Origin: an uncultured Phycisphaerae bacterium
Lineage (GTDB): Bacteria > Planctomycetota > Phycisphaerae > UBA1845 > PWPN01
Assembly (NCBI GenBank): GCA_938005315.1
Contig: CALLOB010000023.1
Location: 1-61,392 of the forward strand
DNA: 61,392 nt
Direction of reading: 5' to 3'
Position numbers and translations under genes: made by a program. The notes under the pieces were generated by a model. The model worked only from the letters and a program-made list of their open reading frames with translations. It had not been told where the DNA came from and did not search any database. Every line of letters begins with the position of its first letter. Positions within the stretch are counted from its first letter, which is position 1. Below are positions 1-61,392 of the stretch, piece by piece.

Positions 1-204
1 TGCGGCTACGTGCTTCAGGTCACCGCGGATGCGGTCGGCCGTATGGAGCGGGAGGCGGGCTCCCTGACGGGCGTGGCGTTCACGTCATTGGGACGGACGC
101 GTCCCGATGAGCGGTTCGTTGTGCGCGCGCCTGACGGGAGCGGTGGTTTCAGCCTGAACGTGGCCGATCTGGACCGGGCCTGGCGCAGCGGACCGGCGTG
201 GTAG
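1..204 (+). CDS. purL: C-terminal end of probable phosphoribosylformylglycinamidine synthase II (PurL), partial
   Basis: The reading frame is open from the first base and ends at a TAG-type stop after 67 codons, so this is the 3' end of a gene entering from the left. The visible tail has a short alpha/beta stretch, a GRT turn, a strand rich in V and R, and the ending DLDRAWRSGPAW. PurL large-type and PurL-II proteins end in a similar way, with a 'GxV...D L..L..aW' pattern after the last ATP-binding half. PurL would make formylglycinamidine ribonucleotide in purine synthesis. The tail is too short for certainty; another AIRS-like protein is possible. Confidence 0.4.
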   Translation, partial: CGYVLQVTADAVGRMEREAGSLTGVAFTSLGRTRPDERFVVRAPDGSGGFSLNVADLDRAWRSGPAW

Positions 205-327
205 CGATTTCGGGGCAAGAGCGCCCGGATTTCCATGGCGAGAGGGTCTCCGCCATCGGCGGCCGACAGAGACATCGCCCGTTACGGCGCGGGCGAGAAA
301 GGCGATCAGCGCCGGGAGGGGCGGCGT

Positions 328-2088
328 TCAGTCCTCCGGCAGCGGCCGGCCCCTGGTCTCGGGAGCGAACAGCACCACCACCAGCCCGACGAGGTAGATG
401 AAGATCATCACGAACGAGCCGTAGCGGATGGCCCGCTCGGAGTCGTTGACCGCCGAGGCCAGCAGCGGCAGGCTGAGCGTCCCGGCCATGAACATCTCCT
501 TGAGCCGGGCCTTGATGCTGGGGACGAGTCCGGCCAGGAACCGTCCGACGTTATAACAGAAGCCCACGCCCGTGGACCGCAGCCGCGTGGGGAACAGCTC
601 GGGGAAGTAGATCGCGTAGCCGCCGAACGGTCCGAGGGTCACGAAACCCACCAGCGGGGCCAGAACGTAGGCCTCCGCGATGGTGTCGGCGAAGATGAAG
701 GTGTAGCCGACCACCAGGAATGCCAGGGCGAAAAAGATCGCGAACGCCGGCCGGCGGCCCATCCGCAGCGACAGCACGGTGTAGGCCGAGATGCCGAAGA
801 AGGCCCCCAGCTGCTGCAGGAAGAAGGCCGCGGAGACGAAGGCGTCCTTACGCTCCGGGGAGTAGTTCTTTGCGATCAGCCGGTTGAGCTCCGGCGTAAA
901 GAAGGCCACGCCCCACAACCCGCCTACGCCCACGACGCCCAGCAGCAGGCCCACGATCGCCCGCCCGCGCCAGCGCGAATCCAGCAGCAGTCCGGCATAC
1001 GAGGACTTCCTGGCGGTCACGCCCGCCGCCCGCTCGGCCAGCCACCGGGCCCGGGCCTCGCGCCACTTCTCGGGCTCCTTGAGCTTGAGGAAGACGAACA
1101 CCGCCACGATGCCCGGCAGGGCCCCGACGACGAACAGCCACCGCCAGCCCAACGTGGGCAGGATCAGCGCCGCCAGTACCGCCGCGAGCATGTTGCCCAC
1201 CGCCGACAGGGCCTGCAGCGTGCCCAGGGCCGCGGGCCGGGAACGATCCGGCATGGTTTCGGCCACCAGGGCCGCCCCGGCGGCGAACTCCCCGCCCACG
1301 CCCAGGGCGGTCAGGAAGCGCAGCACGTTGAACCAGGTTTCATCGTGGACCAGGCCGTTGAGGCCGGTAAAGATCGAGTAGGTCAGGATGGTCAGGGCCA
1401 TGGTCTTGGCCCGCCCCAGCCAGTCGCCGATCCAGCCGAAGAACAGGCCACCGATCGCCCAGCCCATGACAAAGACCATCGTGGCGTTGTCGCCGGCCTG
1501 ATCGGCGCGGGTCTTGGCCGCCTCGTACCCCAGAGCCCTCGCCAGAGCGTCATAGTCCACCGGCCCCTCGCCTGCCCCCAGCAGCCGCCCGGCCACCTCG
1601 GCGGGCACGACGTTACGCTTGACCAGTTCATCCAGGGCGGTCCTGTCCAGCGGCCCATCCGGCACGCCGGCGGTCTCCAGCACCTTTCGCCCGGCGGCGA
1701 TGAACCCTGGACCGAGTTCCTCCATGCCCAGTACCGCGGCCACGTCCTTGCGGGTGACGGTTTCCCGCGGACGCCCGCCGGCCCCGGCCAGCAGCCCGGC
1801 ACGCTGGGCGTCGGTCAGTACCCCCCGGGAGACCAGTTCCTGCAGGTCGGCGGCGGTGTAGCTCGGCCGGGCGTGCTCGCCGAGCTTCCTGAGCCCCGGC
1901 ACGATCGGATCGACGTTCAAAACCTCCTTCATCGCCGGCCCGCGGCCGAGGTTGAAGAACTGCTGGTCCATGGTGTCGAACATCCAGCCCATGGACGCGA
2001 TGATCAGCACCCACCACTGGTACCGGCTCAGGCCGGAGTACCAGGGCCGGCCGGCCTCGTCGGGCACGGAAGGGGCAGGATCGGCCAT
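328..2088 (-). CDS. MFS transporter with a repeated helical insertion between TM1 and TM2
   Basis: A 586-residue major facilitator transporter, about 150 residues longer than usual. TM1 lies near residues 24-46 (ends FDTMDQQFFNL) and TM2 near 202-220, followed by the MFS loop motif GWIGDWLGRAK. The second half has GRRPAFAIFF and a C-terminal APETRGRPLP tail, typical of the sugar/aromatic-acid proton symporter branch. Residues 50-200 form a soluble insertion on the outer side, with two related units near 78-121 and 149-188. The ATG at 2088 has AGGTG eight bases upstream. The substrate cannot be read from sequence. The gene stands alone, transcribed toward the window start. Confidence 0.9.
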   Translation of the reverse strand: MADPAPSVPDEAGRPWYSGLSRYQWWVLIIASMGWMFDTMDQQFFNLGRGPAMKEVLNVDPIVPGLRKLGEHARPSYTAADLQELVSRGVLTDAQRAGLLAGAGGRPRETVTRKDVAAVLGMEELGPGFIAAGRKVLETAGVPDGPLDRTALDELVKRNVVPAEVAGRLLGAGEGPVDYDALARALGYEAAKTRADQAGDNATMVFVMGWAIGGLFFGWIGDWLGRAKTMALTILTYSIFTGLNGLVHDETWFNVLRFLTALGVGGEFAAGAALVAETMPDRSRPAALGTLQALSAVGNMLAAVLAALILPTLGWRWLFVVGALPGIVAVFVFLKLKEPEKWREARARWLAERAAGVTARKSSYAGLLLDSRWRGRAIVGLLLGVVGVGGLWGVAFFTPELNRLIAKNYSPERKDAFVSAAFFLQQLGAFFGISAYTVLSLRMGRRPAFAIFFALAFLVVGYTFIFADTIAEAYVLAPLVGFVTLGPFGGYAIYFPELFPTRLRSTGVGFCYNVGRFLAGLVPSIKARLKEMFMAGTLSLPLLASAVNDSERAIRYGSFVMIFIYLVGLVVVLFAPETRGRPLPED

Positions 2089-2518
2089 ATCGGGTCACCT
2101 CACTGAACGGGCGAATCGGATCACACGCCTGCGACGGCCGGCGGGCTTGCCGGACCGAACTTTGTGGGGCTGCGACCCCGCCGGGCCGACCGGGTCGCGA
2201 CCCCGCGGGACGCGGGCGGATGGTAACCCAATCGGGGCGGTGCGTCCACGCGGAATCGGGCGTCGCCCCCCCAACGCGGGTGCGTGACGGCTTGAGCGGG
2301 GCTGTTTACGACCCTCGGAGGGACGCGCTCCGTCGCGTCCCGGATTCGCCGTTCCGGAGGGACGCGCTCCGTCGCGTCCGCGGTCACGGGTTGTCTCGGA
2401 TCCGTTATTCGCGGCGTCCATCATTTGCGGTCCGTCCATCATTCCCGGCCCCGACGGAGCGGGGCCCTCCAGGTTTTCGCGGCCCCGACGGAGCGGGGCC
2501 CTCCAGGGGGATGCGCCG
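2089..2518. repeat. Intergenic region holding four REP-like palindromes
   Basis: No gene is supported here. Two copies on the plus strand (2317-2340 and 2356-2379) have foot GGAG, stem GGACGCG, loop CTCCGT and stem CGCGTCC. Two copies in opposite orientation (2447-2470 and 2481-2504) read stem GGCCCCG, loop ACGGAG, stem CGGGGCC, then CTCC. The loops are reverse complements, so all four belong to one family with two stem versions. The arrangement of inverted pairs resembles BIMEs. The bases 2170-2215 additionally hold an imperfect CGACCCCG repeat. Confidence 0.8.
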
Positions 2519-2824
2519 TCACCAACCCGCGTCGTCTGGAAAGGCCTTGGCGTACCGGGTGCTGTGCCGCGGCTCGGCCATCATGTCGGCCACGGTGTCG
2601 CGCCAGCGGGCGTAATGGGCGGTCTCCTTGTGCCGGGCGGGGGCGTCCTGATCGCGGTAGACCTCCACCAGCACGAACCGCGTGGGGTCGTCGGCCTGCT
2701 GCAGAACGTCGAACCGGGCAATGCCCGCCTCCTGGACGCTCTGGCGGGCGTTTTCGATGGAGGCCTGTCGAAAAGCTTCGACGCAGTCGGGCTTTACGCG
2801 CACGTGGACCATGACGATGAGCAT
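2519..2824 (-). CDS. Antibiotic biosynthesis monooxygenase (ABM) domain protein, YgiN/LsrG-like
   Basis: A 101-residue single-domain protein of the dimeric alpha/beta ABM fold. It begins [12 protein letters not shown], then a helix ([21 protein letters not shown]), a strand pair around [23 protein letters not shown], and the typical [14 protein letters not shown] segment, as in LsrG and YgiN. Members oxidise quinol-like substrates without cofactor or isomerise phospho-AI-2; the exact reaction is unknown here. The ATG at 2824 is chosen over longer frames because AGGAGA lies just upstream and the fold begins there. It is downstream-flanked by the REP-like repeats. Confidence 0.85.
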
Positions 2825-3187
2825 CGGTCTGTCTCCTGAAGGGCCTTCTGACGGTGCCGCGGGCCGAAATCCCGCCGGTGAGCAGCCCCCCGCCACGGCC
2901 GGCCACTCGCCCCCGGCCTCACGCCGGCCGGCAGGTTCAGCATAACACCATGCCCGGCAGGCCGACAGGTCGTGGGCCCGGCCTGGCCGACCGAAGCCAC
3001 CGGAGTCACGGCGGCACCGGTCTCAGGCCTCTTTTCCACCCATTCGGAGGCGGTGTGAAACTTTTTTCCAGAAACCCGGCAGGTGCGACCAGACCTGTCA
3101 TACCCATGGTTCATGGATACAGGGAGCGACCGGCCGGGCGGCGTCGTCCGGCCTCTCCGCGGCGGTGATTCCGGACCGGGAGGAGCC
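2825..3187. other. Intergenic region, no gene recognised
   Basis: This divergent gap between the ABM gene and the plus-strand gene at 3188 should hold both promoters, but I see no convincing -35/-10 pair. A short palindrome CCATG-gtt-CATGG lies near 3104-3116. Confidence 0.5.
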
Positions 3188-3655
3188 ATGAGCAAGCGAG
3201 TCAACCGACATGCCAGACGCCAGGAGGCCATTATCGACCCGGAAACGCTGCTGGGTGCGATTCGGGACGCCAAAGCCCCGCGTTCACGACGCACCCGTCG
3301 CCCGCTGCCCGCCTTGGACGGTGAGCCGGTCCTGCAGGAGTTCCTGCAGGGAGCCCTCCTGGAAACCGCAGGTCTGGCTGCCCTGCATGGGGCCCCGCCG
3401 ACGGTGGTACGGGGCATCAATGCCGAAACCCGGTTTTTGCTGACGGTGACCTTCGAGGCCGTCAGCCGGGCCCACCGCCGGCTGTACGAGGATCTGCTGC
3501 CGCGGACGGACACCGATGCCGCGCCCGAGGCCTCGGCCTCGCCAGCGGCGTCTCCCGAGGCGTCGACTCCGGGGGATTCCCCGGCCAGTCGCCCCGCTGG
3601 GCGTCAGGAAGACAGGCCGGTCCCGCCAGGCGAGGGTCACGAGGACCGGCCATGA
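3188..3655 (+). CDS. Hypothetical protein with Ala/Pro/Ser-rich tail
   Basis: A 155-residue protein I do not recognise. Residues 1-30 are basic (MSKRVNRHARRQEAII), residues 30-105 look helical and folded (LPALDGEPVLQEFLQGALLETAG, then ETRFLLTVTFEAVSRAHRRLYEDLL), and residues 110-155 are a low-complexity Ala/Ser/Pro/Glu tail. There is no signal peptide or membrane segment. The ATG at 3188 follows GGGAGGA at a good distance, which supports it over the longer frame. No neighbour suggests a role. Confidence 0.65.
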   Translation: MSKRVNRHARRQEAIIDPETLLGAIRDAKAPRSRRTRRPLPALDGEPVLQEFLQGALLETAGLAALHGAPPTVVRGINAETRFLLTVTFEAVSRAHRRLYEDLLPRTDTDAAPEASASPAASPEASTPGDSPASRPAGRQEDRPVPPGEGHEDRP

Positions 3656-4016
3656 GCGCCTTCGGCGAATAAACCACCCGGCGTGGAGCCCGCAGGGCCG
3701 CAAGGGACGCCCGGTAGAGGTCAAGACGGGTGCACACACCGGCTTTGAGCCGCCGGGTTGTCGGAATCCCAGCACCGCTCCCCGGAATTGAGTCCGTCGG
3801 CGGGGTACGTCCGGTGGCAGGAATCCGCGGCCGCAGGACCGGGGGAGGCCGTTCGGATGTGGGAGGAATACCCGCTCAAGCAGCCGCGGTCTGCGGCGAC
3901 CCTGTCCGGCTGACCACGGGCATGTTTCCAGCCGTGGTTGACCGGCAACGCGGTTCCGGGAGAATGGTGCCGGAAACCGGTGGTTTCCGCCGCACCCCTC
4001 CCTGGAACCTGCGAAG
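3656..4016. other. Intergenic region with a perfect hairpin before the HEPN-like gene
   Basis: No gene is supported. A perfect 8-bp hairpin, CGGAAACC with loop GGT and GGTTTCCG, lies at 3971-3989, 28 bases before the next start codon. The string GGTTGTCGGAATCCC near 3756 recalls a tRNA T-arm, but no cloverleaf can be drawn. Confidence 0.5.
3971..3989 (+). promoter_or_regulatory. Perfect 8-bp hairpin in the leader of the HEPN-like gene
   Basis: CGGAAACC pairs perfectly with GGTTTCCG around a three-base GGT loop. It ends 27 bases before the ATG at 4017. It could be an operator or a translational control element. It has no T-run, so it is not a classical terminator. Confidence 0.4.
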
Positions 4017-4691
4017 ATGGAACCGCTGTCCGTCCGTCAGCTTCGCCGCCGGTGGAAGCCGTTCAAGGAGCGGGTCAAGAACAACAGGCGGTACCAGCCG
4101 GTGTGCATCCGGTTTCACCGGGCGTGCAGCTGGCTGGCGCGGGTCGAGGAACTGGGTCCCGAAGAGTCGGACGAGCGTCTCATATTTCAGTGGATCGCCT
4201 TCAACAGCCTGTACGGGCGGTGGGACCGCACCCGGGGGGAGCCCGAGCCGGACAAGACCGGCATCCGCGAGTTCCTCGCCCGGATCCTGGAACTGGACGA
4301 GGAGAAGCGGGTGGAGGCCGTACTGGTCGAACACCGCTCGCGGGTTTTGTCGGTGTTCGACGACGAGTTCCTCAACGCCCACTTCTGGGAGGAGGGCGGG
4401 CGGCCGGGTCTGTCCGGGATTCGCCACAAAGCCGCGCGCTGGTACGTCGAGGGCCGGTTCGGCACGATCCTGGACAAGCTCATGGAGCGTATCCACCTGC
4501 TGCGTTGCCAGCTGGTCCATGGGGCGGCCACGTTCGGCGGCAGGTTGAATCGCCAGGCCCTGCGCAACTGTTCCGAACTGCTCGGCCACCTGCTGCCGGC
4601 GTTTCTTTTGACGATCATCGACCACGGGGCTGAGGAGGACTGGGGCCCATTGTGCTACCCGCCGATGAACGGCAGGTTTCCGAAGCTCTGA
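4017..4691 (+). CDS. HEPN-like protein with RxxxxH motif
   Basis: A 224-residue helical cytoplasmic protein. Residues 155-172 read MERIHLLRCQLVHGAATF, containing R163-x4-H168, the ribonuclease signature of HEPN domains, in the usual 'hxRCxLVHG' context. An FQWIAFNSLYGRWD segment at 57-70 matches the first conserved helix of this family. HEPN proteins are often RNA-cutting toxins or effectors in toxin-antitoxin and phage-defence systems. No antitoxin or nucleotidyltransferase overlaps it, although a small-ORF/nucleotidyltransferase pair sits 1.6 kb downstream. The fold call rests on the motif and helical pattern, not on a search. Confidence 0.6.
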   Translation: MEPLSVRQLRRRWKPFKERVKNNRRYQPVCIRFHRACSWLARVEELGPEESDERLIFQWIAFNSLYGRWDRTRGEPEPDKTGIREFLARILELDEEKRVEAVLVEHRSRVLSVFDDEFLNAHFWEEGGRPGLSGIRHKAARWYVEGRFGTILDKLMERIHLLRCQLVHGAATFGGRLNRQALRNCSELLGHLLPAFLLTIIDHGAEEDWGPLCYPPMNGRFPKL

Positions 4692-4860
4692 CCGGCCGGT
4701 CGGCGGTGATGACGGCTGTTCCGGTGACGGCCACGGCTCGTATAATCGCGTCGGTGACGTGCCGCCCCGGCAAGATCCCGACACAGGCATGGGCCCGCGA
4801 GCGGCAGGACGCCGCGCCGGCGAGGTCGGCGGCGGCCGACGGCACCCTGGAGCTCCCGGA

Positions 4861-6126
4861 ATGGTGATTTCCGAAACCCGCCCCGAAGGGCACCTTTCCG
4901 AGGCCGACCTGCGCGGCTTCTTCGAGCGGTTCAAGGCGTCGGTGCCCCTGGCCGGCCGGCGGGTGCTGGCCGTGATCCCCGACCATACCCGCAGCGGCCC
5001 GACGTGCACCTGGTTCCGGGTGATCGCCGACGGCCTGCGGGGCGTCGCCCGGCAGGTCGACTTCCTGATCGCCCTGGGCACGCATCCGCCGATGGCCGAG
5101 GAGCGCATCGACCGGCTCCTGGGGATCGACGCCCGCCGGCGCGCCGAATGTTATCCCGGCGTGCGGATCTTCAACCACGAGTGGCGCAAGGCCGAGGCTC
5201 TGGTGCAGGTCGGGCTGTTGCCCCGGCGGCGCGTGGCCGAGCTGAGCCGGGGGATGCTGGACCTGGAAGTGCCGGTGCGGGTCAACCGGCTGGTGCTCGA
5301 ATACGACCACGTGATCATCTGCGGGCCGGTCTTCCCGCACGAGGTGGTGGGCTTCTCCGGCGGCCACAAGTACTTCTTTCCGGGCATTTCCGCACCGGAA
5401 GTGATCGATTTCACGCACTGGCTGGGGGCGCTGCTGACCAACCCGGCGGTCAACGGCAGCCGCGACACGCCGGTGCGCGAGGCCATCGAGGCGGCAGCCG
5501 ACCTCGTCCCGACCGAGCGCAGCCTGATCGGCTACGTGGTGGAGCAGGAGGCGGTGGCCGGGGTATTCGGCGGGCCGGTCCGCGAGGCCTGGCCGGCGGC
5601 GGTGGAACTCTCGGCCCGGCTGCACATCAGGACGGTCGACCGGCCGTTCCACACCGTGCTGAGCTGTGCCCCCCGGATGTACGACGACATCTGGACGGCC
5701 GGCAAGTGCATGTACAAGCTCGAGCCGGCGGTGGCCGACGGCGGCACGCTGATCATCTACGCCCCGCACATCGACGAGGTGTCTTACGCCCACGGCAAGG
5801 TGCTGGACGAGATCGGCTATCACGTACGGGATTACTTCCTCAAGCAGTGGGACCGTTTCAAGGATCGCCCGTGGGGCGTCGTCGCGCACAGCACGCACGT
5901 CCGGGGCATCGGCACCTACGAGAACGGCGTCGAGCGGCCGCGTGTGCGCGTCGTCCTGGCCACCGGCATCCCCGAGGAGCGCTGCCGGCGGATCAACCTG
6001 GGCTACGCGGACCCGGCGGGCATCGACCCGGCGGACTACGCCGGCCGCGAGGACGAGGGCGTGCTCATGGTTCCCCGTGCCGGAGAGACGCTCTACCGGC
6101 TGGCGGACATGTCGCGGTTCAGGTGA
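4861..6126 (+). CDS. LarA-family nickel-dependent racemase/epimerase-like protein
   Basis: A 421-residue homologue of lactate racemase LarA (DUF2088). Visible are DHTR (41-44) in the N-terminal domain, GTHPP (73-77), NHEW (105-108) and FPHEVVGFSGGHKYFFPG (158-175). H160, K170 and H186 keep the 10- and 16-residue spacing of H174, K184 and H200 of the Lactobacillus enzyme, where the lysine carries the nickel-pincer cofactor. The family racemises or epimerises many 2-hydroxy acids, so lactate is only one possibility. The ATG at 4861 starts the family homology; no LarB, LarC or LarE gene is in view, so the cofactor must come from elsewhere. Confidence 0.85.
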   Translation: MVISETRPEGHLSEADLRGFFERFKASVPLAGRRVLAVIPDHTRSGPTCTWFRVIADGLRGVARQVDFLIALGTHPPMAEERIDRLLGIDARRRAECYPGVRIFNHEWRKAEALVQVGLLPRRRVAELSRGMLDLEVPVRVNRLVLEYDHVIICGPVFPHEVVGFSGGHKYFFPGISAPEVIDFTHWLGALLTNPAVNGSRDTPVREAIEAAADLVPTERSLIGYVVEQEAVAGVFGGPVREAWPAAVELSARLHIRTVDRPFHTVLSCAPRMYDDIWTAGKCMYKLEPAVADGGTLIIYAPHIDEVSYAHGKVLDEIGYHVRDYFLKQWDRFKDRPWGVVAHSTHVRGIGTYENGVERPRVRVVLATGIPEERCRRINLGYADPAGIDPADYAGREDEGVLMVPRAGETLYRLADMSRFR

Positions 6127-6179
6127 TCGCGTTGGAGAATGGATGAGGAAGAAAGGCCGGCGACGGCCCCGTTTCCATG

Positions 6180-6215
6180 GATGTCGCCGGTGGCGAGGAT
6201 GTCGCCGGTGGCGAG
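6180..6215 (+). repeat. Two tandem copies of an 18-bp unit
   Basis: The unit GATGTCGCCGGTGGCGAG occurs twice without spacer. The tract lies between a 10-bp inverted pair, GGAGAATGGA (6134-6143) and TCCATTCTCC (6265-6274). Function is unknown; a recent slippage event is the simplest explanation for the tandem copies. Confidence 0.7.
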
Positions 6216-6284
6216 TCCGCCCCGTGGAGGCAGACGCACGGCCTCATTTCTCCAATCTCAAGCGTCCATTCTCCGTTCCCTCGG

Positions 6285-6314
6285 TTGCAGAACGCAGCCA
6301 AGGGGCCTTAGAAT
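6285..6314 (+). promoter_or_regulatory. Predicted promoter of the small-ORF/nucleotidyltransferase pair
   Basis: TTGCAG (6285-6290), an 18-bp spacer and TAGAAT (6309-6314). The expected transcription start falls at about 6321, on the ATG itself, so the message would be leaderless. Consensus match is moderate. Confidence 0.45.
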
Positions 6315-6320
6315 GTCGTC

Positions 6321-6509
6321 ATGATCGCCAGGGTGATCAAGCGCCGGCCGCTCAACGATCCCGACGCCGCCCGGGAAGACCTTGCCTGGTGGCTTTGCCG
6401 TTCCGCCGAGGAGCGCGTCGAGGCAGTCGAGTTGCTCAGAAGGCAGTTCCATGGTGACACACCCCGACTTCGAAGAGTGGCTCGCGTTATTGAACGCTCA
6501 CGGTGTTGA
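6321..6509 (+). CDS. Small protein paired with a nucleotidyltransferase
   Basis: A 62-residue protein beginning MIARVIKRRPLNDP with a central helix (EERVEAVELLRRQFHG) and basic end (RLRRVARVIERS). Proteins of this pattern commonly precede genes for DUF6036-type nucleotidyltransferases, overlapping their 5' end, as here (59 bases). The pair looks like a type II or type IV-like toxin-antitoxin or MNT unit, with the small protein as possible partner or antitoxin. That role is inference from gene order. The start at 6321 fits the promoter position. Confidence 0.6.
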   Translation: MIARVIKRRPLNDPDAAREDLAWWLCRSAEERVEAVELLRRQFHGDTPRLRRVARVIERSRC

Positions 6510-6900
6510 TTACCTCATCGTCGGCGCGCACGCCCTCGCCCATCACGGCGTGCCGCGCTACACGGGAGATCTGGACATCCTTGTCCGCCCTGACGAAGAC
6601 AATGCCCGTCGCATCGTGGCGGCACTGGCGGACTTCGGTTTTGCTTCGCTGGGCCTGACCGTCGAGGATTTCTGCAGGCCCGACCGGGTGGTTCAGCTCG
6701 GAGTGCCTCCCGTGCGGATCGACCTGCTGACTTCGCTGACCGGGGTCAGTTGGGACGAGGTCGCCGCCGCCAGGGTATCCGGGCGCTATGGCAGCGTCCC
6801 GGTCGCCTACCTGGGACGTCCTCAGTTCATCGCCAACAAGCGGGCCATCGGCCGGGCCAAAGACCTCGCGGATATCGAGGCCCTGGGGGAGAAGCCCTGA
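6451..6900 (+). CDS. Nucleotidyltransferase-fold protein (DUF6036/AbiEii-like)
   Basis: A 149-residue minimal nucleotidyltransferase. Residues 20-46 read DYLIVGAHALAHHGVPRYTGDLDILVR: the hydrophobic 'hhGxxA' helix start and the D40-x-D42 pair (GDLD) that binds metal in the polymerase-beta fold. A later acidic strand, RIDLLTS (about 91-97), supplies the third carboxylate. Such proteins act as toxins or antitoxins that modify tRNA or a partner toxin. The ATG at 6451 is placed where the fold begins; the gene overlaps the preceding small ORF, suggesting coupled translation. Confidence 0.8.
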   Translation: MVTHPDFEEWLALLNAHGVDYLIVGAHALAHHGVPRYTGDLDILVRPDEDNARRIVAALADFGFASLGLTVEDFCRPDRVVQLGVPPVRIDLLTSLTGVSWDEVAAARVSGRYGSVPVAYLGRPQFIANKRAIGRAKDLADIEALGEKP

Positions 6901-7022
6901 CGCCACGGCGGCCGGACTGCCCGGTAGGCGATGCAGCGGATGGGACGAAAGGGTCGTTTCCCGGCGCCGGCCGCCGCGTGTGCCGCCTCGACCGGCTGCC
7001 GGTTCCGTGATACCGCCGGCCT

Positions 7023-8150
7023 TCAGACCCGCTCGAAGGGCTCGAACAGCCGCTTGTACTCATCCTGGCAGAAGCGGTCGGTCATCCCGGCGATGTAGTC
7101 GCACACCACGCGATGCACGCCCTGCTCGTCGATGCGCCGGACGAACCGCGGGGGCAGCAGCCGCGGCTCGGCGACGTAGGCCTCGAACAGGCGGGCGATG
7201 AAGCGTCGGGCCTTGCTGTCCATGCGGATCAGCCGGGGGTGCCGGTAGACGCGCTCGAGCAGAAAGGCCTCCAGTTCGCGTACCCGGTTCTCCATGGCGG
7301 CCGAGAAGGCGATCAGCTCCCGACCGGCGGACCGGACGTCGTCCACCCTGCGTACCCGCGCGGCCGCGATCCGCCGGCGCGATTCGGCCACGATGTCGTC
7401 CAGGAGCATCGACTCCAGCCGGTCCAGGACCGGCCGGCGCACGGCTCCCAGCGGCAGGCTGCGGTGCGCCGCCCGCACGGGCGCGGCCGCCTCCTTCCAC
7501 AGTCCGACGGCGTTCAGGTCGGCCTCCTCGACCAGTCCGGCGCCGGCGGCGTCCTCCAGGTCGTGGCAGTCGTAGGCCACCCGGTCGGCCAGGTTGGCGA
7601 TCTGCCCTTCCAGGGGGGCCTGCGTGCCGTCGGCCAGGGGATGAGCCCCGGGCCGGTCGAAGATGGTGCAGTGCTTGGCCAGCGACTCGCGGACCTCGTA
7701 GCTGAGGTTCAGCCCCCGGAAAGCGGGGTAGGGATGCTCGAGGTACTCGACCACCCGCAGCGACTGGGCGTTGTGCTCGAAGCCGCCGTGGTCTCTGGTG
7801 AGCTCGGCCAGGGCCTGCTCGCCGGCATGGCCGAAAGGAGCGTGCCCGAGGTCGTGGGTCAGGGCGATCAGTTCGCCGGCCGCGGCGTTGACCTGCAGAG
7901 CCACGCAGAGCCGCCGGGCGATGCTGGCGACCTCCAGCGTGTGCGTCATGCGGCTGCGGTAGTGGTCGTGCTCGCCGGTGACGAAAACCTGCGTCTTGTA
8001 CTCCAGCCGGCGGAAGGCCGCCGCGTGCAGCACCCGCTGGCGGTCCAGGGCGAACGGGTCGTAGCGACGGGGAAACTCCTCACGATGCTCCCGGCCGCGG
8101 GAGCCGGCGGCGGTCACGGCGTACGGCTTGAGACCTTCGGCCTGAGGCAT
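7023..8150 (-). CDS. dgt: Deoxyguanosinetriphosphate triphosphohydrolase-like HD protein (dGTPase)
   Basis: A 375-residue cytoplasmic HD-domain hydrolase that would split dNTPs, classically dGTP, to nucleoside and triphosphate. It shows RRLEYKTQVF near 47-56, the HD ligand set YRSRMTHTLEVASIAR (H70) and ALTHDLGHAPFGHAGE (H99, D100), and the RVAYDCHDLEDA stretch that carries the last aspartate. Length fits the shorter bacterial dGTPases. The ATG at 8150 opens the N-terminus 29 bases after the upstream HIT gene, so the two likely form an operon. Substrate choice among dNTPs is uncertain. Confidence 0.92.
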   Translation of the reverse strand: MPQAEGLKPYAVTAAGSRGREHREEFPRRYDPFALDRQRVLHAAAFRRLEYKTQVFVTGEHDHYRSRMTHTLEVASIARRLCVALQVNAAAGELIALTHDLGHAPFGHAGEQALAELTRDHGGFEHNAQSLRVVEYLEHPYPAFRGLNLSYEVRESLAKHCTIFDRPGAHPLADGTQAPLEGQIANLADRVAYDCHDLEDAAGAGLVEEADLNAVGLWKEAAAPVRAAHRSLPLGAVRRPVLDRLESMLLDDIVAESRRRIAAARVRRVDDVRSAGRELIAFSAAMENRVRELEAFLLERVYRHPRLIRMDSKARRFIARLFEAYVAEPRLLPPRFVRRIDEQGVHRVVCDYIAGMTDRFCQDEYKRLFEPFERV

Positions 8151-8179
8151 GGGGCCGGCCCTGGTCCGCAGGACCCCTC

Positions 8180-8707
8180 CTACCCGCGGACGGTCGGCAG
8201 CCCGAGCCGCGCGACCGCCTCGCGCATCCGCCCGCGCAGCGCCTCGATGCTCTCGGGAATGACCCGGGTGTCCGAAAGCACGGGCATGAAGTTCACGTCG
8301 CCCTCCCAGCGCGGCACGAGGTGGGCATGGAGATGATCGGGCAGCCCCGCCCCGGCGCAGCGACCGAAGTTCATGCCGATGTTCATCCCCTGGCAGCCGC
8401 AGACTTCGCGGAGCAGCGCCTGGGCGTCGCGGATCTGGCCGATGAGCTCGGCCAGCGTCCCGGCGTCGAGCTGGTCGAGCTGGGCCCGGTGCGCGACCGG
8501 GGCGACCAGCAGGTGGCCCGAGGCGTAGGGAAAGCGGTTGAACATCGTCAGGCAGCGCGGACCGCGCCAGATCACCAGGTTGGGCCCGTCCTGCTCGGGC
8601 GACGCGGCATGCCGGCAGAGAAAGCACCCTCCGCCGGCGTGCTCGTCCAGCGAACGGATATACTCCATCCGCCAGGGGGCCCAGAGGTTGCGGTTGTACT
8701 CGGCCAT
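8180..8707 (-). CDS. HIT-family hydrolase/phosphorylase (Ap4A-type)
   Basis: A 175-residue histidine-triad protein. It starts NLWAPWRMEYI, has a CFLC zinc pair (C28, C31), the NRFPYASGHLLVAP strand (58-70), and the triad HLHAHLVPRW with H125, H127 and H129. This layout matches the HIT branch related to diadenosine tetraphosphate phosphorylase, common in Actinobacteria and Planctomycetes. It would cleave dinucleoside polyphosphates or related adenylylated compounds. The ATG at 8707 marks the start of homology. It is first in the pair with the dGTPase gene, both acting on nucleotide pools. Confidence 0.9.
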   Translation of the reverse strand: MAEYNRNLWAPWRMEYIRSLDEHAGGGCFLCRHAASPEQDGPNLVIWRGPRCLTMFNRFPYASGHLLVAPVAHRAQLDQLDAGTLAELIGQIRDAQALLREVCGCQGMNIGMNFGRCAGAGLPDHLHAHLVPRWEGDVNFMPVLSDTRVIPESIEALRGRMREAVARLGLPTVRG

Positions 8708-8749
8708 GCCGGGCGGAAGTCTAGCCGCCGGTGGGGTTTGTCGCAAGCG

Positions 8750-8778
8750 TTGGCATCGCCTTGGGCTTGTGCTAGACT
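8750..8778 (+). promoter_or_regulatory. Predicted sigma-70-type promoter of the lipoprotein gene
   Basis: TTGGCA (8750-8755), a 17-bp spacer and TAGACT (8773-8778). The transcription start would fall near 8785, four bases before the ATG at 8789, giving an almost leaderless message. It also lies in the divergent gap with the HIT gene. Confidence 0.5.
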
Positions 8779-8788
8779 CGCGGCCGCC

Positions 8789-9505
8789 ATGACTTCGATT
8801 CAACGCCCGGTCTCAAGCGTTCGCCCGCTGTCGGCCGCCCTCGTCGCGGCTGTCGCCGCCCTGGTTCTCTTCACCGCCTGCGCGTCCCACGAGGATCCCG
8901 TGCCGCCGCCGGCCACCGGTCCGGTGACCGCCTGCGGCCTGACCCTCGACGAGCATGCCACGCCCCAGCAGGTGGCCTTCGTGCTCCTGCGGGCCCTGGC
9001 CGACGACGTCCAGGCCGCCCAGACCCACCGCCGCGAGGATCAGCGCGCCGCCCAGGAACTGGCCTGGTCGCTGGCGGCGTACGATGTCATCGCCGAGCGG
9101 CTCATCGAGTCGCACAACCGCACCCGGCCGGGCGCCCCGATTTCCTCGCTCGGCGCCGACCGCGACCGCCGGATCTGGCAGGTGGTGCACTTCTGGGCCC
9201 CGATCGTCGCCCACTATGTGCCGGGTTTCGACGTTGATTTCCAGGCCGCCGCCGACAAGATGCTGGTGGCGATGTCGCAGGACCGGCGCTCGGCCCATGT
9301 TTTCTATCCGACGATGCGCGACCCCTCGCAGGTTGAGCCGGCCGCTCAGGAGCGTGCGGTCATCGACGTGGAACTGCACATGCAGAAGGCCGGCGATCAG
9401 GAGTACTGGAGGGTGGCCCGCGTGGCCTTCACCGGCCCCCGGCAGCTGCTGGCCCACACCCGCCCGGCCACCGCGCCGGCCGATCCGGCCTCCGGACCCG
9501 GATGA
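8789..9505 (+). CDS. Putative lipoprotein of unknown function
   Basis: A 238-residue secreted protein. Residues 1-32 form a signal peptide with an Ala/Val/Leu core ending VLFTACASHED, where FTAC is a passable lipobox and the cysteine would be lipidated. The mature part is helical and charged (ADDVQAAQTHRREDQRAAQELAWSLAAYDVI) followed by a strand-rich end (AVIDVELHMQKAGDQEYWRVARVAFTG), suggesting a small NTF2-like or scaffold domain. I do not recognise the family. The ATG is set by the signal peptide and the promoter just upstream. It is 91 bases before formate-THF ligase and may be co-transcribed. Confidence 0.7.
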   Translation: MTSIQRPVSSVRPLSAALVAAVAALVLFTACASHEDPVPPPATGPVTACGLTLDEHATPQQVAFVLLRALADDVQAAQTHRREDQRAAQELAWSLAAYDVIAERLIESHNRTRPGAPISSLGADRDRRIWQVVHFWAPIVAHYVPGFDVDFQAAADKMLVAMSQDRRSAHVFYPTMRDPSQVEPAAQERAVIDVELHMQKAGDQEYWRVARVAFTGPRQLLAHTRPATAPADPASGPG

Positions 9506-9596
9506 GAACCGCGACCGGCCGTCCGGAGGCGGTGCCGACCCGATGCCGCCGTCGTGGTGAAGAGGTCACGCCCGCGACGGCCGACCAAGAGCAGCC

Positions 9597-11291
9597 ATGG
9601 ACAGCGATCTGACCATCGCCCAGCGCACCACCCTGCGGCCCATCCTCGACATCGCCGCCGCGCTGGGGCTTCGCGAGGAGGAAGTCGAGCTCTACGGACG
9701 TTATAAGGCCAAGATCCGGCTGGAGGCCATCGCCCGGCTGGGTGAGGGGCACGTTGGCCGTTACATCGTGGTGACCGGGATCACCCCGACCCCGCTGGGC
9801 GAGGGCAAGACCGTCACCACCATCGGGCTGACGCAGGGGCTGGCCCGCCTGGGTCGCCGCGCGGCCTGCTCGATCCGCCAGCCCTCCATGGGGCCGGTAT
9901 TCGGCATCAAGGGCGGCGCGGCCGGCGGCGGCTACTCCCAGGTGCTGCCGATGGAGGACCTGAACCTCCACCTCACGGGCGACATGCACGCCGTGTCCAG
10001 CGCTCACGCCCTGCTCAGCGCCCTGATCGACACGCTGATGATCAAGGGCAATCCCGGCCGGCTCGACCCGATGAAGGTCACCTGGCGGCGCTGCGTGGAC
10101 ATGAACGACGCCGCCCTGCGCGACATCGTGATCGGGCTGGGCGGCCACGGCTTTCCGCGCGAGACCGGCTTCGACCTGACCGCGGCCAGCGAGGTCATGG
10201 CCGTGCTCGCCCTGGCCGGCTCGCTGAAGGACCTGCGGGAGCGCCTGGGAAGAATCGTGATCGGCTTCAACCACCAGGACCTGCCGGTGTTCGCCGAGGC
10301 GATCGGTGCCGCCGGGGCCATGGCCGTGCTGCTGCGCGATGCGCTGATGCCCAACCTGCTGCAGACCGTCGAGCACGTGCCGGCCTTCGTCCACGCCGGA
10401 CCGTTCGCCAACATCGCCCACGGCAACAGCTCGGTGCTGGCCGACGAGATCGCCCTGCGCTGCGCCGACTTCGTGGTCACCGAGGCCGGCTTCGGCGCGG
10501 ACATGGGGTTCGAGAAGTTCTGCAACATCAAGTGCCGCGTCTCGGGCAGGCAGCCCGACGCCGCCGTGCTGGTGGCGACGGTACGGGCGCTGAAAGCCCA
10601 CAGCGGGCGCTACCGCGTCGTCCCCGGCCGGCCCATTGACGCGAACATCTTTAAGCCGGACGTCGAGGCTCTGCAGGCCGGGATGAGCAACATGGCCCGG
10701 CATCTGCGGAACATCCGGCGGTTCAACCTCCCGGCGGTAGTGGCCGTCAACCGCTTCCCGACCGACAGCGACGAGGAGATCGAGATCGTCCGCCGGCAGG
10801 CCCTGGAGGCCGGGGCCGTCGCCGCCGTGGTGAGCGAGGCCCATACGCGCGGGGGCGAGGGCGCCGTCCCCCTGGCCGAGGCGGTGGTCGCCGCGGCCGA
10901 GGCCCCCAGGCCCGAGCCTTTCCGGTTCCTCTACGAGCCCGACTGGCCGATCAAGCGCAAGATCGAGGCCATCGCCACCGAGATCTATGGTGCCTGCGGC
11001 GTGGAGTACCAGCCTGCGGCCGAGACGGCCATCGCCTCGCTGACCCGCCTGGGCTTCGGCCGCCTGCCGATCTGCATGGCCAAGACTCAATACTCCTTCT
11101 CCCACGATCCCGGGTTGGGCCCCTGCCCCGAGGGGTTCCGGCTTCCGGTCCGGGACGTGCGCCTGGCCGGCGGAGCGGGATTCCTGATCCCGCTGTGCGG
11201 GACGATCCAGACCATGCCCGCTTTCGGACGTCACCCGGCGGCACTGGACATGGATCTGGACGACCAGGGACGAGTCATCGGCCTGTTCTGA
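9597..11291 (+). CDS. fhs: Formate--tetrahydrofolate ligase
   Basis: A full-length 564-residue enzyme that joins formate to THF with ATP, giving 10-formyl-THF; it is the first folate step of the Wood-Ljungdahl methyl branch and also supplies purine synthesis. Visible are the P-loop TPTPLGEGKTVTT (63-75), SMGPVFGIKGGAAGGGYSQV, the HLTGDMHAV stretch, GFNHQDLPVFAEAI, VVTEAGFGADMGFEKF and the C-terminal GTIQTMPAFGRHP. All family blocks are intact. The ribosome site (AAGAGCAG) is modest. No other Wood-Ljungdahl gene adjoins it, but a corrinoid methyl-transfer set lies 22 kb away. Confidence 0.97.
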   Translation: MDSDLTIAQRTTLRPILDIAAALGLREEEVELYGRYKAKIRLEAIARLGEGHVGRYIVVTGITPTPLGEGKTVTTIGLTQGLARLGRRAACSIRQPSMGPVFGIKGGAAGGGYSQVLPMEDLNLHLTGDMHAVSSAHALLSALIDTLMIKGNPGRLDPMKVTWRRCVDMNDAALRDIVIGLGGHGFPRETGFDLTAASEVMAVLALAGSLKDLRERLGRIVIGFNHQDLPVFAEAIGAAGAMAVLLRDALMPNLLQTVEHVPAFVHAGPFANIAHGNSSVLADEIALRCADFVVTEAGFGADMGFEKFCNIKCRVSGRQPDAAVLVATVRALKAHSGRYRVVPGRPIDANIFKPDVEALQAGMSNMARHLRNIRRFNLPAVVAVNRFPTDSDEEIEIVRRQALEAGAVAAVVSEAHTRGGEGAVPLAEAVVAAAEAPRPEPFRFLYEPDWPIKRKIEAIATEIYGACGVEYQPAAETAIASLTRLGFGRLPICMAKTQYSFSHDPGLGPCPEGFRLPVRDVRLAGGAGFLIPLCGTIQTMPAFGRHPAALDMDLDDQGRVIGLF

Positions 11292-11383
11292 TTGTGCGCC
11301 TGATGGGGTACATACCCACACACAAAGGCGTGTTGCCGGCCGATTCAGCTTACTAAAACGTTTCTTTTAGGGTATCAGCCACC

Positions 11384-11413
11384 TTGTGGCCCCTGACCGG
11401 GATTTCCTATACT
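11384..11413 (+). promoter_or_regulatory. Predicted promoter
   Basis: TTGTGG (11384-11389), an 18-bp spacer and TATACT (11408-11413). It would drive the structured leader and the small gene at 11680. Confidence 0.4.
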
Positions 11414-11487
11414 CCCCGCTTGTCCCGCTCCCCCCAACCCGGCAGCGTCGCCGGGTGTCGGGCGGGGGGCCTGCCAGCGAGGGGATG

Positions 11488-11537
11488 GACGGCAGCCATC
11501 GTTCCAGGAACGCCGGGCCGACGGGCACGATGCCGTC
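11488..11537 (+). ncRNA. Structured leader element (long hairpin), function unknown
   Basis: GACGGCA (11488-11494) pairs with TGCCGTC (11531-11537), and TCGT (11499-11502) continues the helix with ACGA (11527-11530) after a four-base bulge. The GC-rich inner region can fold further. The element sits between a promoter and a distant start codon, as a riboswitch or leader RNA might. I match no known riboswitch class. Confidence 0.3.
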
Positions 11538-11679
11538 CGACCATCAAGGCCGGCTGCCGCGTACCTGCCTTTGGCTTGAGCAGAGTCGAAACCTGCCCGG
11601 TACGACGCCCGAGGACTGCCCCCCGGCGACCGGCAAGCGATACGACCGCAGCCGCTATTCCCTCCGAACGGAAACCCGC

Positions 11680-11985
11680 GTGAATCCGACAACCTGGTAT
11701 GAACACCGCTTCGAGGTTTGTGGTCACTCCCGTTTTCCCATCGACATGCTGCGTGTCGAGTGCTGCTATCCCGACACCGCGGCTGACTCGGCGGCCATCG
11801 AGTCCTCTCTGCTGGATGTCGCACCGCCGGAGGACGGCAACCCCATCGAGCGCGCCGTGTGCCTGGTCTGCCTGACCAGCCGCTCCTATTGGCGTCCGGC
11901 GGAGGATCTCTGGCGCGCCCGCGGCTGGACGGTCCGCAGCGCCACCCGCTCGATTCTGGTCCGCCGCTCGGTTCATACCGCCTGA
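11680..11985 (+). CDS. Small hypothetical protein
   Basis: A 101-residue protein if the GTG at 11680 is used (the frame is open further upstream). It has a coherent sequence: PIDMLRVECCYPDTAADSAAIESSLLD, then VCLVCLTSRSYWRPAEDLWRARGWTVRSATRSILVRRS. The 'MLR..CCYP' and 'W..RGW.V' patterns suggest a small folded domain; I do not recognise a family, though I believe similar small proteins occur in other Phycisphaerae. Four cysteines are present but no obvious zinc spacing. The start is uncertain and no strong ribosome site precedes it. Confidence 0.45.
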   Translation: MNPTTWYEHRFEVCGHSRFPIDMLRVECCYPDTAADSAAIESSLLDVAPPEDGNPIERAVCLVCLTSRSYWRPAEDLWRARGWTVRSATRSILVRRSVHTA

Positions 11986-12035
11986 GCGTGCTGTTCACGG
12001 AGCACGGTGCACCGGGCCGGGACGGCCGCCGGTCT

Positions 12036-12152
12036 GGAGGGACGCGCAGCCGGGTCCTGGTTGGCAGCGTCTGGAGGGACGCGCCCCGTCGCGTCCCCGA
12101 TCGCACGCCGTTGCGCGTCCGTTTCGCCGGCCCCGACGGAGCGGGGCGCTAC
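12036..12152. repeat. Second REP-like cluster, three copies
   Basis: Downstream of carB lie a degenerate plus copy (12036-12057), a near-perfect plus copy (12073-12096; loop CCCCGT instead of CTCCGT) and one inverted copy (12129-12152; stem GCCCCG, loop ACGGAG, stem CGGGGC). The inverted copy has CTAC at its foot, which reads GTAG on the other strand, while the others carry GGAG. GTAG and GGAG are the two known REP foot tetranucleotides. Confidence 0.75.
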
Positions 12153-12162
12153 AAGGGGACGA

Positions 12163-15396
<3,234 letters not shown>

Positions 15397-15450
15397 GGAC
15401 TGCGGCTCCCTCGGATCAGTCGTTCTCCGGTCCGCACCGCCTGCGGGCGG

Positions 15451-16389
15451 TCAGACGTATTCCACCGTGCCCGGCGGCTTGGGCGTCAGGTCGTACAGGC
15501 AGCGGTTCACGCCCGGAATCGCCACGATCCGGGCACAGATGCGCTCCAGCGTCTCCCACGGGATCCGGCTGGCCGAAGCCGTCCGGGCATCGACGCTTTC
15601 GATGCAGCGCACGACCACGATCTGCCCGAACTCGCGGCGGTTGTCGCGGATCCCCGTGGCCCGGTCGTTCAGCAGCACCGCCAGGTACTGGAACGCCCCG
15701 CTTTCGGCCAGCTCCTCCTCGACGACCGCGGTGGCCGCGCGCACGACCGCCAGCCGCTCGGGCGTGACCTCGCCCACGATTCGCGCGGCCAGCGCCGGAC
15801 CGGGGAACGGAATCCGCCGGGTGATGGCCGGCGGCAGGCCCAGCACGTCGGCCACCGCCCGCACGCCGTCCTTGCGCAGCGTCTCGAGGGGCTCGAGCAC
15901 CGTATAGCCGTAAGCCGACTGCGGATCAATGCCCAGCTGCTCCAGGATGTTGTGCTGTCGCTTGATCCCCGCGACGGTCTCCTCGATGTCGGTCAGGATG
16001 GTGCCGTGCAGCAGGAACCTCGCCCCGGACTCGCGAACCAGTCGACCGAACACCCGGGCATAGAACGTGTCGGTGATCGCCTGACGCTTCTGCTCCGGAT
16101 CGGTCAGCCCGCGCAGGGCCGAAAGGAACTCCTCGCGGGCGTCGATCAGCTCGACACGAATACCCAGCTTCGCAAAGGTCTCGACCACCTGCTGCGGCTC
16201 CCCCTCGCGCATCAGGGCATTGTCGATGAAGACCGTCCTGAGCCGCTCGCCCAGCGCCCGATGCCCCAGGGCGGTTACCACCGAGCTGTCCACGCCGCCG
16301 CTGAGGGCGTTGATGGCCGTGGCGTTGCCCACCACCCGGCGAAGCTCGGCGATCCGTTCTTCCACGAACGCGGCGTAATCGATGGACAC
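15451..16389 (-). CDS. guaA: GMP synthase ATP-pyrophosphatase subunit (no glutaminase domain)
   Basis: A 312-residue protein covering only the ATPase and dimerisation parts of GMP synthase, which turns XMP into GMP. The PP-loop ALSGGVDSSVV is at 29-39, followed by VFIDNALMREGE and HGTILTDIEETVAGIKRQHNI; the C-terminal domain shows RRIPFPGPALAARIVGEVTPERL and ends YDLTPKPPGTVEYV. The usual N-terminal GATase domain is absent, as in archaeal GuaAb, so ammonia must come from a separate glutaminase subunit or free ammonia. A GTG start at 16389 is chosen because AGGAGG lies five bases before it. Confidence 0.9.
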   Translation of the reverse strand: MSIDYAAFVEERIAELRRVVGNATAINALSGGVDSSVVTALGHRALGERLRTVFIDNALMREGEPQQVVETFAKLGIRVELIDAREEFLSALRGLTDPEQKRQAITDTFYARVFGRLVRESGARFLLHGTILTDIEETVAGIKRQHNILEQLGIDPQSAYGYTVLEPLETLRKDGVRAVADVLGLPPAITRRIPFPGPALAARIVGEVTPERLAVVRAATAVVEEELAESGAFQYLAVLLNDRATGIRDNRREFGQIVVVRCIESVDARTASASRIPWETLERICARIVAIPGVNRCLYDLTPKPPGTVEYV

Positions 16390-16604
16390 GACGGCCTCCT
16401 TCCGACCCAGGCGCCGGAGATGCCCGGCGCCCGGCATCCGGGGTCATCCCCTCAAGGTGGCCGGCGGTGAGGCCGGCCGCAACGACTGATACCCCCGGCC
16501 CCCAGAACATGGCCGGCGCGGATTCGCGCCGGGCGCGATCGAAAGGCCTGACAGGTCGGGCACACCGGCCCGCGAAGAGCCGCTACGACGCCTTCAGCCG
16601 GGCC

Positions 16605-16632
16605 ACTATATGGATACGAGGGTGTGATGCAA
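16605..16632 (-). promoter_or_regulatory. Predicted promoter of the guaA-carB unit
   Basis: On the minus strand, TTGCAT (16632-16627), a 16-bp spacer and TATAGT (16610-16605). The start point would be near 16598, leaving a leader of about 200 bases before the GTG at 16389. Confidence 0.45.
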
Positions 16633-16828
16633 GCTCAAGGCCGCAGGAACACTTCCCCCGCCGGATCGGGCCTCGGGCGGCCGCGGGGGTGGTGTCAAGC
16701 GGTTCTCCCCGGCCTCCTGGAGCCGCCTGAACCCCACGACCTCCCTGAGCTTCCGCGATGGCGGATTCCGGATCCGGTCCGCGTTGTCGCCCCTGTCGGG
16801 CCGCGCATCGACCACCGGCGCAAGGTGC

Positions 16829-16856
16829 TTGCATCGGAAAGACGTTTGCCTAACAT
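16829..16856 (+). promoter_or_regulatory. Predicted promoter of the GxGYxYP gene
   Basis: TTGCAT (16829-16834), a 16-bp spacer and TAACAT (16851-16856), about 130 bases before the ATG at 16990. Confidence 0.4.
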
Positions 16857-16989
16857 TCCATCCCGGTGAAGGTACCCACGGCCAGGCGGTATTCAGCCTG
16901 CGCGGCCCGCCGTGGGAGTGCCGCGCGGAAACACACGTCCCGGCGTTCCGAGAGCCATCGGGCCAGGCCGGCGACCCGGGGGATCCGTC

Positions 16990-18870
16990 ATGCCGGAACC
17001 GCTTCTGATCCTCTCGATCGTCCTCACGGCCGCCCCGCCGCCCATTGTGGTCTACGACCTGACGCACGCCAGCCGCTTCGATCCCGCCGACCCGGTCCAG
17101 GTCGCCGACGCATGGGACGAGGCTCACGCGGTGGCCACGCTGCAGGGCATCGTCAACCGGGACGCCCCGCGCCTGTATGTCCGCTTCGTCGAGGCCTTCG
17201 GCCGGAACGTCGACGACTACTGGATGGAGCGGATGTCCGGTCCCGGTGCCTGGCTCGAGCACCGCGAGCGGGTGCCGGCCGGGAACCTCGAGGAGCTTGT
17301 CGATCGCTTCAGGAAGCATGTTCGCGGAGCGGTGATCTACGATCCGCGCGTGGCGGCGACCAGCAACCTCGCCTCGACCATCGCCGGAGCCGAAGATCTC
17401 GTGGCCGTGCGTCACGATCCGCGACCGGGAAGCATCTACACCCGCCTGGTCGCCTCCGGGCCGAAGCTTCCGGTCAGGCTTCGTCTGATGAACTCCGACG
17501 GCTCACCGATGTTCACCGGCACGGGCCGGATCCCGGGCACCGACCTGGAATCCACCGGCAGCGCCAAGTGCGATGCCTACCTGTGGCTCAAGCATCACTA
17601 TCTGGACGCCGGCAGGCTCGACGCCGGTTACGCGGGCTTCTATATCGACCAGTACTGGATGACCCGCCCGACGGCCGCCCCGCCCAACCACCACACGCTC
17701 ACCAACCACGACTTCGGCGTGGCCCGCAAGGCCTTCTTCCTCGACCTGGACGTCTGGGACGACGAGATCCCGGTGGACGACCCCGGCCAGAAACAGGGCA
17801 CCGACGCCGCCACGCTCAAGGCGATCCTGCGGGGGCTGCATGACCGCGGCGGACGGGACCGGATGACGCACTTGACCGGCTTCGTGCCCTGGGCCTTCAA
17901 GTACAGCGATCACGAAGGGGCCGGGGGCAAGCATGCGGTCGTCGAGACCGAGTGGGAGTTCGCCCGGATCCTCAGCGCCTACAACGCCTTCAAGGACGCC
18001 GACGCCATCGAGCTGGGGGCCATGGCCAACGCCTCCTTCTATGCCCACTTCCCGCTGAAGGATCGCTACCCCCGCCCCCGGCCGAGGCGGGCGGACCTGG
18101 CGGCCCGCGGGTTGCTGACCGCAGACGGCAGAGTCCGCTTCGACGGCCGCGATTTCATCATCTTCTACGTCGGCGACTACGACGCGGCCGCGTGGGTCTA
18201 CCAGTTCATGCCCGTGGCCTGGGATCATCCCGATCGCGGCCGCATCCCGCTGATGTGGGCCATCAGTCCGGTGATCGAGCGCCGCGCCGGCATGGCGATG
18301 GACCACATCTGGCGCACCGCCACGCCCAACGATCACTTCGTGGCCGCCGACAACGGCGCCGGATACCTCAATCCCGGCATGCTTCAGGAACCCCGGCCGG
18401 TTTCGGGCCTGCCCTGCGGACTGGACGCCTGGGCCCGGCATTGCGCGCCCCTCTACCGGCGCTGGGATCTGACGATCACCGGTTTCATCATCGACGGCTT
18501 CGCGCCGGGGTTGAACGCCCGGGGCCTGGACTGCTATGCCCGCTTCAGCCCCGACGGCATCGTGCCGCAATGGGTGCCCCCCTCCCTGCTGCACGGCCGG
18601 ATGCCGGTGCTGCGCGCGGACCGCGATCTGGGCGACGACGCCGAAAAGGCGGCCGGGATCATTCTCGAAAGGGTCAAAGCCCGCAAACTGCCGTTCCACT
18701 GGTTCCGGGCGATTCTCAAGACGCCCGACTGGTATATCCGGGTGCTGAATCGCGTCCGGGCGGCCAATCCCGCCATCGAGCTGCTGGATGCGCCGACGTT
18801 CTTCGAACTGTACCGCGCCTACCTCGAAACCACCCCCGAAGCGGCCGCCGGACAGGTGCCTCTGGAGTGA
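16990..18870 (+). CDS. GxGYxYP-domain protein (putative glycoside hydrolase family)
   Basis: A 626-residue protein with the layout of the GxGYxYP family (PF14323 with its N-terminal repeats). The N-terminal part reads VVYDLTHASRFDPADP...ATLQGIVNRDAPRLYVRF, the family's standard opening. The name-giving motif appears as NGAGYLNPG in the segment TATPNDHFVAADNGAGYLNPG. Residues 1-16 could be a weak signal peptide (LLILSIVLTAA). The family is linked to carbohydrate utilisation loci, but no reaction has been established to my knowledge. The gene is convergent with the fucose enzyme gene, which may hint at a glycan context. Confidence 0.8.
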   Translation: MPEPLLILSIVLTAAPPPIVVYDLTHASRFDPADPVQVADAWDEAHAVATLQGIVNRDAPRLYVRFVEAFGRNVDDYWMERMSGPGAWLEHRERVPAGNLEELVDRFRKHVRGAVIYDPRVAATSNLASTIAGAEDLVAVRHDPRPGSIYTRLVASGPKLPVRLRLMNSDGSPMFTGTGRIPGTDLESTGSAKCDAYLWLKHHYLDAGRLDAGYAGFYIDQYWMTRPTAAPPNHHTLTNHDFGVARKAFFLDLDVWDDEIPVDDPGQKQGTDAATLKAILRGLHDRGGRDRMTHLTGFVPWAFKYSDHEGAGGKHAVVETEWEFARILSAYNAFKDADAIELGAMANASFYAHFPLKDRYPRPRPRRADLAARGLLTADGRVRFDGRDFIIFYVGDYDAAAWVYQFMPVAWDHPDRGRIPLMWAISPVIERRAGMAMDHIWRTATPNDHFVAADNGAGYLNPGMLQEPRPVSGLPCGLDAWARHCAPLYRRWDLTITGFIIDGFAPGLNARGLDCYARFSPDGIVPQWVPPSLLHGRMPVLRADRDLGDDAEKAAGIILERVKARKLPFHWFRAILKTPDWYIRVLNRVRAANPAIELLDAPTFFELYRAYLETTPEAAAGQVPLE

Positions 18871-18980
18871 TCCCTGCGGATCCTGCGCGGGTCGGGTCGG
18901 CCGGCCGTCGCCGATGGACAACGCCCCGCGTTGGTGACGTGCCCCGTGCAGTGGCCGTCGGGCCCATGGCGGCCCAGCCC

Positions 18981-21900
18981 TCAGCAGACCGTGACGACCA
19001 GACCCTCGGGGTTGACGTTGAAGTCGAAGAAACGCGCCCGCGGGTTGGGCGGCGCGGATTCCAGCAGGTCGCGCAGGCGCGCGGCGTCCTCGGGCGAGCG
19101 GCAGACCATGAACAGGAATCCCCCGCCGCCGGCACCGGCCAGCTTGGCCCCATACAGGAAAGGCCCGGCGCGGTTCAGGATGGACTCGACTTCCTCGTTG
19201 GTCGAGTTGGGGTCCAGACGCCTGTTCAGCTCCCAGGCCGCCGAGACCAGCCGGCCGAACGCCGGCAGGTCCTTGCGCGAAACCGCGTCGGCCACGCGCG
19301 GCGCCAGCCCACGGATCCGGTCCAGCACGGCCATCGACGCGCGGTCGCGGTCCAGGTAGCGGCCGACGACCTGCTCGAGGATGTTCCGGGCCAGGCGCGT
19401 CAGGCCGGTGTAGTAGAGCAGCGTCGCACCGCCGTTGGCCCGCGGGTCCAGCACATCGGCCGGAAGCGCGTGGATCGTCGCGTCCGGCACCAGCCCGGGG
19501 CGCGTGCGAATCAGCTTGAGCCCGCCGACTGACCCGCCGATCTGGTCCTGCCAGCCGCCGCCGGTGGACATGGCCTGTTCCAGCCGCAACACGGCGTGAA
19601 ACAGCTCGGGTCCGCGAAGCGTCCGGCCCATGACCCGCTGCACCACCGCCAGAATGACCGCCCCCATGATGCTCGACGTGCCCAGCCCGCTGCCGGCGGG
19701 GATGGCCGCCAGCGTGGTCAGTTCGATCCCCCCGCCGAAACGCTCGAGCATCTGCCGCAGCGATGTGCCCGGTGGCCAGGCCGCGGCCTGTGGAGAAAAA
19801 CCCGACAGCGCGAGGGCGGCCCTGGCCAGGGCGAACGCATTGCCCGGTCGGCGATAATCCAGCAGCGACTCCAGGTCGGTGATCTCCTCGGTGCGGCCCA
19901 GATCGATGGAGGAAATGCGGATGACCGGGCGCTCGGTGACGCGGGCGTAGGCCTGGATCGGGGGCTGACCGTTGAGGTCGATGGCCGCGTTGGCCACGCA
20001 GCCGCCGTATTCGAGGGCGTAAGGCGGCGTGTCGCTCCAGCCGCCGGCGAAATCGATCCGCGCCGGAGCTCGGCCCCACACCAGTTCGTCGCTTCGCAGC
20101 GCCTGACGCGGCGGCGGAACCGGCCCGGCGCTGGCCAGGATGACCTGTCCGAGATGTTCGAACGCCGCCGACCGCAGCCGACGACACCAGTCCCCGACCC
20201 GCGCGTCCGGCGGCGGATCGAGTCCCAGCGACGCAAGCCACCGCCGCAGGCCGGCGTCCGGCAGCCGCTCGATGCCGGGCACGGCCCGGGCCAGCAGACG
20301 GTCCGGATCGCCCGAACGACGCATCACCGCCGTGGCCAGACTGTGCACGATCCGGGGAAACGCCAGCGGCTCCAGGCCGCGGGCGGCGCGTCCCGACCGC
20401 TCGTGGTACCAGCGGGCCTCGGTCAGCACATCCGCCACCCAGCCGGCCGGATCCTCGGCCTGGCGGAGCATCGCGGCCAGATCGCCGGCCGACATCCGGC
20501 TGTCGGACCGGAACAGCCGGCGCAGCGAACCGCGGGCCCTGGCCGCCTGGATGCTCAGTCGCCTGCCCAGGAAGGCGTCGGCGTCGGCCAGCGCGGCCAT
20601 CCGCTCCAGGCTCCAGCGGCGGCCCCGACGCCAGGCGGCCTTGTCCTCCGGCGGCGCGGTCTCGGGGTCGGCCATCCACAACCACCGGCGAAAACCTCCG
20701 GGGCTTTCCTCGGCCGCGAACAGGCGCGCGTTCCACAACGTCCGCCGGTCCGCAGGCAGACCGGGATCCCACACGTCGTCAGGCTCCGCCCCGACGCATT
20801 CCAGCCACTGCGCCAGCGGTCGGCCGCAGAAGAGGGCACCTTCCCCGACGGCGTCCTTGAAGCCGTCCTGTATGCCGTAGCAGCGCACGAAACTGACCGG
20901 TCGCCCCTCGTCGTCGCGCCCGGGTAAAACATCCAGACAAAGGCCGCGCGGCAGCGACAGCGGCTCGCCCACGTCCGCTCCGACGACCAGGTTGTCGCCC
21001 GCCAGATCCAGCGGAGCGCGGATCCGGCAGCCCTCTACCCAGCATTCTCCCCCGGCCGTGATCCGGCCACCGGGCCCGATCTCGTTGGCGACTTCGATGA
21101 CCGGCCCGATCATCGCCGTTCCGGCATCGTGCCGCCGCAGAGCCTGGCCGCTGCGGATCACGTCGCAGCCGGTGCCGAAGTGCAGAAAGCCGCAGCGCGG
21201 CAGCACCTCAACCTGCACCGGCGTCCCGCGCAAGCCATCGAACACGCGCTGCAGCAGGTCATCCTCCCACCGGGAGCCTGCCGCCCGGACCGCCGCGATG
21301 TAATCCTCAAGCGTCGCCGCCTCACCCAGCGCGCAGCAGATTTCCCGATAGAAGTCCAGCTCCCACCGGCCGACGGCCTCGCCCAGCGGACCGCGGAAAA
21401 CCGCCCGGCCATCCTCCGCCTCCTGCAGGCCGAACAACTCCAGCAGCCGGCAGGCCGTGTTGGCGTCCAGGTTGGTCACGCCGATATCCAGGATGCAGCG
21501 GCCGTACTCGTCGATCGCCCCGGCGGCGCGCTGGAGTTCGACCGACGGCTTCTGGAGAAAACGCCGGAGCCGGTTGCCGGCATCGCAGCAGAAGACGCCG
21601 TGAGCCCGGCCCTGCTCGAGCGAGGCCGGGCAGCCCAGGGCGGTTATTCCCGGGCCCGCGAAGGCGACCTCCGCGGTATCGAACTGCAGGAGCACATCGC
21701 CGGCCGCGATCACCACCTGGCCGGCGCCCGGCGGCGTGGCCGGCAGGGCCAGCAAGGTGCGGATCTGCCGGTCGAACAGCATGACCGGCAGGCAGGAGTC
21801 GGTCTCCGCCGGAACCGGCATGAACGGCTTTCCGCACGCGCCGTAGGCCGGTAAGCGGCGGGAGTCGCCGCCGGCGTGCATGATCAGCACGCGCAGCCGC

Positions 21901-22208
21901 CGCAGAACGTCGTGCCAGGACCGGTTCGGAGCCGGGGACGATCCCGCCTCCCGATCCGCGGCGTGCCTTTGCCGGTTGAGAACCTCGGCCAGGCAGTGCA
22001 GCGTGCTGCCGCCGCTGCCCATGCGGCGCCCCCCGAGGTCCGGCACGACCAGGACCTGGCGGGCCTGAACGGAAAGTTCGAGCTCCTCCCGCCACTCGAG
22101 TTGCCGCCGGTACACCGCCGCCTGGGGCTCGTTCGCCGCGGTCAGGATGAGATAGTCCCATTCGGCCGTGGCGCCGTCGGCCGGGTTCCGGTCGAACACC
22201 TCGTCCAT
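18981..22208 (-). CDS. fkp: Bifunctional fucokinase/fucose-1-phosphate guanylyltransferase
   Basis: A 1075-residue fusion. The N-terminal half resembles L-fucose-1-phosphate guanylyltransferase (VLIMHAGGDSRRLPAYGACGKPFMPV near 110-135, then a beta-helix-like run of V/G-rich strands). The C-terminal third, from about residue 714, is a GHMP kinase: GRAPARIDFAGGWSDTPPYALEYGG, the ATP loop AAIPAGSGLGTSSIMGA (about 835-850), GGWQDQIGGSVGG and the last motif AKLAGAGGGGFLFM. It would salvage L-fucose to GDP-fucose for surface glycans. The ATG at 22208 follows GGGAGG. Length exceeds the Bacteroides protein (about 950) slightly. A related sugar such as heptose or arabinose is possible. Confidence 0.88.
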   Translation of the reverse strand: MDEVFDRNPADGATAEWDYLILTAANEPQAAVYRRQLEWREELELSVQARQVLVVPDLGGRRMGSGGSTLHCLAEVLNRQRHAADREAGSSPAPNRSWHDVLRRLRVLIMHAGGDSRRLPAYGACGKPFMPVPAETDSCLPVMLFDRQIRTLLALPATPPGAGQVVIAAGDVLLQFDTAEVAFAGPGITALGCPASLEQGRAHGVFCCDAGNRLRRFLQKPSVELQRAAGAIDEYGRCILDIGVTNLDANTACRLLELFGLQEAEDGRAVFRGPLGEAVGRWELDFYREICCALGEAATLEDYIAAVRAAGSRWEDDLLQRVFDGLRGTPVQVEVLPRCGFLHFGTGCDVIRSGQALRRHDAGTAMIGPVIEVANEIGPGGRITAGGECWVEGCRIRAPLDLAGDNLVVGADVGEPLSLPRGLCLDVLPGRDDEGRPVSFVRCYGIQDGFKDAVGEGALFCGRPLAQWLECVGAEPDDVWDPGLPADRRTLWNARLFAAEESPGGFRRWLWMADPETAPPEDKAAWRRGRRWSLERMAALADADAFLGRRLSIQAARARGSLRRLFRSDSRMSAGDLAAMLRQAEDPAGWVADVLTEARWYHERSGRAARGLEPLAFPRIVHSLATAVMRRSGDPDRLLARAVPGIERLPDAGLRRWLASLGLDPPPDARVGDWCRRLRSAAFEHLGQVILASAGPVPPPRQALRSDELVWGRAPARIDFAGGWSDTPPYALEYGGCVANAAIDLNGQPPIQAYARVTERPVIRISSIDLGRTEEITDLESLLDYRRPGNAFALARAALALSGFSPQAAAWPPGTSLRQMLERFGGGIELTTLAAIPAGSGLGTSSIMGAVILAVVQRVMGRTLRGPELFHAVLRLEQAMSTGGGWQDQIGGSVGGLKLIRTRPGLVPDATIHALPADVLDPRANGGATLLYYTGLTRLARNILEQVVGRYLDRDRASMAVLDRIRGLAPRVADAVSRKDLPAFGRLVSAAWELNRRLDPNSTNEEVESILNRAGPFLYGAKLAGAGGGGFLFMVCRSPEDAARLRDLLESAPPNPRARFFDFNVNPEGLVVTVC

Positions 22209-22380
22209 GTTCGCGCCTCCCTGCGTTCTGGGCCGGGATCGGCCGGTTGCCGCCCGTCGGGGGCAGAGCCCAAGCACCTGTTTCCGAGCCGCGATCGCGT
22301 GTCCGGCATCCTGAAGGCCCGATCGGCTATATACCCCGCGGGTCGTTGCACCGCCAGCCCTCCCGTCCGGACGGCGACGA

Positions 22381-23646
22381 TCACGGCGGGGCGATCTCCA
22401 CCCGCAGGCGGTTGATGCGGCGCTCCTCGGACTGCACCACCCGCAGACGCACGTTGCCGCAGGCCAGTTCCTCGCCGGCCGCCGGGATCTTGCCCATCCG
22501 CGAGAACATGAAGCCGCCGACCGTGTCGTAGTCCTCGTCCTCGGGCAGTTCGATGCCCAGAGCCTCGTTGAGCTCGTCGATGTGCACCCGGGCATCGACC
22601 TCGGCCACCGTCGGGCTGATCCGCTGAATCGGCTCGGGTTCGGGGGCCTCGTACTCGTCGGCGATCTCCCCGACCAGCTCCTCCAGGATGTCCTCGATGG
22701 TCACGAGCCCGGCCGTGCCTCCATACTCGTCCAGCACGATGGCCAGATGGACCTTGCGTTCCCTGAGCTCCTGCAGCAGGTCAGAGATCGGCTTGGACTC
22801 CGGCACGAACGGCACCTTGCGCATCAGGCTGACGGCCTCGAAGGGCTCGTTCTCGGCGAGCTTGAGCAGGTCCTTGGCGTAAAGAACGCCGCGGATGTCG
22901 TCGAGGTTCTCGCCGTAAAGCGGGATCCGAGAGTGCCCCTCGCGGTTGATCACATCCTTGGTCTCCTGCAGCCCGGCGGTCAGCGGCAGGGCCACGATCT
23001 CGGTGCGCGGGGTCATGATCTTGGCCACCTCCGTGTCGCGGAAGGCCATCACCGACTCGATCAGCTCCGCGTCCTGTTCGCGCACCGCGCCGGCCCGTTC
23101 GCCCTCGCTGACCACGCCGAGGATCTCCTTCTCGATCTGGGCCGCCTCGTCGTCCGCGTCGGATATCGCCGGTACCCCGGCCAGCCGCCGGCCCAGAACG
23201 TCGAATACATGGTGCACGACGGTCACCGGCATCAGCAGGATGCGCAGTCCCAGCAGCGGGGCTAGGGCCGCGACCATGAAGGCGTCGCCGCGGTAGTGGG
23301 CCCAGGCGGTGGGGATCGCCACCCCGAAGGTCATCACCAGAACCAGGGCCGTCAGGAAGACCTCGACGTAGCCGGCGGCGGCTCGCGGATTCGAGGGGCC
23401 GGCGCCCATGGCGTGGGCGATCAGCAGCGTCAGGCCCAGCACCGCACCCATCCGCAGGAACGAAGTGATGAACAGCAGGTCGCCTTCGTGCCGTTGGAAC
23501 GCCTCCAGCAACCGGTCGCGACGCGGCGGGCTCAGCCGCCCGGCAAGGTCCACGCGGGACACATGCCGGATGGCCACGTTGGCGGTAGTGGCCAGCACCA
23601 TGAGCACGATCAGGGCGGTCCCGATCCAGAACTCACCGCTGAGCAC
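22381..23646 (-). CDS. CorC/HlyC-family membrane protein with CBS pair
   Basis: A 421-residue protein with an N-terminal membrane region of three to four helices (FWIGTALIVLMVLATTANVAI; AVLGLTLLIAHAMG; VEVFLTALVLVMTFGVAIPTAW), then a CBS-domain pair (IMTPRTEIVALPL; EYGGTAGLVTIEDILEELVGEIADEYE) and a C-terminal transporter-associated domain (DYDTVGGFMFSRMGKIPAAGEEL). Such proteins are linked to Mg2+ or Co2+ efflux. A GTG start at 23646 follows GGGAGGA. It overlaps ybeY by 14 bases, matching the ybeZ-ybeY-ybeX type order. Confidence 0.9.
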   Translation of the reverse strand: MLSGEFWIGTALIVLMVLATTANVAIRHVSRVDLAGRLSPPRRDRLLEAFQRHEGDLLFITSFLRMGAVLGLTLLIAHAMGAGPSNPRAAAGYVEVFLTALVLVMTFGVAIPTAWAHYRGDAFMVAALAPLLGLRILLMPVTVVHHVFDVLGRRLAGVPAISDADDEAAQIEKEILGVVSEGERAGAVREQDAELIESVMAFRDTEVAKIMTPRTEIVALPLTAGLQETKDVINREGHSRIPLYGENLDDIRGVLYAKDLLKLAENEPFEAVSLMRKVPFVPESKPISDLLQELRERKVHLAIVLDEYGGTAGLVTIEDILEELVGEIADEYEAPEPEPIQRISPTVAEVDARVHIDELNEALGIELPEDEDYDTVGGFMFSRMGKIPAAGEELACGNVRLRVVQSEERRINRLRVEIAPP

Positions 23647-24169
23647 GTGGCGTCCTCCCCGCGGCCGCCGCCTGCCGCCGCTTTCCGGACCCGCCGCCGC
23701 TCCGCACCGCCGCGACCCGCGCCAGCACCCGGTTCTCCTCCCGCCGCATCTGCTGCCGCCCGACCGCGTCGCCGTCGTCGTGGCCGACCAGGTGCAGGAC
23801 GCCGTGCGCGACGTAGCGCAGCAGTTCACGCGCCGCCGTGGTGCCGAAGCGCCGGGCCTGCCGGGCGGCGGTGTCAACGGAGACCACCACCTCCCCCTCC
23901 ACCGCCGGCGTCGCCGGATCGTCCCGGAGATCGAAGGCCAGCACGTCGGTGGGCCCGTCGATGCCCAGGTGAGCCCGGTGCAGCGCCCGCATCGTCCGGT
24001 CATCGACCAGCACGATGCTCAACTCCCTCAGGGCCGCCCCGGCCAGCGCCTCCTGCGCCGCCGCACGGATCGTCGCCACGCCCAGGCCGTGTACGCGGGA
24101 CAGCCGGCGCACATGAATGCTCGCAGGCCGGCGCGGATCAGGCGATCGTGCTGGCCGGGGGAGTTTCAC
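23633..24169 (-). CDS. ybeY: Endoribonuclease YbeY (rRNA maturation factor)
   Basis: A 178-residue UPF0054 protein for 16S rRNA maturation and ribosome quality control. The domain starts near residue 45 (LSIVLVDDRTMRALHRAHLG) and includes GPTDVLAFDL and the metal site HGVLHLVGHDDGD with H122 and H126. In the usual motif the third ligand is a histidine ten residues after the first; here that position is D132. The GTG start overlaps the stop of the upstream HD gene as GTGA, so translation is probably coupled. The first 40 residues are a poorly conserved extension, and the true start could be later. Confidence 0.9.
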   Translation of the reverse strand: MKLPRPARSPDPRRPASIHVRRLSRVHGLGVATIRAAAQEALAGAALRELSIVLVDDRTMRALHRAHLGIDGPTDVLAFDLRDDPATPAVEGEVVVSVDTAARQARRFGTTAARELLRYVAHGVLHLVGHDDGDAVGRQQMRREENRVLARVAAVRSGGGSGKRRQAAAAGRTPRAQR

Positions 24170-26604
24170 GCCTGGCTGGCAACCTCCGGTGCCGGGACTT
24201 CGGAAGCCGCGGTCCGGGCACGCTCCTGGGCCCCCGCCGGCACTGGCGGCTCCACAGCGTCGGTCCCCGCGCCCGGGCGCGCCGGCCGTTCGCCGCTCTT
24301 GGGATACTTGATCCGGCCGTGATGGATGGCGCACAGGCTCCGCACCACCGACTGCTCCACCAGGTTCAGCTCCCGCATGGTGATGTCGCAGTCGTCGAAC
24401 TGCCCGTCGTTCAGGCGGTCCATCACCACCTGGTGGACCATACTCTCGATCCGTCCCGGGGTCGGCTCCGACAGGGCCCGGACCGCCCCCTCGCAGCCGT
24501 CGCAAATCATCAGGATGGCCGACTCCTTCGAACGCGGCTTGGGGCCCGGGTAGCGGAACTCGCTCTCGGGGATCTCCCGGTCGTGCCGGCCGCGGCTGCG
24601 CCGCGCGGCCGCCTCGTTGGCCGCATGGTGGAAGTAGCGGACCACCGTCGTGCCGTGGTGCTCGGCGATGAACGGCAGCAGCACCCGGGGCAGCCCGTAA
24701 GCCCGCGCCATCTCCAGGCCGTCCTTGACGTGAGCGACGATGATCAGCAGGCTCATCGTCGGGGCGAGCCCGTCGTGCCGGTTCATCCGGGCCTGCTGGT
24801 TCTCCACGAAATAGCGCGTCTTCTGGATCTTCCCGATGTCGTGGTACAGGGCCCCGACACGGGCCAGCAGGCCGTTGGAGCCGATCGACTCCGCGGCCTC
24901 TTCGGCCATCTGGCTGAGGATCAGCGAGTGGCTGTAGGTGCCAGGGGCCTCCTGGGCCAGCCGCCGCAGCAGCGGTCGGCTCGCGTCGCACCACTCCAGC
25001 AGCGTCATGCTCGTCGCGATGCCAAACAGCCGCTCGAAGTACTGCAGGATGCCCTGCAGGATGAAGCCGGCCGCCAGCGCCGCCCCCGCCGCCGACAGGG
25101 CGTGAGGGATCACATACGACAGGCCCTGCCCGTAGGACAGCAGCGTCGAACTGCAGGCCAGGAACGCCGCCACCCCGGCCATCGCCCCCACGGCGATCAG
25201 CTTGCCGCGCGTCCGGACCTCCCGGAGCGTGAACACCGTCGTGCCCAGGGCCGCCAGCTGCGTCAGGAACAGCCCCAGGTCGCCCCGGGAGGCGATCGTG
25301 GCCAGGATGCACGCCCCGCCGGCCGCCCCGAAGGCGAAGCGCTGCGTATAGGCGATGGTCAGGAGCCCCGCGGTGATCACCACCAGCGCCACCGAGAACT
25401 CCACCGGCGAGTCGAAGGGATGCTGCAGCTGCTCGTTCAGCCGGCTGAGCAGCAGCATGACCAGCACCAGCGCGGTCAGACCTAAAGCCCGCGCCGGCCG
25501 CTGCAGGATCCGGTCCTGGTAGCTGGCCGCGTAGATGGCCATGCCCACCGTGACCAGCAACACCACCCCGGCCATGCCCAGCTGGGCCAGCAGCCGTTTG
25601 CGCCGCAGCTCCGGCACCTCCCGCTGAGCCCGCTGGAACGCCTGGTGCTCCTGCTGGAGCAGATCCAGCTCGGCACTGGAGAGTACCGAGCCGGCCCGCA
25701 CCAGGATGTCGCCGGCCTTCTTGGTCGCGACGTGGACCTTGACCGCCTGTCGGGCCTTCTCGATGCCCTCGGCGGTGCCCACCGGGTCGAACAGCCACAG
25801 CGCCTGGGCGGTGGCCCGGGCCGGACCTCCCCCCTCCCCGCCGCCCGAGAGCGTGCGCGCCACCATATCGGCTACCGGACCAGCCAAGGCCGGCGGGAAC
25901 GCCTCACCCGCGAGCCGGGCCAGAACCTGCTCCACGACCCTGCGGTCGGTGACCATCCTCAGATCGCTCGTCAGCACGCGAATGGGCGGCCGGCCCGTCC
26001 GCACCAGCAGCGCCGTCGGCGCCGGAGCCGACCGGATGGTCTCGGCCGGCCCGTCCACCACGTACTGGTTCTCCAGGCCGGCGATGAAGTCCCGCACCCG
26101 CCTCTGGTAATCCTGAGCCCCCTGCTCACCGGCAAAGCTCCGCAGGGCCTCCAGACCGGCCTCGTCCAGGTCCCAGCCCTTGGCGCTCAGGTCCGCCGCC
26201 AGCACGGCCGGATCGTCGGCCGATGCCGCCGCCACCTGCAGCAGCTCGGTGAGCTTGCCGCTGATCGCCACCAGCGGGGCTTCGTTGGCGATATAGATGT
26301 CCGGCGCGGTGGCCGCGGCGGTCTGCCGCTCCTGCTCGGTGCGAACTTCGTCGGCCACCTCGAACGCGACCCTCGCCGTCACGTCACGGTCCAGGCGCTG
26401 GTTGAGCCGCCAGGGCATCGAGTCGCCGCCCGGCAGGAGGATCAGGATGGCCCCGCAGAAAAACAGCGCCCAGATGGCCAGAACCGCGGGACTCACCCGG
26501 CGGCAGAGCCGCTCCCAGGAGCTGCCGCGCTCCTCGACCAGCTGCCGCCGGGCCTCGCGGCGACGAAGCTCGCTTCTTCGGGTTGGTGTTGAACGAAAGA
26601 CCAT
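24166..26604 (-). CDS. 7TM-HD family phosphohydrolase, PgpH-like
   Basis: An 812-residue membrane protein. One helix near residues 40-57 is followed by a large extracytoplasmic region (about 60-330), a block of seven membrane helices (about 340-520), and a cytoplasmic HD domain: EAPGTYSHSLILSQMAEEAAESIG, ALYHDIGKIQKTRYFVENQ (HD near 588) and EHHGTTVVRYFHHA. This matches the 7TMR-HDED proteins; Listeria PgpH degrades cyclic di-AMP. The substrate here is inferred. It lies between phoH and ybeY, a common gene order in many bacteria. Confidence 0.93.
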   Translation of the reverse strand: MVFRSTPTRRSELRRREARRQLVEERGSSWERLCRRVSPAVLAIWALFFCGAILILLPGGDSMPWRLNQRLDRDVTARVAFEVADEVRTEQERQTAAATAPDIYIANEAPLVAISGKLTELLQVAAASADDPAVLAADLSAKGWDLDEAGLEALRSFAGEQGAQDYQRRVRDFIAGLENQYVVDGPAETIRSAPAPTALLVRTGRPPIRVLTSDLRMVTDRRVVEQVLARLAGEAFPPALAGPVADMVARTLSGGGEGGGPARATAQALWLFDPVGTAEGIEKARQAVKVHVATKKAGDILVRAGSVLSSAELDLLQQEHQAFQRAQREVPELRRKRLLAQLGMAGVVLLVTVGMAIYAASYQDRILQRPARALGLTALVLVMLLLSRLNEQLQHPFDSPVEFSVALVVITAGLLTIAYTQRFAFGAAGGACILATIASRGDLGLFLTQLAALGTTVFTLREVRTRGKLIAVGAMAGVAAFLACSSTLLSYGQGLSYVIPHALSAAGAALAAGFILQGILQYFERLFGIATSMTLLEWCDASRPLLRRLAQEAPGTYSHSLILSQMAEEAAESIGSNGLLARVGALYHDIGKIQKTRYFVENQQARMNRHDGLAPTMSLLIIVAHVKDGLEMARAYGLPRVLLPFIAEHHGTTVVRYFHHAANEAAARRSRGRHDREIPESEFRYPGPKPRSKESAILMICDGCEGAVRALSEPTPGRIESMVHQVVMDRLNDGQFDDCDITMRELNLVEQSVVRSLCAIHHGRIKYPKSGERPARPGAGTDAVEPPVPAGAQERARTAASEVPAPEVASQA

Positions 26605-26724
26605 GTCTCGCCGTCAGAGCGGCCCGGGCGGCGGCCGGCTGCTGCCCTCGCCGCAACGTCCGGAACTCTATCATCGTCCGTGCCGCCGCGCCGGCCCAGC
26701 AAACCGCATCCGCGACCGATAATC

Positions 26725-27687
26725 TCAACCGCAGCGGTCCGCGTAGGCGTTGACGATGTCCTGCACCAGGCGGTGGCGCACGATGTCCTGCCGGTCCAGC
26801 CTCACGATCCCGATCCCCGGAACGCCGCGCAGCCGCCGCAGGGCATCGCAGATTCCGCTGTTCTCCGGCCGCTCCAGATCCACCTGGCTGTCGTCGCCGG
26901 TCACGATCATCTTGCTGCGGTGCCCCAGCCGGGTTAGGAACATCAGCATCTGCGAAACGGTGGTGTTCTGGGCCTCGTCGAGAATGATCACGCAGTTGTT
27001 CAGCGTCCGGCCGCGCATATACGCCAGCGGCGCGACCTCGATCACGTCGTTGGCGATGAACCGCTTGATCTGGTCGAACGTCATCATGTCGTGCATCGCG
27101 TCGAACAGCGGGCGCAGGTACGGGTTGACCTTGGCCTGCAGGTCGCCGGGCAGAAAACCCAGCTTCTCGCCCGCTTCCACCGCCGGACGCACGAGCACGA
27201 TGCGGTGAATCGTACCCGCCTTCAGCATCGCCACCGCCAGCGCGACGCCCAGATAGGTCTTGCCGCTGCCGGCCGGCCCGACGCAGAACACCAGATCGTG
27301 CCGACGCACCGCATCCACGTAGGCCTGCTGCCCGGGGGTCCTGGCCTGGATGATGGCCGTGCAGGTGTGGATATCGCTGCCGCAGGCATCGGGGCCTTCT
27401 GCGGCCGCTGACCGCCGGCGGGCATGCAGGACCGCATCCACCTGCTCGTCGGTCAGACTCCCCGAGTCGCGCAGAATGCGCTGCAACTCCTCCAACGCGC
27501 CGGCCGCCTGACCCACCGACCGCGGGTCGCCTGAAACGCGAACCATCGAGTCCCGCGCCGTGATCTGCACCCCCAGCACACCACGGATCTGCCGCAGGTG
27601 CCGGTCCCCGGACCCGAACAGCTCCGCCCGCCGGCCCGCATCCTCAAGCGTGATCGTCAGTTCCAACTTGCTTCGCGTCTCCCTCAC
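26725..27687 (-). CDS. phoH: PhoH-family ATPase (YbeZ)
   Basis: A 320-residue protein with an N-terminal KH-like segment (ELFGSGDRHLRQIRGVLGVQITARDSMVRVSG) and the PhoH ATPase: TPGQQAYVDAVRRHDLVFCVGPAGSGKTYLGVALA (Walker A), IVLVRPAVEAGEKLGFLPGDLQ, CVIILDEAQNTT (Walker B) and TGDDSQVDLE. It works with YbeY in ribosome or RNA metabolism. The start is a GTG at 27687, where the family homology begins; 120 bases separate it from the HD gene. Confidence 0.95.
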   Translation of the reverse strand: MRETRSKLELTITLEDAGRRAELFGSGDRHLRQIRGVLGVQITARDSMVRVSGDPRSVGQAAGALEELQRILRDSGSLTDEQVDAVLHARRRSAAAEGPDACGSDIHTCTAIIQARTPGQQAYVDAVRRHDLVFCVGPAGSGKTYLGVALAVAMLKAGTIHRIVLVRPAVEAGEKLGFLPGDLQAKVNPYLRPLFDAMHDMMTFDQIKRFIANDVIEVAPLAYMRGRTLNNCVIILDEAQNTTVSQMLMFLTRLGHRSKMIVTGDDSQVDLERPENSGICDALRRLRGVPGIGIVRLDRQDIVRHRLVQDIVNAYADRCG

Positions 27688-27797
27688 CAGGCGAACGGTC
27701 CCGTCGGATGAGAGGCCTCCCTGGCCGCGCGACTTGCCTCATCCATGGCTCCGGTGGGACACCCGTCCGCGAATCACACCTCGCACACGCTTCTATT

Positions 27798-28868
27798 CTA
27801 TCCCATCCCCAGGACGACTGTGAACCAGGCCCAGGCCACCGGAGCGGCCAGAACCGGGGAATCGATGATATCCAGGACGCCGCCGAAGGAAGGCACGACC
27901 TGGGCTGAGTCCTTGGCTCCCAGATCGCGTTTCCAGGCCGATTCCACCAGGTCGCCGAACTGACCCATGACGGCCATAAGTATCCCAAAGAAAAAAGCTT
28001 GTATCAGCCATCGGGAAGACATGGGCACCAGTCCGACAAATCCGGCGCGGCCTGCCTGGCCAACCTCCCCTACCTCCTGGATTGCCGTCGGATCCCCGCT
28101 GGAGCCCATCAGAAACCAGCCGGTCACGGCTGCCAGACCGGCCAGGAGGCATGCGCCGACGAAGCCCTCGACGGTCTTTCGCGGGCTGATCACCGGGGCG
28201 AGCCGGTAGCGGCCGAAGGCCATGCCTGTGAAGTATGCTCCGATGTCGGACATTTTCACTGTAAGTACGAAATAAATGAACAAGGTCGAGCCGGCCGGTC
28301 CGGGGTCCAAGGAGCGGATCCGCACCACGAAGGACGTCAGCAGGCCCAGGTAAGTGAACAGGAAAACGCCGGCGGCCATGTTGGAGAAGGCACGTTCGGT
28401 GGTTGGTCTGGCCAGGACGATACAGCAGCAACCCAGCACGCCGCCGGCCAGCCACAGGAGGGTGAGCGGAAGTTGGTTGATCCCCGGGCTGAGCAGAGGT
28501 CGCAAACCGATGGTCTGCTGCATCATGTCGACCCAAGGAATCAGGCAGAGTCCGGCGGCGACGAAGACCGACCAGGCCGTCGGCGGCGAGAGACCCGCAG
28601 AGCGCAGCAGAACTGCGGCCTCTAGAGTGCCGAAGGCGACCAGCAGCACGGCAAGCATGGCCACGGGCAGACCGGTCCACGGCCCCGGCCGGCCGCCGTT
28701 CTGAGGTTGGTGGCTGGAGGCGGTCGCCGCCTCGTCCGAGGGAGTCGCCCGGGCGGGCGGGGCCTGCGGAGGCCCCGAGGCGGGCAAGGACAGCCACGCG
28801 TCGAAGACCACGAGGACCACCATGGCCAGGATCATCAGCGCGCCGAACAGCAGGCGTTGCCAGAGCAT
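27798..28868 (-). CDS. cdsA: Phosphatidate cytidylyltransferase
   Basis: A 356-residue integral membrane enzyme making CDP-diacylglycerol from phosphatidate and CTP. About eight helices are seen. The signature is clear: SPRKTVEGFVGACLLAGL near 226-243, FGDLVESAWKRDLGAKDSAQVVPSFGGVLDIIDS at 305-338. It is longer than average, with a Pro/Ala-rich loop after TM1 (residues 30-65). The promoter candidate at 28892-28919 gives a short leader. It precedes phoH on the same strand with a 110-base gap. Confidence 0.93.
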   Translation of the reverse strand: MLWQRLLFGALMILAMVVLVVFDAWLSLPASGPPQAPPARATPSDEAATASSHQPQNGGRPGPWTGLPVAMLAVLLVAFGTLEAAVLLRSAGLSPPTAWSVFVAAGLCLIPWVDMMQQTIGLRPLLSPGINQLPLTLLWLAGGVLGCCCIVLARPTTERAFSNMAAGVFLFTYLGLLTSFVVRIRSLDPGPAGSTLFIYFVLTVKMSDIGAYFTGMAFGRYRLAPVISPRKTVEGFVGACLLAGLAAVTGWFLMGSSGDPTAIQEVGEVGQAGRAGFVGLVPMSSRWLIQAFFFGILMAVMGQFGDLVESAWKRDLGAKDSAQVVPSFGGVLDIIDSPVLAAPVAWAWFTVVLGMG

Positions 28869-29172
28869 CGCTTATCCCTCTTCGTGGGGGAATCGTAAAG
28901 GAAGAGGCCGCGGATGCAACCGGTCACGCACGCAAGGCCTCTGAGCGTTTCAGCTCCGGACCGACGCGCGGTCACGGGTTTAGGCCTTCAGGCATGTGCT
29001 TGCCGCGCAACGCCGGCGCCGTCGAGCAAGCCCGGCGGGCATTCGACCCGCAGCCATCGGATCGGGGCGCGGTCGTAGCTGCAGGCGCGGGAAGTGATGG
29101 GCCGAGGGGATCGAAGTGGATCGTTACCTTGCCGTCGCGGCTGCCGGCGCCGGAGGATATGCCCGCCGACCG
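28869..29172. other. Intergenic region, nothing beyond a promoter candidate
   Basis: About 300 bases without a supported gene. It carries the minus-strand promoter candidate for cdsA near its left end. Confidence 0.5.
28892..28919 (-). promoter_or_regulatory. Predicted promoter of cdsA
   Basis: On the minus strand, TTGCAT (28919-28914), a 16-bp spacer and TACGAT (28897-28892). The start would be about 17 bases before the cdsA ATG. Confidence 0.4.
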
Positions 29173-30249
29173 TCAGGCATTGGGTTGCGGAGGCTCACCG
29201 GGGCGGCGACGCGGGCGTTCGGGGGGCGGTTCGCCCTCGATGCGGCCGAAAACCATCCGGCCGGCGCTGGTCTGAAGCACGCTGGTGACGACTACCGCGA
29301 CGGTCTGGCCGATGCGTTCCCGGGCGGCCTCGACGACGACCATGGTGCCGTCCTCGAGGTAGCCGACGCCCTGACCGGCCGCCTCGCCGGGGCGGATGAT
29401 CTTGACCTGCAGCCTCTCGCCGGGCAGGAAGACCGGCTTGAGGGCGTTGGCCAGGTCGTTGATGTTGACGACCGTGACGCCGCGGATCTGGGCGACCTTG
29501 TTGAGGTTGTAGTCCGTGGTCAGCAGCCGCCCATCGATGGCCCGGGCCAAGCTGACGAGCCGCAGATCGACCGAGTCCTCGTCGTCGTCCTCGCCGGGAC
29601 GGCTGTCGCGGATCTGGACATCCAGCTTGGGCAGGGCCTGGAGGCGGTTGACGATGTCGAGCCCGCGCCGGCCGCGTTGTCGCCTGAGCCGGTCGTTGCT
29701 GTCGGCGATGGCTTGGAGCTCGTGGAGCACGAAGCGCGGGATGATCACCGCGCAGTCCAGCGGCCAGGTGCCGAGGATGTCGGCCACGCGGCCGTCGATG
29801 ATCGCGGAAGTGTCGAGGATCATCGGGTGCTGGCCCTTGCGTTCGCGGGCGAACTCGACGTAGGGGATGACGAAGCGGACGTCGTCCTTGGTCTGGAGGA
29901 TGAAGCTGATCGAGAGGTAGCAGGCCACGATGCCGACCAGGACCTTGGCGGTACTGACCATGGCGGGGTTGGCGAAGTCGGGCCGGTAGGCGTCGACCAG
30001 GAGGTTGACGATCAGGCCGACGGCGTAGGCGATGAGCATGCCGACGATCAGGCCGAAGAAGACGCCGGAGATGGCCAGGAGGGATTTCTGGGGCACGAAG
30101 ATGTCCAGGCCGACCACCACGCAGGCGGCGCCGACGGAAATGCAGAGGATGGCCAGCGGCGGAATCTCGACGTAGACCTGCTCGGCGTAGTTCATCGCCA
30201 CGATGGTGACGACCACCACGAACAGGGCCCGCAGGACGTTCAGCAGCAT
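29173..30249 (-). CDS. PIN/TRAM-domain membrane protein (YacL-like)
   Basis: A 358-residue protein. Four membrane helices occupy the first 125 residues (VLRALFVVVVTIVAMNYA; LAILCISVGAACVVVGLDIF; LLAISGVFFGLIVGMLIAYAVGL; VLVGIVACYLSISFIL). A PIN nuclease domain follows: MILDTSAIIDGRVADI (first acidic residue), RFVLHELQAIADS, SVDLRLVSLA, LLTTDYNLNKVA. A TRAM domain (FLPGERLQVKIIRPGEAAGQGVGYLEDGTMVVVEA) and a Pro/Arg-rich tail close it. The family resembles Bacillus YacL; it is thought to cut RNA at the membrane. ATG at 30249 has GGAG eight bases upstream. Confidence 0.92.
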   Translation of the reverse strand: MLLNVLRALFVVVVTIVAMNYAEQVYVEIPPLAILCISVGAACVVVGLDIFVPQKSLLAISGVFFGLIVGMLIAYAVGLIVNLLVDAYRPDFANPAMVSTAKVLVGIVACYLSISFILQTKDDVRFVIPYVEFARERKGQHPMILDTSAIIDGRVADILGTWPLDCAVIIPRFVLHELQAIADSNDRLRRQRGRRGLDIVNRLQALPKLDVQIRDSRPGEDDDEDSVDLRLVSLARAIDGRLLTTDYNLNKVAQIRGVTVVNINDLANALKPVFLPGERLQVKIIRPGEAAGQGVGYLEDGTMVVVEAARERIGQTVAVVVTSVLQTSAGRMVFGRIEGEPPPERPRRRPGEPPQPNA

Positions 30250-30623
30250 CTGGACGCTCCGAAGTGATGTCCGGGGCAGCTTCTCTTCGTTCCTCGCCCG
30301 GCCGCGTTGCCGCCTGGCGGCGTCGATGCCCTGGAGGAGACGGCCGCCCGTCGCGAGGGGATGGCCGCCGGCGCCAAACGCCAACCTGCGGCTCGCCCGC
30401 CGCACCAACGACCAACGGTCGCGACTGGCGTCGCCCGACGAATGGTCAGGATATCGTCTGTCGGACCGTTGTTCAACGCGACGACAGGATTCGAGCGTCT
30501 TCGAGTCCCGGGAGCCGACAAGGCGATCGACAAGCGGCTCGACCGGTCGAAGCGGCCCGGAAATGCACAATAAACCAGCTTCGGACCGGGCATGACGGCG
30601 GGCCGTCGAGGCCGACGCGTTGA
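30250..30623. other. Divergent gap with promoter for the PIN/TRAM gene
   Basis: No gene is supported. A minus-strand promoter candidate lies at 30448-30476; the rest is featureless GC-rich sequence leading to the decayed island. Confidence 0.5.
30448..30476 (-). promoter_or_regulatory. Predicted promoter of the PIN/TRAM gene
   Basis: On the minus strand, TTGAAC (30476-30471), a 17-bp spacer and TATCCT (30453-30448); about 190 bases before the ATG at 30249. Confidence 0.4.
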
Positions 30624-31592
30624 GCTGCGAGGGCGACGGCAAGCCTGCCCCGAAGGGAGCGCGCGGCCTGGTCGCGCCGGGACGACGAGAATCGGCTGAA
30701 GAAAAGCTACGCAGCGGAGCCTTCGCAAATGTACAATAAGGGGGTCGCGTTCGAGTACGACTGCAAGTCCCGCCGGGTCCGCAAGCGGGTGTTCACCTGG
30801 AGCAGCGGTGCCTGGTCCCTCTCCAGGGACGAACGTTTCGTCTACGACGAGTGGAATGTTATCATGGTCCTGGACTGCCTGGAAAGCAATGCCATTGACC
30901 GCATGTACACCTGGGGCCTGGTTCTTGACACGACGCCGCCCGCGTCGCGGGCCGGGTTGCCGGGCAACCCGCAGGCTTCGCCCGCCGCGGCGAGTCAAGG
31001 GCTGGACTTGAGCGGCCTGTCGGGCAGCGGGACGGTCTCCGGCATCCACAGCGCCGGCGGCATCGGCGGACTGCTGGCCATCGAGGACGTAAACGCCGGC
31101 GGCGGATCGGCGAATTCCTATTGGTACTTCTACGACGCCAACGGCAACGTCAGCCAGTTGATCAAGGCGTCAGACCGCTCCCTGGCCGTCCACTACGAGT
31201 ACGACCCCTACGGCAACACCATCGCCGCAATCGACGTCGACACCTCCGGCTATGTGAACGTTAATTCCATCCGCTTCAGCACGAAATGGCTCGATACGAT
31301 TACCGGCAAGTACTACTACATCTTTCGTTACTACTCTCCTCGCCTCGGCCGCTGGCTAAGCCGCGATCCTGTGCAGGAGTCTGGGGGTTCCAACCTGTTG
31401 GCCTTCGTTTGGAATAGCCCCCCAGATCGCGTCAATTACCTGGGTGTGTCGTGCTGCCCGGGTGACCGATATGGAAGCTCAACCTATGCTCGCACCTGTG
31501 GTTTAGCCGGGTGTGGGGTTCAGGACTGCACAGATTGCTACATTTGCGCCATCAAAGAAACACGTAGCCGTTCACGGGCAAGAACCCAATGA
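30624..31592 (+). pseudogene. RHS repeat-associated core protein, 5'-truncated fragment
   Basis: Only the C-terminal end of a planctomycete RHS/YD-repeat protein is present. The core block reads VHYEYDPYGNTIAAI, IRFSTKWLDTITGKYYYIFRYYSPRLGRWLSRDPVQESGGSNLLAFV. An ATG is at 30729, but the RHS-like sequence (DENRLKKSYAAEPSQ) runs upstream of it to about 30684, with an in-frame stop at 30621. The large YD-repeat part that would form the secreted shell is missing. The variable tail after the core is about 55 residues and Cys-rich (GCGVQDCTDCYIC), ending at the edge of the IS region. A remnant is more likely than a functional toxin. Confidence 0.8.
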
Positions 31593-31705
31593 AATTGGGC
31601 CGTTTCTGATGGCGGATCGTCAAAATGACCTCGCAAACTCTCACCAGCATCGAGAAGTACGTCATTTTGTTGGCGTTTCTGCGTCCTGGACCCGTGAACG
31701 GCTAC
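31564..31705. repeat. 15-bp perfect inverted repeat at the RHS/IS junction
   Basis: GTAGCCGTTCACGGG (31564-31578) is matched by CCCGTGAACGGCTAC (31691-31705), 112 bases apart. A smaller inner pair (CAAAATGAC near 31621, GTCATTTTG near 31661) is nested inside. This could be a vestige of another mobile element or a large cruciform. The left arm overlaps the last codons of the RHS fragment. Confidence 0.7.
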
Positions 31706-32600
31706 CCCTTGTCGCCGGGCGGGCAAAGTGGACCAGGTCCGGGCGGGTGAAACTGGGCCACCTTGAGGAGTTCGTGATTCGCAGTAATGGCTTCGTTGCC
31801 CAATGGTGGGCGGGAGGCTGTGATGGCGAATCACCTCAAGATGGCGAAAGCTCAGGCGATACAGGCACTTCGGGAACAGGACTGGTCTTTGCGGCGGATC
31901 GCTCGGACGCTGCGGATCAGCCGGGTGACGGTGAAGCGGCACGTCGAGTTGGGGGGGAGGGCCGCTCCGTCGGGCATCGGCGAAAGCAGGCCAAACCCGC
32001 CCCCCGGGTCGGCGGCCCAAACTGGACCGAACCCGCCCGCCGGGTCTGAGGGGCAAAGTAGGCCGAACCCGCCCGCCGGGTCCTCGGGGCCGGCCAGCCG
32101 GTGTGATCCGTTCCGCGACGCGATCATTGCCGCTCTGGAGCAGGGCCTGTCGGCCCAGCGGATCTGGCAGGATCTGCGGGATGCCGGTCTCACGGCCGGC
32201 TACGACAGCGTGAAACGCTACGTGCGGCGGCTGGGGCAGGCCGTGCCCTTGCCCTGTCGTCGGATGGAGTCTGCCCCGGGGGACCAGGCTCAGGTGGACT
32301 TCGGCACCGGGGCTCCGGTCATCATCCCGGAGGGCCAGCCGCTCCCGCCGGGCGTGAAGACCCGCCGGCGCCGGACGCACGTCTTCCGGATCGTGCTGAG
32401 CCACTCCCGCAAGGCCTACAGCGAGGCCGTCTACCGCCAGACCACGGAAAGCTTCATCCGCTGTCTGGAGAATGCCTTCTGGTACTTTGGCGGCGTACCC
32501 AAGACGCTGGTGATCGACAACCTCAAGGCGGCGGTCACCAAGGCCGACTGGTACGACCCGGACCCCAAAAAGGGGACATCACTGATTTATGGCCATGATC
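31706..32600 (+). mobile_element. IS21-family element, 3'-truncated remnant
   Basis: The left end holds two terminal-repeat-like motifs, AAAGTGGACC (31725-31734) and AAACTGGGCC (31750-31759), followed by istA from 31823. The istA frame loses homology at about 32565, after which CCCCAAAAAGGGG begins unrelated sequence. No istB and no right end are present, so the element cannot move by itself. Exact boundaries are uncertain. Confidence 0.7.
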
Positions 32601-32635
32601 GCCTTCCGCCGTGGTCTTGCGGCATCGCAAGGTGA
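31823..32635 (+). pseudogene. istA: IS21 transposase IstA, truncated, with in-frame tandem repeats
   Basis: The N-terminus has the helix-turn-helix QAIQALREQDWSLRRIARTLRISRVTVKRHVELGG. The IS21 transposase core follows: GLSAQRIWQDLRDAGLTAGYDSVKRYVRRL, ESAPGDQAQVDFGTGAPV (first catalytic Asp) and FWYFGGVPKTLVIDNLKAAVTKADWYDP (second Asp). Homology ends there; normal IstA continues for about 200 residues with the catalytic Glu. Between the HTH and the core, residues 56-90 consist of about three 12-residue units of the type RPNPPAGS. ATG at 31823 follows GGGAGG. The protein is inactive. Confidence 0.85.
31989..32089 (+). repeat. About 2.8 tandem copies of a 36-bp unit inside istA
   Basis: Units begin near 31989, 32024 and 32061 and share the core GAACCCGCCCGCCGGGTC. 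The spacer parts contain AAACTGGACC (32019-32028) and AAAGTAGGCC (32055-32064), close to the motifs at the element's left end. The period keeps the reading frame, adding 12 residues per copy. Confidence 0.75.
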
Positions 32636-32992
32636 ACGCCACACGCAAAAAGGGGGCCTGACAGGTGTGTGTGGACCGACGATTCCAGGGCTTCGATTCC
32701 TTCGCACCTCCGCCCCTTCGGGTCGATCGCACCCCTGACCCTGCAGGAGAATGCCGAATGTGTCGACATGGATGTCGCGATTGGCGATTCCAGGAATGGG
32801 AAACGGGAGCACGACGCGTTTAAGACCCGAAAAGGTCGCCGGCTTCTCTTTGTCGCGCGACGCACACCGCTCCCGCACGCTTTGCGCCCCTGGCCTGTCA
32901 GAGTCCCGGCGTGCGAAGACCGGGGCGGGCCGACGCCCGCCCCGGGTAACAGGATCAAGGAGATAAAGGGCAACGAACAGAGGGTAATATCG
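32636..32992. other. Gap after the IS remnant, nothing recognised
   Basis: About 360 bases lacking a supported gene. Base composition is less GC-rich than neighbours, consistent with old mobile or decayed DNA. Confidence 0.5.
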
Positions 32993-33391
32993 TTACGCTC
33001 GCTTCCTTCGCAGGATTGCCACGCCGGCCAGAGACAGCATCACGATCGTAGCGGGCTCAGGGAGCTCGAAGACGCGGAACCCGATGCTGGGGTGCTCGTT
33101 CGACGGGTTGAACAAGCTGCGAAAAGACGCGAGCAGGTTGTTGCCGTCACTGCTGAACGACCCACCCCGCACGCCGCGATATGAACCATAAAGCACGGCT
33201 TCATTCCACTCAAAGACGTTCCCGCCCTGGTCGAACGTGCCGTAGGAGCTGTCGGAGTTCTGGAACTCGCCCACCACCGTCGTATAGTACGGCGACTCGA
33301 TCGGATAGGGAGGATTACCGAAGTAGTAGTTCGCGTTGTTGCCGGAGGCGTCGTCGAGGTCCCGCCCCGGAACGTTGTCTGGGAACAACAC
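32993..33391 (-). pseudogene. Sulfatase-modifying-type (FGE-like) PEP-CTERM protein, N-terminally truncated
   Basis: The 132-residue frame is the C-terminal part of an FGE-sulfatase-fold protein: GNNANYYFGNPPYPIESPYYTTVVGEFQNSDSSYGTFDQGGNVFEWNE, YRGVRGGSFSS, FRSLFNPSNEHPSIGFRV. It ends with a PEP-CTERM signal: LPEPATIVMLSLAGVAILRRKRA, that is PEP, a hydrophobic helix and basic tail read by exosortase. An in-frame stop directly precedes the GTG at 33391, and the signal peptide and first two thirds of the domain are missing. It is therefore a gene remnant; a short expressed product would not be secreted. Confidence 0.8.
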
Positions 33392-33781
33392 TTAAAAGTC
33401 CACAGGCCCGGCGCTCGAGGCTTCCAGGCAGCCCGCAGACCTTCGGCGGCATCCGTGGAAAACTGACTGAGGGCCATCGACCGCGGGGCTGGCCGTTCCC
33501 GGCGGCAGGCACGGGCTCTGCACGCCGTTGGCGCTGTCGACGCGGCTCAAAAAGCCGGCCCCGCACGTCCGAAGCAGGCGTTTTCCAACGGGTTCTGCGC
33601 TTCGGCGAACGGAACTCTTCAGCCTGCACCGGAATCTCACCGGGGTGGTCGGCGGCGCGGCGTCGGCTTGCGACTCCCCCGGGCCAGTCGCTACCATGCC
33701 GCTGGCGCGGCCGGCGGCTGTCCGCCCGTTGGCGGGCAACCGGGGTCGCCGGCGATCCGATACCGCAGGGAGATACAACCG
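33392..33781. other. Gap before the corrinoid cluster, no gene recognised
   Basis: About 390 bases. The lost 5' part of the PEP-CTERM gene is not recoverable here in any frame. No clear promoter for the corrinoid cluster is visible. Confidence 0.5.
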
Positions 33782-34435
33782 ATGGACCGAGCCGAGATCC
33801 TGGGGCTCCTGGCCGATGCGGTCGAGAAGCTGGACGTCAAGGGCGTGGAACCACTGGTCGACCAGGCCCTGGCCGCGGGGTTGAAGCCCTCCGAGCTGCT
33901 GACCGAGGGACTCTCACGCGGCATGCAGCGGGTCGGCCAGGCCTTCAACTGCGGCGACATGTTCATGCCGGAGGTGCTGGTGGCCTGCGACGTGTACTTT
34001 GCGGGGCTGGCCAAGGTCCGGCCGCTGCTGGCCGCCGACGGCGACCGGCATGTGCTGGCCACGATGATCATGGGCAACATCTACGGCGACGTGCACACCG
34101 TGGGCAAGCAGGTGGCCATGCCGGTGTTCGAGGCCAGCGGCATCCGGGTGATCGACCTGGGCGAGGACCTCAACGACGAGGCCTTCGTGGAGGGGATCCG
34201 GGCGCACCGTCCGCAGCTGGTGGGGTTCGGCACCTACATGACCTCGACGTTCATGCACACGAAGGAGACGGTCGAGGCGATCCGCAAGGCCGGCCTGCGC
34301 GACGGGGTGAAGATCATCTGCGGGGGGCCGGCGGTGGATGCCGAGGCCGCCCGGCGGATGGGGGCCGACGACGCCAGCGACGACGCATGGCAGGGCGTGG
34401 TCAAGATGAAGCAGCTTCTGGGCCTGCCGGCCTGA
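33782..34435 (+). CDS. Corrinoid (cobalamin-binding) methyl-carrier protein
   Basis: A 217-residue protein of the MtaC/MtbC/MtmC type. Residues 1-88 are the helical cap (ILGLLADAVEKLDVKGVEPLVDQALAAG... MFMPEVLVACDVYFAGL); residues 90-217 are the Rossmann-like B12 domain. The base-off ligand motif D103-x-H105-x-x-G108 lies in GNIYGDVHTVGKQV, followed by VIDLGEDLNDEAFVEGI and IICGGPAVDAE. The cobalamin would carry a methyl group between two methyltransferases. It is first in a plus-strand set with a URO-D-family enzyme and a reactivation protein. The ATG has AGGGAG upstream. Confidence 0.93.
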   Translation: MDRAEILGLLADAVEKLDVKGVEPLVDQALAAGLKPSELLTEGLSRGMQRVGQAFNCGDMFMPEVLVACDVYFAGLAKVRPLLAADGDRHVLATMIMGNIYGDVHTVGKQVAMPVFEASGIRVIDLGEDLNDEAFVEGIRAHRPQLVGFGTYMTSTFMHTKETVEAIRKAGLRDGVKIICGGPAVDAEAARRMGADDASDDAWQGVVKMKQLLGLPA

Positions 34436-34484
34436 GCGTCGGGCGGCCGGTCCGGGCGGGGCCGTGACCCCGGGAGCCGACATC

Positions 34485-35645
34485 ATGAGCAGGATCGTGG
34501 ACGAATGGGTCTCGCGTCTCAAGGGCAAGCTGCCGCCGATCGGCGAGATGACCCACTGGGAGCGGATGGCGGCGGCGATGCGGCTGGAGCGGACGGATTT
34601 CGTGCCCGTGGCTCCCGAGCTGGACTACTGGCAGATCACCTACGCCGGCTACAGCCACCAGGAGATCTACCACGACGTGGACAAGACCACGGACGCCTGC
34701 ATCCGCACCTGGGCGGACCTGCGGACGGACGCGATCTGGATGTACGTGGACATCAGCCACCAGATCGAGAACTTCATCCCCGCTGAGCGCCGGCCGCACC
34801 ACTTCATCCACCGGGGCGAGAAGGACTACCTGATGTTCCGCCCGCTGGCCGCGACGCTGGACGAGGCCATCGCGATGTACGAGCGGCGGGACTACGAGAA
34901 GTATCTGGCCGACAGCCGGGCGGTGACGCACTACACCCCGCACATGCTCCAGCTGCTGGAGTTTCAGGAGAAGATGGACCGGCAGGTGCCGGTGATCATC
35001 GGGCTGGCGACGCCGACCAACTACGCCGAGACCATCGTGGAGGTGCAGAACTTCCAGAAGTGGATGGTGACCGAGCCGAAGGAGAAGGTGCGGCGTTATC
35101 TGGACCTCTGCCTGCAGGAGCGGCTGGCGGCCCTGGAGTTCTACCGGGAGCACGCGGTGGGCAACGGGGCGGTCTTCTGTTGCCTGTTCGGGGGAGCGCG
35201 GACCTGGGGGCCGCGGCACCTGGAGGCGTTCGCGGACGTGGACCGGATCTTCGGCGAGGCCGCCGGGAAGATCTTCGAGCACGTTTTCTGGCACCACTGT
35301 GGCCGGAACCTGCCTGGGGCGCTACAAATGATATCGGAGATTCCCGGCGTCAGGGGCGTCCAGTACGACATGCCCTACTACGGGCAGCAGGTCACCTGGC
35401 CGGAGTGGTTCGAGCAGGCCGCGAAGATCTTCAAGGGTCGTCAGTGCGCGATGAACGCGCCGACCACGCAGCTGGCCTGCCACGGCTCGGCCGACGAGGT
35501 CCGCGGGATGGTCCGGGAGTTCATCGACGCGACGCTTCCGCACACCACGGCCTGCGTGATGCCGGGATGTGAGATCGATTCGTTCTCGCCCACGGAGAAC
35601 GTCAGGGCGATGATCGAGACCGCCCGGAGTCGCCGGATCGACTGA
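34485..35645 (+). CDS. Uroporphyrinogen decarboxylase-family methyltransferase
   Basis: A 386-residue TIM-barrel protein of the URO-D/MtaA/CmuA superfamily. It begins GEMTHWERMAAAMRLERTDFVPVAPELDYWQ, the standard opening of these methyltransferases, and has late barrel segments VFWHHCGRNLPGALQMI and TACVMPGCEIDSFSPTENVRAMIETAR. His/Cys residues in HHCG and GCEID could bind zinc, as in MtaA and MtbA. It presumably moves a methyl group to or from the adjacent corrinoid protein. It is not a haem enzyme: haem-type decarboxylases have a different active-site Arg pattern. Substrate unknown. ATG at 34485 follows GGGAG. Confidence 0.85.
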   Translation: MSRIVDEWVSRLKGKLPPIGEMTHWERMAAAMRLERTDFVPVAPELDYWQITYAGYSHQEIYHDVDKTTDACIRTWADLRTDAIWMYVDISHQIENFIPAERRPHHFIHRGEKDYLMFRPLAATLDEAIAMYERRDYEKYLADSRAVTHYTPHMLQLLEFQEKMDRQVPVIIGLATPTNYAETIVEVQNFQKWMVTEPKEKVRRYLDLCLQERLAALEFYREHAVGNGAVFCCLFGGARTWGPRHLEAFADVDRIFGEAAGKIFEHVFWHHCGRNLPGALQMISEIPGVRGVQYDMPYYGQQVTWPEWFEQAAKIFKGRQCAMNAPTTQLACHGSADEVRGMVREFIDATLPHTTACVMPGCEIDSFSPTENVRAMIETARSRRID

Positions 35646-35741
35646 TTCCGGCGAGCGTCATCGGGTCCGGGTTCCGGCGGTTCCGCCGGAAACGGCGAAT
35701 CTCACGCGTTCGCACCGCGGGTATCTCCTGGTTGCCGGCTT

Positions 35742-36431
35742 ATGGGTACCGCCACGCAGAAGATCATCGATCTGGATGTGGAGCTGGACGCCGACGAGGT
35801 ACTTCGCACCATGGGCTGCAGCTCCGGGCACACCCTGCGGGCCGAGCACCGGCTGCTGATGGACCGCCTGCTGGCCGAGGCCCGCCCGGCATTGCGCGGC
35901 CGCGCGGTCTACACGATCGCCGACGTCGAGCACATCGGGGAAAACGAGCTTCGCCTGCGGGACTGCCGGCCGATCCGCGGGCCGATCGCATCCTTCCTGA
36001 AGCCCTCCCGGCGGGTGGTGGCGTTCGTGGCCACCATCGGCGATGAGATCGAGCGGATGGCCGACAAGCGGTTCCAGGCCGGGGACAAGCTCGGGGGCTA
36101 CACGATGAACGCCATCGGCTCGGCCGCGGCGGACGCGGCGGTGGACGCCCTGGCCGACGCCATCTACTTCTCGGATCTGGGCCCGGACGAGGCCTTGACC
36201 CCCCCGTTCAGCCCCGGGTACTGCGGGATGCCGCTGGAGGAACAGCTTTCCATCTTCTCCATCGTCCAGGCCGCGCCGATCGGCGTCCGGCTGCTGCCCT
36301 CGATGATCATGAAGCCGCTCAAGAGCGTCTCGGGGCTGATCGGGATCGGCCCGAATCACGAGATCGAGGCCAAGGGCGTGCCCTGCCAGTGGTGCGAGCT
36401 GACTTCCTGCCGCATGCGCCGCACGCGCTGA
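35742..36431 (+). CDS. MetH-activation-domain-like protein (corrinoid reactivation)
   Basis: A 229-residue protein similar to the S-adenosylmethionine-binding activation domain of cobalamin-dependent methionine synthase (PF02965). The key block is SPGYCGMPLEEQLSIFSIVQ followed by LLPSMIMKPLKSVSGLIGIG, as in MetH-act, where RxxxGY binds AdoMet. An N-terminal part of 70 residues and a C-terminal CQWCELTSC cluster with three cysteines are extra; the cysteines may bind metal or a cluster. In this setting it probably re-methylates or reduces inactive Co(II) on the corrinoid protein encoded two genes upstream. Confidence 0.8.
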   Translation: MGTATQKIIDLDVELDADEVLRTMGCSSGHTLRAEHRLLMDRLLAEARPALRGRAVYTIADVEHIGENELRLRDCRPIRGPIASFLKPSRRVVAFVATIGDEIERMADKRFQAGDKLGGYTMNAIGSAAADAAVDALADAIYFSDLGPDEALTPPFSPGYCGMPLEEQLSIFSIVQAAPIGVRLLPSMIMKPLKSVSGLIGIGPNHEIEAKGVPCQWCELTSCRMRRTR

Positions 36432-36599
36432 AAGCACCCACCCTGCCACCCTTGCCTTCGCCGATGTCGTCACGGCCTTGACCAGCCGGTTCTCCGGAGA
36501 ACCTGCGATGGCGGACGCACGGCCTCCGCGGACGCCGCAAAAACCGACACGGCCGGCTCTTGAGGAAAAGGCCCCCCACTGAGCCTTTCCGCACGGTCG

Positions 36600-38309
36600 T
36601 CAGCCGCCGCGGCCTTCGATTTTCGCCCAGGTGTCCTTGAGCGTCACGGTGCGGTTGAAGACCGGCCTGCCCGGGGCGCTGTCGGGATCGACGCAGAAGT
36701 AACCCTGCCGCTCGAACTGGAAACGGCTGCCGGCCGGGGCATCGGCGGCCGAGGGCTCCACCAGGCAGTCCTCGAGAATCCGCAGCGAATCGGGGTTGAG
36801 GTTGGCCAGCCAGTCGCCGCCCTCGGGAACGTCGTCGGGGTCGGGCTTGAGGAACAGGTGGTCGTACAGCCGGACCTCGACGCGGCGGGCGTGGGCGGCC
36901 GAGACCCAGTGGAGGGTGGACTTGACCTTGCGGCCGTCGGGAGCATCGCCGCCTCGGGTCGCCGGGTCGTAGGTGCAGTGGACCTCAGTGATCTCGCCGG
37001 TGGCCGGATCGCGGACGACGCCGGTGCAGGTGACGAAGTAGGCGTAGCGCAGTCGCACTTCCCGGCCCGGGGACAACCGGTGGTACCTGGGGGGCGGGGT
37101 CTCGCGGAAGTCGTCCTGTTCGATGTACAACTCGCCGGAGAAGGGCACCTGGCGGGTGCCGGCGGACGGATCCTCGGGGTTGTTGATCGCCTCGAGGTAC
37201 TCGACCTGCCCGACCGGGTAGTTGTCGATCACCAGCTTCAGCGGCCGCAGCACGGCCATGACGCGGGGCGACCTACGGTTGAGGTCATCGCGGAGGCAGT
37301 GCTCCAGCAGGGCGATGTCCACCACGCTGTCGTACTTGTTGACGCCGATGCGGCGGCAGAACTCGCGGATGGCCTCGGGCGTATAGCCGCGGCGGCGCAG
37401 GCCGCTGAGGGTCGGCATCCGGGGATCGTCCCACCCGCGGACCAGGCCCTCCCTGACCAGCTGCAGCAGCCGCCGCTTGCTCATCACCGTGTAGGTCAGA
37501 TTCAGCCGGGCGAACTCGATCTGGCGGGGATGGTAGATGCCCAGGTTCTCGCAGAACCAGTCGTACAGCGGGCGGTGGTTCTCGAACTCCAGCGTGCAGA
37601 TCGAATGGGTGATGCCCTCGATGGAGTCGGACTGTCCGTGGGCGAAGTCGTACATCGGATAGATGCACCAGCGATCGCCGGTGCGGGGGTGGCTGGCGTG
37701 AAGAATGCGGTAGATCACCGGATCGCGGAGGTTGAAGTTGGGCGAGGCCATGTCGATCTTCGCCCGAAGGGTCCGCGCGCCGTCGGGGAACTCGCCGTTC
37801 TTCATGCGTTCGAAGAGGTCGAGGTTCTCCTCGACGCTGCGCGCCCGCCCGGGGCTCTCCAGGCCCGGCTCGGTGGGCGTGCCGCGGGTCCGGCGGATCT
37901 CCTCGGGCGAGAGGTCGCAGACGTAGGCCTTGCCGTCGCGGATGAGCTGGACGGCCCAGGCGTAAAGCTGGTCGAAGTAATCCGAGGCGTAGTACTCATG
38001 CTCGCCCCAGTCGAAACCCAGCCAGCGGACATCCTCTTTGATGGCGTCGATGTACTCCTGCTCTTCCTTGGTGGGGTTGGTGTCGTCGAAGCGCAGGTGG
38101 CAGCGGGCCTCGGTGGCCCGGTCGCGGTATTCCAGGGCCAGGCCGAAGTTCAGGCAGATGCTCTTGGCGTGGCCGATGTGGAGATAGCCGTTGGGCTCCG
38201 GTGGAAAACGGGTGATCACCCGACCGCCCCAACGGTTGGAGCGGAGATCCTCGTCGATGATGTCATGAATGAAGCTGGTCGATTCCTTGGCCGGTTGCGT
38301 GCCGCTCAT
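36600..38309 (-). CDS. glnS: Glutaminyl-tRNA synthetase
   Basis: A 569-residue class I synthetase charging tRNA-Gln. Motifs: [19 protein letters not shown] with HIGH at 44-47, [34 protein letters not shown], and the KMSKS variant VMSKRRLL. The anticodon-binding beta barrels follow (RHY-type strands to the end [20 protein letters not shown]). All family features are intact and length is normal. The ATG at 38309 is selected because homology to GlnRS starts there. Having glnS implies direct glutaminylation, though GatCAB may also exist elsewhere. Confidence 0.97.
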
Positions 38310-38373
38310 TTCGGGGTTGTCCCTCAGTTCGGATCCGGAGCCCATCGCCAGGCACGGCCCCGGGGCGGCGAGG

Positions 38374-38379
38374 ATTATA
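38374..38379 (-). promoter_or_regulatory. Consensus -10 element upstream of glnS
   Basis: TATAAT on the minus strand, about 65 bases before the glnS ATG. The -35 position, 17 bases away, reads GGGCGG and does not match consensus, so this may need an activator. Confidence 0.4.
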
Positions 38380-38690
38380 CACCGCCCGGCGGGAGCCCGC
38401 CCGAACCGGGCCACACAAGGGCCTGGAAGCGGGATCGCCGGGCTGCCGGACGCCGGTAACCGGGCTTCTGGCTCATCTGAAGGCCTTAATGCCGGTCCGG
38501 GGCGGGGACTGTCGGCCACCCGTGAACCGCCATGCGGCGGGATTGGAAGTGCGCGCATCGGAGCCGGCGGTACTTCAGCGGGGGGACATCGCAACCAATT
38601 GCCGCACCTTCCGGGCGACTTCGGCGACGACGGCCGGCGGGAATTCTCCCGATATGGGGTTTCTACCCTCTCAGAAAGGATCAGGTAAAT

Positions 38691-38711
38691 GCCGCAAATA
38701 TAACATGCGGC
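38691..38711 (+). promoter_or_regulatory. Hairpin with TATAAC in its loop
   Basis: GCCGCA (38691-38696) pairs with TGCGGC (38706-38711); the nine-base loop contains TATAAC (38699-38704), a -10-like hexamer. No -35 is obvious. It may be an operator overlapping a promoter of the gene at 38818. Confidence 0.3.
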
Positions 38712-38817
38712 CGTGCCGATCAGGGAGGGGCCGGCCGGCAGCATTTCAGAATCGGCGCGGCCCCAGCAGGTGCGGTGGGCAGGTGGATCATCGAGTGACA
38801 CGGTGGGAGGAAAAGGG

Positions 38818-39336
38818 ATGTTGCTCCAACCGGTTCTTGATGTCATCGATTCCAGCGGCGAATTGCCGGGGCTGCTGTCGGCGGCTCTTCGCGATGAATC
38901 GATCGTCGTCCGCTCATATCGCGACGTGGATGAATACCTGGAGCATCACGCAAAGGACCATCCGGAGCACGATTTCGCGCAGGCTCCGGGCTGCCTGGTG
39001 CTCAAGGTGACGGAGTCGGGCCTGGAGGCTCTGGACCCCTACCTCCGGCTGAAGGCCTGTCGTCTGGACAATCCGGTGATCATCGTCAGCCGTCACGCCA
39101 GTCGGTCACTGGCGGTCGCGAGTTTCAAGCTCCGGGCATTTGATTTCTTCTCCGAGCCGATCGAAACCGGCCTTCTGATTTCCTCGATCGAGGCCGCCCT
39201 GCGGTACCAGTCGGCGATATCCGGGCCCTGGATACCCCCCGGCGATGTTGGCACATCGGGCAGATCAAGGCAGGGTCCTTTTCATCCATCGGCGGCGGTC
39301 GCGGCCTCCCAGCCGGTCGTCACCAATCGACGCTGA
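38818..39336 (+). CDS. Degenerate response-regulator receiver protein (pseudo-receiver)
   Basis: A 172-residue protein. The first 130 residues align by eye with FixJ/NtrC-type receivers: [15 protein letters not shown] corresponds to the GCLVLDVRMPG strand, [10 protein letters not shown] to PVIFITGHGD, and [22 protein letters not shown] to the DFLEKPF-helix end. The phospho-acceptor Asp is Lys63 and the invariant Lys is Glu113, while Ser91 keeps the switch position. It should not accept phosphate in the normal way. The rest (130-172) is a disordered tail without an output domain. SD GGGAGG precedes ATG at 38818. It sits upstream of pstS, so a link to phosphate control is tempting but unproven. 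Confidence 0.7.
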
Positions 39337-39760
39337 GTCTTTTCGGCGATTCAGCAGACTGCGACCGGCGTTATCCTTGTTTTCTCCTGAACAAAAGCTC
39401 ATTTCCGACAGTAGTTTGACAGCAGACGGAACTCCGTCGAAGCTTGATTTACCCCTTGCGGCCGTGTGGGACCTGCCAGGGCGCAGGGGTTGGGCGGAGG
39501 ACCGGCTTGCCTGGCCGGACTCAAGGCCGCTGTCTCCCGTGTCAAGGTCCGGGTGGCCAAGCTCGCGGGCGTCGGTCTGCGCAGGGGCGGGCCTCGCCGG
39601 GGAGCCTCCATGAGGCCCGGCCCGGCAGCGGGCGGACGCAGGGCGCGGAAAAGACGCTGGTGTGTTAGACTGCTGCCGAACCGGACGGCGGTCGCGGTAT
39701 CGGGCGCGGCCGGTCAGAGGTAACCGGGTCCGGGGCCGTTTCGACAAGGAGCAGACGGGC
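39337..39760 (+). other. Upstream region of the pst operon
   Basis: Over 420 bases without a gene. It carries a Pho-box-like repeat (39405-39422) and a TAGACT -10-like hexamer (39666-39671) about 90 bases before pstS. The TTGACA within the repeat has no partner -10 at 17 bp. Confidence 0.5.
39405..39422 (-). promoter_or_regulatory. Pho-box-like direct repeat upstream of pstS
   Basis: The minus strand reads CTGTCAA, four bases (ACTA), CTGTCGG. This has the 7+4+7 layout of the PhoB box (CTGTCAT, AT-rich four, CTGTCAT) with 5-6 matches per half. It lies about 340 bases before the pstS ATG and faces away from it, which is unusual; PhoB sites in other phyla can differ. No phoB/phoR gene is in view. 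Confidence 0.35.
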
Positions 39761-40603
39761 ATGCAGGGCATCATCTCACGGGCATGGCTGGCGGGGCTGG
39801 CGGTGATGGCGGCGGCGGGCGCGGCGGGAGCCGAGGGCAGTGGCCCGACGGAGATCGTCATCGACGGGTCCACAACCGTAGGACCGATCGCCAAGGCCTT
39901 CGCCGAGTATTACATGAAGGAGCACCCGGGCGTTTCGATCACCATAAGCGAATCGGGCAGCGGCAACGGGGCCAAGAGCCTGATCAACGGGGTCTGCCAG
40001 ATCGCGGCGATGTCGCGTTTCATGCACGACACGGAGGTCAAGGCGGCGGTGGAGAAGCAGATCCTGCCGGTGCCGCACGCGGTGGCGATCGACGGCATCG
40101 CGCTGGTGGTTCACCCGGGCAACCCGGTAAAGGATCTGAAGCTCGAGCAGATCCGGGACATCTACGCCGGCCGGATCACGAACTGGAGCCAGGTGGGCGG
40201 TCCGAACACGAAGATCGTGGTGATCGGCCGGGAGAGCAACAGCGGAACGTTCGAGTCGTTCCAGCTGCTGGTGATGAAGGGCGAGAAAACCGGCCCGTCG
40301 GTCGAATCGGTGGGCAGCAACGGGGCGATCCGTCAGCGGGTGCAGTCCACGCCGGCGGCGATCGGTTATGTAGGCCTGGGCTTCGTGGATCGGACGGTGA
40401 AGCCGCTGATGGTGAACGGGGTTTCCTGCGAGCGGCAGGCGGTGATGACCGGCCGTTATCCGGTTTGTCGGCCGCTGTTCCTGTTCACCAGCGGCTATCC
40501 GGAGCTGGGCTCTCATCTGCATGCGCTGGTGACGCTTCACCTGCACAAGAAGGGGCAGGAAATCGTGGAGGCGCTGGGTTACGTTCCCTTGACGGACTAT
40601 TGA
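39761..40603 (+). CDS. pstS: Phosphate ABC transporter substrate-binding protein
   Basis: A 280-residue secreted phosphate binder. Residues 1-24 are a signal peptide (LAGLAVMAAAGAAGA, cleavage before EGSGP); no lipobox Cys is seen. Phosphate-binding blocks are typical of the shorter PstS type: IVIDGSTTVGPIAKAFAEYY, ESGSGNGAKSLINGVCQIAAMSR, VIGRESNSGTFESF and the VGSNGAIRQRVQSTPAAIGYVGLGF segment. AGGAG precedes the ATG. First gene of pstSCAB-phoU. Confidence 0.93.
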   Translation: MQGIISRAWLAGLAVMAAAGAAGAEGSGPTEIVIDGSTTVGPIAKAFAEYYMKEHPGVSITISESGSGNGAKSLINGVCQIAAMSRFMHDTEVKAAVEKQILPVPHAVAIDGIALVVHPGNPVKDLKLEQIRDIYAGRITNWSQVGGPNTKIVVIGRESNSGTFESFQLLVMKGEKTGPSVESVGSNGAIRQRVQSTPAAIGYVGLGFVDRTVKPLMVNGVSCERQAVMTGRYPVCRPLFLFTSGYPELGSHLHALVTLHLHKKGQEIVEALGYVPLTDY

Positions 40604-40673
40604 CGGCCGGATCGCGGCGGCGGGAGCGGTCGAGGGACGCCTGTTCCAGCCGTTCCGCGGAGGCAGCGGGGGT

Positions 40674-41858
40674 TTGGGTTTGGACGCCTGCCCGACGATT
40701 CGACGCCCCAGTCTGGTGGCCAGCCGGCGGAAGGGCCGCCTTGCGCGGCTGGCCTCGACGGCGGGGCATGCGCTTCTGTTCCTGGTGGCGTCCAGTTCGG
40801 CATTCATCGTTCTGTTCATCTTCTACTTCATCATCCGCGACGCGATCCCGTTCTTCCGTCTGCGCGGTTTCCTGGAGTTCTTCACCGGACGGGACTGGCA
40901 TCCCTCGAGCACGCCGCCGGCCTTCGGGGCCCTGCCGATGTTCTACGGCAGTGCGATGGTGACGCTGGGGGCGGTCTGCGTGGCGGTGCCGGTGGGGATA
41001 CTGGCGGCGATCTGCCTGAGCGACATCCTGCCGTTCGGGCTCCGGCAGGTGGTCAAGCCGGTGATCGAACTGCTGGCGGCGATTCCGTCGGTGGCGTTCG
41101 GCTTTTTTGCGCTGGTCGTGCTGGCCCCGCAGCTGCAGAACCACGGAGGGCGGATCCTGGCGGCCGCGGCCTGGCTGATCGGGCTGCCGCTGGCGGTGCT
41201 TCTGGCGGTCATCGTCGGCGATCTGGTCGCCGGGGTCGCCTGCGGCCGGGCCCGGGGGGTGGTCCGGGCGGTGACGGCGCCGGCGCTGGTGGTGCTGGCC
41301 GGGGCGGGCCTGTGGTTTCTGGGACACCGTCTGGCGGGTCTGGAGATCGCCAGCGGCACCAACGCCCTGAACGTGTCGATCATCCTGGGGATCATGGCCC
41401 TGCCGACGGTGGTCAGCGTGTCGGAGGACGCACTGCAGGCCGCCGGGCGGGAGTTGAGGGAAGGGGCCTATGCGCTGGGCGCCACCCGGGCCGAGACGAT
41501 GCTGCGGGTGGTGATTCCGGCGGCCGCCAGCGGGATCTGCGCGGCGGTGATCCTGGGCATCATGCGGGCGGTGGGTGAGACGATGGTGGTCTGGATGGCC
41601 TCGGGCAACGCCGCCCAGATCCCCTCGCCCTGGTGGGACTTCCTGCAGCCGGTGCGGACGCTGACCGCCACGATCGCCGGCGAGATGGGCGAGGCCGACC
41701 ACAGCACCGCCTCGGCGCGCTACAGCGTGCTGTTCGCCATGGCCTTGTGTCTGCTTCTGATATCCTACGTGTTCAACCTGGCCAGCGAGCGGGTGGTCCG
41801 CATCGGCTCGCGGAGGAGCAGGCCGCAACGTGCAACGCGGGTCTCGAGAACTGGTTGA
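40674..41858 (+). CDS. pstC: Phosphate ABC transporter permease PstC
   Basis: A 394-residue inner-membrane permease with about eight helices. The EAA loop that contacts PstB reads EGAYALGATRAETMLRVVIPAAASGICAAVILGIMRAVGETMVV. Earlier typical segments are FFTGRDW, GALPMFYGSAMVTLGAVCVAVPVGILAAI and PVIELLAAIPSVAFGFFALVVLAPQ. The start appears to be TTG (40674, or 40680), since no ATG precedes the first helix and GGAGG lies nearby. It overlaps pstA by 29 bases. The extra helices around 160-235 make it somewhat longer than E. coli PstC. Confidence 0.93.
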   Translation: MGLDACPTIRRPSLVASRRKGRLARLASTAGHALLFLVASSSAFIVLFIFYFIIRDAIPFFRLRGFLEFFTGRDWHPSSTPPAFGALPMFYGSAMVTLGAVCVAVPVGILAAICLSDILPFGLRQVVKPVIELLAAIPSVAFGFFALVVLAPQLQNHGGRILAAAAWLIGLPLAVLLAVIVGDLVAGVACGRARGVVRAVTAPALVVLAGAGLWFLGHRLAGLEIASGTNALNVSIILGIMALPTVVSVSEDALQAAGRELREGAYALGATRAETMLRVVIPAAASGICAAVILGIMRAVGETMVVWMASGNAAQIPSPWWDFLQPVRTLTATIAGEMGEADHSTASARYSVLFAMALCLLLISYVFNLASERVVRIGSRRSRPQRATRVSRTG

Positions 41859-43179
41859 CCGGGCTTTCACCGGCGTGGGTCTGGTGTCGATCGTGCTGCT
41901 GGCGGCGGCACTGTTGACGCTGCTGGGGCCGATCGTGCTGCGCGGACTGGGGGCGTTCGTCTTCCGCGGGACGGTGGAGCACCGCCGGGTGCTGCTGGAG
42001 CAGTTCGGGCGCGGGGACACCGAGGAGGTACAACGGGAGCTGGCCGCGGCCCGTGCCGCCCGTGAACCGGTGTATGACATGATCGCGGCCTTCGAGCGGG
42101 AGATGAAACAGGCCGGCCCGGCCGAGCGGCGGGCCATGGGCGAGTCGCTGGACGGCCTCAAGGCGGCCCTGCGGGAGCTCCTGGGCCCGCTCCCGGGCGA
42201 CCCCGATCCGCCGCTGCTGCGGCTGCGTTTCGGGCAGACCCGCTGGGACCGCGCCCTGGTCAAGCTGCAGAGCGTGCTGTGGAGGGAGCAGTACGACTAC
42301 TCGGATCCGACGGTGATGGGCCGCAAGGTTCTGGTGCCCCGGGCGGATGAATTCCGGGGCACGGCGCTGGAGCCGCTGTTCGACCGGCTGCCGGCGGAGC
42401 TGGAGGCCATGCTCCGGCCGCGCTGGACGGTCTACTGGGGCTTTCTGTTCGACCGTTCGCGGGACGCGCATTTTTTCGGGGGCATCTGGGCGGAGCTGCT
42501 GGGCACGGTGTATCTGACGGTGGGAGCAGTGCTGTTCGCGGTTCCGATGGGCGTCGCGTCGGCGATCTACCTGGTGGAATACGCCCGGGAGGACTCGCGT
42601 CCGGTGCGGCTGCTGCGCACCTGCATCAGCACGCTGGCCGGAGTGCCGAGCATCGTGTTCGGGCTGTTCGGGCTGGCCTTCTTCATCAACACGCTGCACG
42701 TTTCGTCCTCCAAGAGCGTGCTGGCGGGCTCGCTGACGCTGGCGATCCTGATCCTGCCGCTGGTGATCCGTTCGGCCGAGGAGGCGTTGCGCGCGGTCCC
42801 GCACACCTACAAGGAGGCCTCGCTGAGCCTGGGGGCGGGCCGGTGGCGGACGGTGGCGACGGTCATCCTTCCGGCGGCCCTTCCGGGGATCCTGACCGGG
42901 GTGGTCATCAGCATGGGCCGTGCCGCGGGGGAGACCGCCCCGATCATCTTCACGGCGGCGGTGAGCGTGGGGCAACCGCTGGCGCTGTGGGAGGTCTTCT
43001 CGCGCCCCACGCCGGCTCTGCCCTGGAACATCTACAACCTCTGCTCGGAGCACCAGGCGGTGGACGAGATCCGTCACGTGCAGTACGGCATGGTGCTGAC
43101 GCTGGTGGCGCTGGTGCTGCTGCTGAACTCCGCGGCGATCTTTATTCGGGCGAGGATTTCGGGCAGACTGAGGGGCTGA
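41830..43179 (+). CDS. pstA: Phosphate ABC transporter permease PstA with a ~155-residue insertion
   Basis: A 449-residue permease; typical PstA is about 290. TM1 is at 17-40. Residues 46-205 are a soluble charged insertion with a predicted coiled coil ([30 protein letters not shown]). The permease core resumes at [36 protein letters not shown] and includes [20 protein letters not shown] and the EAA loop [49 protein letters not shown] start at 41830 within the end of pstC suggests coupling. The insertion lies on the outer side after TM1. Confidence 0.92.
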
Positions 43180-43183
43180 GAGC

Positions 43184-44050
43184 ATGGCGGTCGTCAGCGA
43201 AAAGGGAGCCGCTCGCGTGAACCCGTCCGTCCCGGTGCCGAGCCTGCCGCCGTCGGAGCGCCCCCCCCCGGACCCGGCGCCGGCCCCGCCGGCGGGGCGG
43301 ATCCACGTGGCCGCGGAGGGCTTCTCGGTCTTCTACGCCGACGTGGAGGCGGTGCGGTCGGTGACGCTGGCGATTCCGCAGGGGCGGGTGACGGCGATCA
43401 TCGGCCCCAGCGGATGCGGCAAGAGCACGCTGCTGCGGGCCATCAACCGGATGAACGACCTGATTCCGGGGTGCCGGGTTTCCGGGCGGCTGACGCTGGA
43501 CGGCGAGGACGTCTACGGCCCGCAGATCGATGTCACCGCCCTGCGACAGCGGGTGGGGATGGTCTTCCAGAAGCCCAACCCGTTTCCCAAATCGGTGTTC
43601 GACAACGTGGCCTTCGGGCCGCGGATCCACGGGATCCGGGGCAGGTCGCAGCTGGAGGCCGTCGTCGAGCGGAGCCTGCGGCGGGCGGCCCTGTGGGGCG
43701 AGGTCCAGGACCGGCTGCACGAGAATGCCCTGGGGCTGTCCGGCGGGCAGCAGCAGCGGCTGTGCATCGCCCGGGCCCTGGCCGTGCAGCCGGAACTGCT
43801 GCTGATGGACGAGCCGACCTCGGCCCTGGACCCGATCGCGGCCAGCCGCATCGAGGACCTGATCGACGAGCTGCGGGGAGAGTACACGGTGATCATCGTC
43901 ACGCACAACATGCAGCAGGCCGCGCGCGTGTCGGACCTGACCGCGTTCATGTACATGGGGGAGCTGGTCGAGTTCGACGCGACCAGCCGGCTGTTCACCA
44001 GCCCGGCCCAGGCGCGGACGCAGGACTACATCACCGGCCGTTTCGGGTGA
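43184..44050 (+). CDS. pstB: Phosphate ABC transporter ATP-binding protein
   Basis: A 288-residue ABC ATPase that powers PstCA. Walker A is [24 protein letters not shown], the Q-loop region [28 protein letters not shown], the signature [15 protein letters not shown], Walker [13 protein letters not shown], and the H-loop [15 protein letters not shown]. All match PstB very closely. A Pro-rich N-terminal extension of about 35 residues precedes the domain. It starts four bases after pstA. Confidence 0.97.
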
Positions 44051-44054
44051 AACC

Positions 44055-44714
44055 ATGACCGCGCACTTCATCAACCTCCTGGACGAACTCCTGCGGCGCT
44101 CGCTGCGCATGGCCAGCGCCGTCGAGCACATGCTCGCGGAGGCCTGCGACGCCGCCAAGCGTCTGGACGGCGCGATGGCCCAGCGGATCATCGACCGCGA
44201 CCGGGACGTGGACGAGGAAGAGGTCGCGATCGAGACCGAGACGCTCCGGCTGATGACGCTGTTCCAGCCGATGGGCGCGGACATGCGGCAGCTCTGCACG
44301 ATTCTGAAGGTCAACAGCGACCTGGAGCGGATCGCGGACTGCGCGGTGAACATCGCCCAGCGGGTGTACCACGTCGCGCCGGGCGTCATGGAGGAGCTCG
44401 GGGACGACCTCGAGGACTTCTACCCGGCGGTGCGGCGGATGCTGCAGGACGTGCTGCACGCCTACGCCAAGGTGGATGTGGCCGGCGCCCAGGCGATCCG
44501 GGCCCAGGACGCGGTAATAGACGCCCTCTACGGGCAGTTCATCCAGAAGGCCGTCATCCGGGCGGCCGGCCAGGCTCCGGAGATGCTGGCGGCCTACATG
44601 GACGTGCTCTCCATCGCCAAGAACCTCGAGCGCATCGCCGATCACGCGACCAACATCGCCGAGGACGTGATCTACCTGGGCACCGGCCGGATCGTGCGCC
44701 ACTCGATACCCTGA
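44055..44714 (+). CDS. phoU: Phosphate uptake regulator PhoU
   Basis: A 219-residue all-helical protein with two PhoU three-helix bundles. Each carries the metal-binding motif: LERIADCAVNIAQRV (residues about 95-109) and LERIADHATNIAEDV (about 194-208). PhoU damps Pst activity and signals phosphate sufficiency to PhoR. It begins four bases after pstB and closes the operon. No phoB or phoR follows. Confidence 0.96.
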   Translation: MTAHFINLLDELLRRSLRMASAVEHMLAEACDAAKRLDGAMAQRIIDRDRDVDEEEVAIETETLRLMTLFQPMGADMRQLCTILKVNSDLERIADCAVNIAQRVYHVAPGVMEELGDDLEDFYPAVRRMLQDVLHAYAKVDVAGAQAIRAQDAVIDALYGQFIQKAVIRAAGQAPEMLAAYMDVLSIAKNLERIADHATNIAEDVIYLGTGRIVRHSIP

Positions 44715-44793
44715 AGCCGCCGGACCCGCCGGACCGCCCCACCGACGCCTTGGCATTCCGTTTCCAAACCGTGGCGACGGGACCACGGAAGGC

Positions 44794-45603
44794 TCAGCAG
44801 GAATCCATGGGCCGGCCGAGGACCGCAACCCGGGCCTCGACGATGCGGCGCAGCCTGGGGTGCATCACGAAATACTGCCGGCCCTCCTCAGGCCGCTGCG
44901 GCGTCCGCCTGGCGGTGCCGGCCTCCAGCTCGCCGACACAGCGCAGCATCAGCTCCAGGCCGACGGCGAAGGACCGGGCCCGCAGGATGTCCAGCGTGTC
45001 GCCGGGGAGGACGTCCATGGGCGAAAAGGCCAGGATGTCGCCGGTGTCGATGCCGGCCTCCACGAAATGCACGGTCACGCCGATCGGCCGGCCGCGCAGC
45101 AGGCTCCACTCCATCACATTCATGCCCCGGAAGGCGGGCAGACGGCCCATGTGGGCGTTGAGCACGCCGACCGCCGGCACCGCCAGGATCGCGTGGCGGA
45201 AGATCTCGCCGCCGGCGTTCAGCAGCAGATCCGGGCGGCAGCCGCGGGCGAAGGCCGCCGCGATCGGATGGTTGACCGAGGGAACCCGACGGAAAGGGAT
45301 GCGGAGTCTGCGGCACAGGCGGGGCAACGGCTCGTCCCAGCCGGTCAATGAGCGCTGCTTCGCCCACGCGCCGAGGTGATGACGCGGTTCCTCCGGAGAC
45401 GCGGCGCCGATGTTGCGCCTCGCGCCCAGACGCCGCAGGGTTTCACGCGCTCCCCAGGCGGCCAGGGCCCCGGCCAGACGGGTCGCAGCGGAGGGTTCGG
45501 CGCAGATTACGCCCACCGGCTCACGGCCCTCGGCGGCCAGGGCAGCGACCAGAGCCGAGGCGCATGGATTGCGACGATCCGAGGCGATCACGAGGGTCCT
45601 CAC
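44794..45603 (-). CDS. Formyltransferase-family protein
   Basis: A 269-residue protein with the formyl-THF-dependent transferase fold. The catalytic set is seen in VLNAHMGRLPAFRGMNVMEWSLLRG (N149, H151) and the VEAGIDTGDIL strand (D186). An N-terminal Rossmann-like part starts RTLVIASDRRNPCASALVAALAAEG. It is too short and too different at the C-terminus to be methionyl-tRNA formyltransferase, which would have a C-terminal OB domain. It may N-formylate an amino sugar for a surface polysaccharide. The GTG start overlaps the previous stop as GTGA. Last gene of the coupled trio. Confidence 0.8.
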   Translation of the reverse strand: MRTLVIASDRRNPCASALVAALAAEGREPVGVICAEPSAATRLAGALAAWGARETLRRLGARRNIGAASPEEPRHHLGAWAKQRSLTGWDEPLPRLCRRLRIPFRRVPSVNHPIAAAFARGCRPDLLLNAGGEIFRHAILAVPAVGVLNAHMGRLPAFRGMNVMEWSLLRGRPIGVTVHFVEAGIDTGDILAFSPMDVLPGDTLDILRARSFAVGLELMLRCVGELEAGTARRTPQRPEEGRQYFVMHPRLRRIVEARVAVLGRPMDSC

Positions 45604-46874
45604 CGTGCACCTCCCTCGAGCCGGGCCACCGCCGCGTCGGCGGCCATCAGCGCGTCGGCCAGGAACTTGGCCGACCAGTTCGGAAAACCGAAACGCGAGT
45701 AGCCGCCCCAGATCGGGAACGAACCGGGCACGGCTCCGCGCACGTCGGGGTTGGAGGTCCGCATCGGCTGTGCGGCCCGGGTCTGGTCGATGAGCTTGAG
45801 CGCCGCGTTGAGATAGCGGGGGTCGCCGCGGTGCTCGAACAGGCGGATGAACACCGCGGCCATCTGCACGTTGCCGGTCAGGCAGGAGTAGTTCGCCCGC
45901 CCGCGCCACTGCTCATCCAGGACGCCGGGCAGCATGGCCGGCCAGCCGCGCGGATCGCGCTTGCGGCGCTCATAAAGCATCAGAATGGCCTCGCAGGCCC
46001 GCTCGACCGCCGACCACACCTCCCGCGGCGCGGGCTCCCGGAGGCGGAGGGCGCACTCGATGAGCCCGTCGAGCGTGTAGGCGACGGTGTGGGTGAACGG
46101 CAGCGCAGCGGCGCTGAAACCCATGTCCTCAAACCAGCCGGAGGGCTTCGCCCGGCTCAGAATCCACTGCACATTGCGCCAGGCCGCCTCGTAGAGCTCC
46201 GACCGGTCGGTGAGGGCCCAGACCTCCAGGATCGGCCAGGCCACCCGGCTGTGATAGGCATGCGGCGTGTTGTTGAACGTGTGACGGGACCACTTGCCGT
46301 CGGCGTCCTGGATGCTTGCCAGCCAGCCGGCCGCCGCGACCGCCGCATCGAGGAACGCCTGCCGACCGGTCCGGCGGTACAGGGCCGTCCACCCGAGGAT
46401 GACCTGGCCGGTGTTGAAGACGATCGGGTAGTCGTTCAGCCCGATGCCGCCGGGAATCGCCCCGGAGAGCATCTGGACCCTCAGCTCCCACTCGCCCATC
46501 CGCACGGCGCGGTCCGCGTAGCCCCCCAGCCCGCAGCGGTCGGAGTAGGCCAGGAACGTCGGAATGATATAGCCGGTGGTCTCCGGATAGGGCTCCTGCC
46601 AGCCGTCGCGCCAGGAATAGCCGCCGGAGACCCCTCCGGTGCCGACGACGTCCTGCGCCCGGCACAGCCACTCCATCGCCGCCGCCAGATGTTCATCGGG
46701 GCTGAACCGGCCTGTACCGCCGAGGCGCGGCCGGCCGAGGCCCAGTGCGTCGCGCAGCGTCAGGCCGAGGAAGGTCGCGTGCCGCCGGGGATCGAGCAGA
46801 GACCGGACCAGACTGGCACTCCGTGGCATCCGCCGCCGTCCGCGGACGCGCCGCACGGCCTGCGTCGTCGTCAC
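45600..46874 (-). CDS. VpsJ-like polysaccharide-associated alpha/alpha-toroid protein
   Basis: A 424-residue soluble protein. It contains repeated helical hairpins typical of an alpha/alpha-toroid (six-hairpin or terpenoid-cyclase-like fold): AMEWLCRAQDVVGTGGVSGGYSWRDGWQEPYPETTGYIIPTFLAYS, FLDAAVAAAGWLASIQDADGKW, AYHSRVAWPILEVWALTDRSELYEAAWRN, YTLDGLIECALRLREPAPREVW. This matches proteins annotated VpsJ that sit in exopolysaccharide clusters. Its chemistry is unknown; uronyl hydrolase or epimerase-like action is possible. The GTG start at 46874 forms a GTGA overlap with the upstream gene; an ATG at 46829 is the alternative. Confidence 0.7.
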   Translation of the reverse strand: MTTTQAVRRVRGRRRMPRSASLVRSLLDPRRHATFLGLTLRDALGLGRPRLGGTGRFSPDEHLAAAMEWLCRAQDVVGTGGVSGGYSWRDGWQEPYPETTGYIIPTFLAYSDRCGLGGYADRAVRMGEWELRVQMLSGAIPGGIGLNDYPIVFNTGQVILGWTALYRRTGRQAFLDAAVAAAGWLASIQDADGKWSRHTFNNTPHAYHSRVAWPILEVWALTDRSELYEAAWRNVQWILSRAKPSGWFEDMGFSAAALPFTHTVAYTLDGLIECALRLREPAPREVWSAVERACEAILMLYERRKRDPRGWPAMLPGVLDEQWRGRANYSCLTGNVQMAAVFIRLFEHRGDPRYLNAALKLIDQTRAAQPMRTSNPDVRGAVPGSFPIWGGYSRFGFPNWSAKFLADALMAADAAVARLEGGAR

Positions 46875-47566
46875 CGTCGCCGGCCGGGCGCGTCCGGCGG
46901 CAGTGTCCCGGTCCCCGGTTCGCCTGTCAAGACGGCCGTCGCCCAGGTGGACGGGTCGATGTGCCAGTTGAACTCGTCGCCGACAGTCAGGAACTGCCGT
47001 CCGAGCTGCACGTCCTCGAGCACCACGCACAGACCGATGCGGCGATGCTCGTCGGGATCGAACCCGAACAGGGCCTCGCTGGAGACGTGGCCCTCGATGG
47101 TGTAGACGGCGCCGACGCGGCGGGAAGCCGCGCGGACGCTGCCGGGCGGCGCCGGGGGAGCATGCGCCGTGGCCCGGTGGATGCGGGCGTCCCCCGCGGC
47201 CGCCGATCGCCCGTCGCGGCCGCCGCCTGAGGGCAGGAAGTAGAACTGCTGGCAGTAGCGCGAGGCGCGGCGGATGTCCCGCGTGTCGCGCATGTCGGTG
47301 CACAGGCGGAGATTGTCGCCCTTCCAGAACTCCGCCGGCTTGCAGACAAAAGGCGAGGTGCGGCCCTCCACCCGGCAGGCGATGAACAGCCCCCCGCGGT
47401 TCCAGCCCATCCATATCCGTGCGAAGGGCTCCTGCCCGTCGATCCGGCAGAGATCCGGGAGATGGTGCCGATCGGACCAGTCGCTCAGGTCGCCGTCGAT
47501 CTCCGGCGATTCGCGGTACAGCAGCGGCAGCTCGAATCGGAACAGAAGCCGGTTGGGCACGAGCAT
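46871..47566 (-). CDS. CBM9/DOMON-like carbohydrate-binding domain protein
   Basis: A 231-residue beta-rich protein without a signal peptide. The opening FRFELPLLYRESPEIDGDLSDWSDRHHLPDL and the strand pair ARIWMGWNRGGLFIACRVEG are typical of CBM9-like or DOMON-like beta sandwiches. It ends with TWATAVLTGEPG. A Pro/Arg-rich low-complexity loop sits near residues 115-150. It may bind glycan in the same complex as the next two genes. Start choice is between ATG 47566 and 47617; neither has a strong ribosome site. argH ends 57 bases upstream. Confidence 0.65.
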   Translation of the reverse strand: MLVPNRLLFRFELPLLYRESPEIDGDLSDWSDRHHLPDLCRIDGQEPFARIWMGWNRGGLFIACRVEGRTSPFVCKPAEFWKGDNLRLCTDMRDTRDIRRASRYCQQFYFLPSGGGRDGRSAAAGDARIHRATAHAPPAPPGSVRAASRRVGAVYTIEGHVSSEALFGFDPDEHRRIGLCVVLEDVQLGRQFLTVGDEFNWHIDPSTWATAVLTGEPGTGTLPPDAPGRRR

Positions 47567-47623
47567 GATGGGATATCCGTCCGGGCGGCACCCGCATGGG
47601 CGACCGGCGCCGGGCATGTCCGG

Positions 47624-49096
47624 CTATCGTTTCCGCCGGCGGGTCATGCCCAGCGTCCTGCGCCAGTAGCGCAACTGGGCGGCCGCCGAGACGGTGCCGG
47701 CGTTGCCCTCGCTGCGGTAGCGGCGGACCACGTTGTCCGCCCCGAGCCACTGGCGCACGTCCGGCCCGATCCGGTCGCAGGCCGCCTGCATCTCCTCCGG
47801 GGAGAGGTCGCCCAGTTCGCGGCCGTCGCGTTCGGCCAGGGCCACCAGCCGCCCGACGATCTGGTGCGCCCGCCGGAAGGGCACGCCGCGGCCGACGAGA
47901 TACTCGGCCAGCACGGTGGCGTCCAGAAAACCGCGGCGCGTGGCCTCGGTCAGCCGGGCGGTGTTGAACCGCGTGTGCCGCACCACCGCGGCCGCGGCCC
48001 GCAGCGAGGCGTCCAAGGTATCGTGGGCGGCAAACAGGTGGATCTTGTCCTCCTGGAGGTCGCGGTTGTAGGCCTGGGGCAGGCCCTTGGTCAGCGTCAC
48101 CATGCCGGTCAGGGCCGCGAAGATACGAGCCGTCTTGCCGCGGATCAGTTCGAGGACGTCCGGGTTGCGCTTCTGGGGCATCATCGACGAGCCGGTGCAG
48201 AAGGCATCCGCGATGGTGATGAAGCCGAACTCCTGGGAGGCATACAGAATCCAGTCCTCGGCCAGGCGGCTGAGGTGCACGCCGCAGAGGGCCGCGGCGG
48301 CGAGGAACTCGGTGATGAAGTCGCGGTCGCCGGTGGCGTCGATGCTGTTGCGACAGATGCCGGCGAAGCCCAGCCGGCGGGCGACGGCCCGACGGTCGAT
48401 CGGCAGCGTCGATCCGGCCAGAGCCCCCGCACCCAGCGGGCAGAGGTTGACGCGCCTGCGGGCGTCTAGGAACCGCTCCCGGTCGCGCTGGAACTGTTCG
48501 ACGTAGCACAACAGGCAGGCAGCTGCAGAGATCGGCTGGGCCCGCTGCATGTGCGTGTAGGAGGGCATCACCGCATCCACGTACCGGCCGGCCATGTCCA
48601 CCAGGGCCCGCTGGAGGTCCTCCAGCCCCGGCAGGATCGAGGTGTCGATGGCGTCGCGGACATACAGCCGGAGGTCCAGGGCCACCTGGTCGTTGCGCGA
48701 CCGGGCGGTGTGCAGCCGCCGGCCGGGCTCGCCGATCCGCTGAATCAGCGCGGACTCCACGGCCATGTGGATGTCCTCGCAGGTCGGATCCCACACGAAG
48801 CGGCCGGCCTCGATGTCCGCGGCCACGGCCCGCAGGCCCCGCACGATCGCCCGCCCGTCGGCGGCGGAGATCAGGCCGGTGGCGGCGAGCATTTCGGCGT
48901 GGGCGATGCTGCCGGCGATGTCGTGTCGCCACAGCCGCCGGTCGAACGAGAGGCTCTCCACGAAGCCGACGGTCAGCGCGTCGGCCGGCTGCGAGAACCG
49001 CGCCTGCCAGCTCTTCTGGGCCTCTGGGGCCGGCTCGGACGACCGACCGGTCCGTCCGCCGCCCCGGGATCCCTGCTTTCCGGACTGCCTGGCCAT
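47624..49096 (-). CDS. argH: Argininosuccinate lyase
   Basis: A 490-residue enzyme that splits argininosuccinate into arginine and fumarate. Family blocks: WQARFSQPADALTVGFVESLSFDRRLWRHDIAGSIAHAEML, EDIHMAVESALIQRIG, LHTARSRNDQVALDLRLYVRDA, YTHMQRAQPISAA, and the fumarase/lyase signature GSSMMPQKRNPDVLE. A basic Gly-rich 25-residue tail precedes the domain. ATG at 49096 follows GGAGAGG. With carB it covers arginine synthesis, but the other arg genes are not here. Confidence 0.97.
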   Translation of the reverse strand: MARQSGKQGSRGGGRTGRSSEPAPEAQKSWQARFSQPADALTVGFVESLSFDRRLWRHDIAGSIAHAEMLAATGLISAADGRAIVRGLRAVAADIEAGRFVWDPTCEDIHMAVESALIQRIGEPGRRLHTARSRNDQVALDLRLYVRDAIDTSILPGLEDLQRALVDMAGRYVDAVMPSYTHMQRAQPISAAACLLCYVEQFQRDRERFLDARRRVNLCPLGAGALAGSTLPIDRRAVARRLGFAGICRNSIDATGDRDFITEFLAAAALCGVHLSRLAEDWILYASQEFGFITIADAFCTGSSMMPQKRNPDVLELIRGKTARIFAALTGMVTLTKGLPQAYNRDLQEDKIHLFAAHDTLDASLRAAAAVVRHTRFNTARLTEATRRGFLDATVLAEYLVGRGVPFRRAHQIVGRLVALAERDGRELGDLSPEEMQAACDRIGPDVRQWLGADNVVRRYRSEGNAGTVSAAAQLRYWRRTLGMTRRRKR

Positions 49097-49267
49097 CAGA
49101 ACCTCTCCAGCATCCGTCGTTGCGACCGCGTGCCGCCGGGCATGGTAGCGCCGGTCCGCGACAGGGTCAAAACGGATCTCCGGCAGGCCCGGCAGCGCCA
49201 CGTCCTCGAAGGACCGCGGTTTCCCGCCCCCTCGGCGGTACGGCCGCCTTCGTCGCTCGAGGGGCGA

Positions 49268-50176
49268 TCACTCGTCGGCGTGCGAGGTGATGACCTTGGT
49301 GCGCGGCGGCTCCACCGGACGCTCGTAGTCGATGCCCAACATTGCCAGGGCGTCGCGCTCGACGATGCGGCGGAGCTGCTCGCGCGGGATCGTCGGGAGG
49401 CTGGTGCCGTGGCAGAACTGGTTGATGCTGTACAGGGCCTCGATGGCCGCGGCGGCCGTGTCATAAGGGAAATTGCTGCCGAACAGCAGCAGACCCATTA
49501 CGCCGGCCTGGTAGGCCGAGAGCAGCACGTTGTAGGCCCGCCACGGCGAGTGCATCATGCCGCTGATGTCGGCGAAGACGTTGGTGTGCTTTCCCAGCAG
49601 GGCGATGGTCTCCTCTGCCCAGGGATAGCCCAGGTGCGAGACCACGATCTTGAGATCCGGGAACTCCCGGGCCACCTCGTCGATCAGGCAGGGCCTGGCG
49701 AACTCCATCTTGCTTGTGGCCGAGGCATGCACCGCCTGGTGGAAGATCAGCGGAAGCCGCAGCCGCGCGATCTGGGTATAGACGCGCATGGCCGCGGAGT
49801 CGGCCGGGTGGAAGTTCTGGGCCGCCGGGGACAGGGTGACGCCCTTCATGCCCAGTTCGTCGTGGGCCCGCGTGATCTCGTCCACTGCATCCTTGGGCCG
49901 GGAGGGATCCACGCACGCGATGCCGATCAGGCGATCAGGATGCTGGCGTACGTACCGGGCCACGAAGTCGTTGGGCACCTCGGCGTCCAGGTAGCGGCTC
50001 TGAAAGGCCAGCACCAGCGACCAGTCGACCGGAGCCGAAGCCGCCAGGTGTTCCTCCGGAGACGCGTTCGGCGGACCGTCGGCCGAAAAGGCCCGCTGGC
50101 GGGCGTCCCACAGGCCCGTGCCGCGGCCGAGCTGCTCGACGGACTCCCAGATATGCGTATGGCAATCGACAATCAT
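49268..50176 (-). CDS. Amidohydrolase family protein (Amidohydrolase_2)
   Basis: A 302-residue TIM-barrel hydrolase. The metal motif CHTHIW opens the protein (H6, H8), IFHQAVHA and IVVSHLGYPWAEETI give further His ligands, and LLFGSNFPYD supplies the late Asp. This is the ACMSD/gamma-resorcylate-like subset of amidohydrolases, often decarboxylases or lactonases. Substrate unknown. No cofactor or pathway gene adjoins; SppA follows on the same strand at 239 bases. Confidence 0.85.
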   Translation of the reverse strand: MIVDCHTHIWESVEQLGRGTGLWDARQRAFSADGPPNASPEEHLAASAPVDWSLVLAFQSRYLDAEVPNDFVARYVRQHPDRLIGIACVDPSRPKDAVDEITRAHDELGMKGVTLSPAAQNFHPADSAAMRVYTQIARLRLPLIFHQAVHASATSKMEFARPCLIDEVAREFPDLKIVVSHLGYPWAEETIALLGKHTNVFADISGMMHSPWRAYNVLLSAYQAGVMGLLLFGSNFPYDTAAAAIEALYSINQFCHGTSLPTIPREQLRRIVERDALAMLGIDYERPVEPPRTKVITSHADE

Positions 50177-50384
50177 GACGTTACGAACCCGGCCGGGGCA
50201 TCGGGCGCAACCCGGTCGGGGTTCTTATAGCCGTGCCCCCCCTGCCGGTCAATTCCCCGGGCCCCGGCGGGCCGGGGTCCGGGCCGCACCCGGACCGGCA
50301 ACGACCGGACCTGCCCGGCCGCCGGCGCCCGATCACCCGTCGCCCGCCCGGCGTCTCCGCCGGGCATTGCCATCTATTCGTCAT

Positions 50385-50430
50385 CTATCGGCTCACCGCA
50401 CCAGCAGCTATCGGCTCACCGCACCAGCAG
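50385..50430. repeat. 23-bp tandem duplication across the sppA stop codon
   Basis: CTATCGGCTCACCGCACCAG plus CAG occurs twice without gap (50385-50407 and 50408-50430). Each copy contains the bases encoding the last residues LLVR and the stop of sppA. The duplication therefore repeats the end of the gene beyond its stop without altering the protein. Confidence 0.8.
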
Positions 50431-52257
50431 CGCTCCCGGCATCACCGCCAGCGTGCCCTCCCGGCCGAGCATCTCCAGTTGCCGCAAGGCCGTCAGGATC
50501 GCCCGGGCCCTGGCCGGGTCCACCGGCCGCAGGGCGTTGACGGCCTCGAGCAGAGGCGGCCGGCCGGAAGCGCCCCGTCCCAGGATCTGCCGAAGACTGG
50601 GGGTTTCCTTCTGTTTCTCGCGCCTGCCGGCGAACAGGTACTCCAGGATGTTGCGCGGCTCGGGCATCAGCACCACGTCCCAGGTGGTCAGGCCGGCCTG
50701 GCCGGCCGCGTCGGCGATGGCGTCGTGAAGACCGCCGAGCCTGTCCACGAGACCGAGTTCCAGGGCCTGCCGGCCGGTGAAGACGCGCCCGCCCGCCAGT
50801 TGAGCCAGGTCTTTTTTCAGCCGCTCGCCGCGCCCGGCCTGGACCCGCGAAGTGAAGACCCGATACATCTCCTCGGCCTGGCCCCGCACGATCGCCCGCT
50901 GGCGCTCGTCGAAGCGGCGGTTGGTGCTGTACAGGTCGGCGTTGCGGCCGATGGAGTGCTCGTGGAAAGACACGCCCAGCCAGTCCCAGAGCCCCCTGGT
51001 CACCAGTTTGCCGGTGATGACGCCGATGGAGCCGGTCATGCAGGCCGGGTCGGCGTAGATGGTACCGGCGCCGGCGGAGACGAAGTAGCCGCCGCTGGCC
51101 GCGACGTTGCCCATCGAGACCACCAGCGGCTTGACGCCCTTGAGCGACTCGGCCGCATTCCAGATGATGTCGCTGGCCAAAGCCGAGCCGCCGGGGGAAT
51201 CCACCCGCAGCACCACCGCCTTGACGTGATCGGCCTCGCGGGCCTCGTCCAGCGCCCGGCGCAGCGTCGTGCTCCCGGCGGTGCCCCCATCGCCGAAAAG
51301 GTCGTCCTCGGTCTCGCCCTCGACGATCATGCCGTCCACGTAGACCACCGCCACGCTGGGCTTCTTGCGCCCCTTGGCCTTGCCCATGGCCTCGCCCAGG
51401 ATCTTGAAGAGGGCAAAGGGGCTGGAGAGGTCGATCTCCGGCGTCTGCTTCTCGCCGTAGGCGCGGTCGAACGCGACGTCCTTCCCGTAGCGGCGGCGGA
51501 GCAGCTCCACGACCTCGCCCGGATAGAGCAGCTCGTCCACGAGCCCCTCCTTCATCGCTTCCTGGGCGGTAAAGGGGCCGCGGTCGATGATCGCCCGCAG
51601 GTCGTCCCGGGCCATGCCCCGGGATTCGGCCATCGCCTCCAGCATCTGCTCGAAGATGTCGTTCGTCAGCCAGCCGAGCATCTCCAGGGCCTGTTCCGAG
51701 GGGCCGGTTCGCGTGAAGGGCTCGCCGGCGCTCTTATAGTCGCCGATGTGTTCGATGTCGGCTTCCAGGCCGATCTTGTCCAGCAGTCCCTTGAGGTATG
51801 TCTGCTCGGTGTGCAGGCCGGTAAGATCCAGTTCCCCTACAGGCGCCATGAAAACGCGCGGCGCCGCCGAGGCCAGCAGATACAGCCCCATGCCGGCCTG
51901 CTCGATCCAGGAATACACGTCCTTGTCCGAGCCGCGCAGGGCGCGAATCGCCTCGCGCAGCTCCTGGATCTGGCCCAGACCGATTTCCGGATCGTCGAAG
52001 GTCAGCACGATGGCCTTGACGCGCTCGTCTTTACCGGCCTTACGCAACTTCTCCACCAGCTCGTAGAGGGTCGGACGGTTCTCCTCGGCAAAACCCAGAT
52101 CGAAGGCCGGCGGAGCCTCCCGCAGCGTCCCGCTGATCTGGAACACCGCAATGACTCCCGCGTCGGTCTCATCGACGGCCGGCCGGCTCTGCGCCTGCCC
52201 GAGCGCCGCCCCCACTGCCGCCACCAACGTCCACGACACCGCCATCCAGCGCCACAT
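50416..52257 (-). CDS. sppA: Signal peptide peptidase SppA, 67-kDa type
   Basis: A 613-residue serine protease that degrades cleaved signal peptides at the membrane. It has a signal or anchor (MAVSWTLVAAVGAALG) and the tandem S49 halves of the long SppA. The general-base lysine is in IGDYKSAGEPFT (K175), the nucleophile in GNVAASGGYF (S388). Further conserved parts are VLRVDSPGGSALASD and GSIGVITGKL. The ATG at 52257 follows AGGGAG. The last codons lie in a tandem duplication. Confidence 0.95.
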   Translation of the reverse strand: MWRWMAVSWTLVAAVGAALGQAQSRPAVDETDAGVIAVFQISGTLREAPPAFDLGFAEENRPTLYELVEKLRKAGKDERVKAIVLTFDDPEIGLGQIQELREAIRALRGSDKDVYSWIEQAGMGLYLLASAAPRVFMAPVGELDLTGLHTEQTYLKGLLDKIGLEADIEHIGDYKSAGEPFTRTGPSEQALEMLGWLTNDIFEQMLEAMAESRGMARDDLRAIIDRGPFTAQEAMKEGLVDELLYPGEVVELLRRRYGKDVAFDRAYGEKQTPEIDLSSPFALFKILGEAMGKAKGRKKPSVAVVYVDGMIVEGETEDDLFGDGGTAGSTTLRRALDEAREADHVKAVVLRVDSPGGSALASDIIWNAAESLKGVKPLVVSMGNVAASGGYFVSAGAGTIYADPACMTGSIGVITGKLVTRGLWDWLGVSFHEHSIGRNADLYSTNRRFDERQRAIVRGQAEEMYRVFTSRVQAGRGERLKKDLAQLAGGRVFTGRQALELGLVDRLGGLHDAIADAAGQAGLTTWDVVLMPEPRNILEYLFAGRREKQKETPSLRQILGRGASGRPPLLEAVNALRPVDPARARAILTALRQLEMLGREGTLAVMPGALLVR

Positions 52258-52528
52258 GATCTTCTCCCTGTATGTCACCCACGCCCCGGCCCCGGAGTCC
52301 GCTACAGCCGCGGAAACCGGATCCTAAGGCCTGTCGAACCGTGCGGCCAAAACGCCTCAGGCGGCTCACGCCGTCAGGCTCGGACGCCAGGCCCCATGCC
52401 CCGACGCCCGCCAACCCTCGGGTTGCCTCCGGCTGGAGGCCCAGCCCGGCCCGCCAACGCAACCAACCCCCTGCCACGCCGTACACGCCCGGCCTCCGGT
52501 GCGCCGGAACCGCGGCACAGAGTGGAAA

Positions 52529-53395
52529 TCAAACCGACCAGAAACAGACCGACCGGTCTGATCTTTTACCGGTGCTAGCTAACCGACAGGATACCCAGAC
52601 GGCTCCAAGTATGTGCAGGCCTGCCCAGAGGATCCCGCCGTACATGGGCGCCCTGGGATCCCTCCCGGCCAGTCGCAGCAGGATCAGGGCCTCCACCAGC
52701 AGCAGCAGGAGCAGACCGGCCTGAAGACGGGTGCAGCTCGGCCACAAAAGCAGAAGCCAGGCACACAACAGTATGATCAACTCACGATAAACCGGGAAGA
52801 TGGCGATTCCGAAGGCCAGTGGACCGGGGTCCAGCATCCTGAGCCAGTCGACTTCCAGTCCCGAGGCGGTGGCCGCGAAAACCGGCTGGCCCAGCGGACC
52901 CATCAGTTGACCATGGGGGGTGGTCACCCAGAGGTGACGCGGATCTCCGACGAGGTGAGCATCGATGCCCCGGGCCCTCAGGATGGCCGCCGCCAGCACC
53001 GCCCGGCCGTCGCAGTCCTCCCGTCCCTTGGCCAGCAGTTCCGGGAGCGTCGGCAGGTAGTCCACCACGCCCCAGACCTCCCAGTCGAACGCGTACGGAA
53101 CCCGCCGAAGAACGAAGCGTTCCACTTCGGTCAGCAACTGCTCTCTGGAGATTTCCGCCGCCCCGCTTTCGGCCAGAAAGCCCTCAAACTCCTCGAGCAC
53201 GGGCACCAGAGAAGGGCAGGAGGGATCCGAAAGTTCATCGATCATCCGCTCATGACGGATGGTGCGGATGAACAGTCGCGGATCAGGATACAGAACCAGG
53301 AAGGTCACACCCGCCAGGACCGCCCACTTCACCGGCCAGCGGATCCACGCGGGGCTGCACTGAATCCTTCGCCACAGGCCTCTCATGGATGGCAT
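52529..53395 (-). CDS. Transglutaminase-like membrane protein
   Basis: A 288-residue protein with one N-terminal helix (WPVKWAVLAGVTFLVLY) and a C-terminal group of three helices (AFGIAIFPVYRELIILLCAWLLLLWP; AGLLLLLLVEALILL; GILWAGLHILGAVWVSCRL). Between them is a transglutaminase-like segment: LPELLAKGREDCDGRAVLAAAILRARGIDAHLVGDPRHLWVTT, with C128 and H154 as catalytic pair candidates. A third catalytic Asp is not clear. It may act as a protease or cross-linker in the envelope. Start at 53395 or 53386; neither has a strong ribosome site. Confidence 0.7.
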   Translation of the reverse strand: MPSMRGLWRRIQCSPAWIRWPVKWAVLAGVTFLVLYPDPRLFIRTIRHERMIDELSDPSCPSLVPVLEEFEGFLAESGAAEISREQLLTEVERFVLRRVPYAFDWEVWGVVDYLPTLPELLAKGREDCDGRAVLAAAILRARGIDAHLVGDPRHLWVTTPHGQLMGPLGQPVFAATASGLEVDWLRMLDPGPLAFGIAIFPVYRELIILLCAWLLLLWPSCTRLQAGLLLLLLVEALILLRLAGRDPRAPMYGGILWAGLHILGAVWVSCRLASTGKRSDRSVCFWSV

Positions 53396-53546
53396 TCCGC
53401 AAGATCCGGGGACGGCGGCACGTTCGGAACCCGATTGTACCGCCGTTCCCAGAAGTCCCAAGCAAAGGCGAACGGGAGACTGTGCCGGACTGCGACGCGC
53501 GGTCGGCGCGTCGGAACCGCCATCGACGCTTGCAGCGGCGGGAGGC

Positions 53547-54845
53547 TCAGTCGGCCACGGTGGCGACGGCCTCGTCGAAGATCTCCAGGGCGATCTCCAT
53601 CTGGAGCCGGTTTGCCGTCAGGGGCGGCGCGAAGCGGATGCCCGAGCGGCCGCATCCTCGCAGAAGCAGTCCCCGGCTGAACGCCTCGGCCAGCAGGCGG
53701 TCTCTCAAGGCCGGTGCCGGCGTGCCGCGTCTGCCGGCTCGGACCACATCCACCGCCAGAGCCAGTCCCAGGCCCCGAGGACGCAGGAGGTTCCTGTGTT
53801 TGTCCGCGATCCACGTCAGCTTCGACAACACCGCCGGGCCGAATTCGGCGGCACGCTGCAAGAACTGCCGCTCGACCAGTTCGATGGCCGCTGCGGCGGC
53901 GATCGCCACCGGCTGGCTGATCGGGCACACGCCGCCGCTGAGGGCCACCACCTGCTCGGCGAACGGTTGGGAGGCGATGACCGCCGAGAACGGGCCCGGT
54001 CCGGCCGCGCCGTCGGCGACGATCAGGGCGTCGGGCACCGCCTCGCAGCGGTCGCACCAGAACATCCTGCCGGTGCGTCCCAGACCGCTCTCGGATTCAT
54101 CGACGATCAGCAGCGTGCCCCGCGACCGACAGGCGGCCTGCAGGACCTCCAGAAGGCCTTCCGGCGGCATCCAGTGGTCCGCAGCGCCCGACAGGGGGCG
54201 CAGGACGATGGCGGCCGCCGGCTGCGCCGATCCGACAAGGTCCCGCAAAACGTCGTCGGCGGCGCCGTGGGGCCAGGGAACGCGAATCAGCTTCCGGCCC
54301 GCCGCGCCGCCCTGGACCGCCGATGCGCCCGCCGTCCGGCCGGCACCGGGTCCAACGAGCTCCAGGACTCTGCTCCGGCCGGTGTGCCGCCGGGCGGCCT
54401 CCACTGCAAGTGCCAACGAGCCGGCGGCATGGCCTGTCAGGCAGACCTGCCGGCTGTGATCCCCGCGCGAGATCTGCAGCAGTTGGCGGATCAGGTTGAC
54501 CTGGGCCATCACCGGGGGGCTCTCGGACCGTCGAGACGACGCCGCCGAAGCCCAGTCGGACAACGCCTTGATGACCCGGGGATGGGCGTGTCCGGCCACC
54601 GAGACGCGGACGCCGGCGTCGAAATCCAGGTAACGGTTCTGATCGATGTCCTCCACGACGGTGCCCTGGGCGTGGCGCATGATCAGCGGGAAGGGCCAGT
54701 CGCCGCAGATCGCAGCCAGGTGCGGCTCCTTACGCAGTGCCTTCACGGTGACGGGTCCGGGCGGCGCGGTATGAATCCACGGTGCAGGACCGATCCAGTC
54801 GCCGTTCCTGTCCTTCACGTCCTGGCTTCTGCTCCTGCTGAGCAT
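53547..54845 (-). CDS. Class III aminotransferase-like protein lacking the PLP lysine
   Basis: A 432-residue member of the class III (GabT/ArgD) fold. The N-terminal part VVEDIDQNRYLDFDAGVRVSVAGHAHPRVIKAL is normal, as is LLIVDESESGLGRTGRMFWCDRCEAVPDALIV around 245-276. But where family members have AKG/AKS with the Schiff-base lysine, this has VADGAAGPGPFSAVIA, with Asp278 in the lysine's place. The aromatic-His-Gly motif that stacks on PLP is replaced by VGPGAGRT. It is thus unlikely to be a transaminase, though the frame is intact. ATG at 54845 follows AAGGAG. Confidence 0.8.
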   Translation of the reverse strand: MLSRSRSQDVKDRNGDWIGPAPWIHTAPPGPVTVKALRKEPHLAAICGDWPFPLIMRHAQGTVVEDIDQNRYLDFDAGVRVSVAGHAHPRVIKALSDWASAASSRRSESPPVMAQVNLIRQLLQISRGDHSRQVCLTGHAAGSLALAVEAARRHTGRSRVLELVGPGAGRTAGASAVQGGAAGRKLIRVPWPHGAADDVLRDLVGSAQPAAAIVLRPLSGAADHWMPPEGLLEVLQAACRSRGTLLIVDESESGLGRTGRMFWCDRCEAVPDALIVADGAAGPGPFSAVIASQPFAEQVVALSGGVCPISQPVAIAAAAAIELVERQFLQRAAEFGPAVLSKLTWIADKHRNLLRPRGLGLALAVDVVRAGRRGTPAPALRDRLLAEAFSRGLLLRGCGRSGIRFAPPLTANRLQMEIALEIFDEAVATVAD

Positions 54846-55498
54846 GCATGCTCCTTCACCGATGCCCGTTTCCCGCGGCCGGAGTCCGCGCGACGCGGAA
54901 CGGGCCATGTCTGTGCCTGCGCGGGTGAAACGGACGCCCCGCGATCTGCGGCCCGATGCTGTTCGGCCGCTCGAGGCAGCGGATCGGGCGACTTGAACCG
55001 GACGCTCGGTCGCCGGACTTGCGGCCCGGCGCCGGGCTCGACCCCGGCCGTTGTCTCCCGACGATGGTTGTGGTCGTGAGCCCCAATGCGACAGGCACCG
55101 ATTCTATGCCCGCCCGCTCCGAGTCCGAGGCCGTGCAAACGCCCCATTTGCGAGGGTCACGTCCGCCGGCGGCGGCGTGTCGGACGGCGCCGGGGAAAGG
55201 CAGGGGCGATAAGATCCCCGTCGACGCGCCGCCGGCGATCCCGGCGATGTTCGTGCGGCCAGATGTCCGCCGATCACCGACAGGAAACCGCCGCCCAGCC
55301 CGTTTCCGCGGCCCGCGCGCCGTGCGAGCGGCCGATCCGGGCCGCGACCGATCGTATCCTGGCCGAGGGCCTCGCCGACCGATAACATCAGAGTTGCCGG
55401 CCGGTGGGGCCATGGCCGATGCGCAATTTCCGCGGTGGCATGAAACGCCCGGACAGAACCTTCCGCGTGCAGCGCAGGCCCGCCGGCGGCTCGAACGC
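54846..55498. other. Intergenic region before tRNA-Leu
   Basis: About 650 bases with no recognised gene. Open frames here lack motifs and consistent composition. No clear tRNA promoter can be named. Confidence 0.5.
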
Positions 55499-55581
55499 GG
55501 GCCAGTGGCGGAACGGCAGACGCTGGGGACTTAAAATCCCCTGGGGGCGACCCCGTGCGGGTTCGATTCCCGCCTGGCCCA
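55499..55581 (+). tRNA. tRNA-Leu (anticodon TAA)
   Basis: An 83-base class II tRNA. The acceptor stem GGGCCAG pairs with CTGGCCC and the discriminator is A. The anticodon stem GGGGA/TCCCC holds a loop CTTAAAA with TAA at 55532-55534, reading UUA codons. A long variable arm built from GGGGGCGACCCC is typical of tRNA-Leu, and the T-arm is GCGGG TTCGATT CCCGC. CCA is not encoded. Confidence 0.93.
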
Positions 55582-55756
55582 GTTGGCCGGAGATGCCGGG
55601 GTTTCGAGGGTTACGGAAAGGCCAAGCAGACGCACGCCAGTCAGGCGGGGCATCGATCGGAAGTCCGGGCTGCAGGGCGCGATGGGTTCGAGGCATCCGG
55701 GGCTGCGGCGCGGCGACGCGCCGAGTCGCCGGCCGGACCACCGGACCGCCGGGCCG

Positions 55757-56422
55757 TCAGGCCCCGGCCCCTGCCGCCGCGGCCCGGGTGCGGCGCAGCC
55801 AGTCGAGCCAGTCGCCCAGGCCCTCGCCGGTGCGGCTGGAGACGCGCAGCAGCGGCGCGCGGGTGTTGACCCGGGCGAGATCCTCGCGGACGCGGTCGAT
55901 ATGGAAGTCCAGCACGCCCAGCAGGTCCACCTTGGTCAGCAGGATGACGTCGGCTTTCTGGAAGAGGGTCGGATATTTGGCAACCTTGTCGTCGCCCTCG
56001 GGCACGCTGAGCAGCACCGCCCGGGCATGCTCGCCGAGGTCGAACTCGGCGGGGCAGACCATGTTGCCGACGTTCTCGATGAACAGATAGGCCAGTCGCT
56101 CCAGTTCCATGCGGCCCAGGGCCTCGGCCACCTGAGTGGCACTAAGATGGCATCCGGTGCCGGTGTTGATCTGGGTGGCCTGGACGGTGTAGGGCCCGAC
56201 GCGTTCGGCGTCGCGGGTGGTCTGCAGGTCCCCCACCATCACCGAGCAGGGTTCGGCCGGCCCGAGCATCGGGATGGTCCGCTCCAGCAGCGTGGTTTTT
56301 CCGCTGCCGGGGGAGCTCATCAGGTTCACGGCCAGCAGCCCGTACCGCTCCAGCAGCCGGCGGTTGGCGGCGGCCACCGCGTCGTTGGCCTTCAGGACGT
56401 TCTCGACGACTTCGATTCTCAT
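55757..56422 (-). CDS. hypB: Hydrogenase nickel incorporation GTPase HypB
   Basis: A 221-residue GTPase that delivers nickel to [NiFe]-hydrogenase precursors. The P-loop is NLMSSPGSGKTTLLERTI (34-50), with MVGDLQTTRDAERV, QINTGTGCHL, LFIENVGNMVCPAEFDLGE and LLTKVDLL. It lacks a His-rich N-terminal stretch, so it probably cannot store nickel. The ATG overlaps the hypA stop as ATGA. It is the last gene of the hyp set. Confidence 0.96.
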   Translation of the reverse strand: MRIEVVENVLKANDAVAAANRRLLERYGLLAVNLMSSPGSGKTTLLERTIPMLGPAEPCSVMVGDLQTTRDAERVGPYTVQATQINTGTGCHLSATQVAEALGRMELERLAYLFIENVGNMVCPAEFDLGEHARAVLLSVPEGDDKVAKYPTLFQKADVILLTKVDLLGVLDFHIDRVREDLARVNTRAPLLRVSSRTGEGLGDWLDWLRRTRAAAAGAGA

Positions 56423-56784
56423 GGACGATCCGCCTCCTGCGGGGACCGGCATTCCAGCCCCTTCAGCAGGATATCCTGGCCGGCGAGGAGCTCGACGTCG
56501 GCCCGGTCGCAGGCCGGGCAGACGAAAAAGCCGTACTGCGGCTCGAATTCGCGCCCGCAGAGTTTGCACCGGGCTCTGGCAGCCACGGTCGCGATGTGCA
56601 ACCGGGCCCCTTCGGCGGCCGTGCCCTCGCTGCAGACCGTAAAGGCCATCTGAAGGGCCTCGGGCACCACGCCGCGCATCGCGCCGACCTCGATCTCGAC
56701 CTCCAGGATCCGGCCGGCGCCGTGCTCGGCCGCGATCCGCAGCGACTGCTCGACGATCTGCGAGGCGATGGCCATCTCATGCAT
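56419..56784 (-). CDS. hypA: Hydrogenase maturation nickel chaperone HypA
   Basis: A 121-residue protein. It starts MHEMAIASQIVEQSL, with the nickel-binding His2 in MHE, and has the zinc domain CKLCGREFEPQYGFFVCPACD with four cysteines. Partner of HypB. The start at 56784 is fixed by the MHE motif. A 205-base gap separates it from hypE, so it may have its own promoter. Confidence 0.95.
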   Translation of the reverse strand: MHEMAIASQIVEQSLRIAAEHGAGRILEVEIEVGAMRGVVPEALQMAFTVCSEGTAAEGARLHIATVAARARCKLCGREFEPQYGFFVCPACDRADVELLAGQDILLKGLECRSPQEADRP

Positions 56785-56989
56785 GTCTGCTATCCCGCAG
56801 GCCGGTTCAACCTCGCGGGCCGTTCCTGACGCCACGACGAAAAGTCGCGCGTTCCGGCCTCACGACCGCCACAATCCCGACGCGACGGCCGGCGGGGGCG
56901 CCGGCCGCTGCAGCGCTTCGCGTTGGCCGAACGGAACCGGCCGTTGTCGTCACCGCAGCCCCCCCCACGTCCGGCACTCCAACGCCCCC

Positions 56990-58024
56990 TCAGCAGATCC
57001 TCGGCAGCTCCTCGCCATACGGCCGCTGCACCAGCCGCCGGCCGCCGGCCCGCGTCAGCAGTTCGACCACCGCCGGCCGGGCCTGCGTCACCCGGCCGAT
57101 GACCGCCGCGTGACGCCCCAGCGGATGGGCCTTCATCGCCGCCAGGGCACGGGAGGTGTCCGCCCCGGAAACGACCACCACCACCTTGCCCTCGTTGGCC
57201 ACCAGCAGCGGGTCCAGGCCCAGCAGCTCGGAGGCGTGCCGGGCCGTGCGGGTCATGGGAATGGCCGCCTCGTCGAGTTCCACACTCAGACTTGATGCCT
57301 CGGCGACGTCGGCCGCCACCGCCGCCAGCCCGCCGCGGGTCGCGTCGCGCATGAACCGCACGTCGGCCCCGCAGCCCAGCAGGGCCGCGATCAGGCCGTT
57401 CAGCGGCGCGACGTCGCTGCGCAGGTCGGTGTCGAAGTGCAGCCCCTCGCGGGCCGACATGACCGCCAGCCCGTGCTCGGCGATCGGCCCGTTGATCAGC
57501 AGCACGTCGCCTGGCCGGATGCGGTCCGGGGCCTGGCGGATCTCGCCGGTCATCTCGCCGATGCCGGCGGTGGTGATCATCAGCCCGTCGCCGCGGCGGT
57601 GCTCGACGACCTTGGTGTCGCCGGTGGCCACCACCACCCCGGCTTCGGCGGCGGCCGCGGCGATCGAATCCACCACCCGGTCCAGCACGGCCAGCTCCAG
57701 CCCCTCCTCCAGGATCATCGCCAGCGACAGGGCCACCGGCCTGGCACCCATCACCGCCAGATCATTGACCGTGCCGCAGACCGCCAGCCGCCCGATGTCG
57801 CCCCCGGGGAACTCCAGCGGCTGCACGACATACGCGTCGGTGGTCATGGCCGCGCGGCCGGCGGGCACGTCGATGATCGCGCTGTCGGTCAGCGGACTCA
57901 GCAGGGCGTTGCCCAGCTTCGGCAGGAACCGCTCGGCCACCAGGCGCCGGGTGAGCTCACCGCCGCCGCCGTGGGCCAGCACGATGCGTCCGTCGGCCGT
58001 CGGTGTGGATGAAGCCGCGGACAT
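56990..58024 (-). CDS. hypE: Hydrogenase expression/formation protein HypE
   Basis: A 344-residue AIRS-like enzyme that dehydrates the carbamoyl group on its C-terminal cysteine to thiocyanate, the source of CN ligands. It begins IVLAHGGGGELTRRLVAERF, has PLTDSAIIDVP, MTTDAYVVQPLEFPGGDIGRLAVCGTVNDLAVMGARP, MRDATRGGLAAVAADVAEAS, and ends EELPRIC with the required terminal Cys. Start at 58024. HypD is 75 bases upstream. Confidence 0.96.
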   Translation of the reverse strand: MSAASSTPTADGRIVLAHGGGGELTRRLVAERFLPKLGNALLSPLTDSAIIDVPAGRAAMTTDAYVVQPLEFPGGDIGRLAVCGTVNDLAVMGARPVALSLAMILEEGLELAVLDRVVDSIAAAAAEAGVVVATGDTKVVEHRRGDGLMITTAGIGEMTGEIRQAPDRIRPGDVLLINGPIAEHGLAVMSAREGLHFDTDLRSDVAPLNGLIAALLGCGADVRFMRDATRGGLAAVAADVAEASSLSVELDEAAIPMTRTARHASELLGLDPLLVANEGKVVVVVSGADTSRALAAMKAHPLGRHAAVIGRVTQARPAVVELLTRAGGRRLVQRPYGEELPRIC

Positions 58025-58099
58025 CAGATCCCCTTCAAGCTTCGGCCATTCCCGGCCTTCGAATGATTCCGGCCGCCGTCTCCGGCCGCCCGCCACCGC

Positions 58100-59194
58100 T
58101 CATGCCGCCGGTGAGCCGGCCGTGACCGCCCCGCCGTATTTGTACCAGGCCGAGCAGGTGCCCTCGCTGCTGACCATGCAGGGCCCGATGGGCCGGCGCG
58201 GCGTACACTCAACGCCGAACAGCCCGCAGTCGCGCGGCTCGGCCTTGCCCTGGATGACCTCGCCGCAGCGGCAGCCGGGAGGATCGTAATCCCCGCCGAT
58301 CCGCAGGTCGAAACGCCGCAGGGCGTCGAAGCCCGCGTATTCGGGGCGGAAGGCCAGGCCGCTGGCCGGTATCGTGCCCATCGCCCGCCACACCGCGTCG
58401 GCAGGCTCGAACACGCGGTACATCCATTCCAGCGCGCGGGGGTTGCCCTCCTCGCGGACCGCGACGGCGTAAACGTTCTCCAGCCGAGGCCGGCCGGCCC
58501 GGACCTGTTCGACCAGACGCACCAGCCCGGCCAGCATCTGCTCGGGCTCGAACCCGGCCACCACGCAGGCCCTGCCGTGGTCGCGCACGATCGGCTCGTA
58601 GGCCTTCGCGCCGATGATGATGCTCACGTGCCCGGGGCAGAGGAACCCGTCGATCGGCACGTCGCCGGCGGCCAGCAGCGCCTGCATCGCGGGAATCACC
58701 AGCTTGTGCCCCGGCAGGACGGTGAAGTTTTCCAGCCCGCGGGCCCCGGCCTCCAGAACCGCGGCCGCGGTGGCCGGCGCGGTGGTCTCGAAGCCGACCC
58801 CCAGGAACACCACCTGGCGGTCCGGATGTGTCGCCGCGTGCCGCACCGCGTCGCGTGCGGAATACACCACCAGCACGTCGGCCCCTTCGGCCCGCCGCTG
58901 CTCCAGTCCGCCGTGCCGGCCGGGAACGCGGACCATGTCGCCGTAGGTGCAGATCGTCACCCCCGAACGCATGGCCAGCTCGCAGGCGGCGTCGATGTAG
59001 CCCTGCGAAGTGACACAAACGGGGCACCCAGGGCCGCTGACCAGCCGGAGATTCTCCGGCAGCAGCGACCGCACGCCCGAGCGGAACAAGGCGACGGTGT
59101 GCGTGCCGCAGACCTCCATCAGCCGCACGCACGGCCCGTCGCCGCAGGCGGCCCGGAGCTGCTCGGCAAGCCGTCCGGCTTCAAGACGGCTCAT
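58100..59194 (-). CDS. hypD: Hydrogenase formation protein HypD
   Basis: A 364-residue [4Fe-4S] protein that, with HypC, assembles the Fe(CN)2CO unit. Motifs: RLMEVCGTHTVALFRSGVRSLLP, VSGPGCPVCVTSQGYIDAA, TYGDMVRVPG, VGFETTAPATA, PGHVSIIIGAKAYEPI, and the cluster region DPPGCRCGEVIQGKAEPRDCGLFGVECTPRRPIGPCMVSSEGTCSAW. ATG at 59194 overlaps the hypC stop as ATGA. Confidence 0.97.
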   Translation of the reverse strand: MSRLEAGRLAEQLRAACGDGPCVRLMEVCGTHTVALFRSGVRSLLPENLRLVSGPGCPVCVTSQGYIDAACELAMRSGVTICTYGDMVRVPGRHGGLEQRRAEGADVLVVYSARDAVRHAATHPDRQVVFLGVGFETTAPATAAAVLEAGARGLENFTVLPGHKLVIPAMQALLAAGDVPIDGFLCPGHVSIIIGAKAYEPIVRDHGRACVVAGFEPEQMLAGLVRLVEQVRAGRPRLENVYAVAVREEGNPRALEWMYRVFEPADAVWRAMGTIPASGLAFRPEYAGFDALRRFDLRIGGDYDPPGCRCGEVIQGKAEPRDCGLFGVECTPRRPIGPCMVSSEGTCSAWYKYGGAVTAGSPAA

Positions 59195-59502
59195 GGCTGC
59201 TCCCGCCCGGCCGACGAGGGCTCCTCGGGCAGCACGCCGGGGCCGGGCCGGATCTCCCCGGGCAGTTCATCGCCCAGCCCGGCCTCCTTCAGGTACCGCC
59301 AGGTCTCGGCCGCCTCCTGCTCATCCAGGATGTTCAGCGCGAAACCGGCGTGCACCAGCACCCAGTCGTTCACCCGGGCCTCGGGCACAAACGCCAGGCT
59401 CACGTCCAGCCGGCTGCCCTGGAAATCAACGGTCCCGACGGCGCCGGCCGGGTCCTCCGGCGAACGAATGTCAATAATACGTCCCGGAACGGCCAGGCAC
59501 AT
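59191..59502 (-). CDS. hypC: Hydrogenase maturation chaperone HypC
   Basis: A 103-residue HypC/HupF protein. It starts MCLAVPGRIIDI with the conserved Cys2 that binds the Fe unit, followed by a beta barrel core (GTVDFQGSRLDVSLAFVPEARVNDWVLVHAGFALNILDEQEA). The last 25 residues (EIRPGPGVLPEEPSSAG) are an extension not seen in most HypC. It begins three bases after hypF ends. Confidence 0.95.
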   Translation of the reverse strand: MCLAVPGRIIDIRSPEDPAGAVGTVDFQGSRLDVSLAFVPEARVNDWVLVHAGFALNILDEQEAAETWRYLKEAGLGDELPGEIRPGPGVLPEEPSSAGREQP

Positions 59503-59505
59503 GCT

Positions 59506-61392
59506 TCACATCCTCGCACACACGGCGGCGGCACTGACCGCCTGTCCCAGCGACACCCCTCCGTCCCCGGTGGGCGTCAGCCGGTGTCGGAAAACCTCCA
59601 GCCCCGCCTCGCCCAGCCGTCGGCTCAAGCCGGCCAGAAGCACGCCGTTGGCGAAGCAGCCCCCCGAAAGAATCACCCGCCGCAAACCCGTTCGCCCGGC
59701 GATCGACCGTGCGGCCCCGGCCAGCAGCTCCGCCACGGTTTCGTGAAACGCCCGGGCCAGGCGCGGCACCGGGGTCTTATCGGCAAGACCCTCCAGCAGG
59801 CTTCGGACCATCGGTCCGGGATCCGCGACCGCCGGGCCCTTTTCATCATAGGCCGGCAGGCCGCAGCGGAACGGCTCGGCCGGGCCATGGTCCCGCGCCA
59901 GGGCCTCCAGGGCCATGGCCGCCTCGGCCTCGTGGCGATTATGGTCGCACACTCCCAGCAGGAAAGCCACTGCGTCGAAAAGCCGCCCGAGACTGGAGGT
60001 CGTCGGCAGCCGGGCTCCCGCCTGCATCCGTCGGCGGGCCAGCCCCAGGGCTTCGGCCGGAGCCCGCCGCATCGCTTCCTCGGCGGAGCCGGGCCAGGAA
60101 TCCCCGAAAACCGCCTGCAGCAGCCCCGCCGCGGGGCGCCACGTCTCCCGGGCAGCCGCATCGCCCCCGGGCAGCGAAAACCGGGCCAGATGCCCCACGC
60201 GCCGGAAGTCGGCCTCGTCGCCGGCCAGGATCTCGCCGCCCCAGATGGTCCCGTCGGTCCCGAAACCGGTGCCGTCGCAGATGATGCCCAGCACCGGCCC
60301 GATAAGCCCATGCTCGGCCATCACGGAAACCATGTGGGCGTGATGATGCTGGACTTCGACCAGCCGCCTTCCGCGCTCGCGGGCGTATTGTCGGGCGAAG
60401 CGCGTGGCGGCATAGTCCGGGTGCATGTCGCAGGCGATCACCGCCGGCCGCACCTGCAGCAGCCGCTGGAACTGCTCCAAGGTCTCGACGAAGTTGCGGT
60501 AGGCCCTGGGGTTGGCCAGCTCGCCGAGGTGCTCGCTGACCACCGCGGTGCTTTCCGCCAGGACGCAGACGGTGCTCTTGAGCTCCGCCCCGACGGCCAG
60601 GACCGGCCCGGCGGCCTCGACGGCGGTCCGGATCGGCGCCGGGGCGAAGCCTCTGGCCCGGCGGATGGGCACGGGCGGCTCATCGGCGCACGCCAGCACC
60701 ACCGAATCGTCCACTCGACGCTCGATGTCGCGGTCGTGCAGCAGAAAGAAATCCGCGATGCCGGCCAGCCGCTCCAGGGCCTCGTCGTTGTCGCGGCACA
60801 GCGGCTCTTCGGTCGGGTTGCCGGAGGTCATCACCAGCGGGCCGAGGCCTTCCGCGAACAGCAGCTCGTGCAGCGGCGTATACGGCAGCATCAGGCCCAG
60901 CAGGCCGCAGCCGGGGGCGACATGGCGGCTGACGGGGGCATCCGGCCGGGCCGGGACCAGCACGATCGGGCGGGTCGCGTCGTCAGCACCGCCGCGGCCG
61001 ACGGCGAGATGTCGGCCAGCTCCCGGGCCCGCTCCAGCGTGCCGACCATCAGCGCCAGCGGCTTGGATTCCCGCCCCTTGCGCTCCCGCAGCGTTGCCAC
61101 GGCCTCGTCCAGGTCCGCCCGACAGGCCAGGTGAAAGCCGCCCAGTCCCTTGATCGCCACGATCCGGCCCCCCAGGAGCCGCCGCGCACATTCGCGGATC
61201 GCATCGCCTTCCGCCGGACGTCCCGACGCGTCGGCCAGCCACACGCGCGGCCCGCACGCCGGGCAGGCGTTGGGCTGGGCGTGAAAACGGCGGTTGCCCG
61301 GATCGTCGTACTCGGCCCGGCAGGCCGGACACATGCGGAAGGCGCCCATGGTCGTGTTCGGGCGGTCATAGGGAATCTCACGGATGATCGAA
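59506..61392 (-). CDS. hypF: Carbamoyltransferase HypF, 5'-incomplete and frameshifted
   Basis: HypF makes thiocarbamate on HypE from carbamoyl phosphate. The right edge of the window cuts the N-terminal acylphosphatase part. Visible are IREIPYDRPNTTMGAF, the zinc fingers MCPACRAEYDDPGNRRFHAQPNACPACGP, the start of the YrdC domain (IVAIKGLGGFHLACRA), then, in another frame, VAPGCGLLGLMLPYTPLHELL, SGNPTEEPLCRDNDEAL and the Kae1-like part (HHHAHMVSVMAEHGLIGPVLGIICDGTGFGTDGTIWGGEIL). The frame changes near 60970-60990, between ...SPSAAAVLTTRP and RPIVLVPARP. It is either a real frameshift or a one-base sequence error; all other blocks are intact. Confidence 0.88.

Follow-up and report, generated by a model that had tools for sequence, protein, structure and literature searches.

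A GGAG-footed REP family and its probable RAYT transposase in an uncultured Phycisphaerae bacterium

What lies behind the genes at the left end of this contig? The window, a stretch of 61,392 nt, is contig C23 of a draft genome of 3.76 Mb in 136 contigs (G000) and carries two extragenic clusters of short hairpins. In the first, two perfect type A repeats in tandem on the plus strand (2317..2340 and 2356..2379, 39-nt spacing) face two perfect type B repeats on the minus strand (2447..2470 and 2481..2504, 34-nt spacing), the last of them 15 nt from the 3' end of the minus-strand ORF 2519-2896. All four have a GGAG foot and a CTCCGT loop, with the stem GGACGCG/CGCGTCC in type A and GGCCCCG/CGGGGCC in inverted type B, exactly as the first-pass annotation had described them; the cluster also lies upstream of the next minus-strand ORF, 328-2088. 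The second cluster consists of a decayed type A repeat with its loop shortened to CAGC and one stem mismatch (12036..12057, plus strand), an imperfect type A repeat with the loop CCCCGT (12073..12096, plus strand) and a type B repeat with the foot mutated to GTAG and the outermost stem pair broken (12129..12152, minus strand), 11 nt beyond the 3' end of the CarB-like minus-strand ORF 12163-15396. These three copies are real but degraded, and the loop that had been called constant over all seven copies is constant in the first cluster only. The placement of both clusters in gaps at the 3' ends of minus-strand genes had been recognized correctly, as had the lack of a RAYT gene in the window, where none was found. 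The window copies are best read as two REP insertion sites behind gene 3' ends, for which no further function is needed.

Two features of the surrounding sequence deserve mention in their own right. In the first cluster, two 18-nt direct repeats at 2415-2450 that are 83% identical (CGTCCATCATT...) lie between the A and the B copies and overlap them in part. Translation of the repeats also yields spurious recurrent peptides (EGRAPSRP, WRDALRRVR, PTERGPP) at many loci, for example L021:3-266 and window positions 2220-2615; such REP-derived peptides would pollute ORF calls in REP-bearing genomes.

Within the window alone a loose 13-mer test found 8 matches where 8.5 were expected, which is not significant, so that a genome-scale count was needed. 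Over the whole genome TCCGTCGCGTCC matched 144 times, against 5 for the reversed-pattern control, and the 24-nt pattern GGAGGGNCNCGCTYYGTCGNGNCC matched 231 times on many contigs, against 0; the latter leaves two stem pairs free, and 231 is the minimum number of intact copies. Hundreds of dispersed copies thus stand in place of the seven seen initially. Among 25 relatives of the same family or order, a looser foot-plus-loop pattern stayed at background level. The anatomy of the repeats was counted in about 204 kb around the clusters; some copies on later contigs were counted without examination of their sequence. Here 159 sites combine a GGAG or GTAG foot with a CTYYGT loop at the right distance, and 147 of them form at least six of the seven stem pairs and are regarded as near-intact. 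These short palindromes have a 7-bp stem, a 6-nt loop and a conserved 5' foot, which is GGAG in 144 of the 147 and GTAG in three; the GTAG-footed copies retain a CTCCGT or CTCTGT loop. The alternative foot proposed from the window is accordingly a single mutated copy there and a rarity in the copies examined. Stem A accounts for 75 and stem B for 54 of the near-intact copies, and the stem changes first read as compensatory are, within this genome, two discrete subfamilies and not a rich covariation. The published definition of a REP asks for a GT[AG]G foot (PMC6006769), which these copies lack but for the three GTAG exceptions; the repeats qualify as REPs in a broad sense without being canonical ones. 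The first-pass annotation had taken GGAG/GTAG feet as a known REP hallmark, and its REP/RAYT reading holds, but GGAG is unrecorded as such. In all copies, the foot is also complementary to the CTCC of the loop (to CTYY via G-T wobbles); pairing in cis looks sterically hard without a linker, and the foot hardly varies.

How the copies are arranged follows a strict rule. Taking as neighbors all copies whose starts are at most 150 nt apart, every one of the 83 inverted pairs in G000 joins an A stem to a B-class stem, whereas same-strand neighbors almost always share their stem class. Feet point outward in 52 of the inverted pairs and inward in 31, with a commonest spacer of 32 nt (11/52). Inverted pairs with recurrent spacing are what defines REPINs or BIMEs, and the BIME-like orientation noticed in the window is therefore right and stricter than stated, as the inverted partners always differ in stem. 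The rule is kept in a Desulfobacterales genome (28/28 inverted pairs) and in G309 (12/12), despite stems partly or wholly different from those of G000; in the former (G417), the commonest spacer is 25 nt (8/21). The idea that unlike stems serve to prevent mutual annealing of the paired hairpins found partial support only: in a DNA folding model, long-range pairing is weaker by about 13-15 kcal/mol in mixed-stem than in same-stem pairs, yet remains the dominant form.

A Pfam search for Y1 transposases returned three genes in G000. One of them encodes a Y1 HUH transposase of 157 aa (P0001; C3:158-628, minus strand); repeats, of both REP types, lie on either side of the gene, at C3 52-109 and from position 641 on. 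The protein passes the NCBIfam model REP_Tyr_transpos with 96.8 bits (cut-off 80) and carries the HUH histidines H68 and H70, the W-Q motif (WQ107-108), Tyr128 and Asn132. Its best match of solved structure by sequence is the E. coli TnpAREP (4er8, E 5.5e-8), which is also its best match by fold, with a modest structure model (pLDDT 62). The gene is single-copy, with the Y1 proteins of the order at most 36% identical to it, and forms a REPtron, a single-copy gene flanked by its own REPs. An IS200/IS605 insertion sequence, whose transposase gene would be expected in several near-identical copies, is argued against by the single gene copy and by the IS200 model, on which the protein fails with 28.6 against a cut-off of 55. 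RAYT subclass 2.5 (group 3) has the motifs DH[LF]H, WQ and YI[VI]ANP; DHVH and WQ were found here, and the Y motif, YVRLN or YVRQNP, is nearer to subclass 2.7. Residues tied to GTAG recognition in the E. coli protein include W94, Q95, E100, H101 and R104 (PMC6006769). In an alignment to 4er8, the corresponding stretch of the GGAG-associated family reads WQKSFWDTQLR, with H101 replaced by Thr (Arg in G309) and followed by Gln (Glu in G420), whereas RAYTs near GTAG hairpins, among the Y1 genes of the order and of Desulfobacterales, mostly have [DE]H and in two cases DR. The GGAG foot thus appears to go with DTQLR in place of [DE]H, a correlation over a small set of sequences.

Four relatives of this RAYT were found in named genomes, from at least three phyla other than the window's: one in a Desulfobacterales genome (60% identity), two in Latescibacterota (57%) and one in Ignavibacteriales (53%). 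As in G000, hairpins surround each gene; they combine a GGAG foot, a 7-bp stem and a CTCCGT-like loop, with stems that include GGCCACG, GGACCCG, GGTCACG and GGACGTG, and GGAGGGNCNCGCTYYGTCGNGNCC matches 312, 25, 17 and 2 times in these genomes, with controls at 0. Within the window's own phylum, the family, at a threshold of at least 170 bits, occurs in four of 392 genomes, namely G000, G309, G369 and G096; more than one copy of the REP is present in G000 (231), G309 (87) and G369 (14), which are exactly three of the four RAYT-bearing genomes and none besides. The G309 gene lies between GGGCACG and GGCCGCG hairpins, and that of G369 is accompanied by degenerate copies. REPs of the searched pattern were not found in G096. 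Its gene, the most divergent of the family, lies between 87-nt inverted repeats that are 84% complementary and contain GGAGGGCGAGGCTCC (L158:1256-1342 and 1951-2037); these GGAG-containing flanks resemble long terminal inverted repeats more than they do short REPs. A lone copy of GGAGGGACCCGCTCCGTCGGGTCC, of the Latescibacterota type, was seen in G194 (C70:45942-45965; L177:1501-1524), where a degenerate inverted partner seems to sit downstream and no RAYT of the GGAG family was detected.

In a sample of the phylum to which the Desulfobacterales genome belongs, the family exceeds 170 bits in two of 297 genomes, the other one being G514, whose inverted repeats have GGAG feet and altered loops. 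The RAYT of G417, the genome richest in REPs (312), has a Cys at the position of the catalytic Tyr (KWDCVRKNP; C123; L064:3989-4471), reflecting either a recent inactivation or a base error in the draft, and the Ignavibacteriales gene (G420, L067:3965-4465) is interrupted by an in-frame TAA, which together with the two matching REPs of that genome fits a decaying system. Because of these changes, the activity of both proteins is doubtful. G417 also has a second RAYT (C201; L166:1301-2400), flanked by GTAG-footed hairpins with GGAACGGC stems, which offers a natural internal control for guide specificity. Beside yet another RAYT (G015:C1:3086999-3087379; L053), a GTAG-footed REP has the loop CTCCGA, close to the CTCCGT of the GGAG family. 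The distribution over phyla suggests horizontal transfer of the GGAG-RAYT lineage; a tree that unites the four RAYTs of the window's phylum is not rejected (p-AU 0.29), so that topology is no proof of it.

It is across genomes that the covariation claimed from the window is borne out. Among 51 distinct hairpins from seven genomes, compared with shuffles and with slid structures, 93% of cells are paired, against 80% in shuffles, and 48 cells are double-changed, against 17.4 +/- 3.0. The covariation score of 0.355 compares with 0.113 for shuffles and at most 0.155 for slid structures. The signal resides at stem pairs 3 and 5 of 7, plus one change in pair 6; it is strong, and the truly covarying pairs are two of the seven. 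Foot and loop are near invariant across the genomes compared.

What, then, are these repeats? We consider it very likely that they are REP elements, arranged mostly as REPINs or BIMEs, that is, as inverted pairs of two different hairpins, and moved by the C3 RAYT. In the proposed mechanism, REP DNA folded as a single strand would be recognized by this Y1 HUH transposase, which would cleave it and copy it around the genome. Neither excisions nor insertions nor empty sites were seen. Foot and loop are constant, while the stem is free to change provided that pairing is kept; the RAYT therefore probably recognizes the YGGAG foot together with the CTCCGT loop and would require a perfect stem. A dependence on particular loop bases and on perfect pairing of the stem is reported for group-3 TnpAREPs (PMC8266576) and agrees with a loop held constant above a stem that drifts. 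A fixed cleavage dinucleotide was not apparent, there being no constant CT downstream of the REPs; directly before the foot, the share of copies with CT is 27% in G000, where the background is 5%, and only 5% in G417. More tentatively, and with the odds somewhat against it, the family may be a RAYT lineage, present in at least four phyla, whose guide switched from GTAG to GGAG together with its reader residues (DTQLR against mostly [DE]H), which preserves foot and loop but lets stems drift, and whose mobile unit is always two hairpins of unlike stem, a left/right asymmetry comparable to that of IS200/IS605 ends.

The switch of guide would be illusory if the canonical guide were merely read in a shifted register, as a GTGG or NTGG set off from the stem by the two bases AG, an arrangement known from some short group-3 REPs. 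For subclass 2.5, tetranucleotides separated from the stem by 1-2 nt are reported (PMC6006769), some G309 copies do read GTGG-AG-stem, and a T precedes GGAG in all counted copies of G417 (56) and G309 (16), as a pyrimidine does in most of G000. The would-be first G, however, is variable (in G417 T 57%, G 27%, A 11%, C 5%; C or T for the most part in G000), in contrast to GGAG, which hardly varies (144/147 in G000) and is retained in the more distant G514 despite its changed loop. We thus regard a shifted register as unlikely. Far less probable still is that the hairpins are not mobile DNA but RNA elements, such as terminators or mRNA-stabilizing hairpins, kept at gene 3' ends. Strong and G+C-rich, they do lie 11-15 nt beyond minus-strand stop codons at both clusters of the window, but they use both strands, follow fixed rules of stem type in their arrays, whether tandem or inverted, surround the RAYT gene, occur in two or more copies only in genomes having that RAYT among the 392 of the phylum, and match no Rfam family; a secondary RNA role they may have. 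That one of the other two Y1 transposases of G000 (about 230 aa; C2:24510-24905 or C120:12280-12675) is the mover of the repeats, with the C3 gene a mere neighbor, is barely credible, for although both resemble RAYTs they score 77.6 and 59.5, below the model cut-off of 80, GGAG hairpins were not found within 400 bp of either, and order-level relatives rich in Y1 genes are without such repeats.

The C3 RAYT and its REPs form a REPIN/RAYT system of a known kind. With the group 3 (subclass 2.5) systems of Pseudomonas, Stenotrophomonas and Marinomonas (PMC8266576, PMC3116915, PMC6006769) they share a short RAYT of about 150 aa, in which the motifs DH-x-H and WQ are present and Asp takes the place of E100, and short REPs with a perfect stem, an apparently protein-read loop, inverted doublets and hundreds of copies; they differ in the foot (GGAG, not GT[AG]G), the six-base loop CTCCGT, the Y motif (YVRxN(P), not YI[VI]ANP), DTQLR at the guide-reading site and the phyla concerned. 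In the E. coli REPtron with its Y/Z-REP BIMEs (4er8; group 2), too, one tnpA-REP gene lies among its own REPs, two REP types form inverted pairs across the strands, and the protein has the same fold, being the best structural match; the E. coli stems are bulged and the foot is GTAG, in contrast to the perfect 7-bp stem, GGAG foot and conserved loop found here. The GTAG-tagged families of Di Nocera and colleagues (PMC3733652) are also short tagged hairpins with HH/TT dimers and complementary stem changes between subfamilies, in PVC bacteria. Their tag variants are GYAG, GYRG, GTRG, GTMG and GTGG, with GGAG absent from the main text, the sequences in figures being unsearchable. Inverted Y/Z pairs (PMC8266576), stem subfamilies (PMC3733652) and a patchy RAYT distribution with suspected transfer (PMC6006769) were thus already known. 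Three things seem to be new, namely the combination of a GGAG foot and a conserved loop of six bases, the changed guide-reading motif (DTQLR for [DE]H) and the patchy spread over several phyla. GGAG was not found in the main texts of the REP literature searched, which comprised open papers with unsearchable figures and so gives no proof of novelty. This family would have escaped a published automated search, whose criteria were a GT[AG]G foot and, in short hairpins, loops of 2-5 nt (PMC6006769).

Our analysis widens the definition of REPs beyond GT[AG]G. The apparently paired change of guide and guide reader provides a natural case for testing how TnpAREPs select their cleavage site, and the wholly heterotypic pairing, kept despite differing stems, offers a simple, testable hint as to how recognition of the mobile unit works. 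With close relatives in unrelated phyla and order-level relatives without the gene, the family also makes a case against a strictly vertical inheritance of RAYTs.
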